A DNA stretch of 64,000 nt. Origin: Planctomycetaceae bacterium (lineage in GTDB: Bacteria > Planctomycetota > Planctomycetia > Planctomycetales > Planctomycetaceae). Below, piece after piece: positions 1 to 64,000 of this stretch (its first letter is position 1; every line of letters starts with the position of its first letter). The translations under genes were made by a program, and so were the position numbers. The notes below the pieces were generated by a model. It was not told the origin of the DNA, ran no database searches, and worked only from the letters and a program-made list of their open reading frames with translations. The stretch is taken from the NCBI GenBank assembly GCA_021732995.1, contig JAKFWA010000004.1:1-64000 (forward strand). The letters are read 5' to 3'.

Positions 1-90
1 TTCGAATACATTGAAGTGTTCTACAATCGAGTCCGTCGGCACTCGGCATTGGGCTACCTGTCACCAGCCCAGTTCGCCAAAGCCGTTTAA
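1..90 (+). CDS. IS3-family transposase (OrfB), C-terminal end
   Basis: Frame 1 is open from the first base and ends in TAA at 88-90, giving 29 codons of a protein that starts outside the window. The residues contain YNRVRRHSALGYLSP, the highly conserved tail of the DDE integrase domain in IS3-family OrfB transposases, just after the catalytic glutamate region. The enzyme cuts and joins the element ends during transposition. Activity cannot be judged from this fragment. Confidence 0.9.
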   Translation, partial: FEYIEVFYNRVRRHSALGYLSPAQFAKAV

Positions 91-127
91 TCCTAACCCG
101 AGCGCCCGCAAAACGTGGGCAAGTCCA
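1..127 (+). mobile_element. Right end of an IS3-family insertion sequence
   Basis: Only the 3' part of the element is inside the window. It holds the last codons of the transposase and then about 37 bases ending in a G/C-rich block and the sequence GGGCAAGTCCA, which resembles the terminal inverted repeats of IS3-family elements. I place the end at about position 127 because the downstream reading frame changes from IS-derived to native regulator codons there. The left end and any target-site duplication lie outside the window, so completeness cannot be judged. Confidence 0.7.
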
Positions 128-357
128 GTGCTTAGTCCTTGACATCGAGGGCATGAAGCCTCAATCCAATCCAAGATACCAGTCTTCGGATCTCCTGTTC
201 TCAGCCTCCATCGCACGCTGCGACCTATCTTGACACCACATGGCAAGAGGCCTTCTTCACGGTGCCGCCAGATCGTTGCTCTACTGAGGGTCGTGATCTG
301 AGCCAACTCTTTAACGTCGATGAGGCGAACAAGATCGACAGTTGAGGTGCTAATCAT
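61..357 (-). CDS. AlpA-like helix-turn-helix regulator, C-terminus replaced by IS sequence
   Basis: The protein (98 aa from the ATG at 357) carries a MerR/AlpA-type winged helix: LIDVKELAQITTLSRATIWRH gives the recognition helices and VKIGRSVRWR the wing. Such proteins control or assist excision of integrated elements, or act as small DNA-binding regulators. An upstream ATG at 375 is in frame, but 357 is preferred: GAGG lies just upstream and the previous gene stops at 359, leaving a one-base gap. Codons after about position 126 are read from the IS right end, so roughly the last 20 residues (LAHVLRALG onward) are not native. The conserved HTH is intact, so DNA binding may survive. Confidence 0.72.
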   Translation of the reverse strand: MISTSTVDLVRLIDVKELAQITTLSRATIWRHREEGLLPCGVKIGRSVRWRLRTGDPKTGILDWIEASCPRCQGLSTGLAHVLRALGLGLNGFGELGW

Positions 358-358
358 G

Positions 359-655
359 CTACACCTCTTCTTCATAGACGAATGTTACGTGGTGCCAGTT
401 TTGGCCGCTTTCGATAGTTGTTTTGATCGCTACGGGCCATCGCCACAATGGTATTCCATGTGGGTCGTAAGGACCTGAGACTATGACTTCGAGAGAGTTG
501 CTCTGATCGAGTGTCGGCAGTTCTGTTCCTACCAGCGGTTGACTTGGATCGGGATCGTGGATGACACCGGCACTACGCTGCTTTCGCGGAGCTCGAACGG
601 CTCGTTTGGTGTCTGTTTGTGATGGACGTTTTTTGGTTTCTTGCGACCGAGGCAT
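359..655 (-). CDS. Hypothetical protein upstream of the AlpA-like gene
   Basis: A 98-residue product I do not recognise. The first 30 residues are rich in Lys and Arg (KKRPSQ, RAPRKQRS), suggesting nucleic-acid contact or an unstructured tail. The rest is mixed, with PLWRWPVAIKTTIESG near the end. The stop is one base from the AlpA start, so the two are probably co-transcribed. It could be an accessory protein of the same integrated element. No signal peptide or membrane segment is visible. Confidence 0.5.
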   Translation of the reverse strand: MPRSQETKKRPSQTDTKRAVRAPRKQRSAGVIHDPDPSQPLVGTELPTLDQSNSLEVIVSGPYDPHGIPLWRWPVAIKTTIESGQNWHHVTFVYEEEV

Positions 656-686
656 CTGATTTTCCCTAAATTGAGGTCATATTGAA

Positions 687-703
687 CAACACGACTTGTG
701 TTG
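687..703. promoter_or_regulatory. Small inverted repeat between two minus-strand genes
   Basis: CAACAC and GTGTTG are separated by five bases (6-bp arms). It lies upstream of the 98-aa gene starting at 655 and downstream of the gene ending at 772. It could be an operator for the neighbouring HTH regulator or a weak hairpin; nothing in the sequence decides between them. Confidence 0.25.
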
Positions 704-771
704 AGCAGCACGACCCCAAGATAGGAAAACACCCTGGACCGAATCTGGACCGACCGAGAAGATTCTCTGTC

Positions 772-1992
772 CTACTCTTGTCCTACTTTTGTCCACACTA
801 GCCAAACTTCGTCGTCATTCTTGTGACAGCTCCAGGCATGAGTCTTTGCACGCATGACGAAGTCTTCATTCAAGCGATCTATGTTCTTTTGAAGTGCGCC
901 ACTCGTAACCGGTTCGTCCCAAACACTCGAAAGGGCTGTTTGTTTACGAGCCCGCATGTCTGGGCACCCAAACAGGAATACGAAAAGTTCCTTAGGCTTG
1001 CGCCGCGCCTTATCGAAAAACGCCTTGAGCTCGCCGTTACGAAGGCGCCTGAAGGGTTCTATATCGGATGCACTCAGAAAACGGCCTTCCAACTCTGTTA
1101 GCTCCGTGTCGAGTGCAGCTGATGCTGGTGAACTCATGGTCCCGTTTCTTGCCGCAGCATCGGCAGTGTCTGGTCCCAAAATCGTTAAAGACTGCTTGGC
1201 GTCGATGGGTGGTTTGTCTGGATGGTCTTTCGTTCCATCCACAATCGCGGAAGATACAGAATTGTCGATGCTCTGTGAGATCAGAGGACCGCTTGTGCCC
1301 TTCTGAAGTGGCACACTTCCGGCCCAACTCGGCCAAACAGTATTCGGGCCAGTAACACGGGGTGCTTCAGTTGTGAGGCCGCAGTCTTCAAGAGTCTCTG
1401 ACGCAAGCACATATTGATCCTGCGCCCAAAAGACATAGTCTTCGCTCTGGAGAAAACGAATCGAGTTGAGGTCAACAGGACGCGACCAGAACATGATGTT
1501 CAGGAACCGACTTGTTGGTGGGAGACGGCTGATTTCCTCACCAAAGGGGAAGTTGCTGATGAAGTCGCGGGACAGTGCGGCACCCGCCCTATGGCAGAGA
1601 TCTAAGAAACGCTCCGAAGCAGCCACCTCCACCCTTGATGACTTGTCGACAATGCAGATTACCTGGAGATGTCTATACGTTCCGGCCATGATTTGGTCGC
1701 CAAGGTCGCAACTTATTGGTCGCAGATCGTGAGCCCCTAGAATCCTCTCAAAGACCTTCTTGTGGGCGTCAAAGGACGGAAGGATTACTTGGCCGTATAG
1801 CTCATAGGTGTAGGACGCGGCAGAACCCTGACTAGCTTGTTGATGATCGTCTAATGAAAATATCCCACGGACTTCGAACTTTCCGGGTTCGCACAGCAAG
1901 AGGTTTCTACAAAACTTTCGGTCGTAATTCAGAAACGCCTCATGAAGTTTCTCAAAGGTCCGAATTCGATCTTGATCAAGCTGACTAGCCAT
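772..1992 (-). CDS. Hypothetical protein, 406 aa
   Basis: A long open frame with normal coding composition that I cannot assign to a family. It has no signal peptide or membrane segment, so it is probably cytoplasmic. Residues 1-220 look like a globular domain with aromatic-rich strands. Residues about 225-300 are Ser/Ala/Pro/Asp-rich and look like a linker. The last 100 residues (ELKAFFDKARRKPKELFVFLF to the end) could form a winged-helix-like domain, judged only from the helix-helix-strand pattern around SSVWDEPVTSGALQKNIDRL. The preceding 78-aa frame overlaps its start by 8 bases, so they may form a pair. Its position beside an IS end and AlpA gene suggests accessory DNA. Confidence 0.6.
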   Translation of the reverse strand: MASQLDQDRIRTFEKLHEAFLNYDRKFCRNLLLCEPGKFEVRGIFSLDDHQQASQGSAASYTYELYGQVILPSFDAHKKVFERILGAHDLRPISCDLGDQIMAGTYRHLQVICIVDKSSRVEVAASERFLDLCHRAGAALSRDFISNFPFGEEISRLPPTSRFLNIMFWSRPVDLNSIRFLQSEDYVFWAQDQYVLASETLEDCGLTTEAPRVTGPNTVWPSWAGSVPLQKGTSGPLISQSIDNSVSSAIVDGTKDHPDKPPIDAKQSLTILGPDTADAAARNGTMSSPASAALDTELTELEGRFLSASDIEPFRRLRNGELKAFFDKARRKPKELFVFLFGCPDMRARKQTALSSVWDEPVTSGALQKNIDRLNEDFVMRAKTHAWSCHKNDDEVWLVWTKVGQE

Positions 1993-2221
1993 TTGTTGGG
2001 TCCATGATCATCGGCAACTTTTGCGGTTCATCTGTCAATACCCCGTCGATGGCGGATATCCCAGATGCCAGAGCCGCTCGGTAGTGAGCTCTGGCAATAT
2101 AAGTGCGACCTGACGATTCGATTGAAGCCCCGCGCGGCCAGACCACTTGGATCGGGGCTCCAGGGATGCCTGAAACTAGCATGGTGCTACCTTCAAAGAC
2201 CAAATTCGTCGAAACCGGCAT
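1985..2221 (-). CDS. Hypothetical small protein, 78 aa
   Basis: A short frame whose stop overlaps the start of the 406-aa gene by eight bases, a spacing typical of translationally coupled genes. The product has no recognised motif; the first half is strand-like (MLVSGIPGAPIQVVWPRGA). It could be a real partner or a chance frame: length and coupling favour it, lack of a family argues against. Confidence 0.4.
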   Translation of the reverse strand: MPVSTNLVFEGSTMLVSGIPGAPIQVVWPRGASIESSGRTYIARAHYRAALASGISAIDGVLTDEPQKLPMIMDPTNG

Positions 2222-2774
2222 TAGCGGAAATCTAGTCAGGTTGTCTGCGGCAAGGAAGAATTGGCGAGCCCATCAGCCTAAAAGAGGGCAAGCTCAAATC
2301 GAAGCGCGCGAGAATCGTCCAGGTCTACGCTTTGCCTCTATATATGCGGTCGCACAAAGGAGCCGTATGTATTGACCTTTCGCGGCGGAGGCACCTGAGG
2401 TTAGGACGCCGGACGAGATAGTTTGAAGCCTCTTTTTCGACATCTGTAAGCGTGGGATGGCGAATACACATCTCAATTTGCCTGTTCGACGACCCGCCAC
2501 ATCGATTTTGGCCAACGTCGTCGAGACCAAGAGCCATGCCAACTGACCGACAGGGTAACGCCCGATGTAAGAATACATCTCTCATTTGGAGATCAGAGTG
2601 CTCGGCTCACCAGTCGTGACGGCAGCAAATACATCACTCATTTGCGCAGCGCTTGCGGTCGGATCACCTGGCTACGGCCTCCACCAAGCCGCAACTCGCA
2701 GATTTAGCCCGAGTACTTCATGGGGTAGTGCGCTCACTATGGCTCTGGCCCAACCAACGTCGAGCAGCAGGAAG
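2222..2774. other. No convincing gene
   Basis: Frames of 80-95 codons exist on both strands, overlapping each other and with unlikely compositions (Arg/Ser/Cys-rich). None has a motif I recognise. It may be decayed coding sequence between the accessory genes on the left and the restriction locus on the right. Confidence 0.4.
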
Positions 2775-3158
2775 CTATGCCTTCGGACTTTGCAGAGCAC
2801 TGATCAGATCTGTGGCCAGCTCTTCGTCCAGGCAGTTCTCAAATCGTCCCGTCGCCGCGTTGATGCCCAGGTCTGCTAAAACGTTTGGCGGAACCTCGGT
2901 CGGCTTGGGGATGGCGAGTTTCACTCGGACCTGAAACGGGAACTTGCCGCCCCACATCTTGGGGACCAAGTTCTTGCCACCGTTGCACGTGGCCAGCCAC
3001 AGCCCAAGTAGGCCCCCGATCTCGTAGTGATGCAGCAGGAGATAGTCCCCCGTCTTGATCTCCAGAGGCCAAGGTTTGTTGGAGCCGAACAAACTCTTCT
3101 CCATGCAGTCCATGTAGGTCGTGCTGCTGCACTCGAAGAAGAAGGCTCTTGCGGGCAT
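2775..3158 (-). CDS. DCD-domain-like protein (PUA-like fold), bacterial
   Basis: The first 85 of 127 residues follow the pattern of the DCD (Development and Cell Death) domain known mainly from plants: an opening AFFFECSSTTY, a Cys and an LFGSNKPWPL loop, GDYLLLHHY, a Gly-rich LLGLWLATCNGG turn, then MWGGKFPFQVRVK. DCD belongs to the PUA-like superfamily with the EVE, YTH and ASCH domains, which often read modified bases or RNA. The C-terminal 40 residues are helical and unassigned. The gene is last in the minus-strand run hsdR, metallopeptidase, DCD (79-base gap), so a role in recognising nucleic acid within the restriction locus is an inference. Family call is from pattern memory, not a search. 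Confidence 0.7.
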   Translation of the reverse strand: MPARAFFFECSSTTYMDCMEKSLFGSNKPWPLEIKTGDYLLLHHYEIGGLLGLWLATCNGGKNLVPKMWGGKFPFQVRVKLAIPKPTEVPPNVLADLGINAATGRFENCLDEELATDLISALQSPKA

Positions 3159-3237
3159 TGATGGCTCACGGTTTGTTGAGACAGGTAGTGACTACAGCCT
3201 TTGTTAGCTGAGTCTCGATGGCTTTGACGAGTCCGAG

Positions 3238-3954
3238 TCAGTCTTTCCATGCCTCTGCTGTCAGCGGCAAGTCGTTGAGTTCTGCACGGGCTTCACGCCA
3301 CGACGGGAAATATTTGTCGAGAACAGCGATGAATCGCTCGTTGTGGGTTGGTTCAAGCAGATGAGCCATCTCATGGACGATCACGTATTCGAGAAGCTCC
3401 TTGGGCTTCTTCGCAAGCTCAGTGTTGAGTCGAATGTTGCCAACCCTGTGATTGCAACTGCCCCACTTCGTTTTCATGCGTTGTACGAAGAACCGGTTCA
3501 CGGTTACTCCCATCAGCCGTTCCCACTTCGCAACTAAGGGCGGAACGGCAACTTTGACCTGCTGCCGATACCAGTCTTCCAGAACAACCCTCTTCCTTTC
3601 CTCACTTGATCCAGGGCGAACTTGCAAGACGAGCTTGCGGTGACTGAGCTCCACGTTCGGTGCGCCGTCTCTCTCGTCTAACGTCAGCAGATACCGCTTC
3701 CCCCAAACGTAATGGCTTTCTCGCTCCAGGTATTCTCGGGGAGTTTCCCGTTCCTGTGATTGCATCTTCTTTTGCTGCTGACGAATCCAGCCGATCTTGG
3801 AGATTGCGAATGCTCGGATGACGTCCAAGTTCATCCGCAATGGAGCGGAGATCCTCACCCTACCCGTTGGGGGGTTAACGCTGAGGTGGACGTTCTTGAT
3901 GTTTTTGAAAGCGACATCCAGCACCATGTCGCCCAGCGTGATCTGCGGAACCAT
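3238..3954 (-). CDS. YgjP/DUF45-type zinc metallopeptidase
   Basis: The protein (238 aa) has the DUF45 signature: MKTKWGSC at about residues 160-167, then VIVHEMAHLLEPTHNERF, where HEMAH (194-198) supplies two zinc ligands and the catalytic glutamate and the following His/Glu region the rest. Family members are small cytoplasmic metallopeptidases, fold-related to SprT/WLM, and are commonly found next to type I restriction genes. Their substrate is not established. Its ATG overlaps the hsdR stop (TAATG), so it is translated after hsdR. A regulatory cleavage of restriction subunits is conceivable but unproven. Confidence 0.88.
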   Translation of the reverse strand: MVPQITLGDMVLDVAFKNIKNVHLSVNPPTGRVRISAPLRMNLDVIRAFAISKIGWIRQQQKKMQSQERETPREYLERESHYVWGKRYLLTLDERDGAPNVELSHRKLVLQVRPGSSEERKRVVLEDWYRQQVKVAVPPLVAKWERLMGVTVNRFFVQRMKTKWGSCNHRVGNIRLNTELAKKPKELLEYVIVHEMAHLLEPTHNERFIAVLDKYFPSWREARAELNDLPLTAEAWKD

Positions 3955-6900
3955 TAGTATTCGCGATGCTTCTCGATGATAAGAAAGATTCGCTCGACTT
4001 CATCCCCGTTCTGGAGGATGTCAAAGAGCGCTCCCTTAACGACCAACTCCCTCGCTCGAACTCCGCGCCAGCCATCGGGTCGAGCTGCCTTTACGGACTC
4101 GTCAATCTGGATTGCCAGTGCTTCATTCTGCCCCAGATTGTTGTAGAGAGCACGTCTACCGGGCGTGTTGAGCAGCTCCGGCGTGCTGTCGGCCCGTCCA
4201 GATTGGACACTTTTGGCGATGAGAGCGATCCGCTTCAGGTATTGCTCGTAGTCAATCCGCTTGGCTCGTAGGTCGGCAATGATCTGATCGAGCAACAACG
4301 ACATCTTGTCGTAGAACGCTGGATCGTTGAGATGGTCCTTAATGATCTTGCTGCGGACGTTGTTCGCAATCGTCTCGGCAATCGCATCTTGATTGCCTTT
4401 GATGCCATCAGGCAGGCTGTTGATCGCATTCGCGATGCCGGTCTTGAGAATCAGCTCCAAGAGAGGGATGTCATCGAAGGGCGAGATCTTTCGTGGCTCT
4501 GCGGCATTGATGTACGTGTCGATGAGATGCCGCATGTCGGCTTCGTAAGCTTTCAGATCGATGGTCTCACCACTGGCTTTGCGAATGAGGTCGCGTAGCT
4601 TCACGTAGTGGTCGAGTTCTTTCTTGATCCGAGTAATGTCGGCAGGGGTGTAACCAGCCCCTTCCAATTCATCTGCGATGTTGGCATAGGCACGAACCAG
4701 GCTTGCAGTTGCTTTGTACAAGCCTGTTCGTTGCGGCTCACGATTCTTGAGATCTTCAGGAACTTCAGTGTTACCGCAGAAGTAATGAATGTGCTCCAAC
4801 TCACCCTTGGGTGGATTCACGGGCTCACACATCAGAGCCAAGGCTTCCAAGGCATTGTCGAGCCGTTCGCGTCCCTTCAGCAGTCGGTCTTCAAGCAAGA
4901 CATCGGGACTTACGCCGCCATCGCTGTGATCAAGCTCTGAGGTGTAGACAGCAATCGCATTCTCGACCTTCTTGAACAGGTCTTTGTAGTCAACGATGTA
5001 GCCGAACTCCTTGTCTTCGCCGTCCAGTCGATTTGTGCGGCAGATGGCTTGGAACAAGCCGTGGTCCTGCATGCTCTTGTCGATGTAGAGGCAGGTGCAA
5101 CTCGGAACGTCGAAGCCAGTCAGCAGCTTGTCCACAACGATCAGCAACTTCATGTTGGCTGGTTGTTCCTTAAACAGCTTCTTGACGTTGTCCTCGTAGG
5201 TCTCGGTTGGAGATTTGTTCGACGCAGCGGCCACGTCTTTCAACAATGCCGTGTAGGTGTTGTAAATGAATTCCTTGTCGGTTTCTGTATTTGCTCCGGT
5301 GTCTTCTTCAGTGATGTCTTTGGTCTGAGGGTTGTAAGACGTTACGACCGCACACATTCCCTTGAATGACGTCTTCTGAAACAGCTCGAAGTACTTACAG
5401 GCTTCGTAAATGCTGGAGGCGACCAAGATGGCATTGCCTCGGTCGTTGTTGAGACGTGGTCGGACACTGAAGTCGAAGACAATGTCTTGCACCACGCGCT
5501 CCATGCGGGAGCGAGAGCTGAGAACGTTCTGCATGGTGCCCCACTTCTCTCGCAGGGCTGCTTTTTGCCAATCGTTCAGAGCCTTCGTTTTGGCGTCAAA
5601 CCAGGCATCGATCTTGTCTTGAGATCCAAGCTGTTGATCGATGTCACGAGCTTCATAGATGAGGTCTAGCACCACCTCGTCTTGGACGGCCTCGCTGAAC
5701 TTGTAGGTGTGAATGTAGTTGCCGAAGACCTCGCGGCTCGTCTGATGGTCCTGCTTCAACAGCGGCGTTCCCGTAAACCCCACGAAGACTGCTGCGGGCA
5801 TCATAGCCTTCATGGTGCGGTGCAGCTTGCCGCTCTGCGTGCGGTGGCACTCATCAACAAACACGAAAAGTTCGCCGACAGATTGGCATGGTTGGGATTG
5901 GAGTTCCTTGATGAACTCTTCGAAGTTCTTCACGTCTTTCTTGCCAAACTTATGCACCAACGAGCACATCAACCTTGGCTTTGACTGGCCGAGCAATCCC
6001 ATCAAGTCGCGTCCGCTGCTGGTCCGAGTGATCGTCTCGCCTGCTTCCTTGAAGACGCCTTCGATCTGTTTGTCTAACTCGTCGCGGTCAGTGACGATTA
6101 ACACTCGGCCATTCGGCTTGTTCTCCAAGATCCACTTCGCCAGCAGCACCATGACGATGCTTTTGCCGCTGCCTTGTGTGTGCCAGATGATGCCGCCCTG
6201 GTAGGCGTTCACGTGTTCTTGAGCGGCCTTGATGCCGAAGTACTGATGCACTCGCGGCAGCTTCTTCACGCCACCATCAAACAGCACAAAGTCGTAGATC
6301 AGTTCGAGCAAGCGCTCTTTGGCGCACATCTTCAGCAAGTACTTATCGAGCTTAAACCGACTGTTATCGGACTCGTCTTCCTTCCAGGTGAGGAAGTACT
6401 TCTCGCCTGTCTTAATGGTACCGTACTTCAGACCCTCAGAATCGTTGCCTGCGAAGATGAACTGGACCGTGCTGTAGAACCACTCGTTGAACTCAGGTTG
6501 TTGATTGGAGATGCTCTGACGGATGCCGTCTCCAATGTCCCTGCGGCTGTTCTTCAGTTCGATCACACCAACCGCGATGCCATTCAGATAGAGCACCAAG
6601 TCAGGACGACGCTCGTGATTGCCCGAGAGCGTTACTTCTTCGGCAATCGCTAGCTGATTCAGCGATCTGAAGCGCCAATCCACGAGATGAACCGTCACGG
6701 TAGCCTTACCGGCTTCCTCTTTGACGGGCACGCCATAGCGGAGCAGTTCGTAAACCGCCTTGTTGTTGTCGTAAAGGCTGCGATTTGGGTTCCTCGCCTC
6801 AGTCATCAACTTATCAATCGCTCGGCTGATCACAGAGTACGTGTAGCCCATCCTGACCAGATACTCGGTCAACAGCTCGACGTCGATGTTGCTGTTGTTA

Positions 6901-7004
6901 GGTCGGTCTGACCAATCGCCGAGGTATTGATATCCGAGTTCCTTTCGAAACAGGGCAATGACTCGATCCTGAGTGGCTCGCTCTTTCTGACCCACATTGC
7001 TCAT
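3954..7004 (-). CDS. hsdR: Type I restriction enzyme, R (translocase/endonuclease) subunit
   Basis: At 1,016 aa this is a full-length HsdR. The N-terminal PD-(D/E)XK nuclease is visible as RPDLVLYLNGIAVGVIELK (D135, E149, K151). The SF2 motor follows: Walker A QGSGKS (277-282), Walker B VFVDECHR, motif III GFTGTPLL, motif V LLTGFDVPSCTCLYIDK and motif VI QAICRTNR. The C-terminal part is helical and would dock on the methylase core. The subunit translocates DNA using ATP and cuts it far from an unmodified site. It is separated from hsdM/hsdS by the toxin-antitoxin pair and a nuclease gene, and starts 232 bases from the divergent antitoxin gene. All motifs look intact. Confidence 0.96.
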   Translation of the reverse strand: MSNVGQKERATQDRVIALFRKELGYQYLGDWSDRPNNSNIDVELLTEYLVRMGYTYSVISRAIDKLMTEARNPNRSLYDNNKAVYELLRYGVPVKEEAGKATVTVHLVDWRFRSLNQLAIAEEVTLSGNHERRPDLVLYLNGIAVGVIELKNSRRDIGDGIRQSISNQQPEFNEWFYSTVQFIFAGNDSEGLKYGTIKTGEKYFLTWKEDESDNSRFKLDKYLLKMCAKERLLELIYDFVLFDGGVKKLPRVHQYFGIKAAQEHVNAYQGGIIWHTQGSGKSIVMVLLAKWILENKPNGRVLIVTDRDELDKQIEGVFKEAGETITRTSSGRDLMGLLGQSKPRLMCSLVHKFGKKDVKNFEEFIKELQSQPCQSVGELFVFVDECHRTQSGKLHRTMKAMMPAAVFVGFTGTPLLKQDHQTSREVFGNYIHTYKFSEAVQDEVVLDLIYEARDIDQQLGSQDKIDAWFDAKTKALNDWQKAALREKWGTMQNVLSSRSRMERVVQDIVFDFSVRPRLNNDRGNAILVASSIYEACKYFELFQKTSFKGMCAVVTSYNPQTKDITEEDTGANTETDKEFIYNTYTALLKDVAAASNKSPTETYEDNVKKLFKEQPANMKLLIVVDKLLTGFDVPSCTCLYIDKSMQDHGLFQAICRTNRLDGEDKEFGYIVDYKDLFKKVENAIAVYTSELDHSDGGVSPDVLLEDRLLKGRERLDNALEALALMCEPVNPPKGELEHIHYFCGNTEVPEDLKNREPQRTGLYKATASLVRAYANIADELEGAGYTPADITRIKKELDHYVKLRDLIRKASGETIDLKAYEADMRHLIDTYINAAEPRKISPFDDIPLLELILKTGIANAINSLPDGIKGNQDAIAETIANNVRSKIIKDHLNDPAFYDKMSLLLDQIIADLRAKRIDYEQYLKRIALIAKSVQSGRADSTPELLNTPGRRALYNNLGQNEALAIQIDESVKAARPDGWRGVRARELVVKGALFDILQNGDEVERIFLIIEKHREY

Positions 7005-7236
7005 GGTGGCCCGCTGAATTCGTAAACGGAGTTGAACAGCAGTCTCGGCGTCATTGTCTTTACAGATTCAGACCTCACTCGTGGGCAGGAACGTATTCGA
7101 GCTGTTCATGCTGAGCAAACGGAGAGTGATTGCCTTCATAGCAGTTCGGGCAGCACTTGGGACTTTGCAGCCACATTGCCGGTGCCCTGCTCCTTCCGTA
7201 ACATTCTTTTGGTGGTCAAATTGGCGAGGTAGTGCG

Positions 7237-7815
7237 ATGGATCAAAATGAAAAATGCGATCGGCTCATTGAGGCGGCAAGTGCCGTGTTGAATGCCGCTC
7301 CAAATCGTCGACTCAATGTGGTCGTTCTCAACAAGGCCCTCTTCTATCTGGACTTGGCCTCGCTGCGGGATCGTGCTGCGACCATCACAGGCAACACCTA
7401 CATCGCCATTCAACAAGGACCGGTGGTCGCGAGGTATCCGCAACGTCTCATCGGTCAACTTGAAGCTCGTGGGCTTGGGAAGCAGATCAGCGAATGGAAC
7501 GGTGCCAAGCCGATCTTCCTGGAAACGTACCCTGAACATTTCAAGTTTATTGATGCTGATGCCATGAGCTTGGTATCCGCCGTGACAGCCTTCTTTTCCG
7601 ATGCCACGTCACGCCAAGCCTCAGACTACTCACATGAAAATCCTGGCTGGCAGTTGGCTTGGAATGAGTACCTCAGGACCAACAAGCCATCAGCCATCAA
7701 CATGCACGTCGCGTTGCAACAGATCGTGGAAGACGATCCGTGGATGGACCTGCCGCTGATGAATGATGATGAGATCCTGGCCGCTGCGGATGCTGGAGTC
7801 GGAGTGGACTGGTAA
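7237..7815 (+). CDS. Panacea-domain (DUF4065) antitoxin
   Basis: The product (192 aa) matches the Panacea fold: LNKALFYLDLASLRD near residue 31, then ITGNTYIAIQQGPVVARYP, and the late signature YSHENPGWQLAW (131-142). Panacea domains are known as general antitoxin modules that neutralise many unrelated toxins, and are related to the SocA proteolytic adaptor. The ATG at 7237 is chosen over the frame's earlier start at 7054 because GCGAGG lies just upstream and the conserved domain begins right after it. The stop overlaps the next ATG (TAATG), coupling it to the toxin. Autoregulation is common in such pairs but no operator was identified. Confidence 0.88.
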   Translation: MDQNEKCDRLIEAASAVLNAAPNRRLNVVVLNKALFYLDLASLRDRAATITGNTYIAIQQGPVVARYPQRLIGQLEARGLGKQISEWNGAKPIFLETYPEHFKFIDADAMSLVSAVTAFFSDATSRQASDYSHENPGWQLAWNEYLRTNKPSAINMHVALQQIVEDDPWMDLPLMNDDEILAAADAGVGVDW

Positions 7816-8189
7816 TGCACTACGCGCCGGAAGACGGAAAGTGGCAGGTTGCTGAGCAGGCTGTGCTCTTGTCTGAGTTGCGAGAGCGGATGACGGCGGA
7901 AGAGTACGAGCAGAACAAGCAGGCTCTGAAGGTGTTCCTCTGCGGTTATTTTTCGACCGGCGATTGCCGTAACTCTCAGGGGAGTTCCATCTCTCCCATG
8001 AAGGCATCGCCCCAGGGTGGCAAGGTGTTGAAGGTGCGGTGGGCTTATCCGGGTTGTGGGAAGAGTGGCAGCTTGCGGCTGGTGGTTGTGGCCTACTGCG
8101 ACCAATTGAGGGTTCACATTGCTCAAGCGTTTGATCGACGTGAAGACCCCACAGATGACGATGTTCGGGATGCCGTAAACGATCTCTAA
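7815..8189 (+). CDS. RelE/HigB-like toxin paired with the Panacea antitoxin
   Basis: A 124-residue protein whose last 55 residues fit the RelE/ParE toxin core: VLKVRWAYPGCGKSGSLRLV corresponds to the strand-loop-strand K.RW..PG.GK.GG.R of HigB2-type toxins, and AQAFDRREDPTDDDV to the terminal YAKNE...LT segment. The first 50 residues (ELRERMTAEEYEQNKQ) are helical. Proteins of this fold usually cleave ribosome-bound mRNA or poison gyrase. One-base overlap with the antitoxin gene supports a toxin-antitoxin operon. The usual GGxR is here GSLR, so activity is uncertain. It sits inside the restriction locus on the opposite strand, where it could penalise loss of the locus. Confidence 0.72.
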   Translation: MHYAPEDGKWQVAEQAVLLSELRERMTAEEYEQNKQALKVFLCGYFSTGDCRNSQGSSISPMKASPQGGKVLKVRWAYPGCGKSGSLRLVVVAYCDQLRVHIAQAFDRREDPTDDDVRDAVNDL

Positions 8190-8201
8190 CCGCTGCTGTG
8201 C

Positions 8202-9128
8202 TTACCCCTTCACCAACTTAAAGCTGATCTCATAGCGATAGAACGTGATCGTCGGAGTCATCGTTAGAGCCCGCTGGATACCCTTGTCGTCTTCCAGAGC
8301 GATGATGACTCCGTGAACGGTTTGGCCAGGCTCTGCGAGTTGTTCTTGAACGTAACCCATGTAACGCAAGATCTGCCCGACGACTCGGTCGCTGGCTCGG
8401 CCTCGTTTGAGTTCCACGACCAGCAACCGCTTCTTGTCCTTGCTAATGGCCAGGATGTCTAACGGGCCGGTGTCGGTCGGGTACTGCTGACCGACTTGCT
8501 CTCCGTCTTCCGCAAAGATGTCGAATTCCTTGCCGAGTTCTGTTTGCGACCAATTCTTGACCAAGAAATCTTCGAGATGTTTTTCCATTGCGAAGCTCGC
8601 GGAGCTTTCTACGAGCTGTTCTTCCGCTGCGGCTTGAGAAACGGAAACGCCAGCAATGAGGTGGTCGATCTCTTCGTGGTAGCTGCTGATGTCGCTGACG
8701 GTGCCAGGACCACCTGACGAATTCTTGAGTGCCTGACTCATGTCATCGCGATCGAAGCTGGCTTCCAACCACTTGACCTGACGACGATGTGGCAGAATCT
8801 GGCCGGGGGCGTAGTAGTAATCGCCACAGACTTCTCCGACGCGATATCTGCGATTGCCATCGGGACACAGCACGATGTCGCCCTGCTGAATGCCTTTGGA
8901 GATGGTCCAGATCGCACCGCAGGCAAGGCCCGCTCCGATCTTGGTCTTATCCGGATGCGTGGCTAGGAAGATCGGAATCAACGCAGCGTTGAACTCTTTC
9001 CATCCATCCTTGAGTTTGTCGGTCAGGTCTTCGTTGACGTCGTAATGGGCTCCAATGAAGTTCCCAGCTAAGCACTCCGCAGAATGGATACTTTTCTGCC
9101 CCAACATGACTCGGTAGTAGCTTTTCAT
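8202..9128 (-). CDS. NucS-like PD-(D/E)XK nuclease with N-terminal PUA/EVE-like domain
   Basis: The C-terminal half of 308 aa is a NucS/EndoMS-type nuclease: GPLDILAISKDKKRLLVVEL then KRGRASDRVVGQILRYMGYV, with D224, E239 and K241 as the catalytic set and the conserved GQ.LRYMG helix. The N-terminal 125 residues have HPDKTKIGAGLACGAIW, GDIVLCPDG, GEVCGDYYYAP and PHRRQVKWL. The last pattern recurs in base-reading PUA/EVE-like domains of modification-dependent restriction proteins (recalled, not searched). It lies seven bases after hsdS, in the same operon. It may be a separate nuclease that cuts modified or mismatched DNA, alongside the type I enzyme. Confidence 0.8.
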   Translation of the reverse strand: MKSYYRVMLGQKSIHSAECLAGNFIGAHYDVNEDLTDKLKDGWKEFNAALIPIFLATHPDKTKIGAGLACGAIWTISKGIQQGDIVLCPDGNRRYRVGEVCGDYYYAPGQILPHRRQVKWLEASFDRDDMSQALKNSSGGPGTVSDISSYHEEIDHLIAGVSVSQAAAEEQLVESSASFAMEKHLEDFLVKNWSQTELGKEFDIFAEDGEQVGQQYPTDTGPLDILAISKDKKRLLVVELKRGRASDRVVGQILRYMGYVQEQLAEPGQTVHGVIIALEDDKGIQRALTMTPTITFYRYEISFKLVKG

Positions 9129-9135
9129 ACGGACC

Positions 9136-10404
9136 TTAGATCAAACGAGTACGACCGGCTAACAGTTCCTGCATCATCCCCTGCTTGAGCAGGCGGGTCT
9201 TGTCCCGTTTCTGTTCCAGCGCGGCCAGCTCCGCGTCCATGTCCGAGAGCACCTCGGCGATCGCTGTTTGCTCGGCTGGTGATGGCAACGGGATGACCAT
9301 GCCCGCAATCATTTCCATGCGTACCGAATCAACTGACGACTTCGCAGTCATCGACATGATGCGGTCATAGAACCGCGTGCTGAAGACGAGGAAGAAGAAT
9401 CTCCCAACGAGACGCGGCGAGAAGTCGCTGATCTTGTAGACGCGCTGGTGGATGTCGAACTTGCCGTTGATGTAGTGAAACACTTTGCCTGTCCCGACAC
9501 CGTCGCCAGCAGTGAGTACGGCCTCGCCGTCGAAGGAATAGCTGTTGATTCTCTCGACCGTCGATGACCTCACAAAGAATGGGTAAGCGCCGTCTTCGAT
9601 TCGGTCTTGAGTATTTCGCGAACCGGTTGTGATCGCAGCCAGTGGCCGTATTCGTTCGACTTCCCAATCCTCCGGGATCTCGCCGATGTCAGTCTGCTGG
9701 AATCGCGGGTTGGCGGGGGCGAAGCCCGGCAGGCGTTGGCGGCCGGTGAGGAGTTGCTGCATGGCGGCCTGTTTGAGGTCGCGCTTCTTGACGATGAGCT
9801 GGTCCAACGCGCCGATCAGGGCATCCACATCGCTCAACGCCCCCGCAATCGCCCGCTGCTCGGCTTCAGTTGGTGGAAGAACAACCGGAAGCTGATGTTG
9901 GGCCTTGATTCCGATATAGGCGCGGGTGCCTCCACCAGCCAGTGCCTTCAGAACCGACTGAAAGCCAGTGCTATCGAAAAAGTGACGAAGGTAGAGATTG
10001 CTGAGTCGATTCTTATCGGCCACTCGATAGTACGTGACCTGCGGCGTCAGCATGACGTAAGGGAATGGTATCTGGCCGACGATTGCAGTGTTGCCGATGG
10101 TCGCCTTGTGCGTGAGCAAAACGTCGCCCGATCGCGAGAAGCCTTTCCTAAGGGAATCCGCCTGTTTCTTTCGGATGAAGGAGCAGTTCACGAGATCTAC
10201 CTGGCCTCCTTGAACATTGTTCGCCATTACGAAAGGAATGCCGTAATCGACGAAGTCACCGCTCTTGGGATGAATGTTGCCGTGATTCCCGTCAAGCGGC
10301 TTTTCGATGATCCCATCTTCGATCAATTGGCCGACCGTTCCGTCACGCCAATCCTCCGGGATGACACCCACTGCGGTCAGCTTGTATCCCGGTTTCAGTT
10401 CCAT
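9136..10404 (-). CDS. hsdS: Type I restriction enzyme, S (specificity) subunit
   Basis: HsdS of 422 aa with the usual two-fold layout: target-recognition domain 1, a central conserved helix (PPTEAEQRAIAGALSDVDAL up to KRDLKQAAMQQLLTGRQRLPGF), target-recognition domain 2, and a second helix (SPAEQTAIAEVLSDMDAELA, ending KQGMMQELLAGRTRL). It holds two HsdM subunits and reads a bipartite site; the site cannot be predicted from sequence by eye. The start overlaps the hsdM end by 10 bases (the ATG lies within GTATGGAACTGA), so the two are translationally coupled. Confidence 0.96.
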   Translation of the reverse strand: MELKPGYKLTAVGVIPEDWRDGTVGQLIEDGIIEKPLDGNHGNIHPKSGDFVDYGIPFVMANNVQGGQVDLVNCSFIRKKQADSLRKGFSRSGDVLLTHKATIGNTAIVGQIPFPYVMLTPQVTYYRVADKNRLSNLYLRHFFDSTGFQSVLKALAGGGTRAYIGIKAQHQLPVVLPPTEAEQRAIAGALSDVDALIGALDQLIVKKRDLKQAAMQQLLTGRQRLPGFAPANPRFQQTDIGEIPEDWEVERIRPLAAITTGSRNTQDRIEDGAYPFFVRSSTVERINSYSFDGEAVLTAGDGVGTGKVFHYINGKFDIHQRVYKISDFSPRLVGRFFFLVFSTRFYDRIMSMTAKSSVDSVRMEMIAGMVIPLPSPAEQTAIAEVLSDMDAELAALEQKRDKTRLLKQGMMQELLAGRTRLI

Positions 10405-12845
10405 ACCGCCCCCATCTTCTGGAGGTGCTCGGCGACGCGGGCGGACAGGGACTCGACCTGCTCGGTCAGGTTCGGCAGCGGGGACGCATAACGCTCGGCA
10501 AGTTGACGGACGCGACCGGTCAACGACTGCGAGACGCGATCGAGTTCACTCTGCACATCAGCAGCCAGTCGTGCCAACCACTTGTCGTCCACGACCAACG
10601 TCTTGATCTCGACTTCCGTCAGCTTGCCGTACTTCTCGACGACTTTCGCATCCAGCTCTTTCTGCACCTCTTTGACTTGCCTGTTCGTCTCCGACTCTTG
10701 CTCGGTCAGCTCCAGATATTCCGTCAGCAGTTTCCGCTCGTCTGCTGCTTCAGTATCCGACTTGATGACCTTTAATCGAGCCGTCACGGCTGCCTTGGCG
10801 ATGCCGCCTTTGTCATCCAAGACATCCGCCAACAAGCCTTCTTCACCGCTGTGTTCTTCCTTCAGTTCTTCCAGTTTTTGCGAGAGCACCGCAGCCTCTG
10901 CTTCCAACGACTCCAACCATGCCTGCTCTTCCTGAAAGTAACGAGCAATCACAAGCGAGGGCGGAATGAGTTCAGCCTTGTACTTCAACTTGCCGACCGC
11001 GATGTCAGCCTTCTCTTTGGACTTGGCATCTTTCTCCACCACCAGCAGCTTCAACTTCGCAGCCTCTAACCAGCCATCGCCGACGATCATGTAGATGTCG
11101 TCCTGCATGGTCTCAGACCAGTAACTCATCAGGTGCTGATAGACGTCGTAGGGATCAACCAGTCGAGCACGTTGAAAGTCCTCTAACAGACTTTCTGAGA
11201 GTGTTTGAATCAATGCCTTAGGCTTGCCGCCGACGGCAATCCCTTGCAGCAGTGGTGTCCTAGTCTTCTTCCAGCCGTCGAAGAGGGCCGTCACAGATGC
11301 ATTGAACGACATGAACTCAGGATGGCCAAAGATCGTGGCTTTGATGTCAGCAGCGGGAACTCGGAGTTGGCTATACCCCTCACGTGCGGCTGGCTCGAAC
11401 AATGCCTTGCGGACGTTCGGAAAGACTTCCCAATACTTGGCCAAGTCGTCGATGTCCCGATTGGGAATTCCACCTCGCAAATGCCCGTCAATATCTTGCA
11501 GGTCTTCCGCGTCCGTACTGTCGATGTAACGCGGCAGATTCAGATTGAAGTCGTTCTTCGGATCGCTGATCTCTGAGACCGGCACCATCCGCGAGTACTT
11601 GGGAGTCTCAAGCTGACGGCTGAAGGTATCCACGATCTTGTGGATGTCCTGATCACGCAGCCGGTTCTTGTTGCCGTCCTTCACGAAGCCCTTACTGGCA
11701 TCAATCATGAAGATGCCCTTGCGAGCCTGAGCGTCGGCCTTATCCAGCACGATGATGCAGGCTGGGATTCCCGTTCCATAAAACAAGTTGGCGGGTAACC
11801 CGATGATCGTCTTGATGTAGCCACGCTGAATCAGCTTGCGCCGGATCTCTGCCTCGGCATTACCCCGGAACAGCACACCATGCGGCAGAATGCAGGCCCC
11901 TTGGCCACCACTCTTCAAGGACCGGACAATGTGCAGCAAGTAGGCGTAGTCGCCTTGCTTGGCTGGTGGGGCTCCAAAGGTTGAGAACCGTTCGTGCGGA
12001 TCGTTTTCCAGATTGATGCCATTGCTCCACCGCTTGTCGCTAAACGGAGGATTGGCAACCACGAAGTCAAAGGTCTTGAGCTGACCGTCATCCGTCGTGA
12101 AGAGCGGATTCGCCAACGTGTTCCCCTGCTTAATCAACGCTTCCGGGTTGTTGTGCAGAATCATGTTCATGCGGGCGAGACCCGCCGTGGCAGCATCCTT
12201 CTCCTGCCCGTAGATCGTGACCTTCGTGCTGGCATCATCAGCCACCTTCAACAGCAGCGAGCCAGAGCCACACGTTGGATCGTAAACCGTCGTCGCACTG
12301 CTGGTGTTTGCCTTCCCGATCCCAATGATCTGAGCCATCACTCGGCTGACTTCCGCAGGCGTGTAGAACTGCCCCTTGCTCTTGCCACTTTCGGTGGCGA
12401 AGTGACGCATCAGATATTCGTAGGCATCGCCCAGAATGTCGTCGCCATCAGCTCGGTTCTTGCTGAAGTCCAGTGCCTTGTTCTCAAAGATCGACACCAG
12501 ATTGGTCAGCCGATCCACCATGTCCTTGCCGGTGCCCAGCTTGGTGGCGTCGTTGAAGTCCGGCATGTCCGACAGTTTGTTGGCCAGAGCCAACGGAGCG
12601 ATGATCTTCTTGTTGATCTGATCGCCAATGTCGGTCTTGCCCTTCAGAGCGACCATGTCCTTGAAGCTAGACCCTGCCGGGATCGTGATGGGCGCATAAG
12701 GAACACCGGCGTACTTGTCGCTGACGTATTTCACGAACAGCAGCACCAGCACGTAGTCCTTGTACTGGCTAGCATCCATGCCGCCACGCAGCTCGTCGCA
12801 ACTCGACCAAAGCGAGCTGTAAAGTTCTGATTTCTTAAGTGCCAT
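10395..12845 (-). CDS. hsdM: Type I restriction enzyme, M (adenine methyltransferase) subunit, long form
   Basis: The N6-adenine methylase core is clear: helical N-terminus (KKSELYSSLWSSCDELRGGM), SAM-binding DPTCGSGSLLLK (189-200) and catalytic NPPF (265-268). The first ~500 residues cover a normal HsdM. The protein is 816 aa, longer than typical members, because of a C-terminal extension with a predicted coiled coil (roughly residues 630-740, EEQAWLESLEAEAAVLSQKL onward). It methylates the recognition site to protect host DNA. It is first in the operon hsdM-hsdS-nuclease. The extension belongs to a known long subfamily as far as I recall; its role is unclear. Confidence 0.95.
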   Translation of the reverse strand: MALKKSELYSSLWSSCDELRGGMDASQYKDYVLVLLFVKYVSDKYAGVPYAPITIPAGSSFKDMVALKGKTDIGDQINKKIIAPLALANKLSDMPDFNDATKLGTGKDMVDRLTNLVSIFENKALDFSKNRADGDDILGDAYEYLMRHFATESGKSKGQFYTPAEVSRVMAQIIGIGKANTSSATTVYDPTCGSGSLLLKVADDASTKVTIYGQEKDAATAGLARMNMILHNNPEALIKQGNTLANPLFTTDDGQLKTFDFVVANPPFSDKRWSNGINLENDPHERFSTFGAPPAKQGDYAYLLHIVRSLKSGGQGACILPHGVLFRGNAEAEIRRKLIQRGYIKTIIGLPANLFYGTGIPACIIVLDKADAQARKGIFMIDASKGFVKDGNKNRLRDQDIHKIVDTFSRQLETPKYSRMVPVSEISDPKNDFNLNLPRYIDSTDAEDLQDIDGHLRGGIPNRDIDDLAKYWEVFPNVRKALFEPAAREGYSQLRVPAADIKATIFGHPEFMSFNASVTALFDGWKKTRTPLLQGIAVGGKPKALIQTLSESLLEDFQRARLVDPYDVYQHLMSYWSETMQDDIYMIVGDGWLEAAKLKLLVVEKDAKSKEKADIAVGKLKYKAELIPPSLVIARYFQEEQAWLESLEAEAAVLSQKLEELKEEHSGEEGLLADVLDDKGGIAKAAVTARLKVIKSDTEAADERKLLTEYLELTEQESETNRQVKEVQKELDAKVVEKYGKLTEVEIKTLVVDDKWLARLAADVQSELDRVSQSLTGRVRQLAERYASPLPNLTEQVESLSARVAEHLQKMGAVWN

Positions 12846-13484
12846 GAAGTCAGTTCAGTGAGATCGTCGAAGGTGGAGTTCGCGAGAGAGCATTTCAGCC
12901 TGCTTAGGTCGCGGAGAATCAATCGTAGCGTCCCGCTCTGCCCTGCTCGATCATCTCGACCAACGCCTAACCGCCAGCCACAGCTTGGCCTAAAACCCAA
13001 TGTTCGCCGCCGTATCGGCAGTTTTCGCCTTCTTCGCCATCGTAGGTGTGTCGCTCTGAGTGGGTGCGTTGTCGTTAGCTCATCTGAGTGGCGCCGAGTT
13101 TTAAGAAACCATAAGCCGAGCTGTTCAGTCATGGAATCGTTCGCACTTCTTTCCAGACTTAACTCACCGCTGTACTTTGGCGTGGCGAGCAACTCACGCC
13201 TGAAAAGTCGGTCATTTGAAGGCGGAGAACTAAGGCGGCGCCAATGAGACGCTTGAACAGAATTGGGCTCATGAAGAAACCAATTACACGACTCATTTGC
13301 ATTTGACAGTTCGTGCGGATTTTGTGGCCGAGCATGCCTGTGGAGTCGCTGGGGCGGTGCGTCAGCCGCTGGATTACCGTACGCATTCGTGTCATTGTGT
13401 TTGGTGGCTAGTGTCTGTGTTTGGGTTCATGTGGCTTGTTGGCCAACGCTGCTTATTGAGCACTGCTTTCGGAATGGATCTGCT
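12846..13484. other. Divergent intergenic region between hsdM and the coiled-coil operon
   Basis: About 640 bases between two divergent operons, so it must hold both promoters. Overlapping frames of 60-150 codons exist but share Arg/Ser-rich composition and no motif. I see no clear -35/-10 pair or hairpin. Confidence 0.5.
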
Positions 13485-15257
13485 ATGGAACAACCTCAGT
13501 TACTTCCGCTGCATGAAATCCAAAACTCAAGACGCCCGGACTGGTCGTCGCCAGCACTCATACTACTTGGGCTATTCGTGGTGGCAGCGCAGGGCTACAG
13601 CCTATGGAATGCACGTAACCTCGACTCTGAGCGGTTTGAGTGGCAAACCGGGAAATCCCAGCGGGAAAGAGACGTCGAGCAGGCTGCCGAGCAACGTCTA
13701 CGGAATGAGACCTCTGCTCTGAGCGAACAAACGCTGCTACAAGAGACGTCGGCTGAACTCAGTAAACTGAAGGCCGATCGTGATCGCGCTCAAGCAGAAC
13801 TTGCCAAGTTTCAGCGAGATCTGGAACTTGCACGACAAGATCATACCAAGTCCCTGGCGGATCGAGATGCCGCGAGCCTCCAAGCAAGTGCGACCAAGGC
13901 AGAGCAAAAGATTGCAGAAGATCGCATCGCGGCGCTGAAGACGCAGGACGCGGACATCAAGGTGGAGATATCTAGACTTCAAGCGCATCGAGACCAGCTC
14001 GCAAAGTCCACCGCCGATGAACTGGCCGCCGCTGCAAAAGCTGGAGTCGACTTGGCTGCCGGTCGTAAACAATTGGGCGACGTTGAGAAACAACTCGCTT
14101 CCGTGCGAACTCAACTTTCCGATCTACAAGTATCTGCGACGAAGGCCTCCAGTGAATTGCAGTCCGCCGTGACTGAACAAGGGAAGGCGCTCCGCCAGCG
14201 CGAGCAGTTACTCGCCGAAGTTCAGACATCCGAATCGCGGCTTAAGGAAACGCAAAAGGCTGAAGAAGCGTTGCAGTTGAGCAGCAAGATGCTGAAAGCC
14301 GCTGTCGATGCCATGAGCCAGGACAAGGCTGAGATTGAGAAGCTCAAAACAGAGAAGGCTGAAATTGTAAAAGAAGTAGCTGCACTCACAGCTGACCAAA
14401 CGACGGCAAACCAACAGCTTGTGACTTCGCGTAAGCAGCTTGAATCACTGCAATCGAAGATCAAAGAGATTCAAACGTCAATCGTGAAAGGCGCCGAAGA
14501 TTTGCAGGCAACAAGTGCTGATCACTCAAAGCTCTCACAGCAGCGTGATCTCCTTTCCGCTGAGATCACTGAGCTGGATAAGCGAGTAGCTGCGGCCAAA
14601 AAGCTCGAAGAGGTATTGCTCGCAACGAAAAAGGAGCTTGAGTTAGCGAACCAGCAAATGGCCGTCGATAAAGCTGAAATTGCTAAGCATAAACAAGAGC
14701 GGTTGGTGCTCGCCAAATCTCTAGAGGACGACAAAACGACGGCAGCAGCTGTCGCTGACGAACAAAAAGCGGCCGAGCAATTACTTGCTTTGAATCAGAA
14801 GAAGTCAGATGCCCTTCAGGCGAAGCTCAAAGAGGTGCAAGGGTCGATTTCCAAGTTGACTGACGACCTCCAACTCGCAGTTACCGAGCATGGGAAGGTA
14901 CTTCGACAACGGGAGGTACTGTTGAACGAGGTAACAGAAGCTGAGAAGCGACAGGCGGCCCTTAAGAAGGACGAAGAGGCAGCGACATCCACCGTTCGCG
15001 AACTCCGCAAAACATTGCAGCAGCTTGCACTGACTAGATCTGATCAAGAAAAGGCAGTTAGCGATTTCGAGTTGCGTTTGCTGGAATTGCAAATGGAACT
15101 CGATATCAAGAACAAGGAACTCGCTGCACTGCAGAAGAAGCTTGCCGAGACCAAACGCAACGTCACAAATGACGCCAAGGCGGAGAAGCCAGAAGGTGCA
15201 ACGGATGCCAATAAAGACAAGCCATCCACTGAACCCGACGGAAAGAGTGACAAGTGA
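13485..15257 (+). CDS. Membrane-anchored coiled-coil protein, first gene of the McrB-like operon
   Basis: A 590-residue protein with one N-terminal membrane helix (SSPALILLGLFVVAAQGYSLW, about residues 18-39) followed by some 500 residues of nearly continuous coiled coil rich in Lys, Glu, Gln, Ala and Leu, and a short Asp/Lys/Pro tail. The frame is open back to 13389, but the ATG at 13485 is preferred since the conserved anchor starts there and a GGA lies ahead of it. Three similar segments of roughly 115 residues repeat within the coil. The stop overlaps the next start (GTGA). No enzymatic motif. A long rod anchored in the inner membrane could hold or signal to the AAA+ partner; that is inference. 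It is not MotA/ZorA-like in sequence. Confidence 0.85.
   Translation: MEQPQLLPLHEIQNSRRPDWSSPALILLGLFVVAAQGYSLWNARNLDSERFEWQTGKSQRERDVEQAAEQRLRNETSALSEQTLLQETSAELSKLKADRDRAQAELAKFQRDLELARQDHTKSLADRDAASLQASATKAEQKIAEDRIAALKTQDADIKVEISRLQAHRDQLAKSTADELAAAAKAGVDLAAGRKQLGDVEKQLASVRTQLSDLQVSATKASSELQSAVTEQGKALRQREQLLAEVQTSESRLKETQKAEEALQLSSKMLKAAVDAMSQDKAEIEKLKTEKAEIVKEVAALTADQTTANQQLVTSRKQLESLQSKIKEIQTSIVKGAEDLQATSADHSKLSQQRDLLSAEITELDKRVAAAKKLEEVLLATKKELELANQQMAVDKAEIAKHKQERLVLAKSLEDDKTTAAAVADEQKAAEQLLALNQKKSDALQAKLKEVQGSISKLTDDLQLAVTEHGKVLRQREVLLNEVTEAEKRQAALKKDEEAATSTVRELRKTLQQLALTRSDQEKAVSDFELRLLELQMELDIKNKELAALQKKLAETKRNVTNDAKAEKPEGATDANKDKPSTEPDGKSDK
14110..15150 (+). repeat. Three internal repeats of about 115 codons in the coiled-coil gene
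   Basis: Segments starting near 14110, 14448 and 14812 share the order LQxK(I/L)KE(I/V)Q.SI, then LQ...EH.K..RQR..LL.E(V/I), a Lys/Glu stretch, and KAEI.K.K.E(K/R). Examples are AVTEQGKALRQREQLLAEV in the first and AVTEHGKVLRQREVLLNEV in the third. Period is about 340-365 bases. They look like duplications that lengthened the rod. Confidence 0.65.
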
Positions 15258-17581
15258 TTGATCTCTTTTGGACCTCACTTGGGTCCACAACAGCTTCCCT
15301 GATCGCGTTGGCGGCTACTGGTTTTGCGCTCTTCGACGCCAGACGCCGCATCCGCATACTTGCAGATAAAGAAGCACTGCTTCCTGAGGCAGTCAACTAT
15401 CCTGCGCTTAAAGCAGAAGTTGAAGTACTGCGCAATTCAAAAGATCAACTTCTGCAAGAGTCGGATGAGGCGAAGAATCTATTGATTCGCAAGAAAGTCG
15501 CAGAGCAATGGCTTGAAGCGAATCAAGTCGCCTATGAGAGGGCGTCTCGTGAACTACCAGGCCTAAAAGCTGAAATTGAAATGGTGACAGAAGATCGCGA
15601 CAGGCAGATCGCCGAACGTGACGAGGCGATGGCTTCGTGCGATCTCATTCGTCGCGAACTTCAGGGGCTGGAGCACGCCATAGAGCCCGCCCGTCAAGAG
15701 CTACAGAGGTTCGAAGATGCCCGGTCTTGGATGGTAGTGAATCGCGAGGACTACGATCGCCTGGTTCATGACTTGCCACGCCTTGAAAAGGAAGCTGAGG
15801 AATTAGAGGGCTCGATTACCAACAATCGGATAGCGCTTGCTAACTTTGAAGTCTCGGTAAAAGCCAAGGAAACTGAGCGAGACTTTCTTCTCGATGAGAT
15901 TGAGCGGCTTCAAGGAATTGTGAATGGGCTCGAATCCGACCATACGAGTCGCGTAGACGACATCAGTCAATTGCAGGCACGACAGGCAGGCTTGCTTAGC
16001 GAGGTAGAGCAGTATCGAGTTCAACGCGACGGTGCTCTTGGAGAACTCACCCAAGCTCAGTCCGAGCTTCGCGATGCTAGTCGCAACTTGGACCGTATTC
16101 GCGAAGAAATCAACGATGTGGAAGTAGATCGGGCGGTCAAACTTGAGCTGGTTCAATCCCTCGTCCGCACGAAGAAGACATTGGACGAGGAGAATCAGAA
16201 GCTTGAGGAAGAAAAAGTAAGGCTCACTGCAAATATCCAAGACCTTCGTAAGGAACGAGAAGCCGAAGTAAAGCGGATCAACGATCAAATTGATGCTGCC
16301 ATGCAGCGATGGAAAGCTGCGGGTGGGGACGACTCAATGAAGCTCGCAGAACTCTGGCGACCGGTATTGAGGGACGGCGAATTTCCCATTCAGTATTCGA
16401 CCACAAATGCAGGAAGCGAGCAGGAATCGCTTGAGCGAACGGGCCACCATCTTGAGAAGCTTGGTCTGAGATTTGGTCAGCGCGTTCTCAATGCGTTTCA
16501 CACCTCGCTTAAGGTCAACGAGATGTCACCGCTGGTCGTTCTGGCCGGAATTAGTGGCACCGGGAAGAGTGAGTTACCGCGACGGTATGCAGAGGGAATG
16601 GGAATACACTCTCTCACCCTCGCCGTTCAACCACGTTGGGACAGTCCTCAAGACATGTTCGGCTTCTACAACTATCTCGAAAGTCGCTACCGAGCTACTG
16701 AATTGGCTAGGGCACTCGTCCAAATGGATCGGTATGCGACGGAACGCGGTAGCGAATGGAACTTCCCGGACGAGTGGTTGGATCAATCGTTATCCAATCG
16801 CATGTTGTTGGTCCTGTTGGATGAAATGAACCTCGCACGAGTAGAGTATTATTTCAGTGAATTTCTCAGCAAACTAGAGACGCGGCGAGGCATCAACCGC
16901 GATAATCCTAGCGAACGTCGTAAGGCCGAGATAATGCTTGAAGTCGGTTTGCAGGCTTCAAAAGGCGAGGATGGAAAGCAGGCAATAGCGCAGCAGCCTA
17001 CTCTCCCATTGTTCGTTGATCGAAATGTCCTGTTTGTCGGCACTATGAACGAGGATGAGACCACTCAAACCCTATCGGACAAAGTTGTTGACCGCGCGAA
17101 TGTGTTGCGGTTCGGACGCCCGAGAAAACTCGGTTCCGGAACTAACGAATCCGAGTCCAAGCCGACAAATGCATGGTTACCCTTTGACACGTGGAACCAG
17201 TGGGTTCGTAGTGATGATGCACTGACAGGGCAGGCTCGAAGCGATGTCGATGGGTGGGTGGACGAGTTGAATCATGCGATGCAGTCGATAGGTCGCCCTT
17301 TTGCACATCGAACTTATGGCGCGATGCTGTCATACGTGGCCAACTACCCCAACCCGGATCAGTACAAGGTCGCAATGGCGGACCAAATTGAGTTGAAGTT
17401 ACTACCAAAGTTCCGGGGACTTGATCCCTCGGATTCGACCGTTCGCAACGCACTCAGCACAGTGCAGTCTGTTATCGATAAAGTTGTGGATGAAAAACTT
17501 TCGTATGCAGTTCGAGAGGCTTCCAAAGCGAGCGAACATCAGTTCATTTGGCACGGCGTGGATCGGATGGACGAGCCATGA
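15254..17581 (+). CDS. Membrane-anchored, coiled-coil McrB-like AAA+ NTPase
   Basis: The protein (775 aa, GTG start overlapping the previous stop as GTGA) has an N-terminal membrane helix (LGSTTASLIALAATGFALF, 9-27), about 330 residues of coiled coil (to ~350), then a dynein/McrB-type AAA+ domain: Walker A GISGTGKS (432-439), a QPRWDSPQDMFGFYNYLE segment, Walker B LLVLLDEMNLARVEYYFSE (518-536), and sensor 1 FVGTMNEDETTQTLS. McrB has MNxxDRS here, so the motif is a variant. McrB hexamers hydrolyse GTP and drive an McrC nuclease; nucleotide preference cannot be told here. Within the coil, segments ending LP.L..E.E recur near residues 50, 100 and 175. With its DUF2357 partner it forms an McrBC-like core. 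Confidence 0.88.
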   Translation: MIDLFWTSLGSTTASLIALAATGFALFDARRRIRILADKEALLPEAVNYPALKAEVEVLRNSKDQLLQESDEAKNLLIRKKVAEQWLEANQVAYERASRELPGLKAEIEMVTEDRDRQIAERDEAMASCDLIRRELQGLEHAIEPARQELQRFEDARSWMVVNREDYDRLVHDLPRLEKEAEELEGSITNNRIALANFEVSVKAKETERDFLLDEIERLQGIVNGLESDHTSRVDDISQLQARQAGLLSEVEQYRVQRDGALGELTQAQSELRDASRNLDRIREEINDVEVDRAVKLELVQSLVRTKKTLDEENQKLEEEKVRLTANIQDLRKEREAEVKRINDQIDAAMQRWKAAGGDDSMKLAELWRPVLRDGEFPIQYSTTNAGSEQESLERTGHHLEKLGLRFGQRVLNAFHTSLKVNEMSPLVVLAGISGTGKSELPRRYAEGMGIHSLTLAVQPRWDSPQDMFGFYNYLESRYRATELARALVQMDRYATERGSEWNFPDEWLDQSLSNRMLLVLLDEMNLARVEYYFSEFLSKLETRRGINRDNPSERRKAEIMLEVGLQASKGEDGKQAIAQQPTLPLFVDRNVLFVGTMNEDETTQTLSDKVVDRANVLRFGRPRKLGSGTNESESKPTNAWLPFDTWNQWVRSDDALTGQARSDVDGWVDELNHAMQSIGRPFAHRTYGAMLSYVANYPNPDQYKVAMADQIELKLLPKFRGLDPSDSTVRNALSTVQSVIDKVVDEKLSYAVREASKASEHQFIWHGVDRMDEP

Positions 17582-19464
17582 GTCTGGTAAATGCTCCGTG
17601 GGAAACTCGAAGTGACGTAAACACTCTTGCAGAACGCCCTTTTGTCGTGCTGCCTGGTGATGTGACTCGTGTCTCGTGCGATGTCTTGGCCGATGCTCTG
17701 CCATGCGTAGGGGAATGGGTTGACCAAGAGGGAAAGCGTTTGAAGAGATTTGAGTTACCAGCATCAATCTCGGGGGCTTCCGGAGGATCGGTTTGCGAAG
17801 AGATTCGACTGCACTGGTCTCCACGTAGGCCTGAAGAAACCGATGTTCGACTTGAAATCGCCGGTCAACTTCCGAGACTGAAGCAAGGTGTAACCACGGT
17901 AGAACTCGATGATCAACAAGTCTCCGACGGGACAGCCCAAGAGATCGCCAACCACGATTCAGATGGCGAAGTAGAATCGGATCAATCAACTGATTCGGTC
18001 GCGCAAGGTGACGCTTCGAATCTGGTTGACAATTACCTAGTTGCAGCTGCTGCTGTTGAACGTCTAATCGACCGCCACGTCGATTGGGTGAATCGCCTAT
18101 TCGAGGAATTGCCCGAGTCAGTGCCAACCGGCGATTGGCAAGGCATTATCGGGGGCTTGGCTCTCAGGCGAGTTCAGGACGTTGCAGCCATTTGGCGAGC
18201 TGTTGGGGAGTCTGATCAGCCGAGAATGGCGCTCATCGTCAAGTTGTCTCGTGAGCTGCCGGACATTCTGGAGCGGGTGTGCCGCAGCCCTAGACGAGTA
18301 TTGCGCCGCGAACGTCAGATGCAAAATCTTGGTCGTGTTCGAGAAGTCGATGCTGGCTGCTTACGATGGCTTGCACGACAACCGGGAGTCACTGTTGCCG
18401 AAAGGGCAGGTTCGAGGCAACAGACTTTAGCCATCGTGCGAGTCGAGGATGTCGACACCCCCGAGAATCGAGTGGTACGCGACTTGTTGTCGCGAGCAGC
18501 ACGAGCCTGTGCTCGATACTTGCGCGAGCATTCCGGCAGCGGGCACGAACGAGTCCAAGACGTGCGAAAGTTCCGCCGCCAGCTTCGATCGTTGATGAAA
18601 TCATCGCCGATCAATGAAGCCTCATTGCTGGTCGGAATTCCGCAACCAAACTACGTCTTGCAAATGGACTCTCGCTATTCGGTCCTCTGGCTTGCTTACC
18701 AGCAGCTCGTCAGGCAGCAGCAACTAGAAGACAGCGTATGGCGCTGGCGACATCGTTTATTCTCAGAGCATCTACAAATCGGCTTTGTTGCGGCGCTGAA
18801 TGAGATGGCCGACTCAAGTCTTACTCATGGTGGAGATGTGGTTCTTCAGCGCGAGCAAAACTGCGGTCAGTTTATTGACTCAAGGTCAGCCCTTGGTCCC
18901 TGGTGGCTTCGCGAGTCAAGCGAAAAATGCTGTGTAGATCTGGTGCGGTCGGACCAACTCCAATTACATCCATTAATTCCGCAAGAACTCGCATCACTGA
19001 GTCCAGATTTTGTGTTCGTGAAGAGACGCTCGTCAATCATTGATCAGTCCCGATCGCCCTCATCGCAGCCGCAGTTGGCCGCAGTATGGAGCGCACTCAG
19101 TTTTCGCTTCGAATCGAGCCGCCTCGACAATCACGTTCACTCACTCGCGGATGCACTGAGTGATTTGAATGTCACCACCCCTGTTCGATGTATGCTGATT
19201 CAGCCAACCCTCGACACCGCAAGCTGTCCCCCCCTTCCGACATCGGAACTTGTCGCGTCGGCAGCCGTGCATTCGCAGCCTCGTGGCAACCAAATGATTG
19301 ACAATCCGACTGATACCAAGGGTGATTCGCAGAACTCCGGGATCTGGGTGACCCATACGCAGGTGGGCAATTGCCGTGGTTTGAGGTTCAAACTTCCTCT
19401 TCAGCATCATGCGGAAGAGTTCGTCCGGCATTTAGAGTGGGCACTCGGAGTGTCGACGCGATGA
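17578..19464 (+). CDS. DUF2357 protein, McrC-related partner with apparently degenerate nuclease
   Basis: The 628-residue product contains the DUF2357 signature: VREVDAGCLRWLARQPGVT (254-272) and DTPENRVVRDLLSRAARAC (293-311), characteristic of McrC-related proteins paired with McrB-like AAA+ ATPases. In nuclease-active relatives a PD...DxK motif follows near the C-terminus. Here SPDFVFVKRR is present but the expected D/E-x-K strand reads as AAVWSALSFRF, so the active site seems lost. Residues 110-150 are an acidic, low-complexity linker. The ATG at 17578 (not 17548) is chosen because it gives an ATGA overlap with the AAA+ gene. It could be a structural adaptor that passes the AAA+ activity to another effector. 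Confidence 0.8.
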   Translation: MSLVNAPWETRSDVNTLAERPFVVLPGDVTRVSCDVLADALPCVGEWVDQEGKRLKRFELPASISGASGGSVCEEIRLHWSPRRPEETDVRLEIAGQLPRLKQGVTTVELDDQQVSDGTAQEIANHDSDGEVESDQSTDSVAQGDASNLVDNYLVAAAAVERLIDRHVDWVNRLFEELPESVPTGDWQGIIGGLALRRVQDVAAIWRAVGESDQPRMALIVKLSRELPDILERVCRSPRRVLRRERQMQNLGRVREVDAGCLRWLARQPGVTVAERAGSRQQTLAIVRVEDVDTPENRVVRDLLSRAARACARYLREHSGSGHERVQDVRKFRRQLRSLMKSSPINEASLLVGIPQPNYVLQMDSRYSVLWLAYQQLVRQQQLEDSVWRWRHRLFSEHLQIGFVAALNEMADSSLTHGGDVVLQREQNCGQFIDSRSALGPWWLRESSEKCCVDLVRSDQLQLHPLIPQELASLSPDFVFVKRRSSIIDQSRSPSSQPQLAAVWSALSFRFESSRLDNHVHSLADALSDLNVTTPVRCMLIQPTLDTASCPPLPTSELVASAAVHSQPRGNQMIDNPTDTKGDSQNSGIWVTHTQVGNCRGLRFKLPLQHHAEEFVRHLEWALGVSTR

Positions 19465-21995
19465 TTGACCACTCATCCAAAGCACTAACGGGGCTCGGCA
19501 TCTCGCTTGAACCCCTTCGAGCTGAACTAAGTTCCGTTTCTTCGAGTCCAGACAGCTCCTGTATCCCAAATAACAAGCTCGATGCTCCAGGGGAGCGTGG
19601 GGCGCTCCCTCCGCTCTTGTTGGTTCCGCGGTTCTCAGGTGAACCCTTCCGACTTGAGATTTCATCACCGCGTCATCCACGAGGCACCGGCGAGATATGG
19701 CCTCCGGAATCTGCAATTAGGCAAGGTGGATCCCATGATCTTGGCCCGAACCTACCCATAGCATTGTTGTGGTCGGCGCTCGCTAGAGATCCGATGCCTC
19801 AATGGGCATGGACTACCCCCGAAAAGGAATCACGAACGGCAACGCCAGCGGAAGCGATTGCGGGGGCTTGCGCTGCACTGGTTCCATCACTGCTCTCCGG
19901 GGATGTTTCCCCTGTGCTCGTGATTCCGAATCATATCCAGATGAGTAAGCAACAAGCTCTGATCGATGCCTGTCGGCAGCTTGGTTTACATGTAAAATTG
20001 CTATGGAGACCCGTTGCGGCTGCATTGTCTTGGTGTAAGCAGCATGCCGATGCTGTTATCGAACAACACCACAATGGCGACGGAAGTATTGGATCGCTGC
20101 TGTCAGTACATCTCGGATTAGACGAGTTCGAAATCGCGTCGCTTGAATTAGTAGTCCAGAGAAGCGGCGATAAGCGTTGGCTAGTTCCGGCACGACGACG
20201 TCCAACTGTCGGTGCATTACCGTCCTTTGGAATCGATTGGTTGATGGAGACTGGGCTCGGTGCTGTGAATGCCGCTTGGCATAAACTTTGGATGTCGAAT
20301 TCGATTCGCGACACCGCATTGAATCGCGGGCTCACGCTTGATGATTTCTTAAATCGAACGAGGAAAAGTGATTGGCGGCAACAAACGGCGCTTAATGATT
20401 GGCTGCCGGAAACTAATAAGTCCAGTTCCTTTGATGGATGGCTGCGGAAAAATGCCAACGCACTTGACACGCGAAGAACGCTCGGAGTTGTAGTCACGGG
20501 CGAACTCGCGGAGGTCAGCTTTACGCGTCATGTGCCGTTGTGGCTTCACGTGCTCCAGGCTCAGCGAGTTCCAGCGACAGTCTCTCGCGTTTCTGTTGAA
20601 TCACTTCGCAGTGGACTTGCAGATCATTCGACGCGATCAGAGCCAATGATTGGTGGTGGAGCTGCATTGCACTCATCTAGGTTGACGAGCAAGGAACCCT
20701 CCTATCTGGATACCTTACCGCGCATACGAACCAGCACTTACATCGCAGGAAGACCCGCTTGGTTAGATCTCCTGAAACCCGACGATGGCTGGGTGGATGG
20801 AGGTCGCACTTGGCAGCGCTCTGATCCCCTTCGTGGGTTGTGCATTCAAGAAGGACGTAGTGAGTTAGAAGTCATTGTTTGGCATGACGAGTTTCCAACG
20901 GTGCGCAAACTCAAAAGCAGCTTCAAACAACCTCTTACAAAGGATATTCCGGTGCGCCTTGAGATTGCGGTCGAACCGGCGCAAGGAAATGCTCGCATCG
21001 AAGTGATTCCTCTCGACCCAAACTGCGGCTTGCGTCAACTGCGCCTTGAATGGAGTCGAATGGAGGACACCAAACTGGTGCCCGACGAATTCCTCGGGAA
21101 ATTACCGACTCTTTTTCCACCGCTCCTCCGCCGTGCGTCGTGCCGTGCAAAATGGGAGAACGCACGGGAAGCGATGCGGCTCTACTTGAGCGGTGGGCTC
21201 TATCGAAGTCTCAGCAGCGTGATCGCAACCCTACAGCAGAGAGATGAACCTGACGTTTCTTCAGCGGACATTGAGGTAAGAGCCACTGCCATCTCATCGG
21301 ACGGTGAGCCGAGTGAATTAAGATCCGAGATTCTCGAACGGTTCGTGAGTGCGGCCCTAAGTCGTCTACTAGTCGCGACAGGTAAGGAATCAGAGGAAGT
21401 GGTTCGTGTGCTAGGCTACACGTCGACTGGCCATCCAAAGTTTCAGGAATACTTGGCAGCTCGCGTTCGAACCGGTTCTTATCTTGAGCGCCATGAACTT
21501 TCCGCATGCGGCTGGTGCCTGAGAGAGTCGTCCGACATTGCCGCGTTTGCGGCGCTCTTCGCTAAGCTTCTGCGTTCGTATCAGAACGCCATGAACAACT
21601 GGCTCAAAGCGTTTGCGGAAATGCTGCGATATCGTGAAGACGCAACTCAAGATATCACTAGCAGGCTTTGTGAAGAACTGACCGAAAGGATCTTGGTCAT
21701 TTTTCGAGAGGAGCACGCCAAACGGAGTTTTAAGTTCCTGTTTCGAAATAGCTGCCTGTGCATCGTCTATCTACTTCGGCGGCGAGCATATGACGACGAC
21801 TATCTCGCCCTCGGCTCACCATTGCATGCTGTGGTGAGATCCGCATTCATCAGAGCCCGCGATGATATGGCGAAAAAGGGAATCGGTGGTGCGATTAAGC
21901 TCGATCGAGCACTTCAAACCATGATCGACTTCATCGATTGTAAAGGACCGCCCCTACTGGCGGCGGGTACCGGCTTCCAAGAGCTAACCGAGTAA
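19461..21995 (+). CDS. Divergent Hsp70/actin-fold ATPase, fourth gene of the operon
   Basis: Of 844 residues, the N-terminal part shows the Hsp70/actin fold: VLVIPNHIQMSKQQALIDAC followed by RQLGLHVKLLWRPVAAALSW (to about 191) parallels the VPA.F...QR.A..DA...AGL.V.R...EP.AAAL.Y segment of DnaK, and SLLSVHLGLDEFEIASLEL (212-230) the phosphate-2 strand pair. The first phosphate loop (usually GIDLGT) is not recognisable and the usual DLGGGT is VHLGLD, so ATP binding may be weak or lost. The C-terminal 500 residues are helical and unassigned, not a DnaK substrate domain. Start at 19461 gives an ATGA overlap. It may control assembly of the membrane complex. Confidence 0.75.
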   Translation: MIDHSSKALTGLGISLEPLRAELSSVSSSPDSSCIPNNKLDAPGERGALPPLLLVPRFSGEPFRLEISSPRHPRGTGEIWPPESAIRQGGSHDLGPNLPIALLWSALARDPMPQWAWTTPEKESRTATPAEAIAGACAALVPSLLSGDVSPVLVIPNHIQMSKQQALIDACRQLGLHVKLLWRPVAAALSWCKQHADAVIEQHHNGDGSIGSLLSVHLGLDEFEIASLELVVQRSGDKRWLVPARRRPTVGALPSFGIDWLMETGLGAVNAAWHKLWMSNSIRDTALNRGLTLDDFLNRTRKSDWRQQTALNDWLPETNKSSSFDGWLRKNANALDTRRTLGVVVTGELAEVSFTRHVPLWLHVLQAQRVPATVSRVSVESLRSGLADHSTRSEPMIGGGAALHSSRLTSKEPSYLDTLPRIRTSTYIAGRPAWLDLLKPDDGWVDGGRTWQRSDPLRGLCIQEGRSELEVIVWHDEFPTVRKLKSSFKQPLTKDIPVRLEIAVEPAQGNARIEVIPLDPNCGLRQLRLEWSRMEDTKLVPDEFLGKLPTLFPPLLRRASCRAKWENAREAMRLYLSGGLYRSLSSVIATLQQRDEPDVSSADIEVRATAISSDGEPSELRSEILERFVSAALSRLLVATGKESEEVVRVLGYTSTGHPKFQEYLAARVRTGSYLERHELSACGWCLRESSDIAAFAALFAKLLRSYQNAMNNWLKAFAEMLRYREDATQDITSRLCEELTERILVIFREEHAKRSFKFLFRNSCLCIVYLLRRRAYDDDYLALGSPLHAVVRSAFIRARDDMAKKGIGGAIKLDRALQTMIDFIDCKGPPLLAAGTGFQELTE

Positions 21996-22070
21996 CTATG
22001 GTTTGAGGGTGATTCTCATAGCTCAATCGAGTCCCGCCTCGTCCAACCCACACCGCAGACACATAGACAT

Positions 22071-24902
22071 TCAGACCACGTCCCAACGCAATGTAAACAG
22101 TGTCGTAAGTGTGGTTTTATGGGCCATTCGACGTTTGATGCGATCGATTAACTCGTCTCTCTTTCGTCCTGTCTCTTCCTCAATATCATCAAGGTCGCGG
22201 CGTTGTTGTTTCTTTTGCTTCTCAAGTTTGACCATGTCAGTTTGCAAGCTTAGCTGTTCATCCACTGTGGCGGCTTGCCTGAGCCGCTTGCGGACCTCGT
22301 CGATTTGTCTCTTTGTGTGTTTCAGTTCGAGTTCAGCTGCCTCTTCCTTGTCCTTCGCCCAACGCTCAATACGGTCGCATTCATCGCGAAATAGCTTGTT
22401 GTTAGCATCGAAGGAGCGGTGAATCACAGCTTGAGAGTGCAATGACGATTCGTGGTCCACTCGGCCGCTCACCTCAGATGATGGTGCTTCCGGCCCCTTC
22501 ACATGCCCCTGACACATGAAAAGCTTCTCACAAGTCTCATGGTCAAGTGATTTTCCATCATCCGTAATTCCCGAAAACAGCAAATGCTCCTCTTTGTCGA
22601 AGGAGTCAATGACTAGCAGTTGCAGTTTGAGCCAGCCTTGCTTCCCCTTTAGTTGTTCAACGACGGCTAGCCGCTTGCCTAATCCTGAAACATCAAATCG
22701 CAGGTGCGATGTTGGTGTTGGTAGTCGTTTCCCAGCATCTAGCACCCATTCCCCCAATGGGTGCGTCATTCGATATAGAAAGTCACTGACGACATTCTCG
22801 TGGTCCTTTGAAATGAGTTCATAGCAACCTACCTTTGTTTCCTTCGCCGGCGAATCACGTAGCTCGAATGCAAATCGCCGATCATCAAACACGGCCCGCT
22901 CTCCGAGAACGAAACGAGTTAAAGTCCAGAATCGACGTTGAATGAGATCGAGTTGCTGCTGCTCAGTTTCGTTCAGATCCTTGAGCCGGTCGTGAACTTC
23001 AGCATCAAATTCGTCAATGATTGCTTGCTTAGCCTTTTGCATTCCCTGCTCTATTTGCGGCTTCAATTCATCTCTCAATCTGTTGAACGCCGCATCAATT
23101 TCCTCGGCAGTTCTACAACGTCGATAGATCTCATGAATGCGCTTCTCGAAGTTGACGCCTGACTCCACAGTGCCAATGACTTCGTCAGACGTGCCAAAGA
23201 GCCCACTGAAGAGGTGGAACTTTCCTTCGAGTAGTTCGTGGACACGTTCGTCGGCTCGATTGCGCTCATTGAGAAAGTTAACTACGACGACATCGTGTTT
23301 TTGCCCATAGCGGTGACAGCGACCGATTCGCTGTTCTATTCGCTGGGGATTCCACGGCAGGTCGTAGTTCACAACCAGTGAGCAGAACTGCAGATTGATG
23401 CCTTCTGCTGCGGCCTCAGTAGCAATCATTATCTTTGCATGGTCTCTAAAGTGTTCGACTAGTGCAGTTCGTCCGTCAACAGAACGAGAACCGCTTACGC
23501 GTCCACGTGAAAGATTCTCTTCAGTCCAGCGATCAATGATTGCAGCCGATTCATTTCCGCTGTTGGTCCCGTTAAAAAGTATGATCTGGCCTGAGTAACC
23601 GTTGGCGTCGAGATAGTTCTTGAGATAGTCCTGTGTTCGACGTGACTCAGTGAAGATTAGAGCCTTAAGTGCGGCTCCGTGTTCCTGCATTCTTAGAAAG
23701 CCGTGACGCAAAGCTTCAAGGAGCTTTCGACTCTTTGTGTCCACCGAGATACTGCGAGCCCAGTGAGAGAATCGCCCCAGTTCGTCGATTTCAGCTTGAA
23801 GTTTCTTTCGATCAATCGGCTTTTCATCGGCTGAGTTGCCGTTAGCTGGCGACATCGACTCCTCTTCGTCGTCTTCGTCAATTCTTGCCACTAAGTCGTC
23901 ATCATCCAGGATTTCTTCCAGCGATGGCGGTGGAAGGTTGTCGCGAATGCGTTTGAGCCTGTCAGCCATGCGTTCTAGGGTCTGGGCTACTGCCAACGAC
24001 GAGGACGCCAGCAGCTTTCGCACCACCATCTCAAGGAGTTGCCGCCCCCGTTTCGGGAGTGCTAAGGAGTCTTCCCTTGTCAGCCAAACGGAGACGGCTT
24101 CGTAGAGTTTGTGTTCGTCATCGGTCGGTCGAAACCGAACCGTCATCGGTTCCCGATTCGTATAGCTAACGTATTCACGAACCTGCTTGCGTAATGTTCT
24201 CTTGTAGAAGTATCCGAGCCGAGAGCGTAAGTCATCAACGTCTACGCGCCCCTGAACGTAGCGTGCCTTAAATGCATCAATGTCGCCGAAGATCTCGTCA
24301 CTTAGTATTGTTGAAAGACCGTAGATCTCTAGTAACGAGTTTTGAAGTGGTGTGGCCGTGAGAAGTACCTTACGGCGTCCGGAGAGTGCCGACTTGATCG
24401 CATTCGCTTGCTTACTGTCCTGCTTGAATACGTTTCGCAACTTGTGGGCTTCATCAATCACAACAAGATCGAATGACGTCGCTCTCAATTCATCTGATCG
24501 TCGACTGGCGTACTGGTACGACGTGATGACGACTCGATCGGTCTGTTCAAACGACTGTTTCGACTGGGCATCCACTACCACGTTGCGGAGATTGAACTTC
24601 TCGCTGAGTTCAAGACTCCACTGCTTTCTAAGAGAAGCAGGACAGATCACGAGCAATCGCCGTCGCTTTTCTGCCCATAGCTGACACAAGACCAGGCCAG
24701 CCTCGATTGTCTTGCCTAATCCCACTTCGTCGGCCAGTAATACTCCCGATGAAAGCGGATTCTTCAACGCGAACACGGCAGCTTCAACTTGGTGCGGGTT
24801 CAGCTTCACGCAAGCATTGAAGACCCCCGTAGTGACCCCAGCTTCCCTGTGCTGGCGAGTTAGCTCGTAGGCAAAGTAGCGCGCGTGAAAAGCGGTAGAC
24901 AT
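22071..24902 (-). CDS. SNF2-family (RapA/DrmD-like) helicase
   Basis: A complete SF2 motor in 943 aa: LNPHQVEAAVFAL, Walker A LLADEVGLGKTIEAG (61-65 core), DEAHKLRN (150-157), LLTATPLQNS, then ATEAAAEGINLQFC and RIEQRIGRCHRYGQ in the second RecA lobe. An acidic insert (about 330-360, EEILDDDDLVARIDEDDEEE) separates the lobes. The C-terminal ~130 residues are coiled coil. SNF2 proteins translocate on duplex nucleic acid and displace bound factors. The gene is convergent with the Hsp70-like gene, 75 bases away, and downstream of the PLD gene. It resembles DISARM DrmD in class, but drmA and drmB are absent. An AGGA lies ahead of the ATG. Confidence 0.92.
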   Translation of the reverse strand: MSTAFHARYFAYELTRQHREAGVTTGVFNACVKLNPHQVEAAVFALKNPLSSGVLLADEVGLGKTIEAGLVLCQLWAEKRRRLLVICPASLRKQWSLELSEKFNLRNVVVDAQSKQSFEQTDRVVITSYQYASRRSDELRATSFDLVVIDEAHKLRNVFKQDSKQANAIKSALSGRRKVLLTATPLQNSLLEIYGLSTILSDEIFGDIDAFKARYVQGRVDVDDLRSRLGYFYKRTLRKQVREYVSYTNREPMTVRFRPTDDEHKLYEAVSVWLTREDSLALPKRGRQLLEMVVRKLLASSSLAVAQTLERMADRLKRIRDNLPPPSLEEILDDDDLVARIDEDDEEESMSPANGNSADEKPIDRKKLQAEIDELGRFSHWARSISVDTKSRKLLEALRHGFLRMQEHGAALKALIFTESRRTQDYLKNYLDANGYSGQIILFNGTNSGNESAAIIDRWTEENLSRGRVSGSRSVDGRTALVEHFRDHAKIMIATEAAAEGINLQFCSLVVNYDLPWNPQRIEQRIGRCHRYGQKHDVVVVNFLNERNRADERVHELLEGKFHLFSGLFGTSDEVIGTVESGVNFEKRIHEIYRRCRTAEEIDAAFNRLRDELKPQIEQGMQKAKQAIIDEFDAEVHDRLKDLNETEQQQLDLIQRRFWTLTRFVLGERAVFDDRRFAFELRDSPAKETKVGCYELISKDHENVVSDFLYRMTHPLGEWVLDAGKRLPTPTSHLRFDVSGLGKRLAVVEQLKGKQGWLKLQLLVIDSFDKEEHLLFSGITDDGKSLDHETCEKLFMCQGHVKGPEAPSSEVSGRVDHESSLHSQAVIHRSFDANNKLFRDECDRIERWAKDKEEAAELELKHTKRQIDEVRKRLRQAATVDEQLSLQTDMVKLEKQKKQQRRDLDDIEEETGRKRDELIDRIKRRMAHKTTLTTLFTLRWDVV

Positions 24903-25430
24903 TCAACATCCTGGGTCTGGAGCCGTTCAATCAGGGAAGTTGTAGAATCCCGATTCTCGCAGGATCGTAGATTCGAGCTAGGTTAAACCACCCAGACTGA
25001 GATTTGGAGAATGCTTTGGCAATTGAAGTCGGTCTAGCATCAACGTAACAGGCGGCGTAACGGCAACTGAGTTCCGACACGATTGCAGTCCGTTAGCGCC
25101 AACAATGAGCAAGCGAGACCTCGACGCATCGAACTGAGAACCATTGACGTTTCGAGGCGAAACCAAGAGACCTCACCGGTGGTTCAAGCGTAAGAAATCT
25201 GGGGCGTGTGGAGGTCTGGTTCGCCTGAAGAATCGACCGTCACAGGGTCGCAGCCGTTCGGGTTCGAGGGACGCAAGATTGAAGACAGGGAGGTCGGAGA
25301 ACCAAATACAGGTCTCATTCTGGAACCCCGGAGCGCTGCGTCTACCCTTGGCATGTCCCGGACCATCACGCCTTTGAGGCCCGTTAGGCAGCGTCAGAAT
25401 CGACGGGCTTTACGGAGCCTGTTGTCTTCG
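24903..25430. other. Gap between PLD and helicase genes, no gene seen
   Basis: Some 530 bases with only short, mutually overlapping frames of 60-77 codons and no motif. Being so long, it probably contains a separate promoter for the helicase gene, though none is obvious. Confidence 0.45.
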
Positions 25431-26483
25431 TCACTTAGCGGTTCGACGTCTCGTTGTCGCACTCTTCTTGTGCTTTGCGATGCGACCAGTCGCCGTCCAA
25501 AGACGCAGGATATCGTCCGCACTTTCGACATCTTCCACCGGCATCGTGCGAGGTCGATCGGTGTCTAGTCTGGGATTTATCGCCTTTACTCTCTTCCGAA
25601 AGTCCGCCAACGTCATCTTTTGAGCGCTGTCTGATGCTTCAGTCGAGAGAATGTATCGCTGTTTGCCACCACCACGGTCGTATTCATCCTCGCCCAGAAT
25701 CTGCTGCGGAGCGTGGACAAATCGTTGCCCATCTGAGTCCGCGATGCAGTTAATGACCCAGTCGCCGACTCGTACGTGAGCGAAATGCCGAGGTCGCGTT
25801 GTATAGTGAGTGTGGTCGATGTAGGTGCCCTCAGGTTGTCGCCGGCGCTTAGTAACTTTTCTGTCGATGCGGTTGAGGCTCGTTTGCTCCCTTTCTGGGA
25901 TCTCTCGATAGCGCAGGCCACTGATGAACCAGACCTTTGCCTCAATGATCCGGCGGTGGCGGCGTTTTTTTTGTGGCATGTCGTTGGATACGAATACTGG
26001 AGGCTTATAAGCTTTAAGGCATGCCTTGAGGTACTCGGGACGCACTGGCTCGGTACAGAGCTTGTTGAAGAAGTCTGTTGCGCGACGGATTGCGGAAGTG
26101 TCTGTCGTCAGCGCAGCTGCTTCGTCGAGCTTCTTCTTCGAGTTGTTCGAAACATTCGCTGATCCCACCAATAATGCTCCATCACAGATGAAGAACTTGG
26201 CGTGGAGGGTTGAGCGAGTGAAGACCTTAACTCCTCGTCGTAGCAACCGTTGGATCTCTTGAGGTGATGTGAGCCCTTGTTTGACGGCTTGCATCCCAAG
26301 ATTGACAACCAAGGCGTCGCCGTTCTTCAGAGGCAGCAGATCTGCACCTGACTTGCCCAAGAACGCGACAGCGGCTCTTACTGGCTTCGCTCCTAAGGCA
26401 CGGGCATGGAGTTCGGACCAGAGGGAATCGTTACTTAGAAACCGAGTAGCCATCGGTCCGTGCTTTCCTAACTGAAGTGCCAT
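25431..26483 (-). CDS. Phospholipase D-type nuclease, single HKD motif
   Basis: A 350-aa protein with one HKD motif: LHAKFFICDGALLVGSANVS, counted from the first ATG as H94, K96, D101 and GSAN 107-110, followed by the conserved acidic KLDEAAAL. Single-HKD proteins such as Nuc and BfiI dimerise to build one active site and cut DNA or RNA without metal. The C-terminal half (from about 175) is basic, with KKRRHRR and a strand-rich domain (VRVGDWVINCIADSDGQRFV) that may bind nucleic acid; a KKS..TRRRTAK tail ends it. Two starts are possible: 26483, or 26453, which has AGGAAAG upstream. It is probably the cutting component of the neighbouring system. Confidence 0.85.
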   Translation of the reverse strand: MALQLGKHGPMATRFLSNDSLWSELHARALGAKPVRAAVAFLGKSGADLLPLKNGDALVVNLGMQAVKQGLTSPQEIQRLLRRGVKVFTRSTLHAKFFICDGALLVGSANVSNNSKKKLDEAAALTTDTSAIRRATDFFNKLCTEPVRPEYLKACLKAYKPPVFVSNDMPQKKRRHRRIIEAKVWFISGLRYREIPEREQTSLNRIDRKVTKRRRQPEGTYIDHTHYTTRPRHFAHVRVGDWVINCIADSDGQRFVHAPQQILGEDEYDRGGGKQRYILSTEASDSAQKMTLADFRKRVKAINPRLDTDRPRTMPVEDVESADDILRLWTATGRIAKHKKSATTRRRTAK

Positions 26484-28184
26484 GCGATGCAGGTCAGATT
26501 GCCAACTCCGGCTTGGCCAGCTCGAAGCCTGCCAATCAGAAACCTTGTACTCTTAACCCTCTCAGTGCGTTCTGCTTAGTCGCGAAGATGATTGTTTTGC
26601 TTGAATTACGTGTCTCAAAGGCACGATTGAATGTTGGGATCACGAAGCCACCACAACCGGCGAGTTGCCGGGGAGTACCAAGGATAAGGATTGCTGACTT
26701 CACCATCCGCGTGAGGGGGCTTCCGCATCGAGCCCTTGGAAGGCACTTTTGCTCAAGACCGTGAGTACGCCCAAAACAGTGACCTCAAATTCGCAGTGCC
26801 GTTCGAGGAACTACGTAAGGGGACCCATTGAGCGAAACCGGTGGGGGTGGAAAAAACTGAGGGTGCCGCGGTCAAGCTTTTGGTTTTCGGCGATCTTGAG
26901 AACCGATCTGTCTCGACCACGACCATTAGCTGGCGGTCCGGTGGCCATCACCAATGTTCGGAGTTTGAGCTGTGGCGGCTCAGCACGTCTACAACACTGT
27001 CGATGGACGCTCGCTGTCCTCAAGAGGCTGGTGCGACGGTGGTCCTCTCAAGACTCGGTCAGGTTCAAGACGTCACCAGCAGACTGCGATAGCAAAGTTT
27101 GGGAGAGTTGATCTGTCGCCCTGCCAGTTCCCCTTGTCAAAATACACGTGTCATTTGTTTGCGGGTCACAAGAGCGGAGCTATTGGCCGCGGAGGCCGCT
27201 CCTGCTGACGTTCCCAGGACCAACAGTTAGATCGCCGGAAGGAATGATGCCGATAGACCCTCCTTACTGCGTTCAGACGAGCCAGTTCATCAGAGCGAGA
27301 CTTTGTAGGGCATGTTGCTCATGTGCGTCTTCGGCCCACTTATGTTCGTCTGGAGCGAGCTTCCACATCGCTCACGCCAGCGTTACTTCAGTTCATTCAT
27401 GGTCTGCGCCAACGCCACTTCGACGATCTCTAGCGCATGGGCCTTTGCTGACGTTCGAAAGTGAAGCACGCGGACAACTTCATCTGTGAGCGAGGTCGGC
27501 TGTAATGAAGAAGGCGGTCGTTTTAATGCTTCGGAGGCTCGTAACCTCCAATGATCGCGAGCACCGCAGCTTTCACCGCGTCGGGTAAGTTCTGCCAAGC
27601 TGCGATGACTCTCGCAAGGTCTCGATCATGTACTTCGATCGTTGGTGGAGCGGCTAGCGCTATCAGGCGTTCGCAGACACATTCAGGAATCTGGAGTGCA
27701 ACCATCGGTGCAACCAAAGAGGTAGCATCGTCGCAAGTTATTACACTAATTGCTGATGTCGCGACGGGTATGCGGTTTTGTAAACCGGGGGCAAGTGACG
27801 ATAGTTACACTTATTTTGGGCTCTCTTGGTCCCGAATGGTGATAGGTGGCGAAAGTGGCAGTAACCGCAGATCTGAAACAGATTGGAGACCGCAGAGTCC
27901 TGGGCTGGTTCGCTTAACGGCACCAGTTAGTTGGTCTTAAACGCCCCGCCCATTGACGGAAGCGCAAGGCCAAAGGGGCCACATTCGTCACTGAGTCTGA
28001 TGATGCCGTTGCGTAACCCCAAACTCGATTGGCTTTTTCAGATCTGCTCTGTTGCACGTCAAGCGTGGTCCCGGGAGTCAATTACCCAATCTGGTTCCGG
28101 CGTTTCAGAGACCGGTGGGAGTTGCTCGTGTCACGTTTGGTTTGCCGCACATTGGCGTGGGACGCAAACAACCGTGCGGCACCT
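26484..28184. other. Long non-coding stretch at the right edge of the defence block
   Basis: 1.7 kb with no frame I would call a gene. Frames up to 120 codons overlap on both strands and lack motifs. It contains one copy of a dispersed element (see 27523-27810). A minus-strand segment near 27383-27490 (SLTDEVVRVLHFRTSAKAHA) looks protein-like and may be the tail of a decayed gene. Confidence 0.5.
27523..27810 (-). repeat. Dispersed element, copy 1
   Basis: Read on the minus strand it goes CCCCCGGTTTACAAAACCG, then LQNR, TCDDATSLVAPMVALQ, and ends in DLARVIAAWQNLPDAVKAAV and LAIIGG before a stop. The second copy at 41006-41290 has the same order: CCCC-AGTTTACAAAATCG, LQNR, TVCDDRLDSVASKVVLQ, DLARVVEAWPTLPDVLKAAV, LNIIG. 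Protein-level similarity over about 80 codons shows common origin. I recall similar tails near integrase genes in planctomycete genomes, but no integrase is here. Confidence 0.55.
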
Positions 28185-31100
28185 TTACAGTGAGTCGATC
28201 CAACTCGGCAGCAGCGTGAAGACATCGGCAACGGTTGTGTCACCGGCGCCAATGACTTTTGCATCGACGGGATCGTTTTCGAGGACATCGGGGCCGATGC
28301 CACCATTGAGGGAGTCCGTGCCGTCACCACTAAGCACGTTGGCATCGTTGCGGTTGCCGCCGCTGAGGGTGTCAGCCGCCGAACCGCCCAGCAGCGTATC
28401 GTTGCCGCGACCGCCGATGAGGACAACTGGTACAGTCGCCTGCGTGGCATCGAGCCTATTGGCCCCAATTCCACCGATGAGCACGATAGTCTCAATACCA
28501 GTGGCGGTTTCTGCGCCTGTCACCGATGAGGAGACCGTCACTCCGTTGACTGTGAAGTTCGCATCGGCATTTTCGAACCAGTAATCGAATCCATTACCGC
28601 CTGCGATGATGTCGGCTCCGGCACCGCCCGAAACCACGTCGTCGCCATCTCCACCCTCCAGGCCATCGGCCTTTGAGCCACCTAGCAAGGTGTCATTTCC
28701 GGCAGCGCCAGACAACAAGACGGGGACGACTGCCTGACGGGCGTCGAAGAGATTATTACCCGGTCCGCCGACGAGCTGAATGCGTTCGATGGCCAACACT
28801 GAGTCAACACCCAAGCCCGCTGAACTCAGGTTGAGGCCAACAACAGTGATATTGGTATCGAGCAATTCATTGACGCGGTCGAAGTCAGCACCACCGTCCA
28901 ACGAGTCGCTACCAACGTCCCCTTGCAAGGTGTCGAGGCCAGCACCACCAGCGAGCGTGTCGTTGCCAGCTGCTCCGTACAACGCATCCGCACCATCGCC
29001 CCCGTTGAGGATGTCGTTGCCCTGCATCCCGTAGAGCCGATCATCGCCAGCGTCGCCGTTGAGCGTGTCATTCAGCGTGTTCCCTTGGAGAGTGTCGTTT
29101 CCGTCTCCACCGAAGAACAATCCCGGATCGGCAAGCCCGTTGAGGAAGTCGTTACCAGCCCCGCCGAGCATCGTGTCGATGCCCGCTCCACCCACCAGCA
29201 TGTCATTGCCGTTTTCTCCCAGAAGCGAATCGTCACCGTTCTGACCGTTGAGGTTGTCGTCTCCGTCACCTCCACTGATCGTGTCATTGCCGCTGCCAGC
29301 GTAAACGGTATCGCTGCCCCCGTTTCCGTTGATCGAGTCGGCACCCGTCAGCGATGTAATGAGATCAGGGCCGGACGTACCTGAGATCACATCGTTGCCG
29401 CCACCACCGCTGAGCGACGTGACCCCCGTGCCGGTAAAACCTGCGGCGTTGATGAGATCACGCATCGCGCCGCCAGTGAGGTCCGCGATTTCAAAGCCTG
29501 AAAGTGAGTCCGTTGAGAGCGTTGTCACCCCCTGTTTCACGACAAGCGTCCCATTGGACAGTGTGATGTTACGAACCTGTCCGGCGACAAAGTCTGAGTA
29601 AGCCACTTCGCGGAGTTGATCAGTACCCACACCACCAACGAGGGAGTCATTGCCACCACCGCCCGTCACCGTGTCATTGCCAGCTTGACCATCAATGCTG
29701 TCGGCCTGGTTGCCACCAATGAGTACGTCATTTCCGCCACCACCGAACAGCGAGACAGGAATCGTCGCTGCCGACGCATCAATCACATTGGCCGTACCGC
29801 CGCCTAAAAGCATCGCCTTTTCAAAGCCGCTGATTGAGTCGACCACAGTCATGTCGCCATTGCCCACGATCAACTGGTTGGGCTTCAGCATGAGGTCGCT
29901 CGGCGTGGACTCATAAAGGATGTCGGCAGTGCCGTCACCAGCATCCAAGACGTCTACTCCAAGACCACCCGTCAGAACGTCATTGTCGAGGCCACCACTG
30001 AGCATGTCGTTCCCTTGGCCGCCTACCAGCGTGTCGTTGCCCGCATCGCCGTTCAGCATGTCAGCGAAATCGCTGCCCGTGATGGCATCGTTCCCTGCAC
30101 CGCCAGAGATTGTGATACCGGTGATGGCTGGGAACGAAGCCGACGTCACTCCGGAAAGATCAATCGCGTTATTGCCCGCTCCCCCAACAACCGTAATTGT
30201 CTGGACGAGTCCCGCGAGAAAGACATACGACGAGTCAACGGAGTTGTTACGGATCACATCAACATTCAAGCCGTTACGCACGATTCGGAGCGACTCACTC
30301 CCCGTGAGCGTCACGTTGATATTGGTCGACAGCAACACGGTCCAGGCATCACTGGCGTCATTGACCAACGCATTCCCACCGACGTCGGCAATACCGGATC
30401 CCGAGGCAGTCAACGCGAGCGAGTAGCTTCCGGAAGTTGCCGTCACGGAGGAAAGGTTCAAGGAGTAGCTGATACCAGACCCCAGCACATTCAACCCATT
30501 GAGGCTTACAGGAACTCCATCACGCATGAGCGAGAAATCGGCGATATCGACCCCGGTCACAGGTTCGCTGAAGTTAAGCAAAACGGCACCCACCGGCGAT
30601 TGCCGAGGATCGGGCGCGATATCGACGATGTCCGCTGTTGGTGCCACTTCATCAACGTCGGTCACACCGATACTGATGATCCGAGAATCTGTGAGTGACC
30701 CGTCACTGACGGTTACTTCGAAGCTGTAGCTCGTCGGACCGCCTTCAAAATCGGGAGCAGCTTTGAAGATAATAACTCCTGCGTTCGTGATCTGGAACTT
30801 GTCTGCGTCTGCTCCCGCGAGCGTGAAACTCAACGCGGCATCAGCATCGGGGTCGAACGCAGTGATCGTCGTCACGGCGATTGAGTTCTCGGACACATTG
30901 ATGTTACCAGCACCCGACGTAATAGCCGGAGCCTCGTTGACATCACCGATTGTCACACTAACGGACTGAGTATCCGACAGCGCTCCATCGCTGACGGTGA
31001 CGTCCAAGCTGTAGTTCTTCGCATCGACTTCGAAGTTAGGAGCCAGTTTGAAGCTGAGAGCCCCGCCGCTGGTGATGGTGAACTTGCTGGCGTCCGTACC

Positions 31101-34100
31101 AGAAAGAATGAAGTTGAGCGTCGTATTCGCGTCTGGATCGGACGCACTGATCGTCGTGACGGCGGTGGCGTTTTCCGGTCGGTTGAAACTGCCAGCTCCG
31201 CCAGTGATGGACGGAGCCGAGTTGACGTTGGTCACTGTCACATTCACCGCCTGATCGATGAGCGCATCGAACAGATCATCCGAGAGGTCATCGATGATGG
31301 CGATTGTTACCGGCGTCACCTGATTGCCGTCATTGATGTGGTCCGCGACTCCAGTAACCGTAATCACCTGAGGGACGTTCCAATTCAGCGGGGTGAAGGT
31401 CAACGTCGCCGAGTCAACGGTCACCTGTCCAACATCACCACTCGTAATGGAAAGTACGACGTCCGAGCTCGGTAACGCGTTCAAAACGATTGAGAAACCG
31501 TCGGTTGAACCAGCTTCGGTGACGCTAGTTGTTCCGCCATTTTGGACGACCGTAAGGCCCAATGCGTCATTATCAATCGTCGTGACGCTAATCATTTGGT
31601 CGGGCAAGGTGTCATAAGCATCATCGCTGGATGCGTCGACAACCGAGAGCGTGATTGTCGAGGCGATGTCGCCGTCATCCAAGGCATCATCGACACCCGT
31701 CACAGTCACGGTCTGGGGAACATTCCAATCGACTGAAGTGAAGGTCAGCGTCAGCACGTTGACGACTGCTTCTGTAGTGTCGTCACTGACCAGTGAGAAT
31801 GCGACGTTTGTTATTGGCTGCGCCGTTAACACAACAGTGAACGTATCAGTCGTAGCCGCCTCTGTCACACTCGTTGATCCGCCCGACTGCGTAATCGAGA
31901 CACCTGCGGTGATGTCATTGTCGAGCGTTGTCACATTGACGGTTTGATCCGCGACTGCGTCGAAGACATCATTGCTTTGGGCATCGTCGACAGCGATTGT
32001 GAGCGTTGAAATGACATCTCCGTCATCGAGTGCGTCATCAACTCCGCGCACATAAACCGTCTGCGGGATGTTCCAGTTGGCGGACGTAAACGTCAGAGTT
32101 GACGGTGCCACATCGGGTTCGACGCTGTCGGGATGGGTCACTTTCAGCACGACATTCGTCATTGGTTGTGCTGTCAGTACGACCGTGAAGGTATCCACCG
32201 TTAGCGCTTCGGTAACGATGGTTGTGCCGCCACTCTGAATTATCGTGAAGCCTGCGGCATCGTTGTCGATGGTCGTCACGCTGACGACTTGATCGGCCAG
32301 TGGGTCGAAGGAGTTATCGCTGGACGCATCCACAACACTGATGATGATCGTGGACCCGATGTCGCCATCATCGAGTGCGTCGTTGACTCCCGTAACCGTC
32401 ACTGTTTGCGCGATGTTCCAATTCGCTGCTGTAAATGTGAGCGTGGGCGCGCTCACGGTCGCTTCGGTCGTATCGCCGCTAATGACGGACAGCACCACGC
32501 TTGAAGTCGGTTGAGCGGTCAGCACGACCGTGAACGTATCGGTGGTGCCGGCTTCGGTTACGCTGGTTGAGCCGCCTGTTTGAGCGATCGTGAATCCCGA
32601 CGCGTCGTTGTCGATTGTCGTCACGCTAACAGTCTGATCGGCCAACGGGTCGTACGTGTTGTCGCTGGATGCATCCACAACGCTGAGCGTGACCGTTGAT
32701 GCGATGTCACCATCATCCAGCAAGTCGTTGACGCCGGTCACCGTTACAGTCTGAGGGATGTTCCAGTTCGCTGGAGTGAAGGTCAGCGTGGGTGCGCTTA
32801 CGGTCGCTTCCGTCGTGTCACCACTGGTGACCGACAGCACGACGTTGGACGTCGGTTGCGACGTCAGCACGACCGAGAAGGTATCGGTTGAACCAGTTTC
32901 GGTGACGCTAGTTGAACCACCTGTTTGAGTGATCGTGAATCCCGAGGCGTCGTTATCGGTTGTCATCACGCTGACCGTCTGATCGGCCAACGGATCGAAT
33001 GTGTTGTCACTCGATGCGTCGACAACGCTGACGGTAATCGTTGATCCGATATCACCATCGTCAAGTGCGTCGTTGACTCCAGTCACTGTCACCGTTTGGG
33101 GAACATTCCAATTGGCGGGAGTGAAGGTCAATGTCGGCGCACTGACAGTCGTTTCGGTGGTGTCACTACTAACGACGGACAGTACGACGTTCGATGTTGG
33201 CTGTGACGTTAGCACGGCCGAGAATGTGTCGATCGAACCAGATTCGCTCACGCTGATCGAGTTCTTGTTGAGCAAGAACCCGCCCAACGCGGTGATCGCG
33301 ACTGTGCCCGATGTTTTGCTGCTACCCGCCAGCACACTCGCGCCATCCGCAGAAAGTTCAACGTCAAAGTGCCCGGTGGCCGTGCTGTTGGGCGTGGGTA
33401 GGAACCTGACTCCGGCTAGACCTTCAGCGACGGAGATGAAGTCGCCGTTGTTGATGGCAGTTGTGCCATTGTTCTTGAAAAGCGTGCCGCCCGAGATGCC
33501 GCTCACCTTGAAGTGAGTGACACCTTGATTTGCCGGTGGCGTAATGGCGATCGCTGACGAAAGTGTGTTCTCCAGGGTAGTGCCATTCGCGATTGTCGCC
33601 GCGATTCGGTTGCCAAAATCGCGATCGTTGACTGATTGGCCGCTCACAATCGTGACATCGTAGACGCCACTGGCCGGAACCGTCTGAGCGACTCCTGGTG
33701 CAACGATTTCGCGGACGTGATGAGTGCCGTTACCCACGCCGAAGAACGTATAATCACCATTCGCATCAGTGATCGTCACCGGATCCGCATTGCCGTAGGT
33801 GATCTGCAACGACCAGCTCAGCAGTTGGCCGACGTTGCCGCTGACCGCATCGTCCATGCGCAGCTTCCAGGTGCCATTGGGATCACGACCATCTAATTGT
33901 GCGAGATCGTAATAGGGTTTGAAAGAACCTGTGAACGGAGCAGAACCCGCTGAAATATAAGTCGAGGCTTCATCATCAAAGGTTGTGTTTGTGTAGTTGT
34001 CGCCACTGCCACCCAGATAGTTCGCCATAATCACCGGCGTATTGCTAGGCGAAATCAAAGTGAGGTATAGATCGCCATCCTGCGGATGAGTTAAGTTCAC

Positions 34101-36419
34101 GGTCACGTTGATATCAACGATGGACCCCACCAGGCCGGAGACCGTGCGGTTGGAGTAAGTGATACCGTGATCGGCGATCGCCTTGGGGGTATCAGTAGAA
34201 TTGAATGTCGTTGTGGTGGCGACATCGGCGACGCCGTTGTTATTGAGATCCAGATAAACGGTGCGCCCCGCGAGTCCCGGTTCGGCCCCATTCTGAGTTC
34301 CGTTGCCGTCGTCATCGCGAAAGACCGTACCGCGAATGTTGGCGGGAACGTCGAAGGCTTCCACGACGGTTGTGCTTCCAGCGCCGCCGCCATCACTGGC
34401 ACTGAACCCCATGCCGCGGCGCGCAAACGCGTTCCAAATCTCGGTCTGATTCTGGCCGCCGGTTCGCGCCACATCAGCTGCGAGAATTGCATCTCGTCCC
34501 GCGAGGAACGAGGGATTGGTGCCTTGCAGCTTCAGTCCGTCCATCACCAATTGCAGGGCGAGATTGTTGCCTCCATTGCCGTGCATCAGATCGGAACTGA
34601 AGCCGTGCTTGTCGATGAATAGCCAGTTCATGTCCCACAAAGCCGACGCCCAAATGGTGCCGGCCTTGTGCTGCTGGTTATTGGCTGCGCCACCATTGAA
34701 GTTGGCGTAGGTCAGCGGGTCGACCCCTTTATCGAAGCTATAGGGATACTGCCGGATGCCGGGGCCATTTGGGGCAAAGCCTGCTGCATAGTTGCCGATC
34801 GGATACGCATCGAGCTTGGCGTCGGTCGAAACCTGAGTGAGCATCAACGCCCACCAATCACCCCAGCCCTCGCCCATGCCCTTGCTTTGAACCGCATTGA
34901 GCGCCGTCGTATTGCCCGGTCCGCCCGTCAATCGTTCTGAGATACCATGACCGAACTCGTGAATCAGAATATCACTGTCGTAGGCACTGTCGCGAAATGG
35001 CCCTGTCCTGCTATGAAGTGTCATCCGCGGACTTTGGCCATCGGGCAACGCGGCGAACCCATCGCCGCCACCGTCTCCATCTTGAATGTCCACGAGCACA
35101 GGATCGTTGCCGACTCCGCCGCGACCGTAATTGTTAGTCTGAAAGTTTCCTGCTGCTTCCGTGAAACCGTATTGATAGTGAATGTCATGCAGCAGGTTGA
35201 CCCAGTAGAACGCGTTTGACAGCGCGGCCGATTGATAATTGGCCGGGGACTGCGAAGAGTCATAGGCAAAGTCGAAGTTCAAACTTGCGCCGCCCGAAGG
35301 TCGAAAGCCGCCTGCGTTGTCAGCATTCACGTCTTCTTGAGCAATGACATTGTTGCCACGCGTGTCCGTGAACTCGGCACCGGCAACGCCATTGGTGTCA
35401 TGCCAGCCATAAGGTGACGCCGTCGGGTCATTCGGATCGACAACGATTGATCGAGCGCCATCGATTGGCGATCGCGCTGGCAACGCGAAGACGTTGTAGG
35501 TGGCGTTGCCGATACGGTTATCCGTGTAGATCGCTTCTCCTGTTTCCGCGCTCACGAACGCATCGAGCCAATGCGTGTAACGGGCATCATGCACATCGAG
35601 ACGCCACGCGAGTTCGAGGCCGTTCGCCGTCGGCACATACACCAGCTTGGCTGAGACATCCTCAATAGCATGACCATCTACCGAGAGGACTGTCGCTGAG
35701 TTTGGCGTATCGGTATCAACGTGCAGAATCTGGGGAGCCAACTGAAACCCGAGCCCCAGGTCGTCACTCCACTCCATGAAGGCTTGCGACGCATTGACGA
35801 TGACCTCTGTACCAGTTCTATCTGCAACTTGAGCGTCGCTCACAAAGCTGCTGGCAACGTGAATGACTTCACCATCCGCCGTGAGTGAAATGCTGACATC
35901 GGCATTCATCACTTCAAGACCATCAAAGGTCTGACGCAGATAGAGGTACGTTACTCCCGACCCATCATCGGTGTATTGAGAGCTGATCACGAAATGATCG
36001 AGGTCGTCGGCATCGAGTCCCAGCTCCAAGGCATGTTCGGCAAGGTAGCTCCGCGCGACATCAAGCGGCTCTCCGTCGTTTGGCCCGGAGAGCAACGCAC
36101 CGCCCCCGCTGATTCGATGCTGCGGTGGCAGGTAGAAGTTACCGATCGTCGAGCTGTGACCGTGATCGGCGTGCGCGTCAACTTCGGCAGTGTCTATCGT
36201 CGTCTGGAGATCAATATCGGGGACGATGCCGGCTTGTGAGTCGGTGACTGCTGACAGCAGCCTGCGGTCTTCCAACAATTCGTACGTCGCGATCTCGGCA
36301 GAACGCTGTGTGCGACGCGACAAGTCACTCATCGCCCGGTTAACACGGCGGCGAGTGCCTCCGCATAATGCTTTAGTGCGAAGGTCTTTGAGCGACTTCA
36401 ACCAGTCGATGGTTCGCAT
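28185..36419 (-). CDS. Giant exported M36 (fungalysin-type) metalloprotease with RTX repeats
   Basis: A 2,744-residue multidomain protein. Residues 46-55 carry YELLEDRRLL, the LEPR-XLL-type N-terminal motif of planctomycete surface proteins. Then comes a fungalysin propeptide and M36 catalytic domain: HEFGHGISERLTGG (H487, E488, H491) and, further on, GMGEGWGDWW with the third zinc ligand Glu. It is followed by an SdrD B-like segment (GTVFRDDDGNGTQNGAEPGL), a proprotein convertase P-domain (about 760-870), six ~115-residue tandem repeats (about 1045-1735), two cadherin-like repeats, an Ig-like domain, and many RTX GGxGxDxL nonapeptides to the end. It likely works outside the cell with calcium. 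No type I secretion genes lie nearby. The sigma factor and kinase upstream may regulate it. Confidence 0.92.
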   Translation of the reverse strand: MRTIDWLKSLKDLRTKALCGGTRRRVNRAMSDLSRRTQRSAEIATYELLEDRRLLSAVTDSQAGIVPDIDLQTTIDTAEVDAHADHGHSSTIGNFYLPPQHRISGGGALLSGPNDGEPLDVARSYLAEHALELGLDADDLDHFVISSQYTDDGSGVTYLYLRQTFDGLEVMNADVSISLTADGEVIHVASSFVSDAQVADRTGTEVIVNASQAFMEWSDDLGLGFQLAPQILHVDTDTPNSATVLSVDGHAIEDVSAKLVYVPTANGLELAWRLDVHDARYTHWLDAFVSAETGEAIYTDNRIGNATYNVFALPARSPIDGARSIVVDPNDPTASPYGWHDTNGVAGAEFTDTRGNNVIAQEDVNADNAGGFRPSGGASLNFDFAYDSSQSPANYQSAALSNAFYWVNLLHDIHYQYGFTEAAGNFQTNNYGRGGVGNDPVLVDIQDGDGGGDGFAALPDGQSPRMTLHSRTGPFRDSAYDSDILIHEFGHGISERLTGGPGNTTALNAVQSKGMGEGWGDWWALMLTQVSTDAKLDAYPIGNYAAGFAPNGPGIRQYPYSFDKGVDPLTYANFNGGAANNQQHKAGTIWASALWDMNWLFIDKHGFSSDLMHGNGGNNLALQLVMDGLKLQGTNPSFLAGRDAILAADVARTGGQNQTEIWNAFARRGMGFSASDGGGAGSTTVVEAFDVPANIRGTVFRDDDGNGTQNGAEPGLAGRTVYLDLNNNGVADVATTTTFNSTDTPKAIADHGITYSNRTVSGLVGSIVDINVTVNLTHPQDGDLYLTLISPSNTPVIMANYLGGSGDNYTNTTFDDEASTYISAGSAPFTGSFKPYYDLAQLDGRDPNGTWKLRMDDAVSGNVGQLLSWSLQITYGNADPVTITDANGDYTFFGVGNGTHHVREIVAPGVAQTVPASGVYDVTIVSGQSVNDRDFGNRIAATIANGTTLENTLSSAIAITPPANQGVTHFKVSGISGGTLFKNNGTTAINNGDFISVAEGLAGVRFLPTPNSTATGHFDVELSADGASVLAGSSKTSGTVAITALGGFLLNKNSISVSESGSIDTFSAVLTSQPTSNVVLSVVSSDTTETTVSAPTLTFTPANWNVPQTVTVTGVNDALDDGDIGSTITVSVVDASSDNTFDPLADQTVSVMTTDNDASGFTITQTGGSTSVTETGSTDTFSVVLTSQPTSNVVLSVTSGDTTEATVSAPTLTFTPANWNIPQTVTVTGVNDLLDDGDIASTVTLSVVDASSDNTYDPLADQTVSVTTIDNDASGFTIAQTGGSTSVTEAGTTDTFTVVLTAQPTSSVVLSVISGDTTEATVSAPTLTFTAANWNIAQTVTVTGVNDALDDGDIGSTIIISVVDASSDNSFDPLADQVVSVTTIDNDAAGFTIIQSGGTTIVTEALTVDTFTVVLTAQPMTNVVLKVTHPDSVEPDVAPSTLTFTSANWNIPQTVYVRGVDDALDDGDVISTLTIAVDDAQSNDVFDAVADQTVNVTTLDNDITAGVSITQSGGSTSVTEAATTDTFTVVLTAQPITNVAFSLVSDDTTEAVVNVLTLTFTSVDWNVPQTVTVTGVDDALDDGDIASTITLSVVDASSDDAYDTLPDQMISVTTIDNDALGLTVVQNGGTTSVTEAGSTDGFSIVLNALPSSDVVLSITSGDVGQVTVDSATLTFTPLNWNVPQVITVTGVADHINDGNQVTPVTIAIIDDLSDDLFDALIDQAVNVTVTNVNSAPSITGGAGSFNRPENATAVTTISASDPDANTTLNFILSGTDASKFTITSGGALSFKLAPNFEVDAKNYSLDVTVSDGALSDTQSVSVTIGDVNEAPAITSGAGNINVSENSIAVTTITAFDPDADAALSFTLAGADADKFQITNAGVIIFKAAPDFEGGPTSYSFEVTVSDGSLTDSRIISIGVTDVDEVAPTADIVDIAPDPRQSPVGAVLLNFSEPVTGVDIADFSLMRDGVPVSLNGLNVLGSGISYSLNLSSVTATSGSYSLALTASGSGIADVGGNALVNDASDAWTVLLSTNINVTLTGSESLRIVRNGLNVDVIRNNSVDSSYVFLAGLVQTITVVGGAGNNAIDLSGVTSASFPAITGITISGGAGNDAITGSDFADMLNGDAGNDTLVGGQGNDMLSGGLDNDVLTGGLGVDVLDAGDGTADILYESTPSDLMLKPNQLIVGNGDMTVVDSISGFEKAMLLGGGTANVIDASAATIPVSLFGGGGNDVLIGGNQADSIDGQAGNDTVTGGGGNDSLVGGVGTDQLREVAYSDFVAGQVRNITLSNGTLVVKQGVTTLSTDSLSGFEIADLTGGAMRDLINAAGFTGTGVTSLSGGGGNDVISGTSGPDLITSLTGADSINGNGGSDTVYAGSGNDTISGGDGDDNLNGQNGDDSLLGENGNDMLVGGAGIDTMLGGAGNDFLNGLADPGLFFGGDGNDTLQGNTLNDTLNGDAGDDRLYGMQGNDILNGGDGADALYGAAGNDTLAGGAGLDTLQGDVGSDSLDGGADFDRVNELLDTNITVVGLNLSSAGLGVDSVLAIERIQLVGGPGNNLFDARQAVVPVLLSGAAGNDTLLGGSKADGLEGGDGDDVVSGGAGADIIAGGNGFDYWFENADANFTVNGVTVSSSVTGAETATGIETIVLIGGIGANRLDATQATVPVVLIGGRGNDTLLGGSAADTLSGGNRNDANVLSGDGTDSLNGGIGPDVLENDPVDAKVIGAGDTTVADVFTLLPSWIDSL
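28300..30150 (-). repeat. RTX (hemolysin-type calcium-binding) repeat region
   Basis: Many copies of GGxGxDxLxGG and related nonapeptides (for example GGAGNDTLLGG, GGNDVLIGG, GDAGDDRLYG) in several blocks separated by short linkers containing LSGFEIADL-like sequences. Each pair of repeats binds calcium and the region folds as a parallel beta roll on reaching millimolar calcium outside the cell. Confidence 0.9.
31215..33285 (-). repeat. Six tandem ~345-bp repeats inside the M36 protease gene
   Basis: Each unit contains TSVTE.G.TDTF.VVLT.QP, TLTF...NWN(I/V)PQTVTV, GV.DALDDGDI.ST and D.LADQ.VSVTT.DND. Unit boundaries fall near 33285, 32940, 32595, 32250, 31905 and 31555, giving periods of 343-348 bases. 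The first three units are very similar also at DNA level, suggesting recent duplication or gene conversion. Such repeats usually serve as stalks or adhesive modules. Confidence 0.88.
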
Positions 36420-36707
36420 GGGATATCTCGGTTCGCGCTGAGTGATTCATGGTGGTGGTGAGTTCAACCACCAGAAACAGTGCGAGTTGCGGTGTTTGTG
36501 ACCGAGATACTTCTGATTTCGTTTGTCGTAAGTCTAGGCGTGCAAATCTGTTGCAAGACGATGCGATGCTCAGCGAGAGACTCGCCACGAAGCGATGCAA
36601 AGTGCAACACTTTCGCCCATCATTGGCTCGTTGAGGCGATTCAAGATCCAAATGCGGACCGGTCTGCCTGTCGCTGGGACTCGTCAAACTTGTCATCAAC
36701 GACCATC

Positions 36708-37409
36708 TCAGGGAAGTAGTGCTTTCACGTACTTCATCAGGTCGAGCTCTTGCAGTTCTTTCTCCAGGAGCGCGGGCGTCACGTTCGTAATCGTGCGTGA
36801 GACTTCTTCGATGAGCAGTTCGCCGAACCGCTGCCGAGCACGACTGAGTTGCTTTCGAAACGATTCGGCTGAAAGCGTTTGCCCGGCTGCCACTGAGACT
36901 CGTGCCGCGAGCGCTGTTGAGTCCTCGCCCGGATGTTCGATGGACGCTTTCAACGCTGTATGGAACAGGTTGCCCTTCGCTTTCTTCTGATGTTCTCGCA
37001 ACGCATTCCAAGTGTTTTGCAGAACACACTCGCGCCAGGAACTTTGCCATTCACGATCAGCACTGGATTCACTCGGGATGTGTGAAAGGTCTGACAACAC
37101 GACGGGTTGTTTTGATCGCTTGCGAAGGTGCGCAAAGGCAGCGTTTCTGACAATCGTGATCAAGTAATGGCGAAACAAGCCCCGTCCTGGAGCCACTGTT
37201 GGAAAGCCTTTCTCGACCACCTGTAACAAGAATTCTTGCTCGACTTCATCTGCGTCATCGCGCGTGGGAAGCAGAGCGCGCAGGTAAGCGCGGACAGCCG
37301 CACCATAGCGAGTCACGAAGCGCGACGGATTCGCAACCGTTGTCCAATGCGTCGAGATGAGCTTGAGTTCGCGCGGTCGCCCTGATCGGACGTCAGAGGA
37401 ATCAGCCAT
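36708..37409 (-). CDS. ECF-family RNA polymerase sigma factor
   Basis: The protein (233 aa) shows a sigma-70 region 2 with RYGAAVRAYLRALLPTRDDA followed by DEVEQEFLLQVVEKGFPTVA, the core-binding and -10-reading segment, and RHYLITIVRNAAFAHLRKRS. A region 4-like helix-turn-helix lies in LSAESFRKQLSRARQRFGEL. The opening (ISTHWTTVANPS) is typical of planctomycete ECF sigmas. The C-terminal tail is longer than in minimal ECFs. It follows the Ser/Thr kinase gene by 56 bases, an arrangement known for ECF groups controlled by kinases instead of anti-sigma factors. No anti-sigma gene is adjacent. It may drive the downstream protease gene; this is inference. Confidence 0.88.
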   Translation of the reverse strand: MADSSDVRSGRPRELKLISTHWTTVANPSRFVTRYGAAVRAYLRALLPTRDDADEVEQEFLLQVVEKGFPTVAPGRGLFRHYLITIVRNAAFAHLRKRSKQPVVLSDLSHIPSESSADREWQSSWRECVLQNTWNALREHQKKAKGNLFHTALKASIEHPGEDSTALAARVSVAAGQTLSAESFRKQLSRARQRFGELLIEEVSRTITNVTPALLEKELQELDLMKYVKALLP

Positions 37410-37465
37410 TGAATCGGTCCACGTTGGAAAGGCGAGAAGCCGGAGCGGCTTGATCTGTCGGGAAA

Positions 37466-39748
37466 TCAGTTTGACTTTGGCGCAAGCTGAAACAGCTTGA
37501 GTTTGCCATCAGAACTGGCGGTGAAAAGCCGTGTCCCGTCTGGAACGTACGCCTGCGACAAAACTGAACCCCCAAAGCCTTCCAAGGTTTCGACGGTACC
37601 GTGCGAATCTGCATCCACAATTCGTACCATCGAGCCCGATGCGAAAGACAACTGCCGACCGTCTGGTGAGAACGCCACAGTCGCAATTGGCTCACTCTGC
37701 TGATTCCAAACGTAAGTTCGGATATTCCGTCGGTAGTCCCACAACGAAACCCAACTACCGTAACCCGTGGCTTGTAAGTCTCCCTCTCCGCGACAATCTA
37801 GCGAGTGAACTCGTTGGCCTGTCACATAAGGGCGAGCGGCTTGCTCTGCTTGCAAACCTTTCCAACGTCTCACGTAGCCATCATCAGATCCGGTTACGAC
37901 GAACAACTCTTTGTCCGGCGCGAATGCAATCGCTCGAAACCTTCCTGAGCCTTTAACGGTCGATCGCTTAGTGAGCTTTTGTGGAACGAGGTGCCAGAGA
38001 ATCCAGGCTCCGTCTTTGTTCGCAGTCGGCACGTCTTGAGTCGCATTCGTCACAGAGAAAGCCATCCAACGGCCATCCTCCGAGAGCGCAACGGCATCGA
38101 CATCACCAACATTGGAACCATCAACCACCTTCTCTCGCTGCCAGGTCTTCGTGTTCCATTGCAGAACGCCTGCCCCACCTGCGATGCCCACGACCAGTCT
38201 TCGTCCACTGGCCGAGATCGCACCGCACGTTGCACGACCGACAATTGATTCATCGAGCAGTCGCTTTCCTTCGCGACTCCAGACGGTGACATGTCCTCGC
38301 ACAGCACTCGGACTTGCCTCGCTACCACTGTTCGTCAACACCATCAGAAACTCCGCCGACTTCGCGACGTACACTCCCGTGATGCCGGGATAGTCCATGC
38401 TCCAAACTTCGCGCCGCAAGTCTGTCGCGGACTTCTCAATTGTCATTCCCGGCAAGTGAAACGCATTCGCAGAAACGGCTACTAAGGGAGTGGAAGGTCC
38501 AACTCGAGTCTTCTGGGGCGGTGCAACTTCAGGTGCCCGCGAAGCCTCGGAGTCCCGCGGCGGAGACTTGCCGTTCTCTGTGAGTTGCTGCTCTGAAGGA
38601 TGACTAGATTCGACCTTACTTCCCTTTGAACCCAGCAATGCTCCACACAACCACACGACGCCTACCACGAGGATGCCTAACCCAGCAATTTGGGCGATGC
38701 GCCGCGTTGGTAGTGATCGACGGACCTCACTGACTGGTCGCTGAAGCTGAGCGGTGAAGGCCGCTTTCGCAGTTATCGCTGCACCTGTGGCTGGTCGCTG
38801 CACAGCCAATGGGAGGGGAGTCGATGCGTCTTCTTCATTGGCTTCCGCTAGCACGTTTTCGAGATCCGCGAGCAACGCCTGTGCATCGCGATACCGATCA
38901 TCGGGATCCTTGGCCATCGCACGTTGAATGATGGCCGAGCAACTCGGCGGAATAGTCGAGTCGAGCTCGCGTGGGTCCGGAATCGGGTCGAGCAAGTGCG
39001 AGTTCATCACTAACAGCGGAGCGTTACCGGGATACGGAACCTGTCCCGTCAGCAACGCAAAATAAGTCGCACCCATCGAGTAGATATCGCTGCGCTCATC
39101 TGCGGTTTCTGATCGACATTGTTCCGGGCTCATGAATTGAGGGGTACCTAGCACGCTGCCGCTACCGGTCATCGTAGCACCAGTGGAATCCAGACCTCGA
39201 ACCAAGCCAAAGTCTGCGAGCTTCACGGTCCCATCTTCAGAGCGCATCAGGTTGGAAGGCTTGATGTCACGATGCACCAGCCCCGCGCGGTGCGCAGCAT
39301 CCAGCCCGCGACAGGCATCTGCCATAACGCGAGTCGCTTCAATCCAGGGGAGCGGTCCGGTCTTCAGCGAGTCTTGCAGACTGCCACCGCGCACCAACTC
39401 AAGGACGATGTAGTACTGACCGTTGAATTGATCCGCGTCATAGACGGCTACCACGTGCGGATGATTAAGCTTCGCGGCCGCACGGGCTTCGCGCAAGAAT
39501 CTTTCCAATGAATCCGGCAGTGCAGACACCGATCGCGGCAGCATCTTGATGGCAACGTGTCGCTCCAGCACTGTGTCGAGTGCTTCAAACACGATCCCCA
39601 TGCCTCCTCGTCCCAGTTCACCAACGATCTGGAACTTCCCCAACCGCTTACCGGCATACTTTCTACGCTGGCTCGCGGCAGCATCCGATTCGGATGCCCT
39701 CGAATGTTTCGGTTGATGAGATGGTGAGGATGAGAATGAGTCCGACAT
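37466..39748 (-). CDS. Membrane Ser/Thr protein kinase with C-terminal WD40-like propeller
   Basis: A PknB-type kinase of 760 aa. The glycine loop is GELGRGGMGIVFEALD (43-58), the ATP lysine K68 in HVAIKML, the catalytic loop HRDIKPSNL (159-167), DFG at 179-181, and the activation segment ends GTPQFMSPEQC. A single membrane helix (about 346-368, GLGILVVGVVWLCGALLG) follows. The outside half contains WD40-like repeats: KLTKRSTVKGSGRFRAIAFA, ATVAFSPDGRQLSFASG, VPDGTRLFTASSDGKLKLF. The propeller may sense or bind a partner, and the kinase may act on the sigma factor encoded next. All catalytic residues are present. Confidence 0.92.
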   Translation of the reverse strand: MSDSFSSSPSHQPKHSRASESDAAASQRRKYAGKRLGKFQIVGELGRGGMGIVFEALDTVLERHVAIKMLPRSVSALPDSLERFLREARAAAKLNHPHVVAVYDADQFNGQYYIVLELVRGGSLQDSLKTGPLPWIEATRVMADACRGLDAAHRAGLVHRDIKPSNLMRSEDGTVKLADFGLVRGLDSTGATMTGSGSVLGTPQFMSPEQCRSETADERSDIYSMGATYFALLTGQVPYPGNAPLLVMNSHLLDPIPDPRELDSTIPPSCSAIIQRAMAKDPDDRYRDAQALLADLENVLAEANEEDASTPLPLAVQRPATGAAITAKAAFTAQLQRPVSEVRRSLPTRRIAQIAGLGILVVGVVWLCGALLGSKGSKVESSHPSEQQLTENGKSPPRDSEASRAPEVAPPQKTRVGPSTPLVAVSANAFHLPGMTIEKSATDLRREVWSMDYPGITGVYVAKSAEFLMVLTNSGSEASPSAVRGHVTVWSREGKRLLDESIVGRATCGAISASGRRLVVGIAGGAGVLQWNTKTWQREKVVDGSNVGDVDAVALSEDGRWMAFSVTNATQDVPTANKDGAWILWHLVPQKLTKRSTVKGSGRFRAIAFAPDKELFVVTGSDDGYVRRWKGLQAEQAARPYVTGQRVHSLDCRGEGDLQATGYGSWVSLWDYRRNIRTYVWNQQSEPIATVAFSPDGRQLSFASGSMVRIVDADSHGTVETLEGFGGSVLSQAYVPDGTRLFTASSDGKLKLFQLAPKSN

Positions 39749-41445
39749 AACGACGCTGCACCGAGGTCGGCGAAAAGAACAATGAAGCCACGACTGTAAC
39801 CCGTTCCACGACGCTCCAGAACGCGCTTGAAAAGATTAAGGGCCTCGTACGCCTTACTGCGATCTTGCCTTGAGGTCTTGGGCATGGAATTCGGTCGGCA
39901 CTCGTTGGACACCAACGACTGCGAATCCTGCCGCTTTTGCCCATGCAGCCCAGAGCTCAAACCAAGTCCACTGTCCACATGCGACTTGATTTCCACCGAT
40001 TTCCGCTTGAATCCCACTACTTTTTCGGGCTATTCGCGAACAGACGGTAAGTGCTCGTTCTTCATCTGCGATTTCCTCGCGTTGCAGCGGGCGGAAGATG
40101 TTGAGCAGCAGGCCACCGGGGCAAGACGACGGCTGGCCAATGATTTGTACCGTGTTCGAGCATGGTGCTGATCCGTTTCCTTCTCTGCCCCGTTTTGTCG
40201 CGCATCCAGCAAGTTAGCCGTCGCCGGATCTCGTCCCCGAGGTGTGCGGCACACCGGATGGCTAAGGTTCGCGGCTATCTCGACAACGCTCACGATGCTG
40301 GCAATAGCTGCGTTCATCAGCTCGGACTCGTCACATCGGCGTGGTCCCTTGGAGTGCTTCTCTGCCCCGTTGAGAAGCCGGCCACCACTTCCCCTCGCTC
40401 ACTTCAAAGTGCAACTATTGATAGAGCTGATAGAAGTGAAACTGCCAAATTCGATGTCACGGCGCACGAACTAATTTGGAGCCCCATTCCCCGCGCCACC
40501 CGGGGGTGTGGTTAAGAATCTGAGGGGTTCTTTGCTACCTCTGGATTCGCGAGATAGACGCTTGGATGTCGACGAGCAATACGACGACTTGATCGCTGGA
40601 TTCATCGTAAGGTCGGCCACGTATCACAGCCCGACCTGCTTCTCCACCCACTCAGCTCGATGACGGCCAACAGAATGTGGAATCGATGACTCGCGCTCCT
40701 GAGCCCAGTCTGCGACGTTCGACGATACATCCCAAGGACCGGATTGAATAACTCCGTCTCGATGCAACTTCTCGAGGCCGCCCCGAAGACAACTTGATTC
40801 GCTCGACTGGCGCTTTGGCATGCAGACATAAGTGATGCGGCAAGCGGCCTCGAAGATCTCGTACTAACAGAGCGTGAGGTCGGCACGGCTCCATGGATGG
40901 AACATCCGCCGACGAACCTGATGCCACTTTGGCCTCGAACAGCAGAGGCAAACGAACGTCACCAGGACGAGCGTAGAGGCGAGCGTCAGACCGAGCGGAC
41001 TACGATCAACGCCCGTAGCCAATGATGTTAAGCACGGCGGCCTTCAGTACGTCAGGCAACGTGGGCCAGGCTTCGACAACGCGAGCCAAGTCTGCTGGAA
41101 GCTCCGGTCGCACTTCGTGCGACTTGCCACTGATTCTCTCCAGTTCGCAAGCGTTGGCGGGACTCTGGAGTACAACTTTCGATGCAACTGAATCAAGGCG
41201 GTCGTCGCAAACTGTTCTCTCGCCAAGGGATACGAGATGCGTTCGACGATTTTGTAAACTGGGGGGGGATTCAACTCCCACCGCTGGATCTTCCACACGA
41301 GAAGCGTCATCGCGACCGGGTTCCGTGCAAGAGACGATGGAAACGAATCCGAGTGAGAGGGTGTCGCCGAAGCAGGACTATCGTCCTTTCACTCGCTTCA
41401 AATCGTGGCTTAAGTATCACGTACCGTCATGACTAATCCTCACCG
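39749..41445. other. Non-coding stretch between the kinase and kdpE
   Basis: 1.7 kb without a gene I can support. Frames up to about 115 codons overlap on both strands with no motif. It holds the second copy of the dispersed element at 41006-41290. Runs such as 40160-40480 look like decayed coding sequence. Confidence 0.5.
41006..41290 (-). repeat. Dispersed element, copy 2
   Basis: On the minus strand it reads GGTGGGAGTTGAATCCCC, AGTTTACAAAATCG, then LQNR, TVCDDRLDSVASKVVLQ, and DLARVVEAWPTLPDVLKAAV with LNIIGYG before TAG/TGA-type stop. The order matches copy 1 (27523-27810). The GTGGGAGTTGAATC segment looks faintly like a tRNA T-arm, but no tRNA body is present. I cannot tell if it is a mobile cassette tail or an attachment-site remnant. 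Confidence 0.55.
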
Positions 41446-42144
41446 CTACTCGTCAGAGAACCGATACCCGACGCCCTGCTCGGTGATGAGGTATCGAGGT
41501 TGAGCAGGATCCGCTTCGATCTTGCGGCGGAGGTGGGTCATGAAGACCCGGACGTAGTGACTCTCGCTGGCATGCTCGGGGCCCCAGACTTCGTTCAGCA
41601 GAAATTTGTGCGTCAGGACCTTGCCGCTGTGACGAACCAAAGTCGTGAGCAGCTTGTATTCGATAGGCGTCAGATGCGTTTCCTGATCGCGAACGAAGAC
41701 TTTCCGCATCGCGAGATCGACTCGCAAGTCGCCTCGTATAAACGTCGCGGACTCTTCGTCTGATCCCTGTTTCAGGCGATTGAGGTGTCGCATGGCGACT
41801 CGCATGCGGGCCATCAACTCTTCGGTGCTGAATGGTTTCGTCAGATAGTCGTCTGCCCCATGATCCAGTGCGAGCACCTTCTGGTGTTCTTCATTGCGTG
41901 CAGACAGGACGATGATGGGTGCTTTGAGCCACTCACGTAGTTGCACAAGCAACTCTTGTCCGTCTTTATCAGGGAGACCCAAGTCCAGAATCACCAGGTC
42001 CGGAGGCTGCTGCGTCGCGATACGGATCGCCTGGTGAGCCGTTTCTGCTTCGGCAACTCGATAGTCTGCGGCCGTCAGCGCGGCGCGTAGAAAACGGCGA
42101 ATCGGCAACTCATCGTCAACGATGAGTACAAGCGGGGAGTTCAT
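41446..42144 (-). CDS. kdpE: Kdp two-component response regulator
   Basis: An OmpR-type regulator of 232 aa. The receiver begins LVLIVDDELPIRRFL, with phospho-acceptor Asp in LVILDLGLPDKDG and the conserved Lys in DDYLTKPFS; the winged-helix DNA-binding domain contains LTPIEYKLLTTLVRHSGKVL and ESHYVRVFMTHLRRKIE. The frame is open to 42273, but the ATG at 42144 matches the family start and overlaps the kdpD stop as ATGA. Phosphorylated KdpE activates the kdp structural genes under low potassium. Last gene of the operon. Confidence 0.95.
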   Translation of the reverse strand: MNSPLVLIVDDELPIRRFLRAALTAADYRVAEAETAHQAIRIATQQPPDLVILDLGLPDKDGQELLVQLREWLKAPIIVLSARNEEHQKVLALDHGADDYLTKPFSTEELMARMRVAMRHLNRLKQGSDEESATFIRGDLRVDLAMRKVFVRDQETHLTPIEYKLLTTLVRHSGKVLTHKFLLNEVWGPEHASESHYVRVFMTHLRRKIEADPAQPRYLITEQGVGYRFSDE

Positions 42145-44885
42145 GGGGCGACATCCAGTTTCACGCTGGGGGCGGTCTCTCGATTCGGCAGCCGAATGAC
42201 GAACTCGGCTCCGCCCGTTTGTCTCTGACGCGCCCCAATGTGACCACCGTGACTTTCTACGATAGCACGGCAAATGGCCAACCCCAGCCCGACCCCACGC
42301 CGGCTGTCGGGAGTGTGGCGATTCGCCTGAAAGAACTTCTCGAAGATCTTCTCTTCGGTTCCGGCTGGCAAACCCGGTCCATTGTCTGCGATGACGATCT
42401 CCATCTCATCGCCCCTTTGGCGAGCGGTGATCTGAATTGTAGAACCGGCAGGTGTGTAGCGAGCCGCGTTCTCCACGATGTTGACGAAGACTTGCTCCAA
42501 CAAAAGTCCATCGACCAGCAGCAGCGGCAAATCCGGAGGCAGATCCGTTAAGACCGAATGATCCTGCAGCGCGGGCCGCAAACGTGATAGCGCAGACCCG
42601 ACTAACTCTTCCATCACGTGCCACTGGCGATCTAGCGAAACTTGTCCGGATTCCAGCCGAGCCATATGCAGCAAGTTTTCGACAAGTCGGGCCAATCGCT
42701 TGGATTCATCCACCACGATCTGCAGGGATTCGCGCCGCGCTGGCGAATGTTCTCCAGCCAGCAACCCTTCGGATGTCCCGGCGATGGCCGCCAAGGGAGT
42801 TCGGAGATCATGCGATACGGAACTGAGCAGCGAGTTCCGCAATTGCTCAGCGCGCATTTCAATTTGAGCCTGATTGGCATCCAGCAACGACTGGTCCCGC
42901 TCCAGTGACAGGGCGATCAAGCTCGCGCAGGTTTCGAGCAGCCGCCGCTGGTCGGGATCGAGAAATCGTTGCTCATCTCGGGGACGCACGCCGAGCGCTC
43001 CCAGCGAACGCTGCGTGCCGATCAGTGGGACGAAGAGCGCCGACGCATTCGGCAGAGTATCGGTGCCCAGTCCCGCGACCTGTCCATGATCCGCAACCCA
43101 CTGAGCAACGACGGGGTTGATCGGATGTTTGGCGATCTCCGTCGTTTCGCCGGACCGCAGTGAGAGTTGCGGGGCGCGTTGGTTACCAGGTGCCTCTACT
43201 TGATCACCGTCGTCTGACACCTCACGCAAATAGACAACGGCTTCTCCTTCGAAGATCTCGGAGAGCTGTTGGCCCGCCGTGCGCAGCAGAAAGTCGGAGC
43301 CTGTTAACTCGGTCAACTGCCGCGTTAAGCGGAAGAGTCGAGCCGTGCGATGCTCTTGTTGTTGTGAGGTACGCAACTGGTCCCGAATACGGGCCGTCAA
43401 TTCGCTGATGAGCAGTCCGAGCCCCAGCATGACCACAAACGTCAACACGTATTGGGTGTCGCTGACGGCAAAGGTCATATACGGAGGCACGAAGAGAAAA
43501 TCAAAAACCAGCACGCTGGCAACAGCGGAAAAGACAGCTGGGCCGCGCCCAAGTTTCGATGCGACTAAGGCCACGCCAATCAGGAACACCATGACGACGT
43601 TGGCCTCGGCCAGGCTGAGCGAGTGAAGTCCACCGCCAGCGAGCGCGCAGATTGCTACGACAATACTCGTGAGCACATAGTCGGTGACTCGCGCGGACGC
43701 CGATGGCTTTGGCAACACCGCCTGTTTGGCAACTTCGGTGGTTTCGTGCTTGCCGGTGATGACGTAGACGTCGATTTCACCGCAACGGTCGAGCAGTTCG
43801 TCGACGACGGTGCTGGAGAAAACTCGATGCCAGCGAGGCTGAGCGGTCTTGCCAACCACGATGCGCGTGACGTTATGCGAGCGAGCGAACTCCACGAGCG
43901 TTTCGGCAACACTAGAGCCGACGAGGGTGTGCGTCTCCGCGCCGAGCTGTTCCGCTAGCCGCAGATTGAAAGCGATCTGCTGTTTGATCGCTGGCGGCGT
44001 TGCTGCTTCGCCTTGGGTATCAACTGAAACCGCCAGCCATTCCCCACCAGTTGTTGCCGCCATCCGCTTGGCCGTCCGAATGACGCGCGTGGTACTGGGG
44101 CTGGGGCCGACACAGACGAGCAGACGCTCACTCGTTGCCCACGGTGCCCGGACAGCCTTGTCGAGCCGCGCTTCATCAACGTCCCGCTGCAATCGCTGAG
44201 CAGCTTGTCTCAGAGACAACTCCCGCAATGCCGCGAGATTCGACTTCTGAAAAAAGTTCGTCAACGCCCGCTCGGCTTGAGCTGGCAGGTAAACCTTGCC
44301 TTGCCGCAGCCTGTCCGCGAGTTCTTCCGGAGTGATATCGATCAGCTCAATCTCGTCAGCGGCTTCCAGAACGGCATCGGGCAAAGTCTCACGAATCAGG
44401 ATTCCCGTTACCTGGGCGATCACGTCATTGAGACTCTCCAGATGCTGCACGTTCAGCGTGCTGAAGACGTCGATTCCAGCATCCAGAAGCTCATCGACAT
44501 CCTGCCAACGCTTGGCGTGACGCAGACCTTCCGCGTTCGTATGGGCGAGCTCATCGACCAAAATGAGCTTCGGGTGTCGCGCTAATGCAGCATCCAGGTC
44601 GAACTCACGCAGCACGCTGCCCCGATACGCGACTTCGCGCGGTGGAACAATTTCAAAACCAGATACCAACGCAGTGGTTTCTGGCCGCGCATGCGGTTCG
44701 ACGTACCCGATCACGACGTCGATACCCTCAGCGCGCGACCGTTGCGCGGCTTGCAGCATTCCGTAGGTCTTACCAACGCCAGCAGCGTATCCAAAGAAAA
44801 TCTTGAGGCGCCCTCGCTTGGCCCGCGATTCATCCGCTTGAACGCGGGCCAGCAACTCATCGGGATTGGGGCGCTCATTCATCAT
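42141..44885 (-). CDS. kdpD: Kdp sensor histidine kinase
   Basis: Full-length KdpD (914 aa): N-terminal KdpD domain with Walker A GYAAGVGKT (32-40) and LILVDELAHTNAEG; a universal-stress-like domain (LLVCVGPSPSTTRVIRTAKR); four membrane segments (near VLTSIVVAICALAGGGL to LVVMLGLGLLI); a GAF-like domain; then HisKA with SSVSHDLRTPLAAI and HATPase motifs (NIVENAARYTPAGS, DNGPGLP, GVGLGLAI). It senses potassium limitation and cyclic-di-AMP in known homologues and phosphorylates KdpE. Starts at either of two adjacent ATGs (44885 or 44882). A 113-base gap separates it from kdpC. Confidence 0.96.
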   Translation of the reverse strand: MMNERPNPDELLARVQADESRAKRGRLKIFFGYAAGVGKTYGMLQAAQRSRAEGIDVVIGYVEPHARPETTALVSGFEIVPPREVAYRGSVLREFDLDAALARHPKLILVDELAHTNAEGLRHAKRWQDVDELLDAGIDVFSTLNVQHLESLNDVIAQVTGILIRETLPDAVLEAADEIELIDITPEELADRLRQGKVYLPAQAERALTNFFQKSNLAALRELSLRQAAQRLQRDVDEARLDKAVRAPWATSERLLVCVGPSPSTTRVIRTAKRMAATTGGEWLAVSVDTQGEAATPPAIKQQIAFNLRLAEQLGAETHTLVGSSVAETLVEFARSHNVTRIVVGKTAQPRWHRVFSSTVVDELLDRCGEIDVYVITGKHETTEVAKQAVLPKPSASARVTDYVLTSIVVAICALAGGGLHSLSLAEANVVMVFLIGVALVASKLGRGPAVFSAVASVLVFDFLFVPPYMTFAVSDTQYVLTFVVMLGLGLLISELTARIRDQLRTSQQQEHRTARLFRLTRQLTELTGSDFLLRTAGQQLSEIFEGEAVVYLREVSDDGDQVEAPGNQRAPQLSLRSGETTEIAKHPINPVVAQWVADHGQVAGLGTDTLPNASALFVPLIGTQRSLGALGVRPRDEQRFLDPDQRRLLETCASLIALSLERDQSLLDANQAQIEMRAEQLRNSLLSSVSHDLRTPLAAIAGTSEGLLAGEHSPARRESLQIVVDESKRLARLVENLLHMARLESGQVSLDRQWHVMEELVGSALSRLRPALQDHSVLTDLPPDLPLLLVDGLLLEQVFVNIVENAARYTPAGSTIQITARQRGDEMEIVIADNGPGLPAGTEEKIFEKFFQANRHTPDSRRGVGLGLAICRAIVESHGGHIGARQRQTGGAEFVIRLPNRETAPSVKLDVAP

Positions 44886-44998
44886 GGTGCGATCCGTAAA
44901 GGCCTCCTGCCCTCAACTTTGCTCGGCTCTTGCTTCAGTTCCGTCGATACAGACGACGAATTGGAACGTGTCTTGTATCCCGGCGGTATCGGCTGGAG

Positions 44999-45580
44999 TT
45001 ATTTAACTCCAGCCTTGAGCGCCAGATTTAATTTCAGGACGTTCACCCGGGGCTCTCCGAGAATGCCGAGTGTGCGCCCTTCCGTGTGTTCGCTCACCAC
45101 CTTGCGAACAGCCTCTTCACTAAGGCCTCTTGCCTTGGCAACGCGCGCCACCTGATACTCTGCCGCAGCTGGGCTGATATGTGGATCAAGCCCGCTGCCC
45201 GAGGCTGTCACTAGGTCAACCGGCACGGAGTCTGACTGACCGGGATGCGCCGCGCGAATCGATTCCACGCGAGTGCGAATCGCATCGTGCAGCGCCGGAT
45301 TTGTGGGTCCCAGATTTGAACCCGTAGAGGCCGCCGAGTTGTAACCCACGGGACCTGTTGCCGACGGTCGTCCCCAGAAGTAGCCCGGCTCATCAAAGAA
45401 CTGCCCGATTAAATCTGAACCCATGGCCTTACCGTCAATCTCAATGACGCTGCCATTCGCCTGATGCGAAAATGCAACTTGAGCGACGACTGTAATCAAG
45501 GCGGGGTAGGCGACACCGGTCAAAAGTGTGAGCAACCCAAACAGAGCCAGGCACGGACGGAGTAAGTCGTTCATAATCAA
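44999..45580 (-). CDS. kdpC: Potassium-transporting ATPase, C subunit
   Basis: KdpC of 193 aa with the single N-terminal membrane helix ([20 protein letters not shown]), the SDLIGQFF motif, [16 protein letters not shown] and the C-terminal [20 protein letters not shown], all hallmarks of the family. The subunit stabilises the KdpA-KdpB complex. Positioned between kdpB and kdpD on the same strand. Confidence 0.96.
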
Positions 45581-45683
45581 TGATCTCCAAAAGAGAGCGA
45601 ACCGTACGTTCGAGATCGCTCATAGTTGTTGTCTTTGACACGCCTTGAATCGGCGCCTTCAGTGCGCGTTGTCAGTTGACGTC

Positions 45684-47783
45684 CTATGCGATTCCGAAGC
45701 TTACCAGTATCACGTCAATCAGTTTGATGCCCGGGAAAGGCACGATTAAGCCACCCAGCCCATAGATCAACAGGTTGGCTCGCAGCAGTCGGTCGGCGCC
45801 CACCGCACGATACTTGACACCGCGCAGTGCGAGCGGAATCAGGGCGATGATAATCAACGCATTGAAGATCACCGCGGACAAGATCGCACTCGTTGGAGTA
45901 GCCAGTCGCATCACGTTCAAGTGGTCAAGAACTGGGTATGTTGATGCAAATGCTGCGGGAATGATCGCGAAGTACTTCGCAACGTCATTTGCCAGGCTGA
46001 AGGTAGTGAGCGCCCCGCGAGTCATCAGCAATTGCTTGCCGATCTCAACCACCTCAATCAGCTTGGTCGGATTGGAGTCCAAATCGACCATGTTGCCGGC
46101 TTCTTTTGCAGCCTGCGTTCCTGAGTTCATCGCCACCGCTACGTCAGCCTGAGCCAACGCAGGTGCATCGTTAGTACCATCCCCCGTCATGGCGACCAGT
46201 CGACCCCCGCTTTGCTGCTCACGAATCAATTTCAACTTCGTTTCGGGAGTCGCCTGGGCGAGGAAGTCGTCCACCCCCGCTTCTGCTGCAATAGCGGCGG
46301 CGGTGAGCGGATTGTCGCCTGTGATCATGACAGTCTTGATACCCATACGCCGCAGTTCGCCAAATCGCTCTTTAATGCCACCTTTTACGATATCCTTCAG
46401 GTAGATGACGCCGAGCGCGCGTTGTCCGTCGGCGACGACGAGCGGAGTACCACCGCGTTTGGCGATATCCTCCACACTTCGCCGGGTCTCGGCGAGCACT
46501 TGTCCGCCATGTTCACGCACAAACTGCTCAATAGCTTCTGCGGCTCCCTTGCGGATCTTTTGCCCATTTAGGTCGACACCGCTTAATCGAGTTTGTGCGG
46601 TGAACGGGATGAAATGACCGTGAAGGTCACCGACGTTGCGACCACGCAATCCATACTTTTCCTTCACCAGCACGACGATGCTTCGCCCTTCCGGCGTTTC
46701 ATCTGCCAGCGACGCCAGTTGAGCAGCATCTGCCAGGGCTGACATCTCAACGCCTAGGGCAGGAATAAGCTCAACTGCTTGCCGATTGCCAAGTGTGATC
46801 GTGCCTGTCTTATCGAGCAACAACACATCAACGTCACCCGCAGCCTCAACTGCCCGGCCGGAGGTCGCAATCACGTTCGCTTGGATCATGCGGTCCATGC
46901 CAGCGATACCAATTGCTGAAAGCAACCCGCCTATTGTGGTGGGAATCAGACAAACCAACAGTGCCACTAGCACAGTTACCGACACCGCTTTGCTATCATC
47001 AAAGTCGACACTGTAGAGCGAAAATGGATGCAGTGTGACACAGACCACGAGGAAGATAATCGTCATCGCGGCGAGCAAGATATCCAATGCAATTTCGTTG
47101 GGCGTCTTCTGACGCTTCGCGCCTTCTACAAGCGAGATCATACGATCCAGGAATGTTTCGCCGGGATTCGCAGTGATCCGCACCAGCAACCAGTCTGACA
47201 ACACACGAGTACCACCGGTGACGCTGCTGCGATCGCCACCGCTTTCTCGGATGACGGGAGCGCTTTCACCAGTGATGGCACTTTCATCGACGGAAGCAAC
47301 CCCTTCGATCGCTTCCCCGTCAGCGGGTATCTGATCGCCTGCCTCTACGAACACGATGTCGCCTGCACGCAGTTCGTCTGCCACGCGCGGCGTGATATCT
47401 CCCTTGTTCAACAACGGTTGAGACTGCCGCTCAGAACCCAGTTGATTCAACGGCACGTTGAGGAACTTTGCAGCCAGCCGTGTTCGCGAACTTCGCAACG
47501 CATCGGCTTGTGCCTTGCCTCGGCCCTCGGCCATAGCCTCCGCGAAATTGGCAAACAGTACCGTGAACCACAACCAGGCCGAGACTCCCAGAATGAATCC
47601 CGGCTGCGAGCCACCGACTGCCAGTTCACGGACCCACAATCCGGTCGTCAACATGCTGCCGATATACACCGTAAACATGACCGGATTACGCAGTTGACGC
47701 TTCGGGCTCAGCTTCTTCAGTGAATCCACCAACGCCCGTTTGACAATCGGCCGGTCAAACAACGGACGAGCCTTCGTAGTCAT
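45684..47783 (-). CDS. kdpB: Potassium-transporting P-type ATPase, B subunit
   Basis: The catalytic P-type ATPase of 699 aa: actuator TGES in [11 protein letters not shown], phosphorylation site [10 protein letters not shown], and hinge [16 protein letters not shown] are present. The N-terminal part contains [13 protein letters not shown] and the membrane helices expected of KdpB. It hydrolyses ATP to drive potassium through KdpA. Length and motifs are standard. Confidence 0.97.
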
Positions 47784-47876
47784 GAGATATTCCTAAATAC
47801 TTCGCGGCCGCGATTGGCGACGGCGAATATGCAATGTCAATAGATCCTCAAACGACCGGACGCATCGCCACAAGGC

Positions 47877-49682
47877 TTACATCGCAACCATCTGCAAGTG
47901 CTCGACAATTGGCCCCAGGGCCAACGCCGGCACAAACGTCAGCGCTCCCACCAGTACCACGGCACCTACAAGCAGCACGACGAACAAAGCGTTGTGCGTA
48001 GGCAGGGTTCCTGCACCCGGCGGCGTGTACTTTTTGCGAGCCAGAGAGCCGGCAATCGCCAGCACCGGAATGAGCAACCAATATCGCGAGAGCCACATCG
48101 CGATGCCAAGGGCCGAATTATAGAACGGTTCGTTCGCTGTCAGCCCGGCGAACGCACTGCCGTTGTTATTTCCTGCGGATGTAAATGCATACAGAACCTC
48201 GGAGTAACCGTGAGCACCCGAATTGTTAAGATTTCCCTTGACCTCTTCGCCGGCCATGTACGTCAACCCTGGTCCGACGATAGCAATAGCGGTTCCAATA
48301 AGCACAACCACTGGCGGAATCAGGATCACCAGCGATGCCATTTTCATCTCGAAGGCTTCGATCTTCTTGCCGAGATACTCCGGCGTGCGACCGACCATGA
48401 GCCCGGCGATGAATACTGCCACAATGGCGAACATCAGCATTCCGTAGAGCCCAGAGCCGACACCGCCGAACACAACTTCACCGAGTTGCATCAACCACAT
48501 CGGCACCAAACCACCTAAAGGCGTGTAGGAGTCGTGCATTGAATTGACGCTTCCATTCGAAGCGGCGGTCGTGGCTGCAGCCCAGATACCCGAATTCACT
48601 ATGCCGAAGCGGACCTCTTTGCCCTCCATGTTGCCACCTGACTGAGTATCACTTGCAATCTGATCGGCTCCCAGCTGAGTAAAAGCAGGAACTCCAGATT
48701 GCTCGGCTGCTACCACGCCGATCATGAGCGGTATAAAGATCACTAACATGGCAGCGAGGATCGCCCAGCCTTGCCGGCGGTCACCCACCATATCTCCGAA
48801 TGTCCAGCACAACGCCGCCGGGATGATCAGAATCGCCAGAACTTCTAACAAGTTCGACAGTGGCGTCGGATTCTCGTAAGGATGAGCTGAGTTGACATTG
48901 AAGTAGCCACCGCCGTTAGTACCCAATTGTTTGATAGCGACTTGCGATGCAACTGGCCCCATGGGCAATTGCTGCTCCGTCACCGTCTTCTTCTGCGTAA
49001 CGATGTTGCCGTCGGCTCCGGTCGAAGGCTCATCGAACGTAGCCGATTGAACCAACTCCGCTGAACGGTAAGGCTTGAAATTCTGCACGACACCCTGGGA
49101 AACCAATCCCAGAGCCAGCACCGCAGAGAGCGGCAACAGGACATAGATCGTTGACCGGGTCAGATCGACCCAGCAGTTGCCGATCGTATCCGAGCAGCGG
49201 CGTGTCAGTCCGCGAATCAATGCGACCAGCACAGCGATTCCAGTGGCCGCCGAGACAAAGTTCTGTACCGACAGCGCGAGCATCTGCGACAGATAGCTCA
49301 TCGTGGCCTCACCACCGTAGCCCTGCCAGTTCGTATTCGTGGCAAAGCTCACAGCAGTATTAAACGCCGAATCCGGTGAGTTGGCCGGAAACGCTTGCGG
49401 ATTCAGCGGCAGCATGTGCTGCAACCTCAGTATCGCGTAGACCGCCGCAAAGCCGACTACGTTGAAGAGCATCGCGGCAACAGCGTATTTCTTCCATGAC
49501 ATTTCGCTATCCGGACGCACTCCCGCGATGCGCAGGAGAACGTTCTCCAGCGGGCTGAGGATTCGATCCAGACCACACGGTTGACCTTGAAAGACTCGCG
49601 ACATGTACCAGCCCAAGGGCTTTACACACGCTACGAGCACGCCCGAAAATACAATCAGTTGAATCCAACTTTGAGCGTTCAT
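47877..49682 (-). CDS. kdpA: Potassium-transporting ATPase, A (channel) subunit
   Basis: A polytopic membrane protein of 601 aa with the four selectivity-filter-like loops of KdpA (for example SFATNTNWQGYGGE, NGGGYFNVNSAHPYENP, FTSAGNNNGSAFAGL) and the start MNAQSWIQLIVFSG. An in-frame ATG at 49691 would add three residues, but the one at 49682 overlaps the kdpF stop as ATGA and has GGAG upstream. It binds and admits potassium. Confidence 0.97.
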   Translation of the reverse strand: MNAQSWIQLIVFSGVLVACVKPLGWYMSRVFQGQPCGLDRILSPLENVLLRIAGVRPDSEMSWKKYAVAAMLFNVVGFAAVYAILRLQHMLPLNPQAFPANSPDSAFNTAVSFATNTNWQGYGGEATMSYLSQMLALSVQNFVSAATGIAVLVALIRGLTRRCSDTIGNCWVDLTRSTIYVLLPLSAVLALGLVSQGVVQNFKPYRSAELVQSATFDEPSTGADGNIVTQKKTVTEQQLPMGPVASQVAIKQLGTNGGGYFNVNSAHPYENPTPLSNLLEVLAILIIPAALCWTFGDMVGDRRQGWAILAAMLVIFIPLMIGVVAAEQSGVPAFTQLGADQIASDTQSGGNMEGKEVRFGIVNSGIWAAATTAASNGSVNSMHDSYTPLGGLVPMWLMQLGEVVFGGVGSGLYGMLMFAIVAVFIAGLMVGRTPEYLGKKIEAFEMKMASLVILIPPVVVLIGTAIAIVGPGLTYMAGEEVKGNLNNSGAHGYSEVLYAFTSAGNNNGSAFAGLTANEPFYNSALGIAMWLSRYWLLIPVLAIAGSLARKKYTPPGAGTLPTHNALFVVLLVGAVVLVGALTFVPALALGPIVEHLQMVAM

Positions 49683-49771
49683 GCGAACCACTCCGGTTTC
49701 AGTAAGGCAACGGTCAAATAACCAAGCAGGCCAATCGAGGCCACCAACGCAAATATTTCAGGTCCGTTCAT
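49679..49771 (-). CDS. kdpF: Potassium-transporting ATPase, small F subunit
   Basis: A 30-residue single-span peptide (MNGPEIFALVASIGLLGYLT, ending KPEWF). It matches KdpF, a lipid-like stabiliser of the KdpABC complex, in length, hydrophobicity and the late LLKPEWF. Its start overlaps the upstream micro-ORF (ATGA) and its stop overlaps kdpA (ATGA). An in-frame upstream extension to 49867 exists but the ATG at 49771 fits the family. Confidence 0.88.
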   Translation of the reverse strand: MNGPEIFALVASIGLLGYLTVALLKPEWFA

Positions 49772-49842
49772 CTCGCACCCCCGCGTATGGAGCCCAACAA
49801 GCCGATTGCGATCAGCAATCCTACGATGGCAAGCCAGCTCAT
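49768..49842 (-). CDS. Micro-ORF, 24-residue single-span peptide upstream of kdpF
   Basis: Twenty-four codons: MSWLAIVGLLIAIGLLGSIR followed by Gly-Gly-Ala-Arg and TGA. One hydrophobic helix then a basic end. Its stop overlaps the kdpF start by four bases and its start overlaps the previous micro-ORF's stop by four. AGGAGGTGG just upstream is a strong ribosome-binding site. The product could be another small subunit of the Kdp complex or only a coupling device. Confidence 0.6.
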   Translation of the reverse strand: MSWLAIVGLLIAIGLLGSIRGGAR

Positions 49843-49937
49843 CGTCCACCTCCTCGGAGCCGTTCACACAGCTCGATCAATCCCCAGGTCACTACGCTTA
49901 GCCCGGCAGCGACGCCAAGCACCATTAAATCGGACAT
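49839..49937 (-). CDS. Micro-ORF, 32-residue single-span peptide, first of the kdp operon
   Basis: Thirty-two codons: MSDLMVLGVAAGLSVVTWGL, then IELCERLRGGGR and TGA. It is a hydrophobic helix followed by a charged tail; the (T/S)WGL..LCERL tail resembles small proteins I recall ahead of kdpF in other phyla. The stop overlaps the next micro-ORF as ATGA. GGAGAGG lies upstream of the ATG. Its position as the first gene and the unbroken chain of overlaps make chance unlikely. Confidence 0.65.
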   Translation of the reverse strand: MSDLMVLGVAAGLSVVTWGLIELCERLRGGGR

Positions 49938-50445
49938 TTAGCCTCTCCAATTTCTGTTCGACACGTGAAGACGTATGCTCCGTGTCGGCGTCTAGAATGA
50001 TACTCCGCGCCGGTCTCAAGATGCGGCTAAGACCCCTGACGACCGCGCTAAAAAAGTATTAACGCCAGCCTGAACGGCCTGCAGAAGATGACTGCGCAGA
50101 CGGGTCTGCTGCCCAGTACGGCGAGGAGATTAAGTCTCAACTCGCTCAGTCGATGGCGGTGGTACGATGAAGCAACGGCGTATTGGCGAGTCTCTCACCA
50201 ACCAATAGGCTCGCTGCGTCAGCCAGTTCGACCATTTGAAGTAGTTCCGGCTCGTTGACTGGCGAGCCGCTTAGAATGAAGTGGCGTGCGGGGCAGAGTC
50301 CTCGACTGCGAAGTAGCACGCGCAGTTTCAAGCCAGGGCGCACTCACAGCCGTTCCGAGCCAGTAAAAAGCCGTGGGGGTGCTTGCCCACTGCGCAAGGA
50401 CCCCCACGTAAAGCTCGGCGATGCGTCGGCCCCATCACCGAACGC
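49938..50445. other. Region between the kdp operon start and the peroxidase gene end
   Basis: Both flanking genes point left, so this holds the peroxidase terminator (50362-50408) and the kdp promoter. No KdpE site could be picked out by eye and no gene is visible. Confidence 0.5.
50362..50408 (-). terminator. Intrinsic terminator of the cytochrome c peroxidase gene
   Basis: On the minus strand, CGTGGGGGTCCTTGC pairs with GCAAGCACCCCCACG (one mismatch) around an 8-base loop and is followed by GCTTTTTA. It lies 38 bases beyond the peroxidase stop codon. Confidence 0.8.
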
Positions 50446-51699
50446 TTACTCTGGCAGACGTCCCTGCTCAACCTTGGGCATTCCGCCTGTGCAAGCCTTC
50501 ATGAAGGCGACCAAATCGGCCTTCTGCTGAGCAGTGAGATTCAGTTTCTTTACTTTGTCGCTCAGACCTTTGTTGAGAGTACCGCCTTTGTTGTAGTGCT
50601 CGACGACTTCTTCCAGCGTCTTCAGGCTGCCGTCGTGCATGTATGGCGCGGATGACTCGACGTTACGAACTGTTGGAGTCTTGAACGCACCCCAATCTTT
50701 GGGATCTTTGGTGATGGCGAAGCGGCCCAGATCGGGGTTCTTTGCATCCATGCCAATGCCAAGGTTGTGATACTTCTCGTCTGCCAGGTTTGCTCCCACA
50801 TGACACGCCGCGCAGTTGACCTCGGTGCTGAAGAACAGCTTCTGGCCACGCAGGGCGCTTTCCGACATAGGCTGAGCTGCTGCGCCTTTCTTCACCGCTT
50901 CATACCGAGCGTACGTTTCAGGGCTATCTTCCTTGAGTTCGGCGAGGTCTTCTTCAGACAGCTTGGAGAAACCAGCCAGTGCTTCCGAGTAGTCATACGC
51001 GGCCGGACCACTGACCAACACTCGCTCGAATGCAGCGATGGCCTTACCAACATTCTCAATGTTGACGGGCTTGTCTCCGCCGAAAACTGCCTTGAACTGC
51101 AGTTCGTAGCCCGGAATGCCCTTGAGAGTCTTCACGGCGTTGTCGTGCGTGTTACCCATCTCAATGGGATTAGCGATCGGTCCGATAGCCTGATCTTCCA
51201 GCGACTTCGCGCGACCGTCCCAGAACTGAGCCGCCGACAGAATGCGGTTGTAGCTCACGGGCGAATTGCGACCGCCTTCCTGACCGTTGATGCCAACTCC
51301 AAACTGCGTCTGCTTGCCGTAGCCCTCATCGGGATGATGGCACGACGCGCAACTGACGCTGTTATCCGCCGAAAGTCGCGTGTCAAAATACAGTTGGCGC
51401 CCCAACTCGATCTTCGCGCGGGTGAGCGGGTTCTCTTTAAGACCTTGAACCTGCTGGGCTCCGGCGTTCAAGCCGAGAGGCAGTTCTGGTTCAAGCACTC
51501 GATGATTAGCCGGATTAGCCAACCATTTCTTGACTTCGTCGGCTTTCAACGGTCCCTTGCCCGGAATACCGGCGGTGAGTTCCGGCGTGCCGAGCTTAAT
51601 TCGTTCCGGGGTCGGCTCATCGGCGGAAGCAAAAGAGCCGGCCCCGACGACCAAGCTGCACGCCATCAACCACTTTGCTGTCCATTGAGTTCGTCGCAC
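50446..51699 (-). CDS. Di-haem cytochrome c peroxidase, periplasmic
   Basis: The protein (417 aa) starts with a Sec signal peptide (AKWLMACSLVVGAGSFASA). Two CXXCH haem sites are visible: SCASCHHPDEGYGKQ, following the conserved LGRQLYFDTRLSADNSVSC, and NCAACHVGANL. The C-terminal part has FKTPTVRNVESSAPYMHDGS, typical of the MauG/CcpA peroxidase family. It reduces hydrogen peroxide with electrons from small cytochromes. The gene is divergent from an OxyR-like regulator 114 bases away, a context that fits peroxide defence. A related function such as MauG-like maturation cannot be excluded. Confidence 0.94.
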   Translation of the reverse strand: MRRTQWTAKWLMACSLVVGAGSFASADEPTPERIKLGTPELTAGIPGKGPLKADEVKKWLANPANHRVLEPELPLGLNAGAQQVQGLKENPLTRAKIELGRQLYFDTRLSADNSVSCASCHHPDEGYGKQTQFGVGINGQEGGRNSPVSYNRILSAAQFWDGRAKSLEDQAIGPIANPIEMGNTHDNAVKTLKGIPGYELQFKAVFGGDKPVNIENVGKAIAAFERVLVSGPAAYDYSEALAGFSKLSEEDLAELKEDSPETYARYEAVKKGAAAQPMSESALRGQKLFFSTEVNCAACHVGANLADEKYHNLGIGMDAKNPDLGRFAITKDPKDWGAFKTPTVRNVESSAPYMHDGSLKTLEEVVEHYNKGGTLNKGLSDKVKKLNLTAQQKADLVAFMKACTGGMPKVEQGRLPE

Positions 51700-51813
51700 G
51701 GAAAATCTCCTGATCGAGAGTCGTTTGCAGAAGTGTCATTCGTGGCGAGATCCTATTCGGGAAGCTCGAATGGACAACGGGCGATCTCCTTATAGATTCG
51801 ATAGGCAACGCTT
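51700..51813. promoter_or_regulatory. Divergent promoter region with a possible OxyR-type operator
   Basis: The 114 bases separate the peroxidase and regulator starts. CCTATTCG at 51752-51759 and CGATAGG at 51799-51805 form an imperfect inverted pair; the right one is within TATAGATTCGATAGG, recalling the ATAG/CTAT half-sites of OxyR. Placement close to both starts would suit dual regulation. Confidence 0.4.
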
Positions 51814-52713
51814 ATGGAACTGTTCCAACTGCGATACTTCTTGAAGGTCGTTGAGCACTCCAACTTCACTCGGGCCGCAGAGTCGTGCAGCGTTTCGCAG
51901 CCCGCGCTCAGCCAGGCGATTCAGAAGCTGGAGGACGAACTGCGGCAGCCGCTGTTTGAACGTTCCGGACGGCAGGTGTCGCTGTCCGACGCTGGCCGGT
52001 TGCTGCTGCCGAAAGCCCAGCAGATCGTGCGGCTGGCGGAAGAAGCGCGGGCCGCGATCACAGACGACGGCAAAACGGGCTGCCTGCGAATCGCGGCGAT
52101 CCCGACGGTAGCGCCCTACCTGGTGCCAGAACTGGTGCAGAGCTTCTCGCAGAAGCTGCCCGAAGTGCGATTGGATGTGCAGGAAGAAGTCACCGATCAG
52201 GCACTCAAACGCTGCCGCGCGGGCGATGTCGACGTCGTCCTGCTGGCCCTGCCGGTAACCACCACGGACCTCGACGTCGAACCGCTGATGGAAGAGGAAC
52301 TCAGTCTTGTCCTGCCAGTCGATCACCCATTGGCGCAAGCCGATCAGATTCGCATCGCCGACCTGGAGCCGTACCCGTTCGTGCTGCTTGATGAAGCTCA
52401 CTGCCTGTCTGGAGACATCCTCGGCTTCTGCAAGCGCAATCGCGTTCAGCCGCTCACCACCGGCCGATCGAATCAGCTCATCACCGTGCTGGAGTTAGTC
52501 TCCGCCGGCTTCGGTATTTCACTGATTCCCAACATGGCGCGCGACTTCCACCAAAGCCCGCGCCGAGTCTACCGCTCCCTCGCCGGCGACCGCCCCACGC
52601 GCCGCATTGCGATGTGCTCCAATTCCTACCGCTTCCAAAGCCGCATCCAGAAGGCATTCCTCGAACACGTTCGAGTGACCCTGCTGAACCATCCGAACCG
52701 GAATGCAAAGTAG
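51814..52713 (+). CDS. LysR-family regulator, OxyR-like
   Basis: The N-terminal helix-turn-helix is plain in MELFQLRYFLKVVEHSNFTR and AAESCSVSQPALSQAIQKLE. The effector domain contains DEAHCLSGDILGFC: two cysteines with eight residues between, the spacing of the peroxide-sensing C199/C208 pair of OxyR (GHCLRDQALGFC). At 299 aa it has the normal length. Its divergent position from cytochrome c peroxidase supports peroxide control. In reduced and oxidised forms OxyR binds different half-site arrangements; a candidate operator lies in the shared promoter region. The gene is convergent with the methyltransferase gene downstream. Confidence 0.88.
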   Translation: MELFQLRYFLKVVEHSNFTRAAESCSVSQPALSQAIQKLEDELRQPLFERSGRQVSLSDAGRLLLPKAQQIVRLAEEARAAITDDGKTGCLRIAAIPTVAPYLVPELVQSFSQKLPEVRLDVQEEVTDQALKRCRAGDVDVVLLALPVTTTDLDVEPLMEEELSLVLPVDHPLAQADQIRIADLEPYPFVLLDEAHCLSGDILGFCKRNRVQPLTTGRSNQLITVLELVSAGFGISLIPNMARDFHQSPRRVYRSLAGDRPTRRIAMCSNSYRFQSRIQKAFLEHVRVTLLNHPNRNAK

Positions 52714-52748
52714 GGCGGACAGGATGTTCGGCCTACGGCAGAACCTCA

Positions 52749-54116
52749 TCAGAGTACGCGCACCCAGAACGCCTTGAGGTATTCAGTCTCCGGGCAATTG
52801 CCGCCGATAGGATGATCGGGGCCGGCGCCCGTGCGATCGAGAATTTGCATCTCACGGGCAGCATTGCGGGGTCGTGCTTCAGGATCGTCCGTAGGTAGTG
52901 GACCTCCAGCCTGTCGGGCGGCGGAGCAGACCATGCTCTGCAGTTCCTCACCGGGCAGCAGTCCGGCACAGGTGCACGTCAGCAGTAAGCCGCCGGGCGC
53001 GACGAGTTGCATGGCCAGCCGATTGAGATCCAGGTGCTTGCGGCGGCCATCTTCCAGTTCTTCGCGAGAACGGATCAGTTTCGGCGGATCGAGCACGACG
53101 ACATCGTAGCGCCGACCGTTCTTGTACATGTCGCGCATGTATGGGAAGACGTCCGACTGCACGAAGTTCACTTTGACCTGATTGAGTTTGGCATTCTCGC
53201 GGGCCAGCTTGAGCGGCTCTTCGTCCAGTTCGACTCCAGTAACTTCGGCAGCTTGCCCCAGCTTCTTCGCCTGCACCGCGAATCCGCCGGTGTAGCAGCA
53301 TAGATCCAGCACGGATTTACCGGCGCAGAACTGAGCGAGTTTCAGGCGGTTCTCTCGCTGATCGCAGAAGAAGCCCGTCTTGTGGCCGCCGTCGAAGCGG
53401 ACCTTGAAACGGGTGCCGTACTCCTGCACGGTTATGCCGCTCGGACATTGAGGCGACTGCAAGCCGGGTGCGCCGAAGCCCTCCTGCTCCTCTGAGTAGG
53501 GACTCGTGCGGATGATGTAGTGCGGCGCGCCAGTCAGTTCGCACAGGAGTTTCACGGCAGCTTCCGCTCGCTGGTACATGCCGAGCGAGAACGCCTCAAC
53601 CGATAACACATCGCCGTAGCGATCGATGACCAGACCGGGGAACCCGTCCGACTCGCCGTGCACGACGCGGTAGGTGTCAGCAACGTCGTTGAGCCTCAAG
53701 GTCTCGGTGCGCAGTTTCCAAGCCTGAACCAGACGCTCGCGCCAGAAGGCAGCGTCCGGCAGGCGGTCACCGTAGGAAATCATGCGGACGGCGATCTCGG
53801 ACACAGGGTTGTACACCCCGTAGCCCAAACGACTGCCATCCGGAAGGTTCACGGCCACCAGATCGCCCGGCGTGATCTGCTCCGCCGGTGTCTGAATCCG
53901 CTTACGAAAGAGATTTGGATGCAGCGTTGAGGTTCTCAGCACGACAACCGGCAGCGCAGCCGCTGGCCGGTCGTTGTCGAGCCCTCGCTGACTCAGGTCC
54001 ATTCGCTGCGGAGCAAAGCGCGGAGCCGGACGATCCCGATCGGGCCTCTTGAAACTGGAACCCGAACCTGGCCCCTGACCAGAACCAAAATTCTTTGAAC
54101 GCGGAAAACGGGACAT
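52749..54116 (-). CDS. RlmI-family 23S rRNA (cytosine-C5) methyltransferase
   Basis: The product (455 aa) combines a disordered basic N-terminus (about 55 residues rich in Arg, Pro and Ser), a PUA-like RNA-binding domain (ITPGDLVAVNLPDGSRLGYG), the family segment VVHGESDGFPGLVIDRYGDV, a HKTGFFCDQREN motif and a Rossmann SAM domain with VLDLCCYTGGFAVQA and VVLDPPKLIRS. This matches RlmI/YccW-type enzymes that modify 23S rRNA. The usual late SCS motif is TCTCAG here. The N-terminal extension is longer than in E. coli RlmI. It may act on a different site. Confidence 0.88.
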   Translation of the reverse strand: MSRFPRSKNFGSGQGPGSGSSFKRPDRDRPAPRFAPQRMDLSQRGLDNDRPAAALPVVVLRTSTLHPNLFRKRIQTPAEQITPGDLVAVNLPDGSRLGYGVYNPVSEIAVRMISYGDRLPDAAFWRERLVQAWKLRTETLRLNDVADTYRVVHGESDGFPGLVIDRYGDVLSVEAFSLGMYQRAEAAVKLLCELTGAPHYIIRTSPYSEEQEGFGAPGLQSPQCPSGITVQEYGTRFKVRFDGGHKTGFFCDQRENRLKLAQFCAGKSVLDLCCYTGGFAVQAKKLGQAAEVTGVELDEEPLKLARENAKLNQVKVNFVQSDVFPYMRDMYKNGRRYDVVVLDPPKLIRSREELEDGRRKHLDLNRLAMQLVAPGGLLLTCTCAGLLPGEELQSMVCSAARQAGGPLPTDDPEARPRNAAREMQILDRTGAGPDHPIGGNCPETEYLKAFWVRVL

Positions 54117-54216
54117 GCAGACAGAACCTCAAGGAGTAGCGAAGCCAATTCACCGCGTGTTGTAAGGCAGATCGCCCGCCGCGTCCCGTCCGGCGACGAT
54201 CTGCCGTTAGCCACTG

Positions 54217-55536
54217 CTAGACGTTCTTAGGTACGCCCCAGTGTCCCGTCCGGTACTGCCGCCGTACCAATTTGGCCGCGGCATCGTGATTGGTGATCTG
54301 CTCAGTCTGCGGCTCGAAGTCCAACGCAACTCCAGTGCGGGCCGCGATGTTCGACAAATGCACGACCGTCGCCGCCAGATGGCCGACCATCGCCGACGCG
54401 TGCGGCTGAGTTCCCTTGCCACGCACGCAGTCCAGAAAGTTCGTGTGATGTGCGACGAGGTCAACGCTGCCGGTTTTCTCAGCGATCAGCTTGTTGCGCG
54501 GGCCATACAGCTTCCAGCCGACCGTATGCCCCATGATCAATACGCCCTTGGTACCGTAGAACGCGGCACCGTTCTCATAGCCTTCCTGCACGTACGGCGA
54601 CCAGATGCGTTGTTCGAAGATGAACTGCTTCTTGAGGCCCGTCTTCGCGTCAGCGGCGTATTCGCAAACGGAATACTGAGTGTCCGGAAACTGCTGGTCG
54701 TCATCGAAGAACAGCTTCGAGCCAAAGCAGGTGACCCGAGACGGATGCGAGTTGACTCCCAACCCCCACAAGGCAACGTCGATGTCATGCACGCCATCGT
54801 TGCCGATGTCTCCACATCCGAAGTCATACCACCACCGCCAGATACCCGGCAGCATGTTGGGACGATACGGCACCACCGGCGCTGGACCGAGCCACGTGTC
54901 GTAATCCAGATTCGCGGGCGGAGTTCCCGGCTGACTCTTGCCGATGTTGCCGCGCAACTGACTGTTCCACGCCTTGGAGACCAGCACATTGCCGATCTCG
55001 CCACTCAGCACACGTTCAATGCCCTCGCGGATCATGCCGGTGCTGCGACTTTGCGTACCAACTTGAACGACCTTGCCGGTGCGCTTTGCGGCGTCGACCA
55101 ACAGACGTCCCTCAAGAATGTTATGCGAGCACGGCTTTTCGACATACACGTGCTTGCCGGCTTCCAGAGCCAGCAGCGCCGCCGGAGTGTGCCAGTGATC
55201 GGGAGTGGCAATCCACACGGCGACCACTTTGGGATCAGCGAGTACCTCTCGCAGATCCTTCGTCTTGCGCGGAGTCTTGCCGCCAGCTTTGGCAATGGTG
55301 TCAGCAGCGTTGGCCAGTCGCTGCTCGTCCACGTCGCAAACCCACGCGACATCCACATCCGTCCGGGCAGCCAAATTGCGAACGTGATTCATCCCCATGC
55401 CACCGGTGCCGATGACCGCCACGATTGTCTTGTCGGTGGCCGCGTCCGCCGCCAGGGCCGTGCTGGCTGAAACAGCGATCGCCGTTGCGCTGGCCGCTTG
55501 CAGAAAGTTTCGCCGAGTGCTGAGTGATTCTTCCAT
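54217..55536 (-). CDS. Tat-exported Gfo/Idh/MocA-family oxidoreductase
   Basis: A 439-residue protein beginning MEESLSTRRNFLQAASATAI, a twin-arginine signal ending ALA, followed by an NAD(P)-binding Rossmann fold (VAVIGTGGMGMNHVRNLA), the family's EKPCSHN motif with the catalytic lysine, and a C-terminal beta-sheet domain (RWWYDFGCGDIGNDGVHDID). Planctomycetes have many such exported dehydrogenases, probably for sugars or inositols. The start at 55536 has GGAGG seven bases upstream; the frame's earlier start at 55590 lacks the signal-like N-terminus. Substrate unknown. Confidence 0.92.
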   Translation of the reverse strand: MEESLSTRRNFLQAASATAIAVSASTALAADAATDKTIVAVIGTGGMGMNHVRNLAARTDVDVAWVCDVDEQRLANAADTIAKAGGKTPRKTKDLREVLADPKVVAVWIATPDHWHTPAALLALEAGKHVYVEKPCSHNILEGRLLVDAAKRTGKVVQVGTQSRSTGMIREGIERVLSGEIGNVLVSKAWNSQLRGNIGKSQPGTPPANLDYDTWLGPAPVVPYRPNMLPGIWRWWYDFGCGDIGNDGVHDIDVALWGLGVNSHPSRVTCFGSKLFFDDDQQFPDTQYSVCEYAADAKTGLKKQFIFEQRIWSPYVQEGYENGAAFYGTKGVLIMGHTVGWKLYGPRNKLIAEKTGSVDLVAHHTNFLDCVRGKGTQPHASAMVGHLAATVVHLSNIAARTGVALDFEPQTEQITNHDAAAKLVRRQYRTGHWGVPKNV

Positions 55537-55759
55537 CACAACCTCCAAAGGATGTTGAGAAAACGCAACAACGGAGCCAGACCCGCACATCTTGAGATCT
55601 CACTCGCAGGTCCGCTGAATTTCGACCTCAACACCAAACAGACATTGTGACGGGCAGGCCGCCGTTCGTAGAAAGAGGTGCGAAGTCAGCAGGTTTCACT
55701 ACTGCAACAACAGACAACATCATCACCGTCGAAATTCCGCAACTCAGCGAGGCAACATT

Positions 55760-56005
55760 ATGCAGAACACCCGGCTCCAGATTCTGACTGCATTGTGCGG
55801 AGGCCTCGTTGCGATGGCCACGGTGATGAGCGATATCGGCACATCAACACCCGCAGATCAGACCGTAGCGGCTCGACCTCACCTGCGGCAGCGCACCGAT
55901 CGCTTTTTCGATCGAGCGATTCGGACCAATCGAGACACTCAGTCTGCTCCATCGTCCAAGACTCCTGGCCCGTCGCCGAAGCCTGTTCCGTGTGTTTTGG
56001 GTTAA
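55760..56005 (+). CDS. Hypothetical small protein with hydrophobic N-terminus
   Basis: A short frame of 81 codons. The first 24 residues (MQNTRLQILTALCGGLVAMA) look like a signal peptide or membrane anchor; the rest is Arg/Pro/Ser-rich (RPHLRQRTDRFFDRAIR). GCGAGG lies upstream of the ATG. No family recognised, so either a small exported protein or a chance frame. Confidence 0.4.
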   Translation: MQNTRLQILTALCGGLVAMATVMSDIGTSTPADQTVAARPHLRQRTDRFFDRAIRTNRDTQSAPSSKTPGPSPKPVPCVLG

Positions 56006-56213
56006 TACGCCGCCTCGATTACGGTCTTAGTTTCAGGGGCGAGAGTGCCGGGATTGCGCTCCTGGCCTAGCCACAGAAGCGTTCGCCAATAAACTCCGTA
56101 TTGCACGCAGCAATCCGCCGAACAGTTCGCAGGCTTCCGTCACAGGGAAAGTCGCCGATGCCGGCATTCGTTGCGATCAGGATACGCATCGTACTCAGAA
56201 AGGGAGTTTGCGA

Positions 56214-57365
56214 GTGGAACCTCGAAACATTCAACGCAATAAGACGCGCGCGGTTCGGATTGGATCCATTCACATCGGCGGCGGAAACCCGGTAGCCGTG
56301 CAAAGCATGACGGCCACCAAAACGCAGGACGTGGATGCGACCGTGGGGCAGGTCAACGCCATTGCCGCAGCGGGAGCGGACGTCATCCGCATCGCGGTCG
56401 ATAGCCGTAAGGACGCCGAGGCTCTGAAGGAGATTCGCAAGCAGACGAAAGCCAACCTCTCGGTGGACTTGCAAGAGAACTACCGCATGGCCGAGATCGT
56501 GGCCCCGTATGTGGACAAGATCCGGTACAACCCCGGCCATCTGTACCACCACGAACGCGAAAAACCCTGGCAGGACAAAGTGCGTTTTATCGCTGACATC
56601 GCCGCCGCCAACGATTGTGCGGTGCGAGTCGGCGTGAACTGCGGTTCGGTAGATCCCGACAAAGTCGGCCTCTTCGACGAAGAAGACTCGATCTCGCCGA
56701 TGATCGCGAGTGCTGTCGAGCACTGCGAATTTCTGGATGGTTTAGGCTTCACTCGCTACTGCGTGTCCCTGAAGGACTCGGACCCCAGCAAGGTGATTGA
56801 GGTCAACCGCCGCTTTGCGACAGAGCGACCGGACGTACCGCTGCACCTGGGCGTCACCGAAGCCGGTATGCCGCCGGACGGAATCATCAAGACGCGCATC
56901 GCCTTTGAGCAGCTCATCAGCCGCGGCATCGGTGACACGATTCGAGTTTCCCTGACGGTGCCGAACGACCGCAAAGGCGAGGAGATCGTCGCCGGACGCC
57001 AGATTCTGGCCGACATCGCGGCCGGGCGAGTTCGCTCGGTGGTCGACTTTGGCCTGCCGACGTTGAACATCATCAGTTGCCCGAGTTGCTCGCGCGTTGA
57101 GAACGAAGCCTTCGTGGTTCTGGCTCAGCAGGTCAAAGAGATGACCGCCTACGCCAGAGACTACGCGATCACGATCGCTGTGATGGGTTGCCGCGTGAAC
57201 GGACCGGGCGAAACGGACGATGCGGACCTCGGTCTCTGGTGTGCTCCGAACTTCGTGAACTTGAAGCGCGGCAAGGAAGAATTAGGACAATTCCCCTACG
57301 AGGACATTCTGCCGAAGCTGAAGGCCGAACTCGACGCGATCATCGCTCGCAAGACGATGGCCTGA
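56214..57365 (+). CDS. ispG: 4-hydroxy-3-methylbut-2-en-1-yl diphosphate synthase
   Basis: IspG of 383 aa, penultimate enzyme of the MEP isoprenoid pathway, converting MEcPP to HMBPP. The TIM-barrel half carries [20 protein letters not shown], and the iron-sulfur half has [13 protein letters not shown] and [10 protein letters not shown], giving the three [4Fe-4S] cysteines. Length matches short bacterial IspG without the insert domain. The frame opens at TTG 56208, but GTG at 56214 is preferred because AAGGGAG sits seven bases upstream. A strong terminator follows. Confidence 0.97.
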
Positions 57366-57450
57366 TACGAGTCAGTCCCAATGTGCTCTGGCGTTGGTCT
57401 CGAAAACGCCGAGTTGACAACAGACGGACGCGAGACGCGTCCGCCACGAA

Positions 57451-57487
57451 AAAAGGCCCGCTCATCGAGTTGATGAGCGGGCCTTTT
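57451..57487. terminator. Strong bidirectional intrinsic terminator after ispG
   Basis: AAAAGGCCCGCTCATC and GATGAGCGGGCCTTTT are perfect inverted arms around a five-base loop, with A-run before and T-run after. It serves ispG on one side and the convergent giant gene (ending at 57562) on the other. Confidence 0.93.
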
Positions 57488-57561
57488 CATTTTGCTATCA
57501 GAGGCTCGACAAACCTGCTCCTTCACCGTCAGTGAAAGAGCAAGCCTGGCTTGAACCGTGA

Positions 57562-60500
57562 CTATTCTCCCCAGAAGTTGTTCGCGGCGAAGACGGCGTC
57601 CAGATCGGCGGTGCGGCGGATGCCGGTGCCGATGACGTCACCCATCAAGTCGCTAGAGCCCGCGATATCGTCGAGACCCAACTCGTGGCCAAGTTCGTGC
57701 ATCACGGCGGTCAGCAAGTCGATCTTGCCAGCCGCAGCTCCGTTCGAACCCGACGCGAATTCGGAATCGTCAGCAGGCGTCGCATCCACGAACCAGCCAT
57801 GACCAGCGGCATCGTCGTCGATGACAACGACTCCCGTACCACCCAAACCGAGAGTTGCGCCACCGAGATCCTGAACTCGGAACTGCACACTCTTCAGACG
57901 GTTCAGAGCCGCACCGCCGAGGCCCAGTTCTTCGTAACGAGTGATCGCGGCGCTGACGATCGCCGTCAGATCGCCAGCCGCGATCGACGAACCGCCCGAA
58001 CCGATTGAGGACGCCGTCAACGGAGCTGCAGTCGGCAAGCCGATCAGCGTTTGAGCGATGTCCAGACCGCTGACGAAGAAGGCTTGCGTCGGAGCAACCG
58101 AGTTCACCTGGAGACGAATCGTGATGAAGCCGTCGTGGTTGGCGTCCGTACCACCGCTCACAACCTGCGAGCTGAACTGCTGAGGATTCAAGAAAGCAGT
58201 CGTGACCGGAGCAGCCGCGCCTTCCACAGTGATGACGCCTTGAGTCGGGACGAACTCATCACCGAAGTAGACTCGCACGTTGTAAGCCGTCAGATCATCA
58301 ACCGCGACCTTGAACGTAAGGTCCTGAGCGTGCACGCCGTCTCGGTAGAGCGCGGTCGTGGTCGTTCCGGTAGCGGCAGCACGGTCGTAGGCGTTCGGAA
58401 TGTAATCCGTCCAGCCATACCCCGTCGTCGTGTTGAAGAACGACTGCGGGGTCACACTGGTGAATCCTGCGGCCGTTGGGCTGCTCGCCGTATCGAAGTC
58501 GAAGCGTCGCGACGTCGCGATCTGGTAGCCCTGCGTTGTAGCGCCGCGGCCATTGCCTGTGATGTGTTCAACGGCAATCGTCGCAGTGCCCGCAGTCGCA
58601 GGACGCTGAATCATGAAGGTGGCCGTCGCGGCACCGGCAACAAACTGCACACCGGCCATCTGCGGATCAGCATCGACCGTCGTCACAGTGCCACTGGTCG
58701 TTGTGACCGTGTAGACCTGACCAACAGAGAGGCCGCTTACCGAGAAGGTGTCGACCGATGTGCCATCAGCCGTGACTGGCGTCGCCTGCGGAACCACAGA
58801 CAGCACCGGCACCGTGCTTACCTTGCGGAAGATGATGCCGTTGACCGTCCAAGGCGTCGCGTCGGAAGAACCGAAGCCGACCGTGATGGTATCGCGACCA
58901 CCCAGCGACGTCGTGCTCGCAATGAACGTCCTTTGCGTATGCTGACCAGCCGCCGAACTGAGACCCGTGATGCTCGGAGCAACTGCACCATTAACGGTAA
59001 TCGTGTCACCCGAAGCGACCGAATCCGATCCGTAGATGACCGTGACTTCGTAGTTACCCGGAGCCAGATCAGCACGGAAGGTATGCGTTGCGACACCGGC
59101 AGGAGTTCCTGAACCGCTGCTGACTGCTCCATCGCGAACCAACGCAGCAATCGTGCTGGCGCCAGCGGCGTGGCTGAACGAGCTTGGAGCTGTCCCCACC
59201 CATCCGTAACCAAGGCCCGCAGTGTAGGTGTTGTCTGTGATCACGCCCCTGAAGCCGGATTGCGTGGTTGGGCTCGACTGAATGTTGAAGTCGAACAACG
59301 TGGGCGTCGCACCGTTGAGCTGATAAGTAATCACGGTGCTATCAGACGCCGAACCCGAGCCATCCGCAGCCACAACGCTGATCGTCGGAGCTCCCGGCAC
59401 GGTCGGTCGCTGCAGAGTGAAGCTCCAGACACCTGCCGCCGAAGCCTGAATCTGAGTACCACCGTAGATCGACGAAATGTCCGCCGAGGTAATCGTTCCC
59501 AGCGTGGAGCTGACCGTCAGAATCGCGTTCGGCGCGGACGAACCGGTGATGGTGTCAACTGTTGTCCCATCGGCCGTTGCAGTTCCAAGATGAGTCAGGA
59601 TCGTCACACCACCAGTAACGAGGCTGACGGCTCGAATCTCAAGGCCGGCGATGGACCACAGCTCGTCGGTTGTGGATTCAAACTGCAGATCCAGAACTCC
59701 GTCAACGACGGTGATCGGCACCGCGTTGGTCAGGGTGAGAAACTCACCTGGCTGAGTCGCGATCGACCCAAACAGGTCGTTACCTTCCCCGCGAATCAGC
59801 ATTCCACTGACATGGCCCAGAGCGTGACCAACCGTTGCGGTGATGAAGTAGGTACCGTTCGCGACTTGCGTCGAGAACGTGTTGATGCCCTGCGTGCCGC
59901 CATCGCCCTGGTGCTGATCTCGCAGCAAGGCCGCGGTGCTGCCCGAAACAACGCTCGGGTAATCAGACACCTTTGGAGCCTGTGCCCAACCATAACCGCT
60001 TGCGTTGAGGTTTGTGTCGCCAGGAGTGACGTTGATATAGCCACCGGGCTCGGTGACCCCCACAACAACCGGGAAACCATTCCGTGGTGTTTGAATCGCA
60101 GCCAGAGCCGCAGCACCGGTGAGATCGCCACGGCCGAAGTCGAAGCGACGCGTCATCGGACCAACGTAGTCGATCGCCGTCGCACCAGTTTGGGCTCCAT
60201 CGAACTCGGCGAAGTTGACATAGGCCGTTCCTGCCAGAGCAGGTCGGCGGATCGCATAATCCCACTGGCCATCACCACCGACCACAACCTGAACACCAGC
60301 CAGGTCCGCGTCAGCGTCTGTGCTGGTCACTTCCAGATCTACGTCGGGGATGTCGTCGCCGTTGATATCCAGGCCACCAGAGACGGTAATCAACGCACCA
60401 GGAGTACCTTCAAAACCCGTAAAGGTGTCAATCGTCGCGCCGTCAGCCGCCAACGGATTCTTTTCCGGAGAGCCCTCGGTCAAAATATGGCCAGGACGAA

Positions 60501-63500
60501 TCTCCAAGCCATCAACTCGCCAGACTTCCAGACCGCTGAACCTGAGATCCAGCGAACCATCCTTCACTTGAGTGACGAAGTTCACTTCGCCGTGGCCGGT
60601 GATGTCCTTACCGCTGATGATGGTGAAGTTCGCATCAGCATCAACGACGGAGAAGTCGGGCGTATTAGTGACTTTGACGGATACGAGATACCACCCATTG
60701 GCGATATCCGTCTTGAAGGTCTGAGGCACTGTGGAGATCACGCCATCGCGTACCAGATTGCTGAAGGAACTGGAAATCGGACCGTCATCGACGTCGTTCA
60801 ATGCCGTGGACTCGAATGGATTGGCTGGATCGAGCGGTACGAACCCAAACTTGCTGCCGCCGACTCCGTAGAACGTGCTGTTGAGCACACTCGTGTAGCC
60901 CGCGTACGTCGGAGACGCAGTCCCGGTATTGTCATTGAAGTTGTCGAAGTCGTACTTCTGCGTGTCTGTGCCAATCGGATCCAGTGGCACGCTTTCGATG
61001 TTGCGGAACGTGACTCCCAGGAACGGACTCGGTGAGCCGCTATCAGTGAAAATCGTCGTTCCAACAATGGTGAACGTGTTATTGAACGGATCCACGTCCA
61101 AGACGTCGCCGTCCGGGACACGATCCACATCACCGAACTGCGGGTCGTTGGAGTGAATTAGAATACGAGCCGACTGAGAAGGCTGGACGTCGAAGTAATC
61201 AACTTCGTCGAAGGTGTCTGGCGGCAACGCCGAGCCACCCGTGACTTCGTCGCCGCGAACTTCGAGTCGTTCCAAAGTAGTTGTGTAATCCACCGTCTCA
61301 TCGTCGCCAGCGGCACCCGTTCCGTGCTGGAACGTCACAAAACCGCCGGTCTGAGCAACTCCGTTCGTCACGTTGTTGTGGACGATCACCGGCAGTGCCT
61401 TCGTGCCGTCCTTAGCACTTGAGCCGTAGACGGTTGCCCGGTCGATATCAATCACGGCACCACTGTCATCAATGGTGACGTCTTGACTGACAGCGCCACC
61501 GTTCAAACCACCAGTGTGAACGAAGTACTGATCCGCTGAACCCGCACCATCCAGTTCCATCTTGCTGGTGGTGTCGGTATCGAGCACGTCGGGGCTGGTC
61601 GGGAAAACGCGGATGAAGTCTGGATCAGCATTGCCGAGGACCGTTGTCAGCATCGGACTGCTGATTGAACCATTGAACGTGATCGTCGAGCCGGTACCTG
61701 CGTCCGCGTTGCCGAAGTCGCCCTCAACGGTGATCGTGTCGGCGGCAATGACCTTCGTCTTATCCTCGAATGTCACGTTGTCCCCACCACGAATCGTAAT
61801 CACCGACGCGGTGCTCTGAATGGTCGTGGGCGTCGTCACCAGCAGATTGTCGCCCGTGCCAACAGCATCAGTCGCCGTCAGGGTGACGGCACCGTTGGCG
61901 ATCACGTCGTGAGAAACAGTGAGCGGACTCAAAGCAATCACGCTGATGACGAACGGATCCGCAGCAGTGTTCTGCGAACTGGTCAGGGCATCGACGTTGT
62001 CAATCACCAAGCCGCCCGTGACGTCTCGAATGAAGACATCACCGGTCGTTGCGTTCAAGAACGCCAGACCGTTCGTCGTGCTGGTGGCATTGATCTCCAG
62101 GCCGTCTGCCATGGTGCCGACGCCACCCGTCGATCGGAACGCCACGCTGGCCGCATTCACATCCGAAACAGAAGTGTTACCGTCGCCATCACTGAAGATA
62201 CCCACCGCCTGGAACGTGGCCAGTTGACCCGCCGCATTCACGAGTTCTTCGATCGTCAGCGAACCGGCAGTCGTGTTGACACGCACCGTGCCGCCAGTCG
62301 AGGTCACTGAAGCAGCAGCGCCATCGTCATCGCGGTCGATGCCGTCGTTACCGGCGACCGCGAGATCAGTGTCTTCCAGAGTCAGTGCCTGTGTGTTGAC
62401 CACGAACAATCCGCCACCCGCGACGCTCGCTTCCAGCTCATTGACGGCCAAGTCAAGCAGATTCGCGTGCTGCGCGGTCCCGGGAGCCCCCGTTTCAGCA
62501 CCCACAGAACCGCCGCTAGCGCTCAGAAGGAGTCCGTCAGCAGTGATCTTGGTCGTCGTGTTGGCGGTGGATTCGGTGATGCTGGTTTGAGCGACCAGGA
62601 TCACGTCACCGTTGGCCGTACCAGCGTCGATCAATGTGACAATGATGCCACCGGCTGTCGTGCTGAGCGCGATGTCGTTGGCATTCGCGTCCGTCACAGA
62701 TTCGACATCGGTCGCAGTGATCGTTCCGCCAGCGTCCACCGTGATCCGGCCATTGTTCGTATCAACATCTAGCAAGTTGATCGCATCGAGTTCATTGATA
62801 TCAATGCTGCCCGTTCCGGTCACGCCGGCATCCAGTCGAGAAATCTCAGTTTCGATGGCGTGGCTTGCCACACCGCCGACTGGCGTCGCATGGCCGATAC
62901 CCGTTGCCGTTGTAATCGTGACCGTCGCGGCAGCCCCAGTCGCTTCGATGTTGTCGGTGTTCGTGTCACCGCCATCGATCAATCCGCCAGTGCCGCTAGT
63001 GATTGAGACCGCAGCCGCCGTGTTGTTCGTGGTCACGAAGCGAGCCAGAGTGATGTCATCCGCAGCGGCCGCCGTAATCGTACCGGTGCCAGAGTTCACG
63101 AAAGACCCGTCGGTCATCGTGATCGCACCGTCGTTGTCAGCGTCAGCATCCGCCGTCATCGAGACATTGCCCGAAGTGCTGCTGATACTACTGGTGGCAT
63201 CGAAGGTGATAGTGTTATCAGCCGTCAGGGTGATCAGGCCGGAAGTCGACGTGATCGTGTGATTGTTGGCGATATCGGCAGTCGCGCCATTCGCATCCAC
63301 AACGATGTTACCAGCCAGACTGCTGATGCCCGATTGAGCGTCTTCAATCGTGATGGTTCCAGCGGCAGTCAGCGTCACCTTGCCCGTCGCCGCGTCCTGG
63401 TCAATCTCGCGAATGATGATGGCGCCCGACTCGTCGATATCGACGTCTCCGCTCGTGGTATTGTTCAACACCAGTTGAGCAATCGAAGTTTCGATGTCGT

Positions 63501-64000
63501 CAGTTGAGCCAACGCCCGTAACCGCGTTGATCGTGACAATCGCACCAACACTGTTGGCGATGATATCGACATCGGTGTCACCACCGTCTACCACTCCTCC
63601 TGATGTCGTGTCAATCGTAATCGCAGTTGCTGTTGCGTTGGTCGTGATCACGCCGCCGAGAGTGATATTTCCATCGGCATCCATGTCTATCGTGCCGCTG
63701 CCGGCATTGATGAATGAGCCATCCGACATCAGGATGAACCCGCCGTTATTTCCGCCTGCGGTATCAGCCGTAATCGTCACTGCGCCCGACACAGATTCAA
63801 CCGCACCAGGGCTACCTGCGTTGACGAACTGAATATCATCTGCCGCCGTAAGAGTGACCGTTCCGGAATTAGTCGCAATCTTCGAGCGAACTCGAATACC
63901 AACAGATGAACCAAGACCACCGTTGCCCTGGATGAGAACGTCTGCTGTTCCAGTCGCAGAGACCTTCGTCCCAAAATCGCCAATGAGGACACCCTCTCCG
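57562..64000 (-). CDS. Giant surface protein with repeat domains and C-terminal metalloprotease-like motif (5' end outside window)
   Basis: The frame is open to the right edge, so over 2,140 codons are visible and the start is missing. From the edge to about 61.9 kb are many short beta-rich repeats resembling filamentous haemagglutinin (GTITIEDAQSGISS, SGLITLTADNTI). Between about 58.1 and 61.0 kb four modules recur every ~790-850 bases, each starting with a (R/K)(R/Y)FDF-like segment, then YGW, L.RDG, F...L..G.Y.V and W...G(I/L), separated by ADGT..DT.TG Ig-like stretches. The end has VMHELGHELGLDD (HExxHxxGxxD) then SSDLMGDVIGTGIRR, resembling matrixin/serralysin-type zinc sites, common at the end of planctomycete giants. 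Probably exported; the secretion signal is beyond the window. Confidence 0.85.
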   Translation of the reverse strand, partial: GEGVLIGDFGTKVSATGTADVLIQGNGGLGSSVGIRVRSKIATNSGTVTLTAADDIQFVNAGSPGAVESVSGAVTITADTAGGNNGGFILMSDGSFINAGSGTIDMDADGNITLGGVITTNATATAITIDTTSGGVVDGGDTDVDIIANSVGAIVTINAVTGVGSTDDIETSIAQLVLNNTTSGDVDIDESGAIIIREIDQDAATGKVTLTAAGTITIEDAQSGISSLAGNIVVDANGATADIANNHTITSTSGLITLTADNTITFDATSSISSTSGNVSMTADADADNDGAITMTDGSFVNSGTGTITAAAADDITLARFVTTNNTAAAVSITSGTGGLIDGGDTNTDNIEATGAAATVTITTATGIGHATPVGGVASHAIETEISRLDAGVTGTGSIDINELDAINLLDVDTNNGRITVDAGGTITATDVESVTDANANDIALSTTAGGIIVTLIDAGTANGDVILVAQTSITESTANTTTKITADGLLLSASGGSVGAETGAPGTAQHANLLDLAVNELEASVAGGGLFVVNTQALTLEDTDLAVAGNDGIDRDDDGAAASVTSTGGTVRVNTTAGSLTIEELVNAAGQLATFQAVGIFSDGDGNTSVSDVNAASVAFRSTGGVGTMADGLEINATSTTNGLAFLNATTGDVFIRDVTGGLVIDNVDALTSSQNTAADPFVISVIALSPLTVSHDVIANGAVTLTATDAVGTGDNLLVTTPTTIQSTASVITIRGGDNVTFEDKTKVIAADTITVEGDFGNADAGTGSTITFNGSISSPMLTTVLGNADPDFIRVFPTSPDVLDTDTTSKMELDGAGSADQYFVHTGGLNGGAVSQDVTIDDSGAVIDIDRATVYGSSAKDGTKALPVIVHNNVTNGVAQTGGFVTFQHGTGAAGDDETVDYTTTLERLEVRGDEVTGGSALPPDTFDEVDYFDVQPSQSARILIHSNDPQFGDVDRVPDGDVLDVDPFNNTFTIVGTTIFTDSGSPSPFLGVTFRNIESVPLDPIGTDTQKYDFDNFNDNTGTASPTYAGYTSVLNSTFYGVGGSKFGFVPLDPANPFESTALNDVDDGPISSSFSNLVRDGVISTVPQTFKTDIANGWYLVSVKVTNTPDFSVVDADANFTIISGKDITGHGEVNFVTQVKDGSLDLRFSGLEVWRVDGLEIRPGHILTEGSPEKNPLAADGATIDTFTGFEGTPGALITVSGGLDINGDDIPDVDLEVTSTDADADLAGVQVVVGGDGQWDYAIRRPALAGTAYVNFAEFDGAQTGATAIDYVGPMTRRFDFGRGDLTGAAALAAIQTPRNGFPVVVGVTEPGGYINVTPGDTNLNASGYGWAQAPKVSDYPSVVSGSTAALLRDQHQGDGGTQGINTFSTQVANGTYFITATVGHALGHVSGMLIRGEGNDLFGSIATQPGEFLTLTNAVPITVVDGVLDLQFESTTDELWSIAGLEIRAVSLVTGGVTILTHLGTATADGTTVDTITGSSAPNAILTVSSTLGTITSADISSIYGGTQIQASAAGVWSFTLQRPTVPGAPTISVVAADGSGSASDSTVITYQLNGATPTLFDFNIQSSPTTQSGFRGVITDNTYTAGLGYGWVGTAPSSFSHAAGASTIAALVRDGAVSSGSGTPAGVATHTFRADLAPGNYEVTVIYGSDSVASGDTITVNGAVAPSITGLSSAAGQHTQRTFIASTTSLGGRDTITVGFGSSDATPWTVNGIIFRKVSTVPVLSVVPQATPVTADGTSVDTFSVSGLSVGQVYTVTTTSGTVTTVDADPQMAGVQFVAGAATATFMIQRPATAGTATIAVEHITGNGRGATTQGYQIATSRRFDFDTASSPTAAGFTSVTPQSFFNTTTGYGWTDYIPNAYDRAAATGTTTTALYRDGVHAQDLTFKVAVDDLTAYNVRVYFGDEFVPTQGVITVEGAAAPVTTAFLNPQQFSSQVVSGGTDANHDGFITIRLQVNSVAPTQAFFVSGLDIAQTLIGLPTAAPLTASSIGSGGSSIAAGDLTAIVSAAITRYEELGLGGAALNRLKSVQFRVQDLGGATLGLGGTGVVVIDDDAAGHGWFVDATPADDSEFASGSNGAAAGKIDLLTAVMHELGHELGLDDIAGSSDLMGDVIGTGIRRTADLDAVFAANNFWGE
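58100..60965 (-). repeat. Four tandem modules of about 790-850 bp in the giant surface gene
   Basis: Anchor motifs KYDFDNF, RRFDFGRG, LFDFNIQ and RRFDFDTA lie near 60950, 60140, 59290 and 58500. Each is followed by a galactose-binding-like strand pattern and, between modules, by (A/T)ADGT.(V/I)DT(F/I). Divergence between units is moderate, so the duplication is older than that in the M36 protease. Confidence 0.7.

Follow-up and report, generated by a model that had tools for sequence, protein, structure and literature searches.

In plants, DCD-domain proteins are important in stress and cell death, and we found no ligand for the domain in the literature searched. What does such a protein do as the last gene of a bacterial type I restriction operon? 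The question is raised by a 64,000-nucleotide stretch at the start of a contig from a Planctomycetaceae bacterium, referred to here as the window. On its minus strand, an operon runs HsdM, HsdS, NucS-like gene, HsdR and YgjP-like metallopeptidase, and ends, after a gap of 79 bases, with an ORF that starts with ATG and encodes a DCD protein (Table 1). All three of hsdM, hsdS and hsdR are present, as in a type I system. Two genes on the opposite strand (about 7183-8189, plus strand), one for a Panacea/SocA-like antitoxin and one weakly RelE-like, interrupt the series between HsdR and the NucS-like gene. The N-terminal half of the NucS-like protein has no Pfam match. Promoter and terminator scans of positions 2300-4300 found nothing.

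Table 1. The DCD gene and the type I restriction operon in the window
Feature	Position	Strand	Evidence
Stand-alone DCD-domain protein, 127 aa	2775..3158	-	PF10539, fold model, dN/dS
YgjP/SprT-like zinc metallopeptidase	3238..3954	-	PF01863, E 1.7e-62; belongs to this type I operon type
HsdR, type I restriction subunit	3954..7004	-	HSDR_N, SWI2_SNF2, T1R_D3; TIGR00348, 513 bits; PADLOC REase_I, 1418 bits
Accessory nuclease-like gene, NucS_C/PD-(D/E)XK C-terminus	8202..9128	-	PF01939, E 1.3e-7; PADLOC candidate PDC-S02 (PDLC04824), 511 bits
HsdS, type I specificity subunit	9136..10404	-	PF01420, two stretches, E 3.2e-22
HsdM, type I N6-adenine methyltransferase	10395..12845	-	PF02384, E 3.9e-101; PF12161 HsdM_N; TIGR00497 above cut-off

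To identify the domain, we performed hmmscan against all of Pfam, which returned a single family, Dev_Cell_Death (PF10539, E = 1.9e-10; score 41 bits, curated cut-off 27.8 bits). Residues 6-82 of the protein align to profile positions 3-85 of 126, and the C-terminal part is variable across the bacterial set. The same family was matched by 22 of 22 aligned relatives. The first-pass annotation had recognized a DCD protein from its motifs (FFFECSSTTYMDCMEKSLFGSNKPWPL, GDYLLLHHY, ATCNGG and MWGGKFPFQVR); all of these are present in the ORF, and the profile matches bear the identification out, making the protein a conserved bacterial counterpart of the plant DCD domain. No PADLOC or NCBIfam model matched the window DCD, and no PDB chain matched the family by sequence; SH3-like PDB matches (E 0.4-0.8) were discounted as chance. 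The columns that stay invariant over relatives of 33-85% identity are C10, C18, F24, L42, G52, W69, F73, P74 and Q76, with F24 and W69 being candidate residues for a putative binding pocket. Codon comparison between the two DCD copies of this genome gave a dN/dS of 0.06, and the gene is therefore a maintained one; other diverged pairs gave 0.07-0.08, and over all pairs with dS > 0.6 the range was 0.06-0.08. The DCD is thus under strong purifying selection.

We then modeled the fold with AlphaFold2. A first model (pLDDT 72.5) was superseded by one built from a deeper alignment of 22 sequences, with a pLDDT of 89.4 and a pTM of 0.82 for the 127 residues. Aligned with VIA-align, this model matched the EVE protein PH1033 (Z 12.4, 2.8 A, 117 of 127 residues) and the YTH domain of YTHDC2 in complex with m6A DNA (Z 12.4, 2.8 A, 120 of 127 residues), followed by YTHDF2 (Z 12.3) and the EVE protein MJECL36 (Z 11.5). 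Taken over YTHDF2, YTHDC2 and the YTH-McrB protein of Thermococcus gammatolerans, the YTH matches span Z 10.4-12.4, 2.6-3.5 A and about 112-125 residues. In a Foldseek search of the PDB, YTH domains came out on top (E 1.9e-5, probability 1.00, TM 0.72), and the first 50 matches also include PH1033, MJECL36 and the EVE-HNH restriction enzyme VcaM4I. Since the model is closest to EVE and YTH readers, the placement in the PUA-like superfamily that had been proposed from sequence is supported at the level of the predicted fold.

Likeness in sequence is far lower, with 10-16% identity to EVE proteins and 11-20% to YTH domains, and the DCD has neither an EVE nor a YTH Pfam match. Profile comparison by hhalign against MJECL36 and planctomycete EVE proteins was weak (P 0.003-0.009), the alignments to the planctomycete EVEs covering 62-65 columns at P 0.004-0.008, too little to build on. 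A search for the YTH family in 199 planctomycete genomes gave one sub-threshold match only, so that no close YTH source was seen in the phylum. With the EVE and YTH scores tied, the fold does not choose between a modified cytosine and a modified adenine. PUA-like folds bind unmodified RNA and DNA too, and the fold alone therefore does not show modified-base reading.

To determine how closely DCD genes are tied to restriction genes, we began with the genome of the window (9.39 Mb in 135 contigs), which has exactly two HSDR_N matches and exactly two DCD genes. One DCD lies within about 1.3 kb of each HsdR; the chance of a random placement less than 1.5 kb from either HsdR is about 0.0013, and for both DCDs it is about 1.7e-6. 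The second DCD, on contig C40, is 85-86% identical to that of the window and stands in the gene order HsdS, unknown gene, DCD, DUF4268-like gene, HsdR. Scanning genome contigs for relatives identified 11 loci, all in Planctomycetota. A profile search found the DCD in 15 of 398 genomes of the same class, and PF10539 was found in 3 of 392 genomes of the phylum. These relatives are from Planctomycetota only, and many come from metagenome-assembled contigs that are short and possibly misbinned.

Among 24 distinct stand-alone planctomycete loci, hsd genes were found alongside the DCD in 21 in the stretches examined, counting an HsdR (L020) and an HsdM (L049) recognized via Pfam and an HsdR start read from the sequence at the end of L014. 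The loci that have no hsd gene are a DCD on a 7.8 kb contig that ends about 0.6 kb away (L052), a truncated DCD at a contig end (L054) and a truncated DCD with an internal stop (L055). The attachment to a restriction locus noted at first sight thus recurs across planctomycete DCD genes. Neither outcome that the first-pass annotation had named as refuting, a missing DCD match or bacterial matches unlinked to defence genes, was seen. Typically the gene lies between HsdS and HsdR; in one locus the hsdS stop overlaps the DCD start (ATGA, L015), and in another the DCD stop overlaps the hsdR start (ATGA, L051). In the class sample, 11 of the 15 DCD genomes have the second HsdR family (HsdR2), compared with 85 of all 398 genomes (Fisher p = 1.6e-5); of these 85, 74 lack a DCD.

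The operon type of the window is also known without the gene. The HsdMSR-YgjP module of Sinorhizobium meliloti pSymB has the same gene order, including the YgjP-like gene after hsdR, which recurs in a planctomycete locus of genome G611 (L047), and its HsdR is 72.7% identical to the window HsdR over its full length. However, pSymB has no DCD after YgjP, making the DCD an addition seen in planctomycetes. Missing from this relative and from the 74 HsdR2 genomes, the DCD is not a required type I subunit; the enzymes do not need it, and it is linked to type I systems but optional.

Next, we compared the history of the DCDs with that of their restriction enzymes. While the DCDs of the window and C40 are 85% identical, their HsdRs share only 24-27%. 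The window HsdR is instead closest to that of L047 (52% identical, with 28% or less to other loci), yet the DCD at L047 is 73% identical to the window copy, compared with 85% for the C40 copy. Over 14 loci, DCD identity and HsdR identity do not correlate (Spearman -0.04), and the HsdS proteins of DCD loci mostly share about 20-40%. The DCD tree has few strongly supported branches; it joins the window and C40 copies with a support of 78/98. A tree with the window and L047 DCDs as sisters was rejected by the AU test (p-AU 0.002) despite their related HsdRs, and so each of these HsdMSR-YgjP systems seems to have acquired its DCD independently. Sisterhood of the two DCDs of genome G611, which are 92% identical, was neither supported nor rejected (p-AU 0.33).

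The L047 locus displays what looks like one such event. A complete HsdM-HsdS-HsdR-YgjP cassette is flanked by fragments of a second type I system, namely an N-terminal HsdM piece (10573-11070) and a C-terminal HsdR piece (2428-2784), the latter lying past a DCD that sits at the junction. This looks like the insertion of a cassette into an older type I locus whose resident DCD was kept, and the arrangement is a possible route for DCD exchange. Around the window DCD, we found no HsdR2 or HsdM2 remnants of the L047 kind. Shared by unrelated HsdRs, distributed over separate lineages and apparently retained through a replacement at L047, the DCD is an interchangeable accessory and not an enzyme-specific subunit. 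Its exchange between lineages suggests that it acts independently of any lineage-specific contact with HsdR. Among possible vehicles, neither the plasmids nor the phages in the collections searched matched the window DCD, the plasmid collection also lacked a match to the divergent L005 DCD, and viral contigs yielded no relative. There is thus no evidence for phage or plasmid carriage of this subfamily.

What could an optional, exchangeable protein of one predicted PUA-like domain do for these enzymes? From the fold and the genomic context, we infer that it is probably a nucleic-acid reader. We give a probability of roughly 0.5 to the specific reading that it is a freestanding reader of modified bases, most likely in DNA, working beside type I enzymes. 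The normal type I rule is to cut DNA that HsdM has not methylated. Going beyond fold, selection and linkage, we infer a mechanism in which the DCD pocket would accommodate a modified base that has been flipped out, as happens in EVE and YTH domains, and its binding would flag modified DNA that is mishandled under that rule. DNA with a foreign modification might then be restricted, or held for the resident enzyme. The DCD would then serve a type I enzyme in trans, where EVE and YTH domains serve enzymes to which they are fused. That the ligand would be a modified base in DNA, which base this may be and how binding would affect restriction are all part of this proposal. Precedents are known experimentally from restriction enzymes (PMC7897488): the EVE domain of VcaM4I has a hydrophobic pocket into which it flips 5mC or 5hmC, and a YTH-McrB fusion recognizes 6mA in DNA through its YTH part. 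In VcaM4I the EVE domain is fused to the nuclease, whereas the planctomycete DCD is a separate protein.

That the DCD is conserved although its HsdS and HsdR partners differ suggests that the ligand is always the same and that HsdR is not contacted in any specialized way. A more tentative extension, to which we attach distinctly lower odds, is that the DCD is a portable reader traded among type I lineages, in part through exchange of the whole enzyme next to a DCD that stays in place. With it, any of these lineages could act on, or tolerate, a single shared modification, possibly m6A. The exchange between HsdR lineages suggests that trans-acting readers can supplement type I enzymes, which would widen type I defence beyond the usual trio of HsdR, HsdM and HsdS. 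As a strongly selected stand-alone protein of 127 residues, tied to a restriction enzyme that can be assayed with phage, the bacterial DCD is also a practical system in which to find the ligand of the domain.

The strongest competitor to the modified-base reader, with perhaps half its weight, is a DCD that works without the Hsd proteins, sensing modified phage nucleic acid or damaged host RNA as independent defence cargo housed in a variable slot of type I loci. The slot, usually the one between HsdS and HsdR, does vary, hosting HipA-like, HIRAN, DUF4268, DUF3800, AlbA_2 (Schlafen), GmrSD or TIR genes in addition to the DCD, and most of these neighbors are themselves defence-like; such genes fit independent cargo equally well. 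Movement between unrelated HsdR lineages would also be expected of cargo, as would a DCD-AAA+ ATPase fusion such as that of a more remote planctomycete (G219; L003, 430-1794, minus strand), which has no hsd neighbor in its 7.4 kb contig. However, nearly all intact stand-alone DCDs adjoin hsd genes, the start and stop overlaps with hsdS and hsdR point to co-expression, and a lone domain of this size has no obvious effector.

Less probable again is a sensor of the host's own mark, in which the DCD would bind the N6-methyladenine deposited by HsdM and restrain HsdR or aid maintenance methylation. Such type I enzymes include an N6-adenine methyltransferase, the model fits YTH domains, including the m6A-DNA complex, as well as it fits EVE proteins, and the YTH-McrB fusion offers an example of binding to 6mA DNA (PMC7897488). 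Yet the YTH and EVE scores lie within 1 Z unit of each other, a tie that leaves the class of ligand to evidence other than the fold. A reader of a site-specific mark might moreover be expected to vary with HsdS, whereas the DCD is conserved across the divergent HsdS proteins described above, and most HsdR2 genomes do without it.

Some DCD loci carry genes associated with mobility: an AlpA-like HTH gene lies in the window near the contig start (61-375, minus strand), genes for a tyrosine integrase and a primase zinc-ribbon protein occur at C40, and a further locus (L057) has an integrase and a resolvase. On the basis of the AlpA-like, integrase and resolvase genes, DCD loci may sit on mobile islands. 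The truncated DCDs in G560, G712, L007 and L008 and the mobility genes near several loci would fit a DCD that is a mere passenger of such islands with no role in restriction. That reading is improbable, since the strong selection and a position inside the hsd operon, not just within an island, that recurs across families speak against it. The truncated copies of L008 (1434-1583) and L007 (2686-2796) are second copies lying about 1.4-1.6 kb upstream of a full one, which suggests repeated gain and loss of the DCD.

These results extend an idea that is already known. Bell, Wolf and Koonin (2020, PMC7641849) described DCDs from prokaryotes and assigned them, like EVE, to the PUA-like superfamily. 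They also reported the link to type I restriction and proposed that these domains read modified bases and that eukaryotes inherited DCD function from prokaryotes; a bacterial source for the plant domain had been suggested in the first-pass annotation too. The planctomycete proteins share with those DCDs the Pfam domain, the kinship to PUA and EVE, the type of neighborhood and the proposed reader role, and the overall conclusion, an extension of the known DCD-restriction idea, is well supported. That study, from which we take the distribution outside Planctomycetota, found the domain in few prokaryotes, most of them archaea or hyperthermophiles, and stressed fusions to methyltransferase, PD-(D/E)XK and McrB domains; the planctomycete DCD is, in contrast, a stand-alone protein common to several HsdR lineages. 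Planctomycetota are not mentioned in its text, and a literature search for the DCD domain together with planctomycetes found no paper. The present work adds a subfamily of stand-alone planctomycete DCDs that several HsdR lineages share, the apparent replacement at L047 and a predicted DCD model compared with structures that have been solved.

Several neighborhoods had further features. A protein family of about 382 aa adjoins the DCD in three loci (L012, 3017-4165; L017, 10483-11631; L055, 8607-9758), and the two members that we scanned (L012 and L017) have no Pfam match. On a plasmid of M. jannaschii (L062), an EVE gene at 5392-5826 is taken as that of MJECL36, a protein of solved structure; a PIN-domain gene separates it from a type I hsdR about 3.6 kb away. 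Finally, in L048 (4722-9881) a TIR/SEFIR gene stands between HsdS and an HsdR of a third lineage, which is followed by the DCD.
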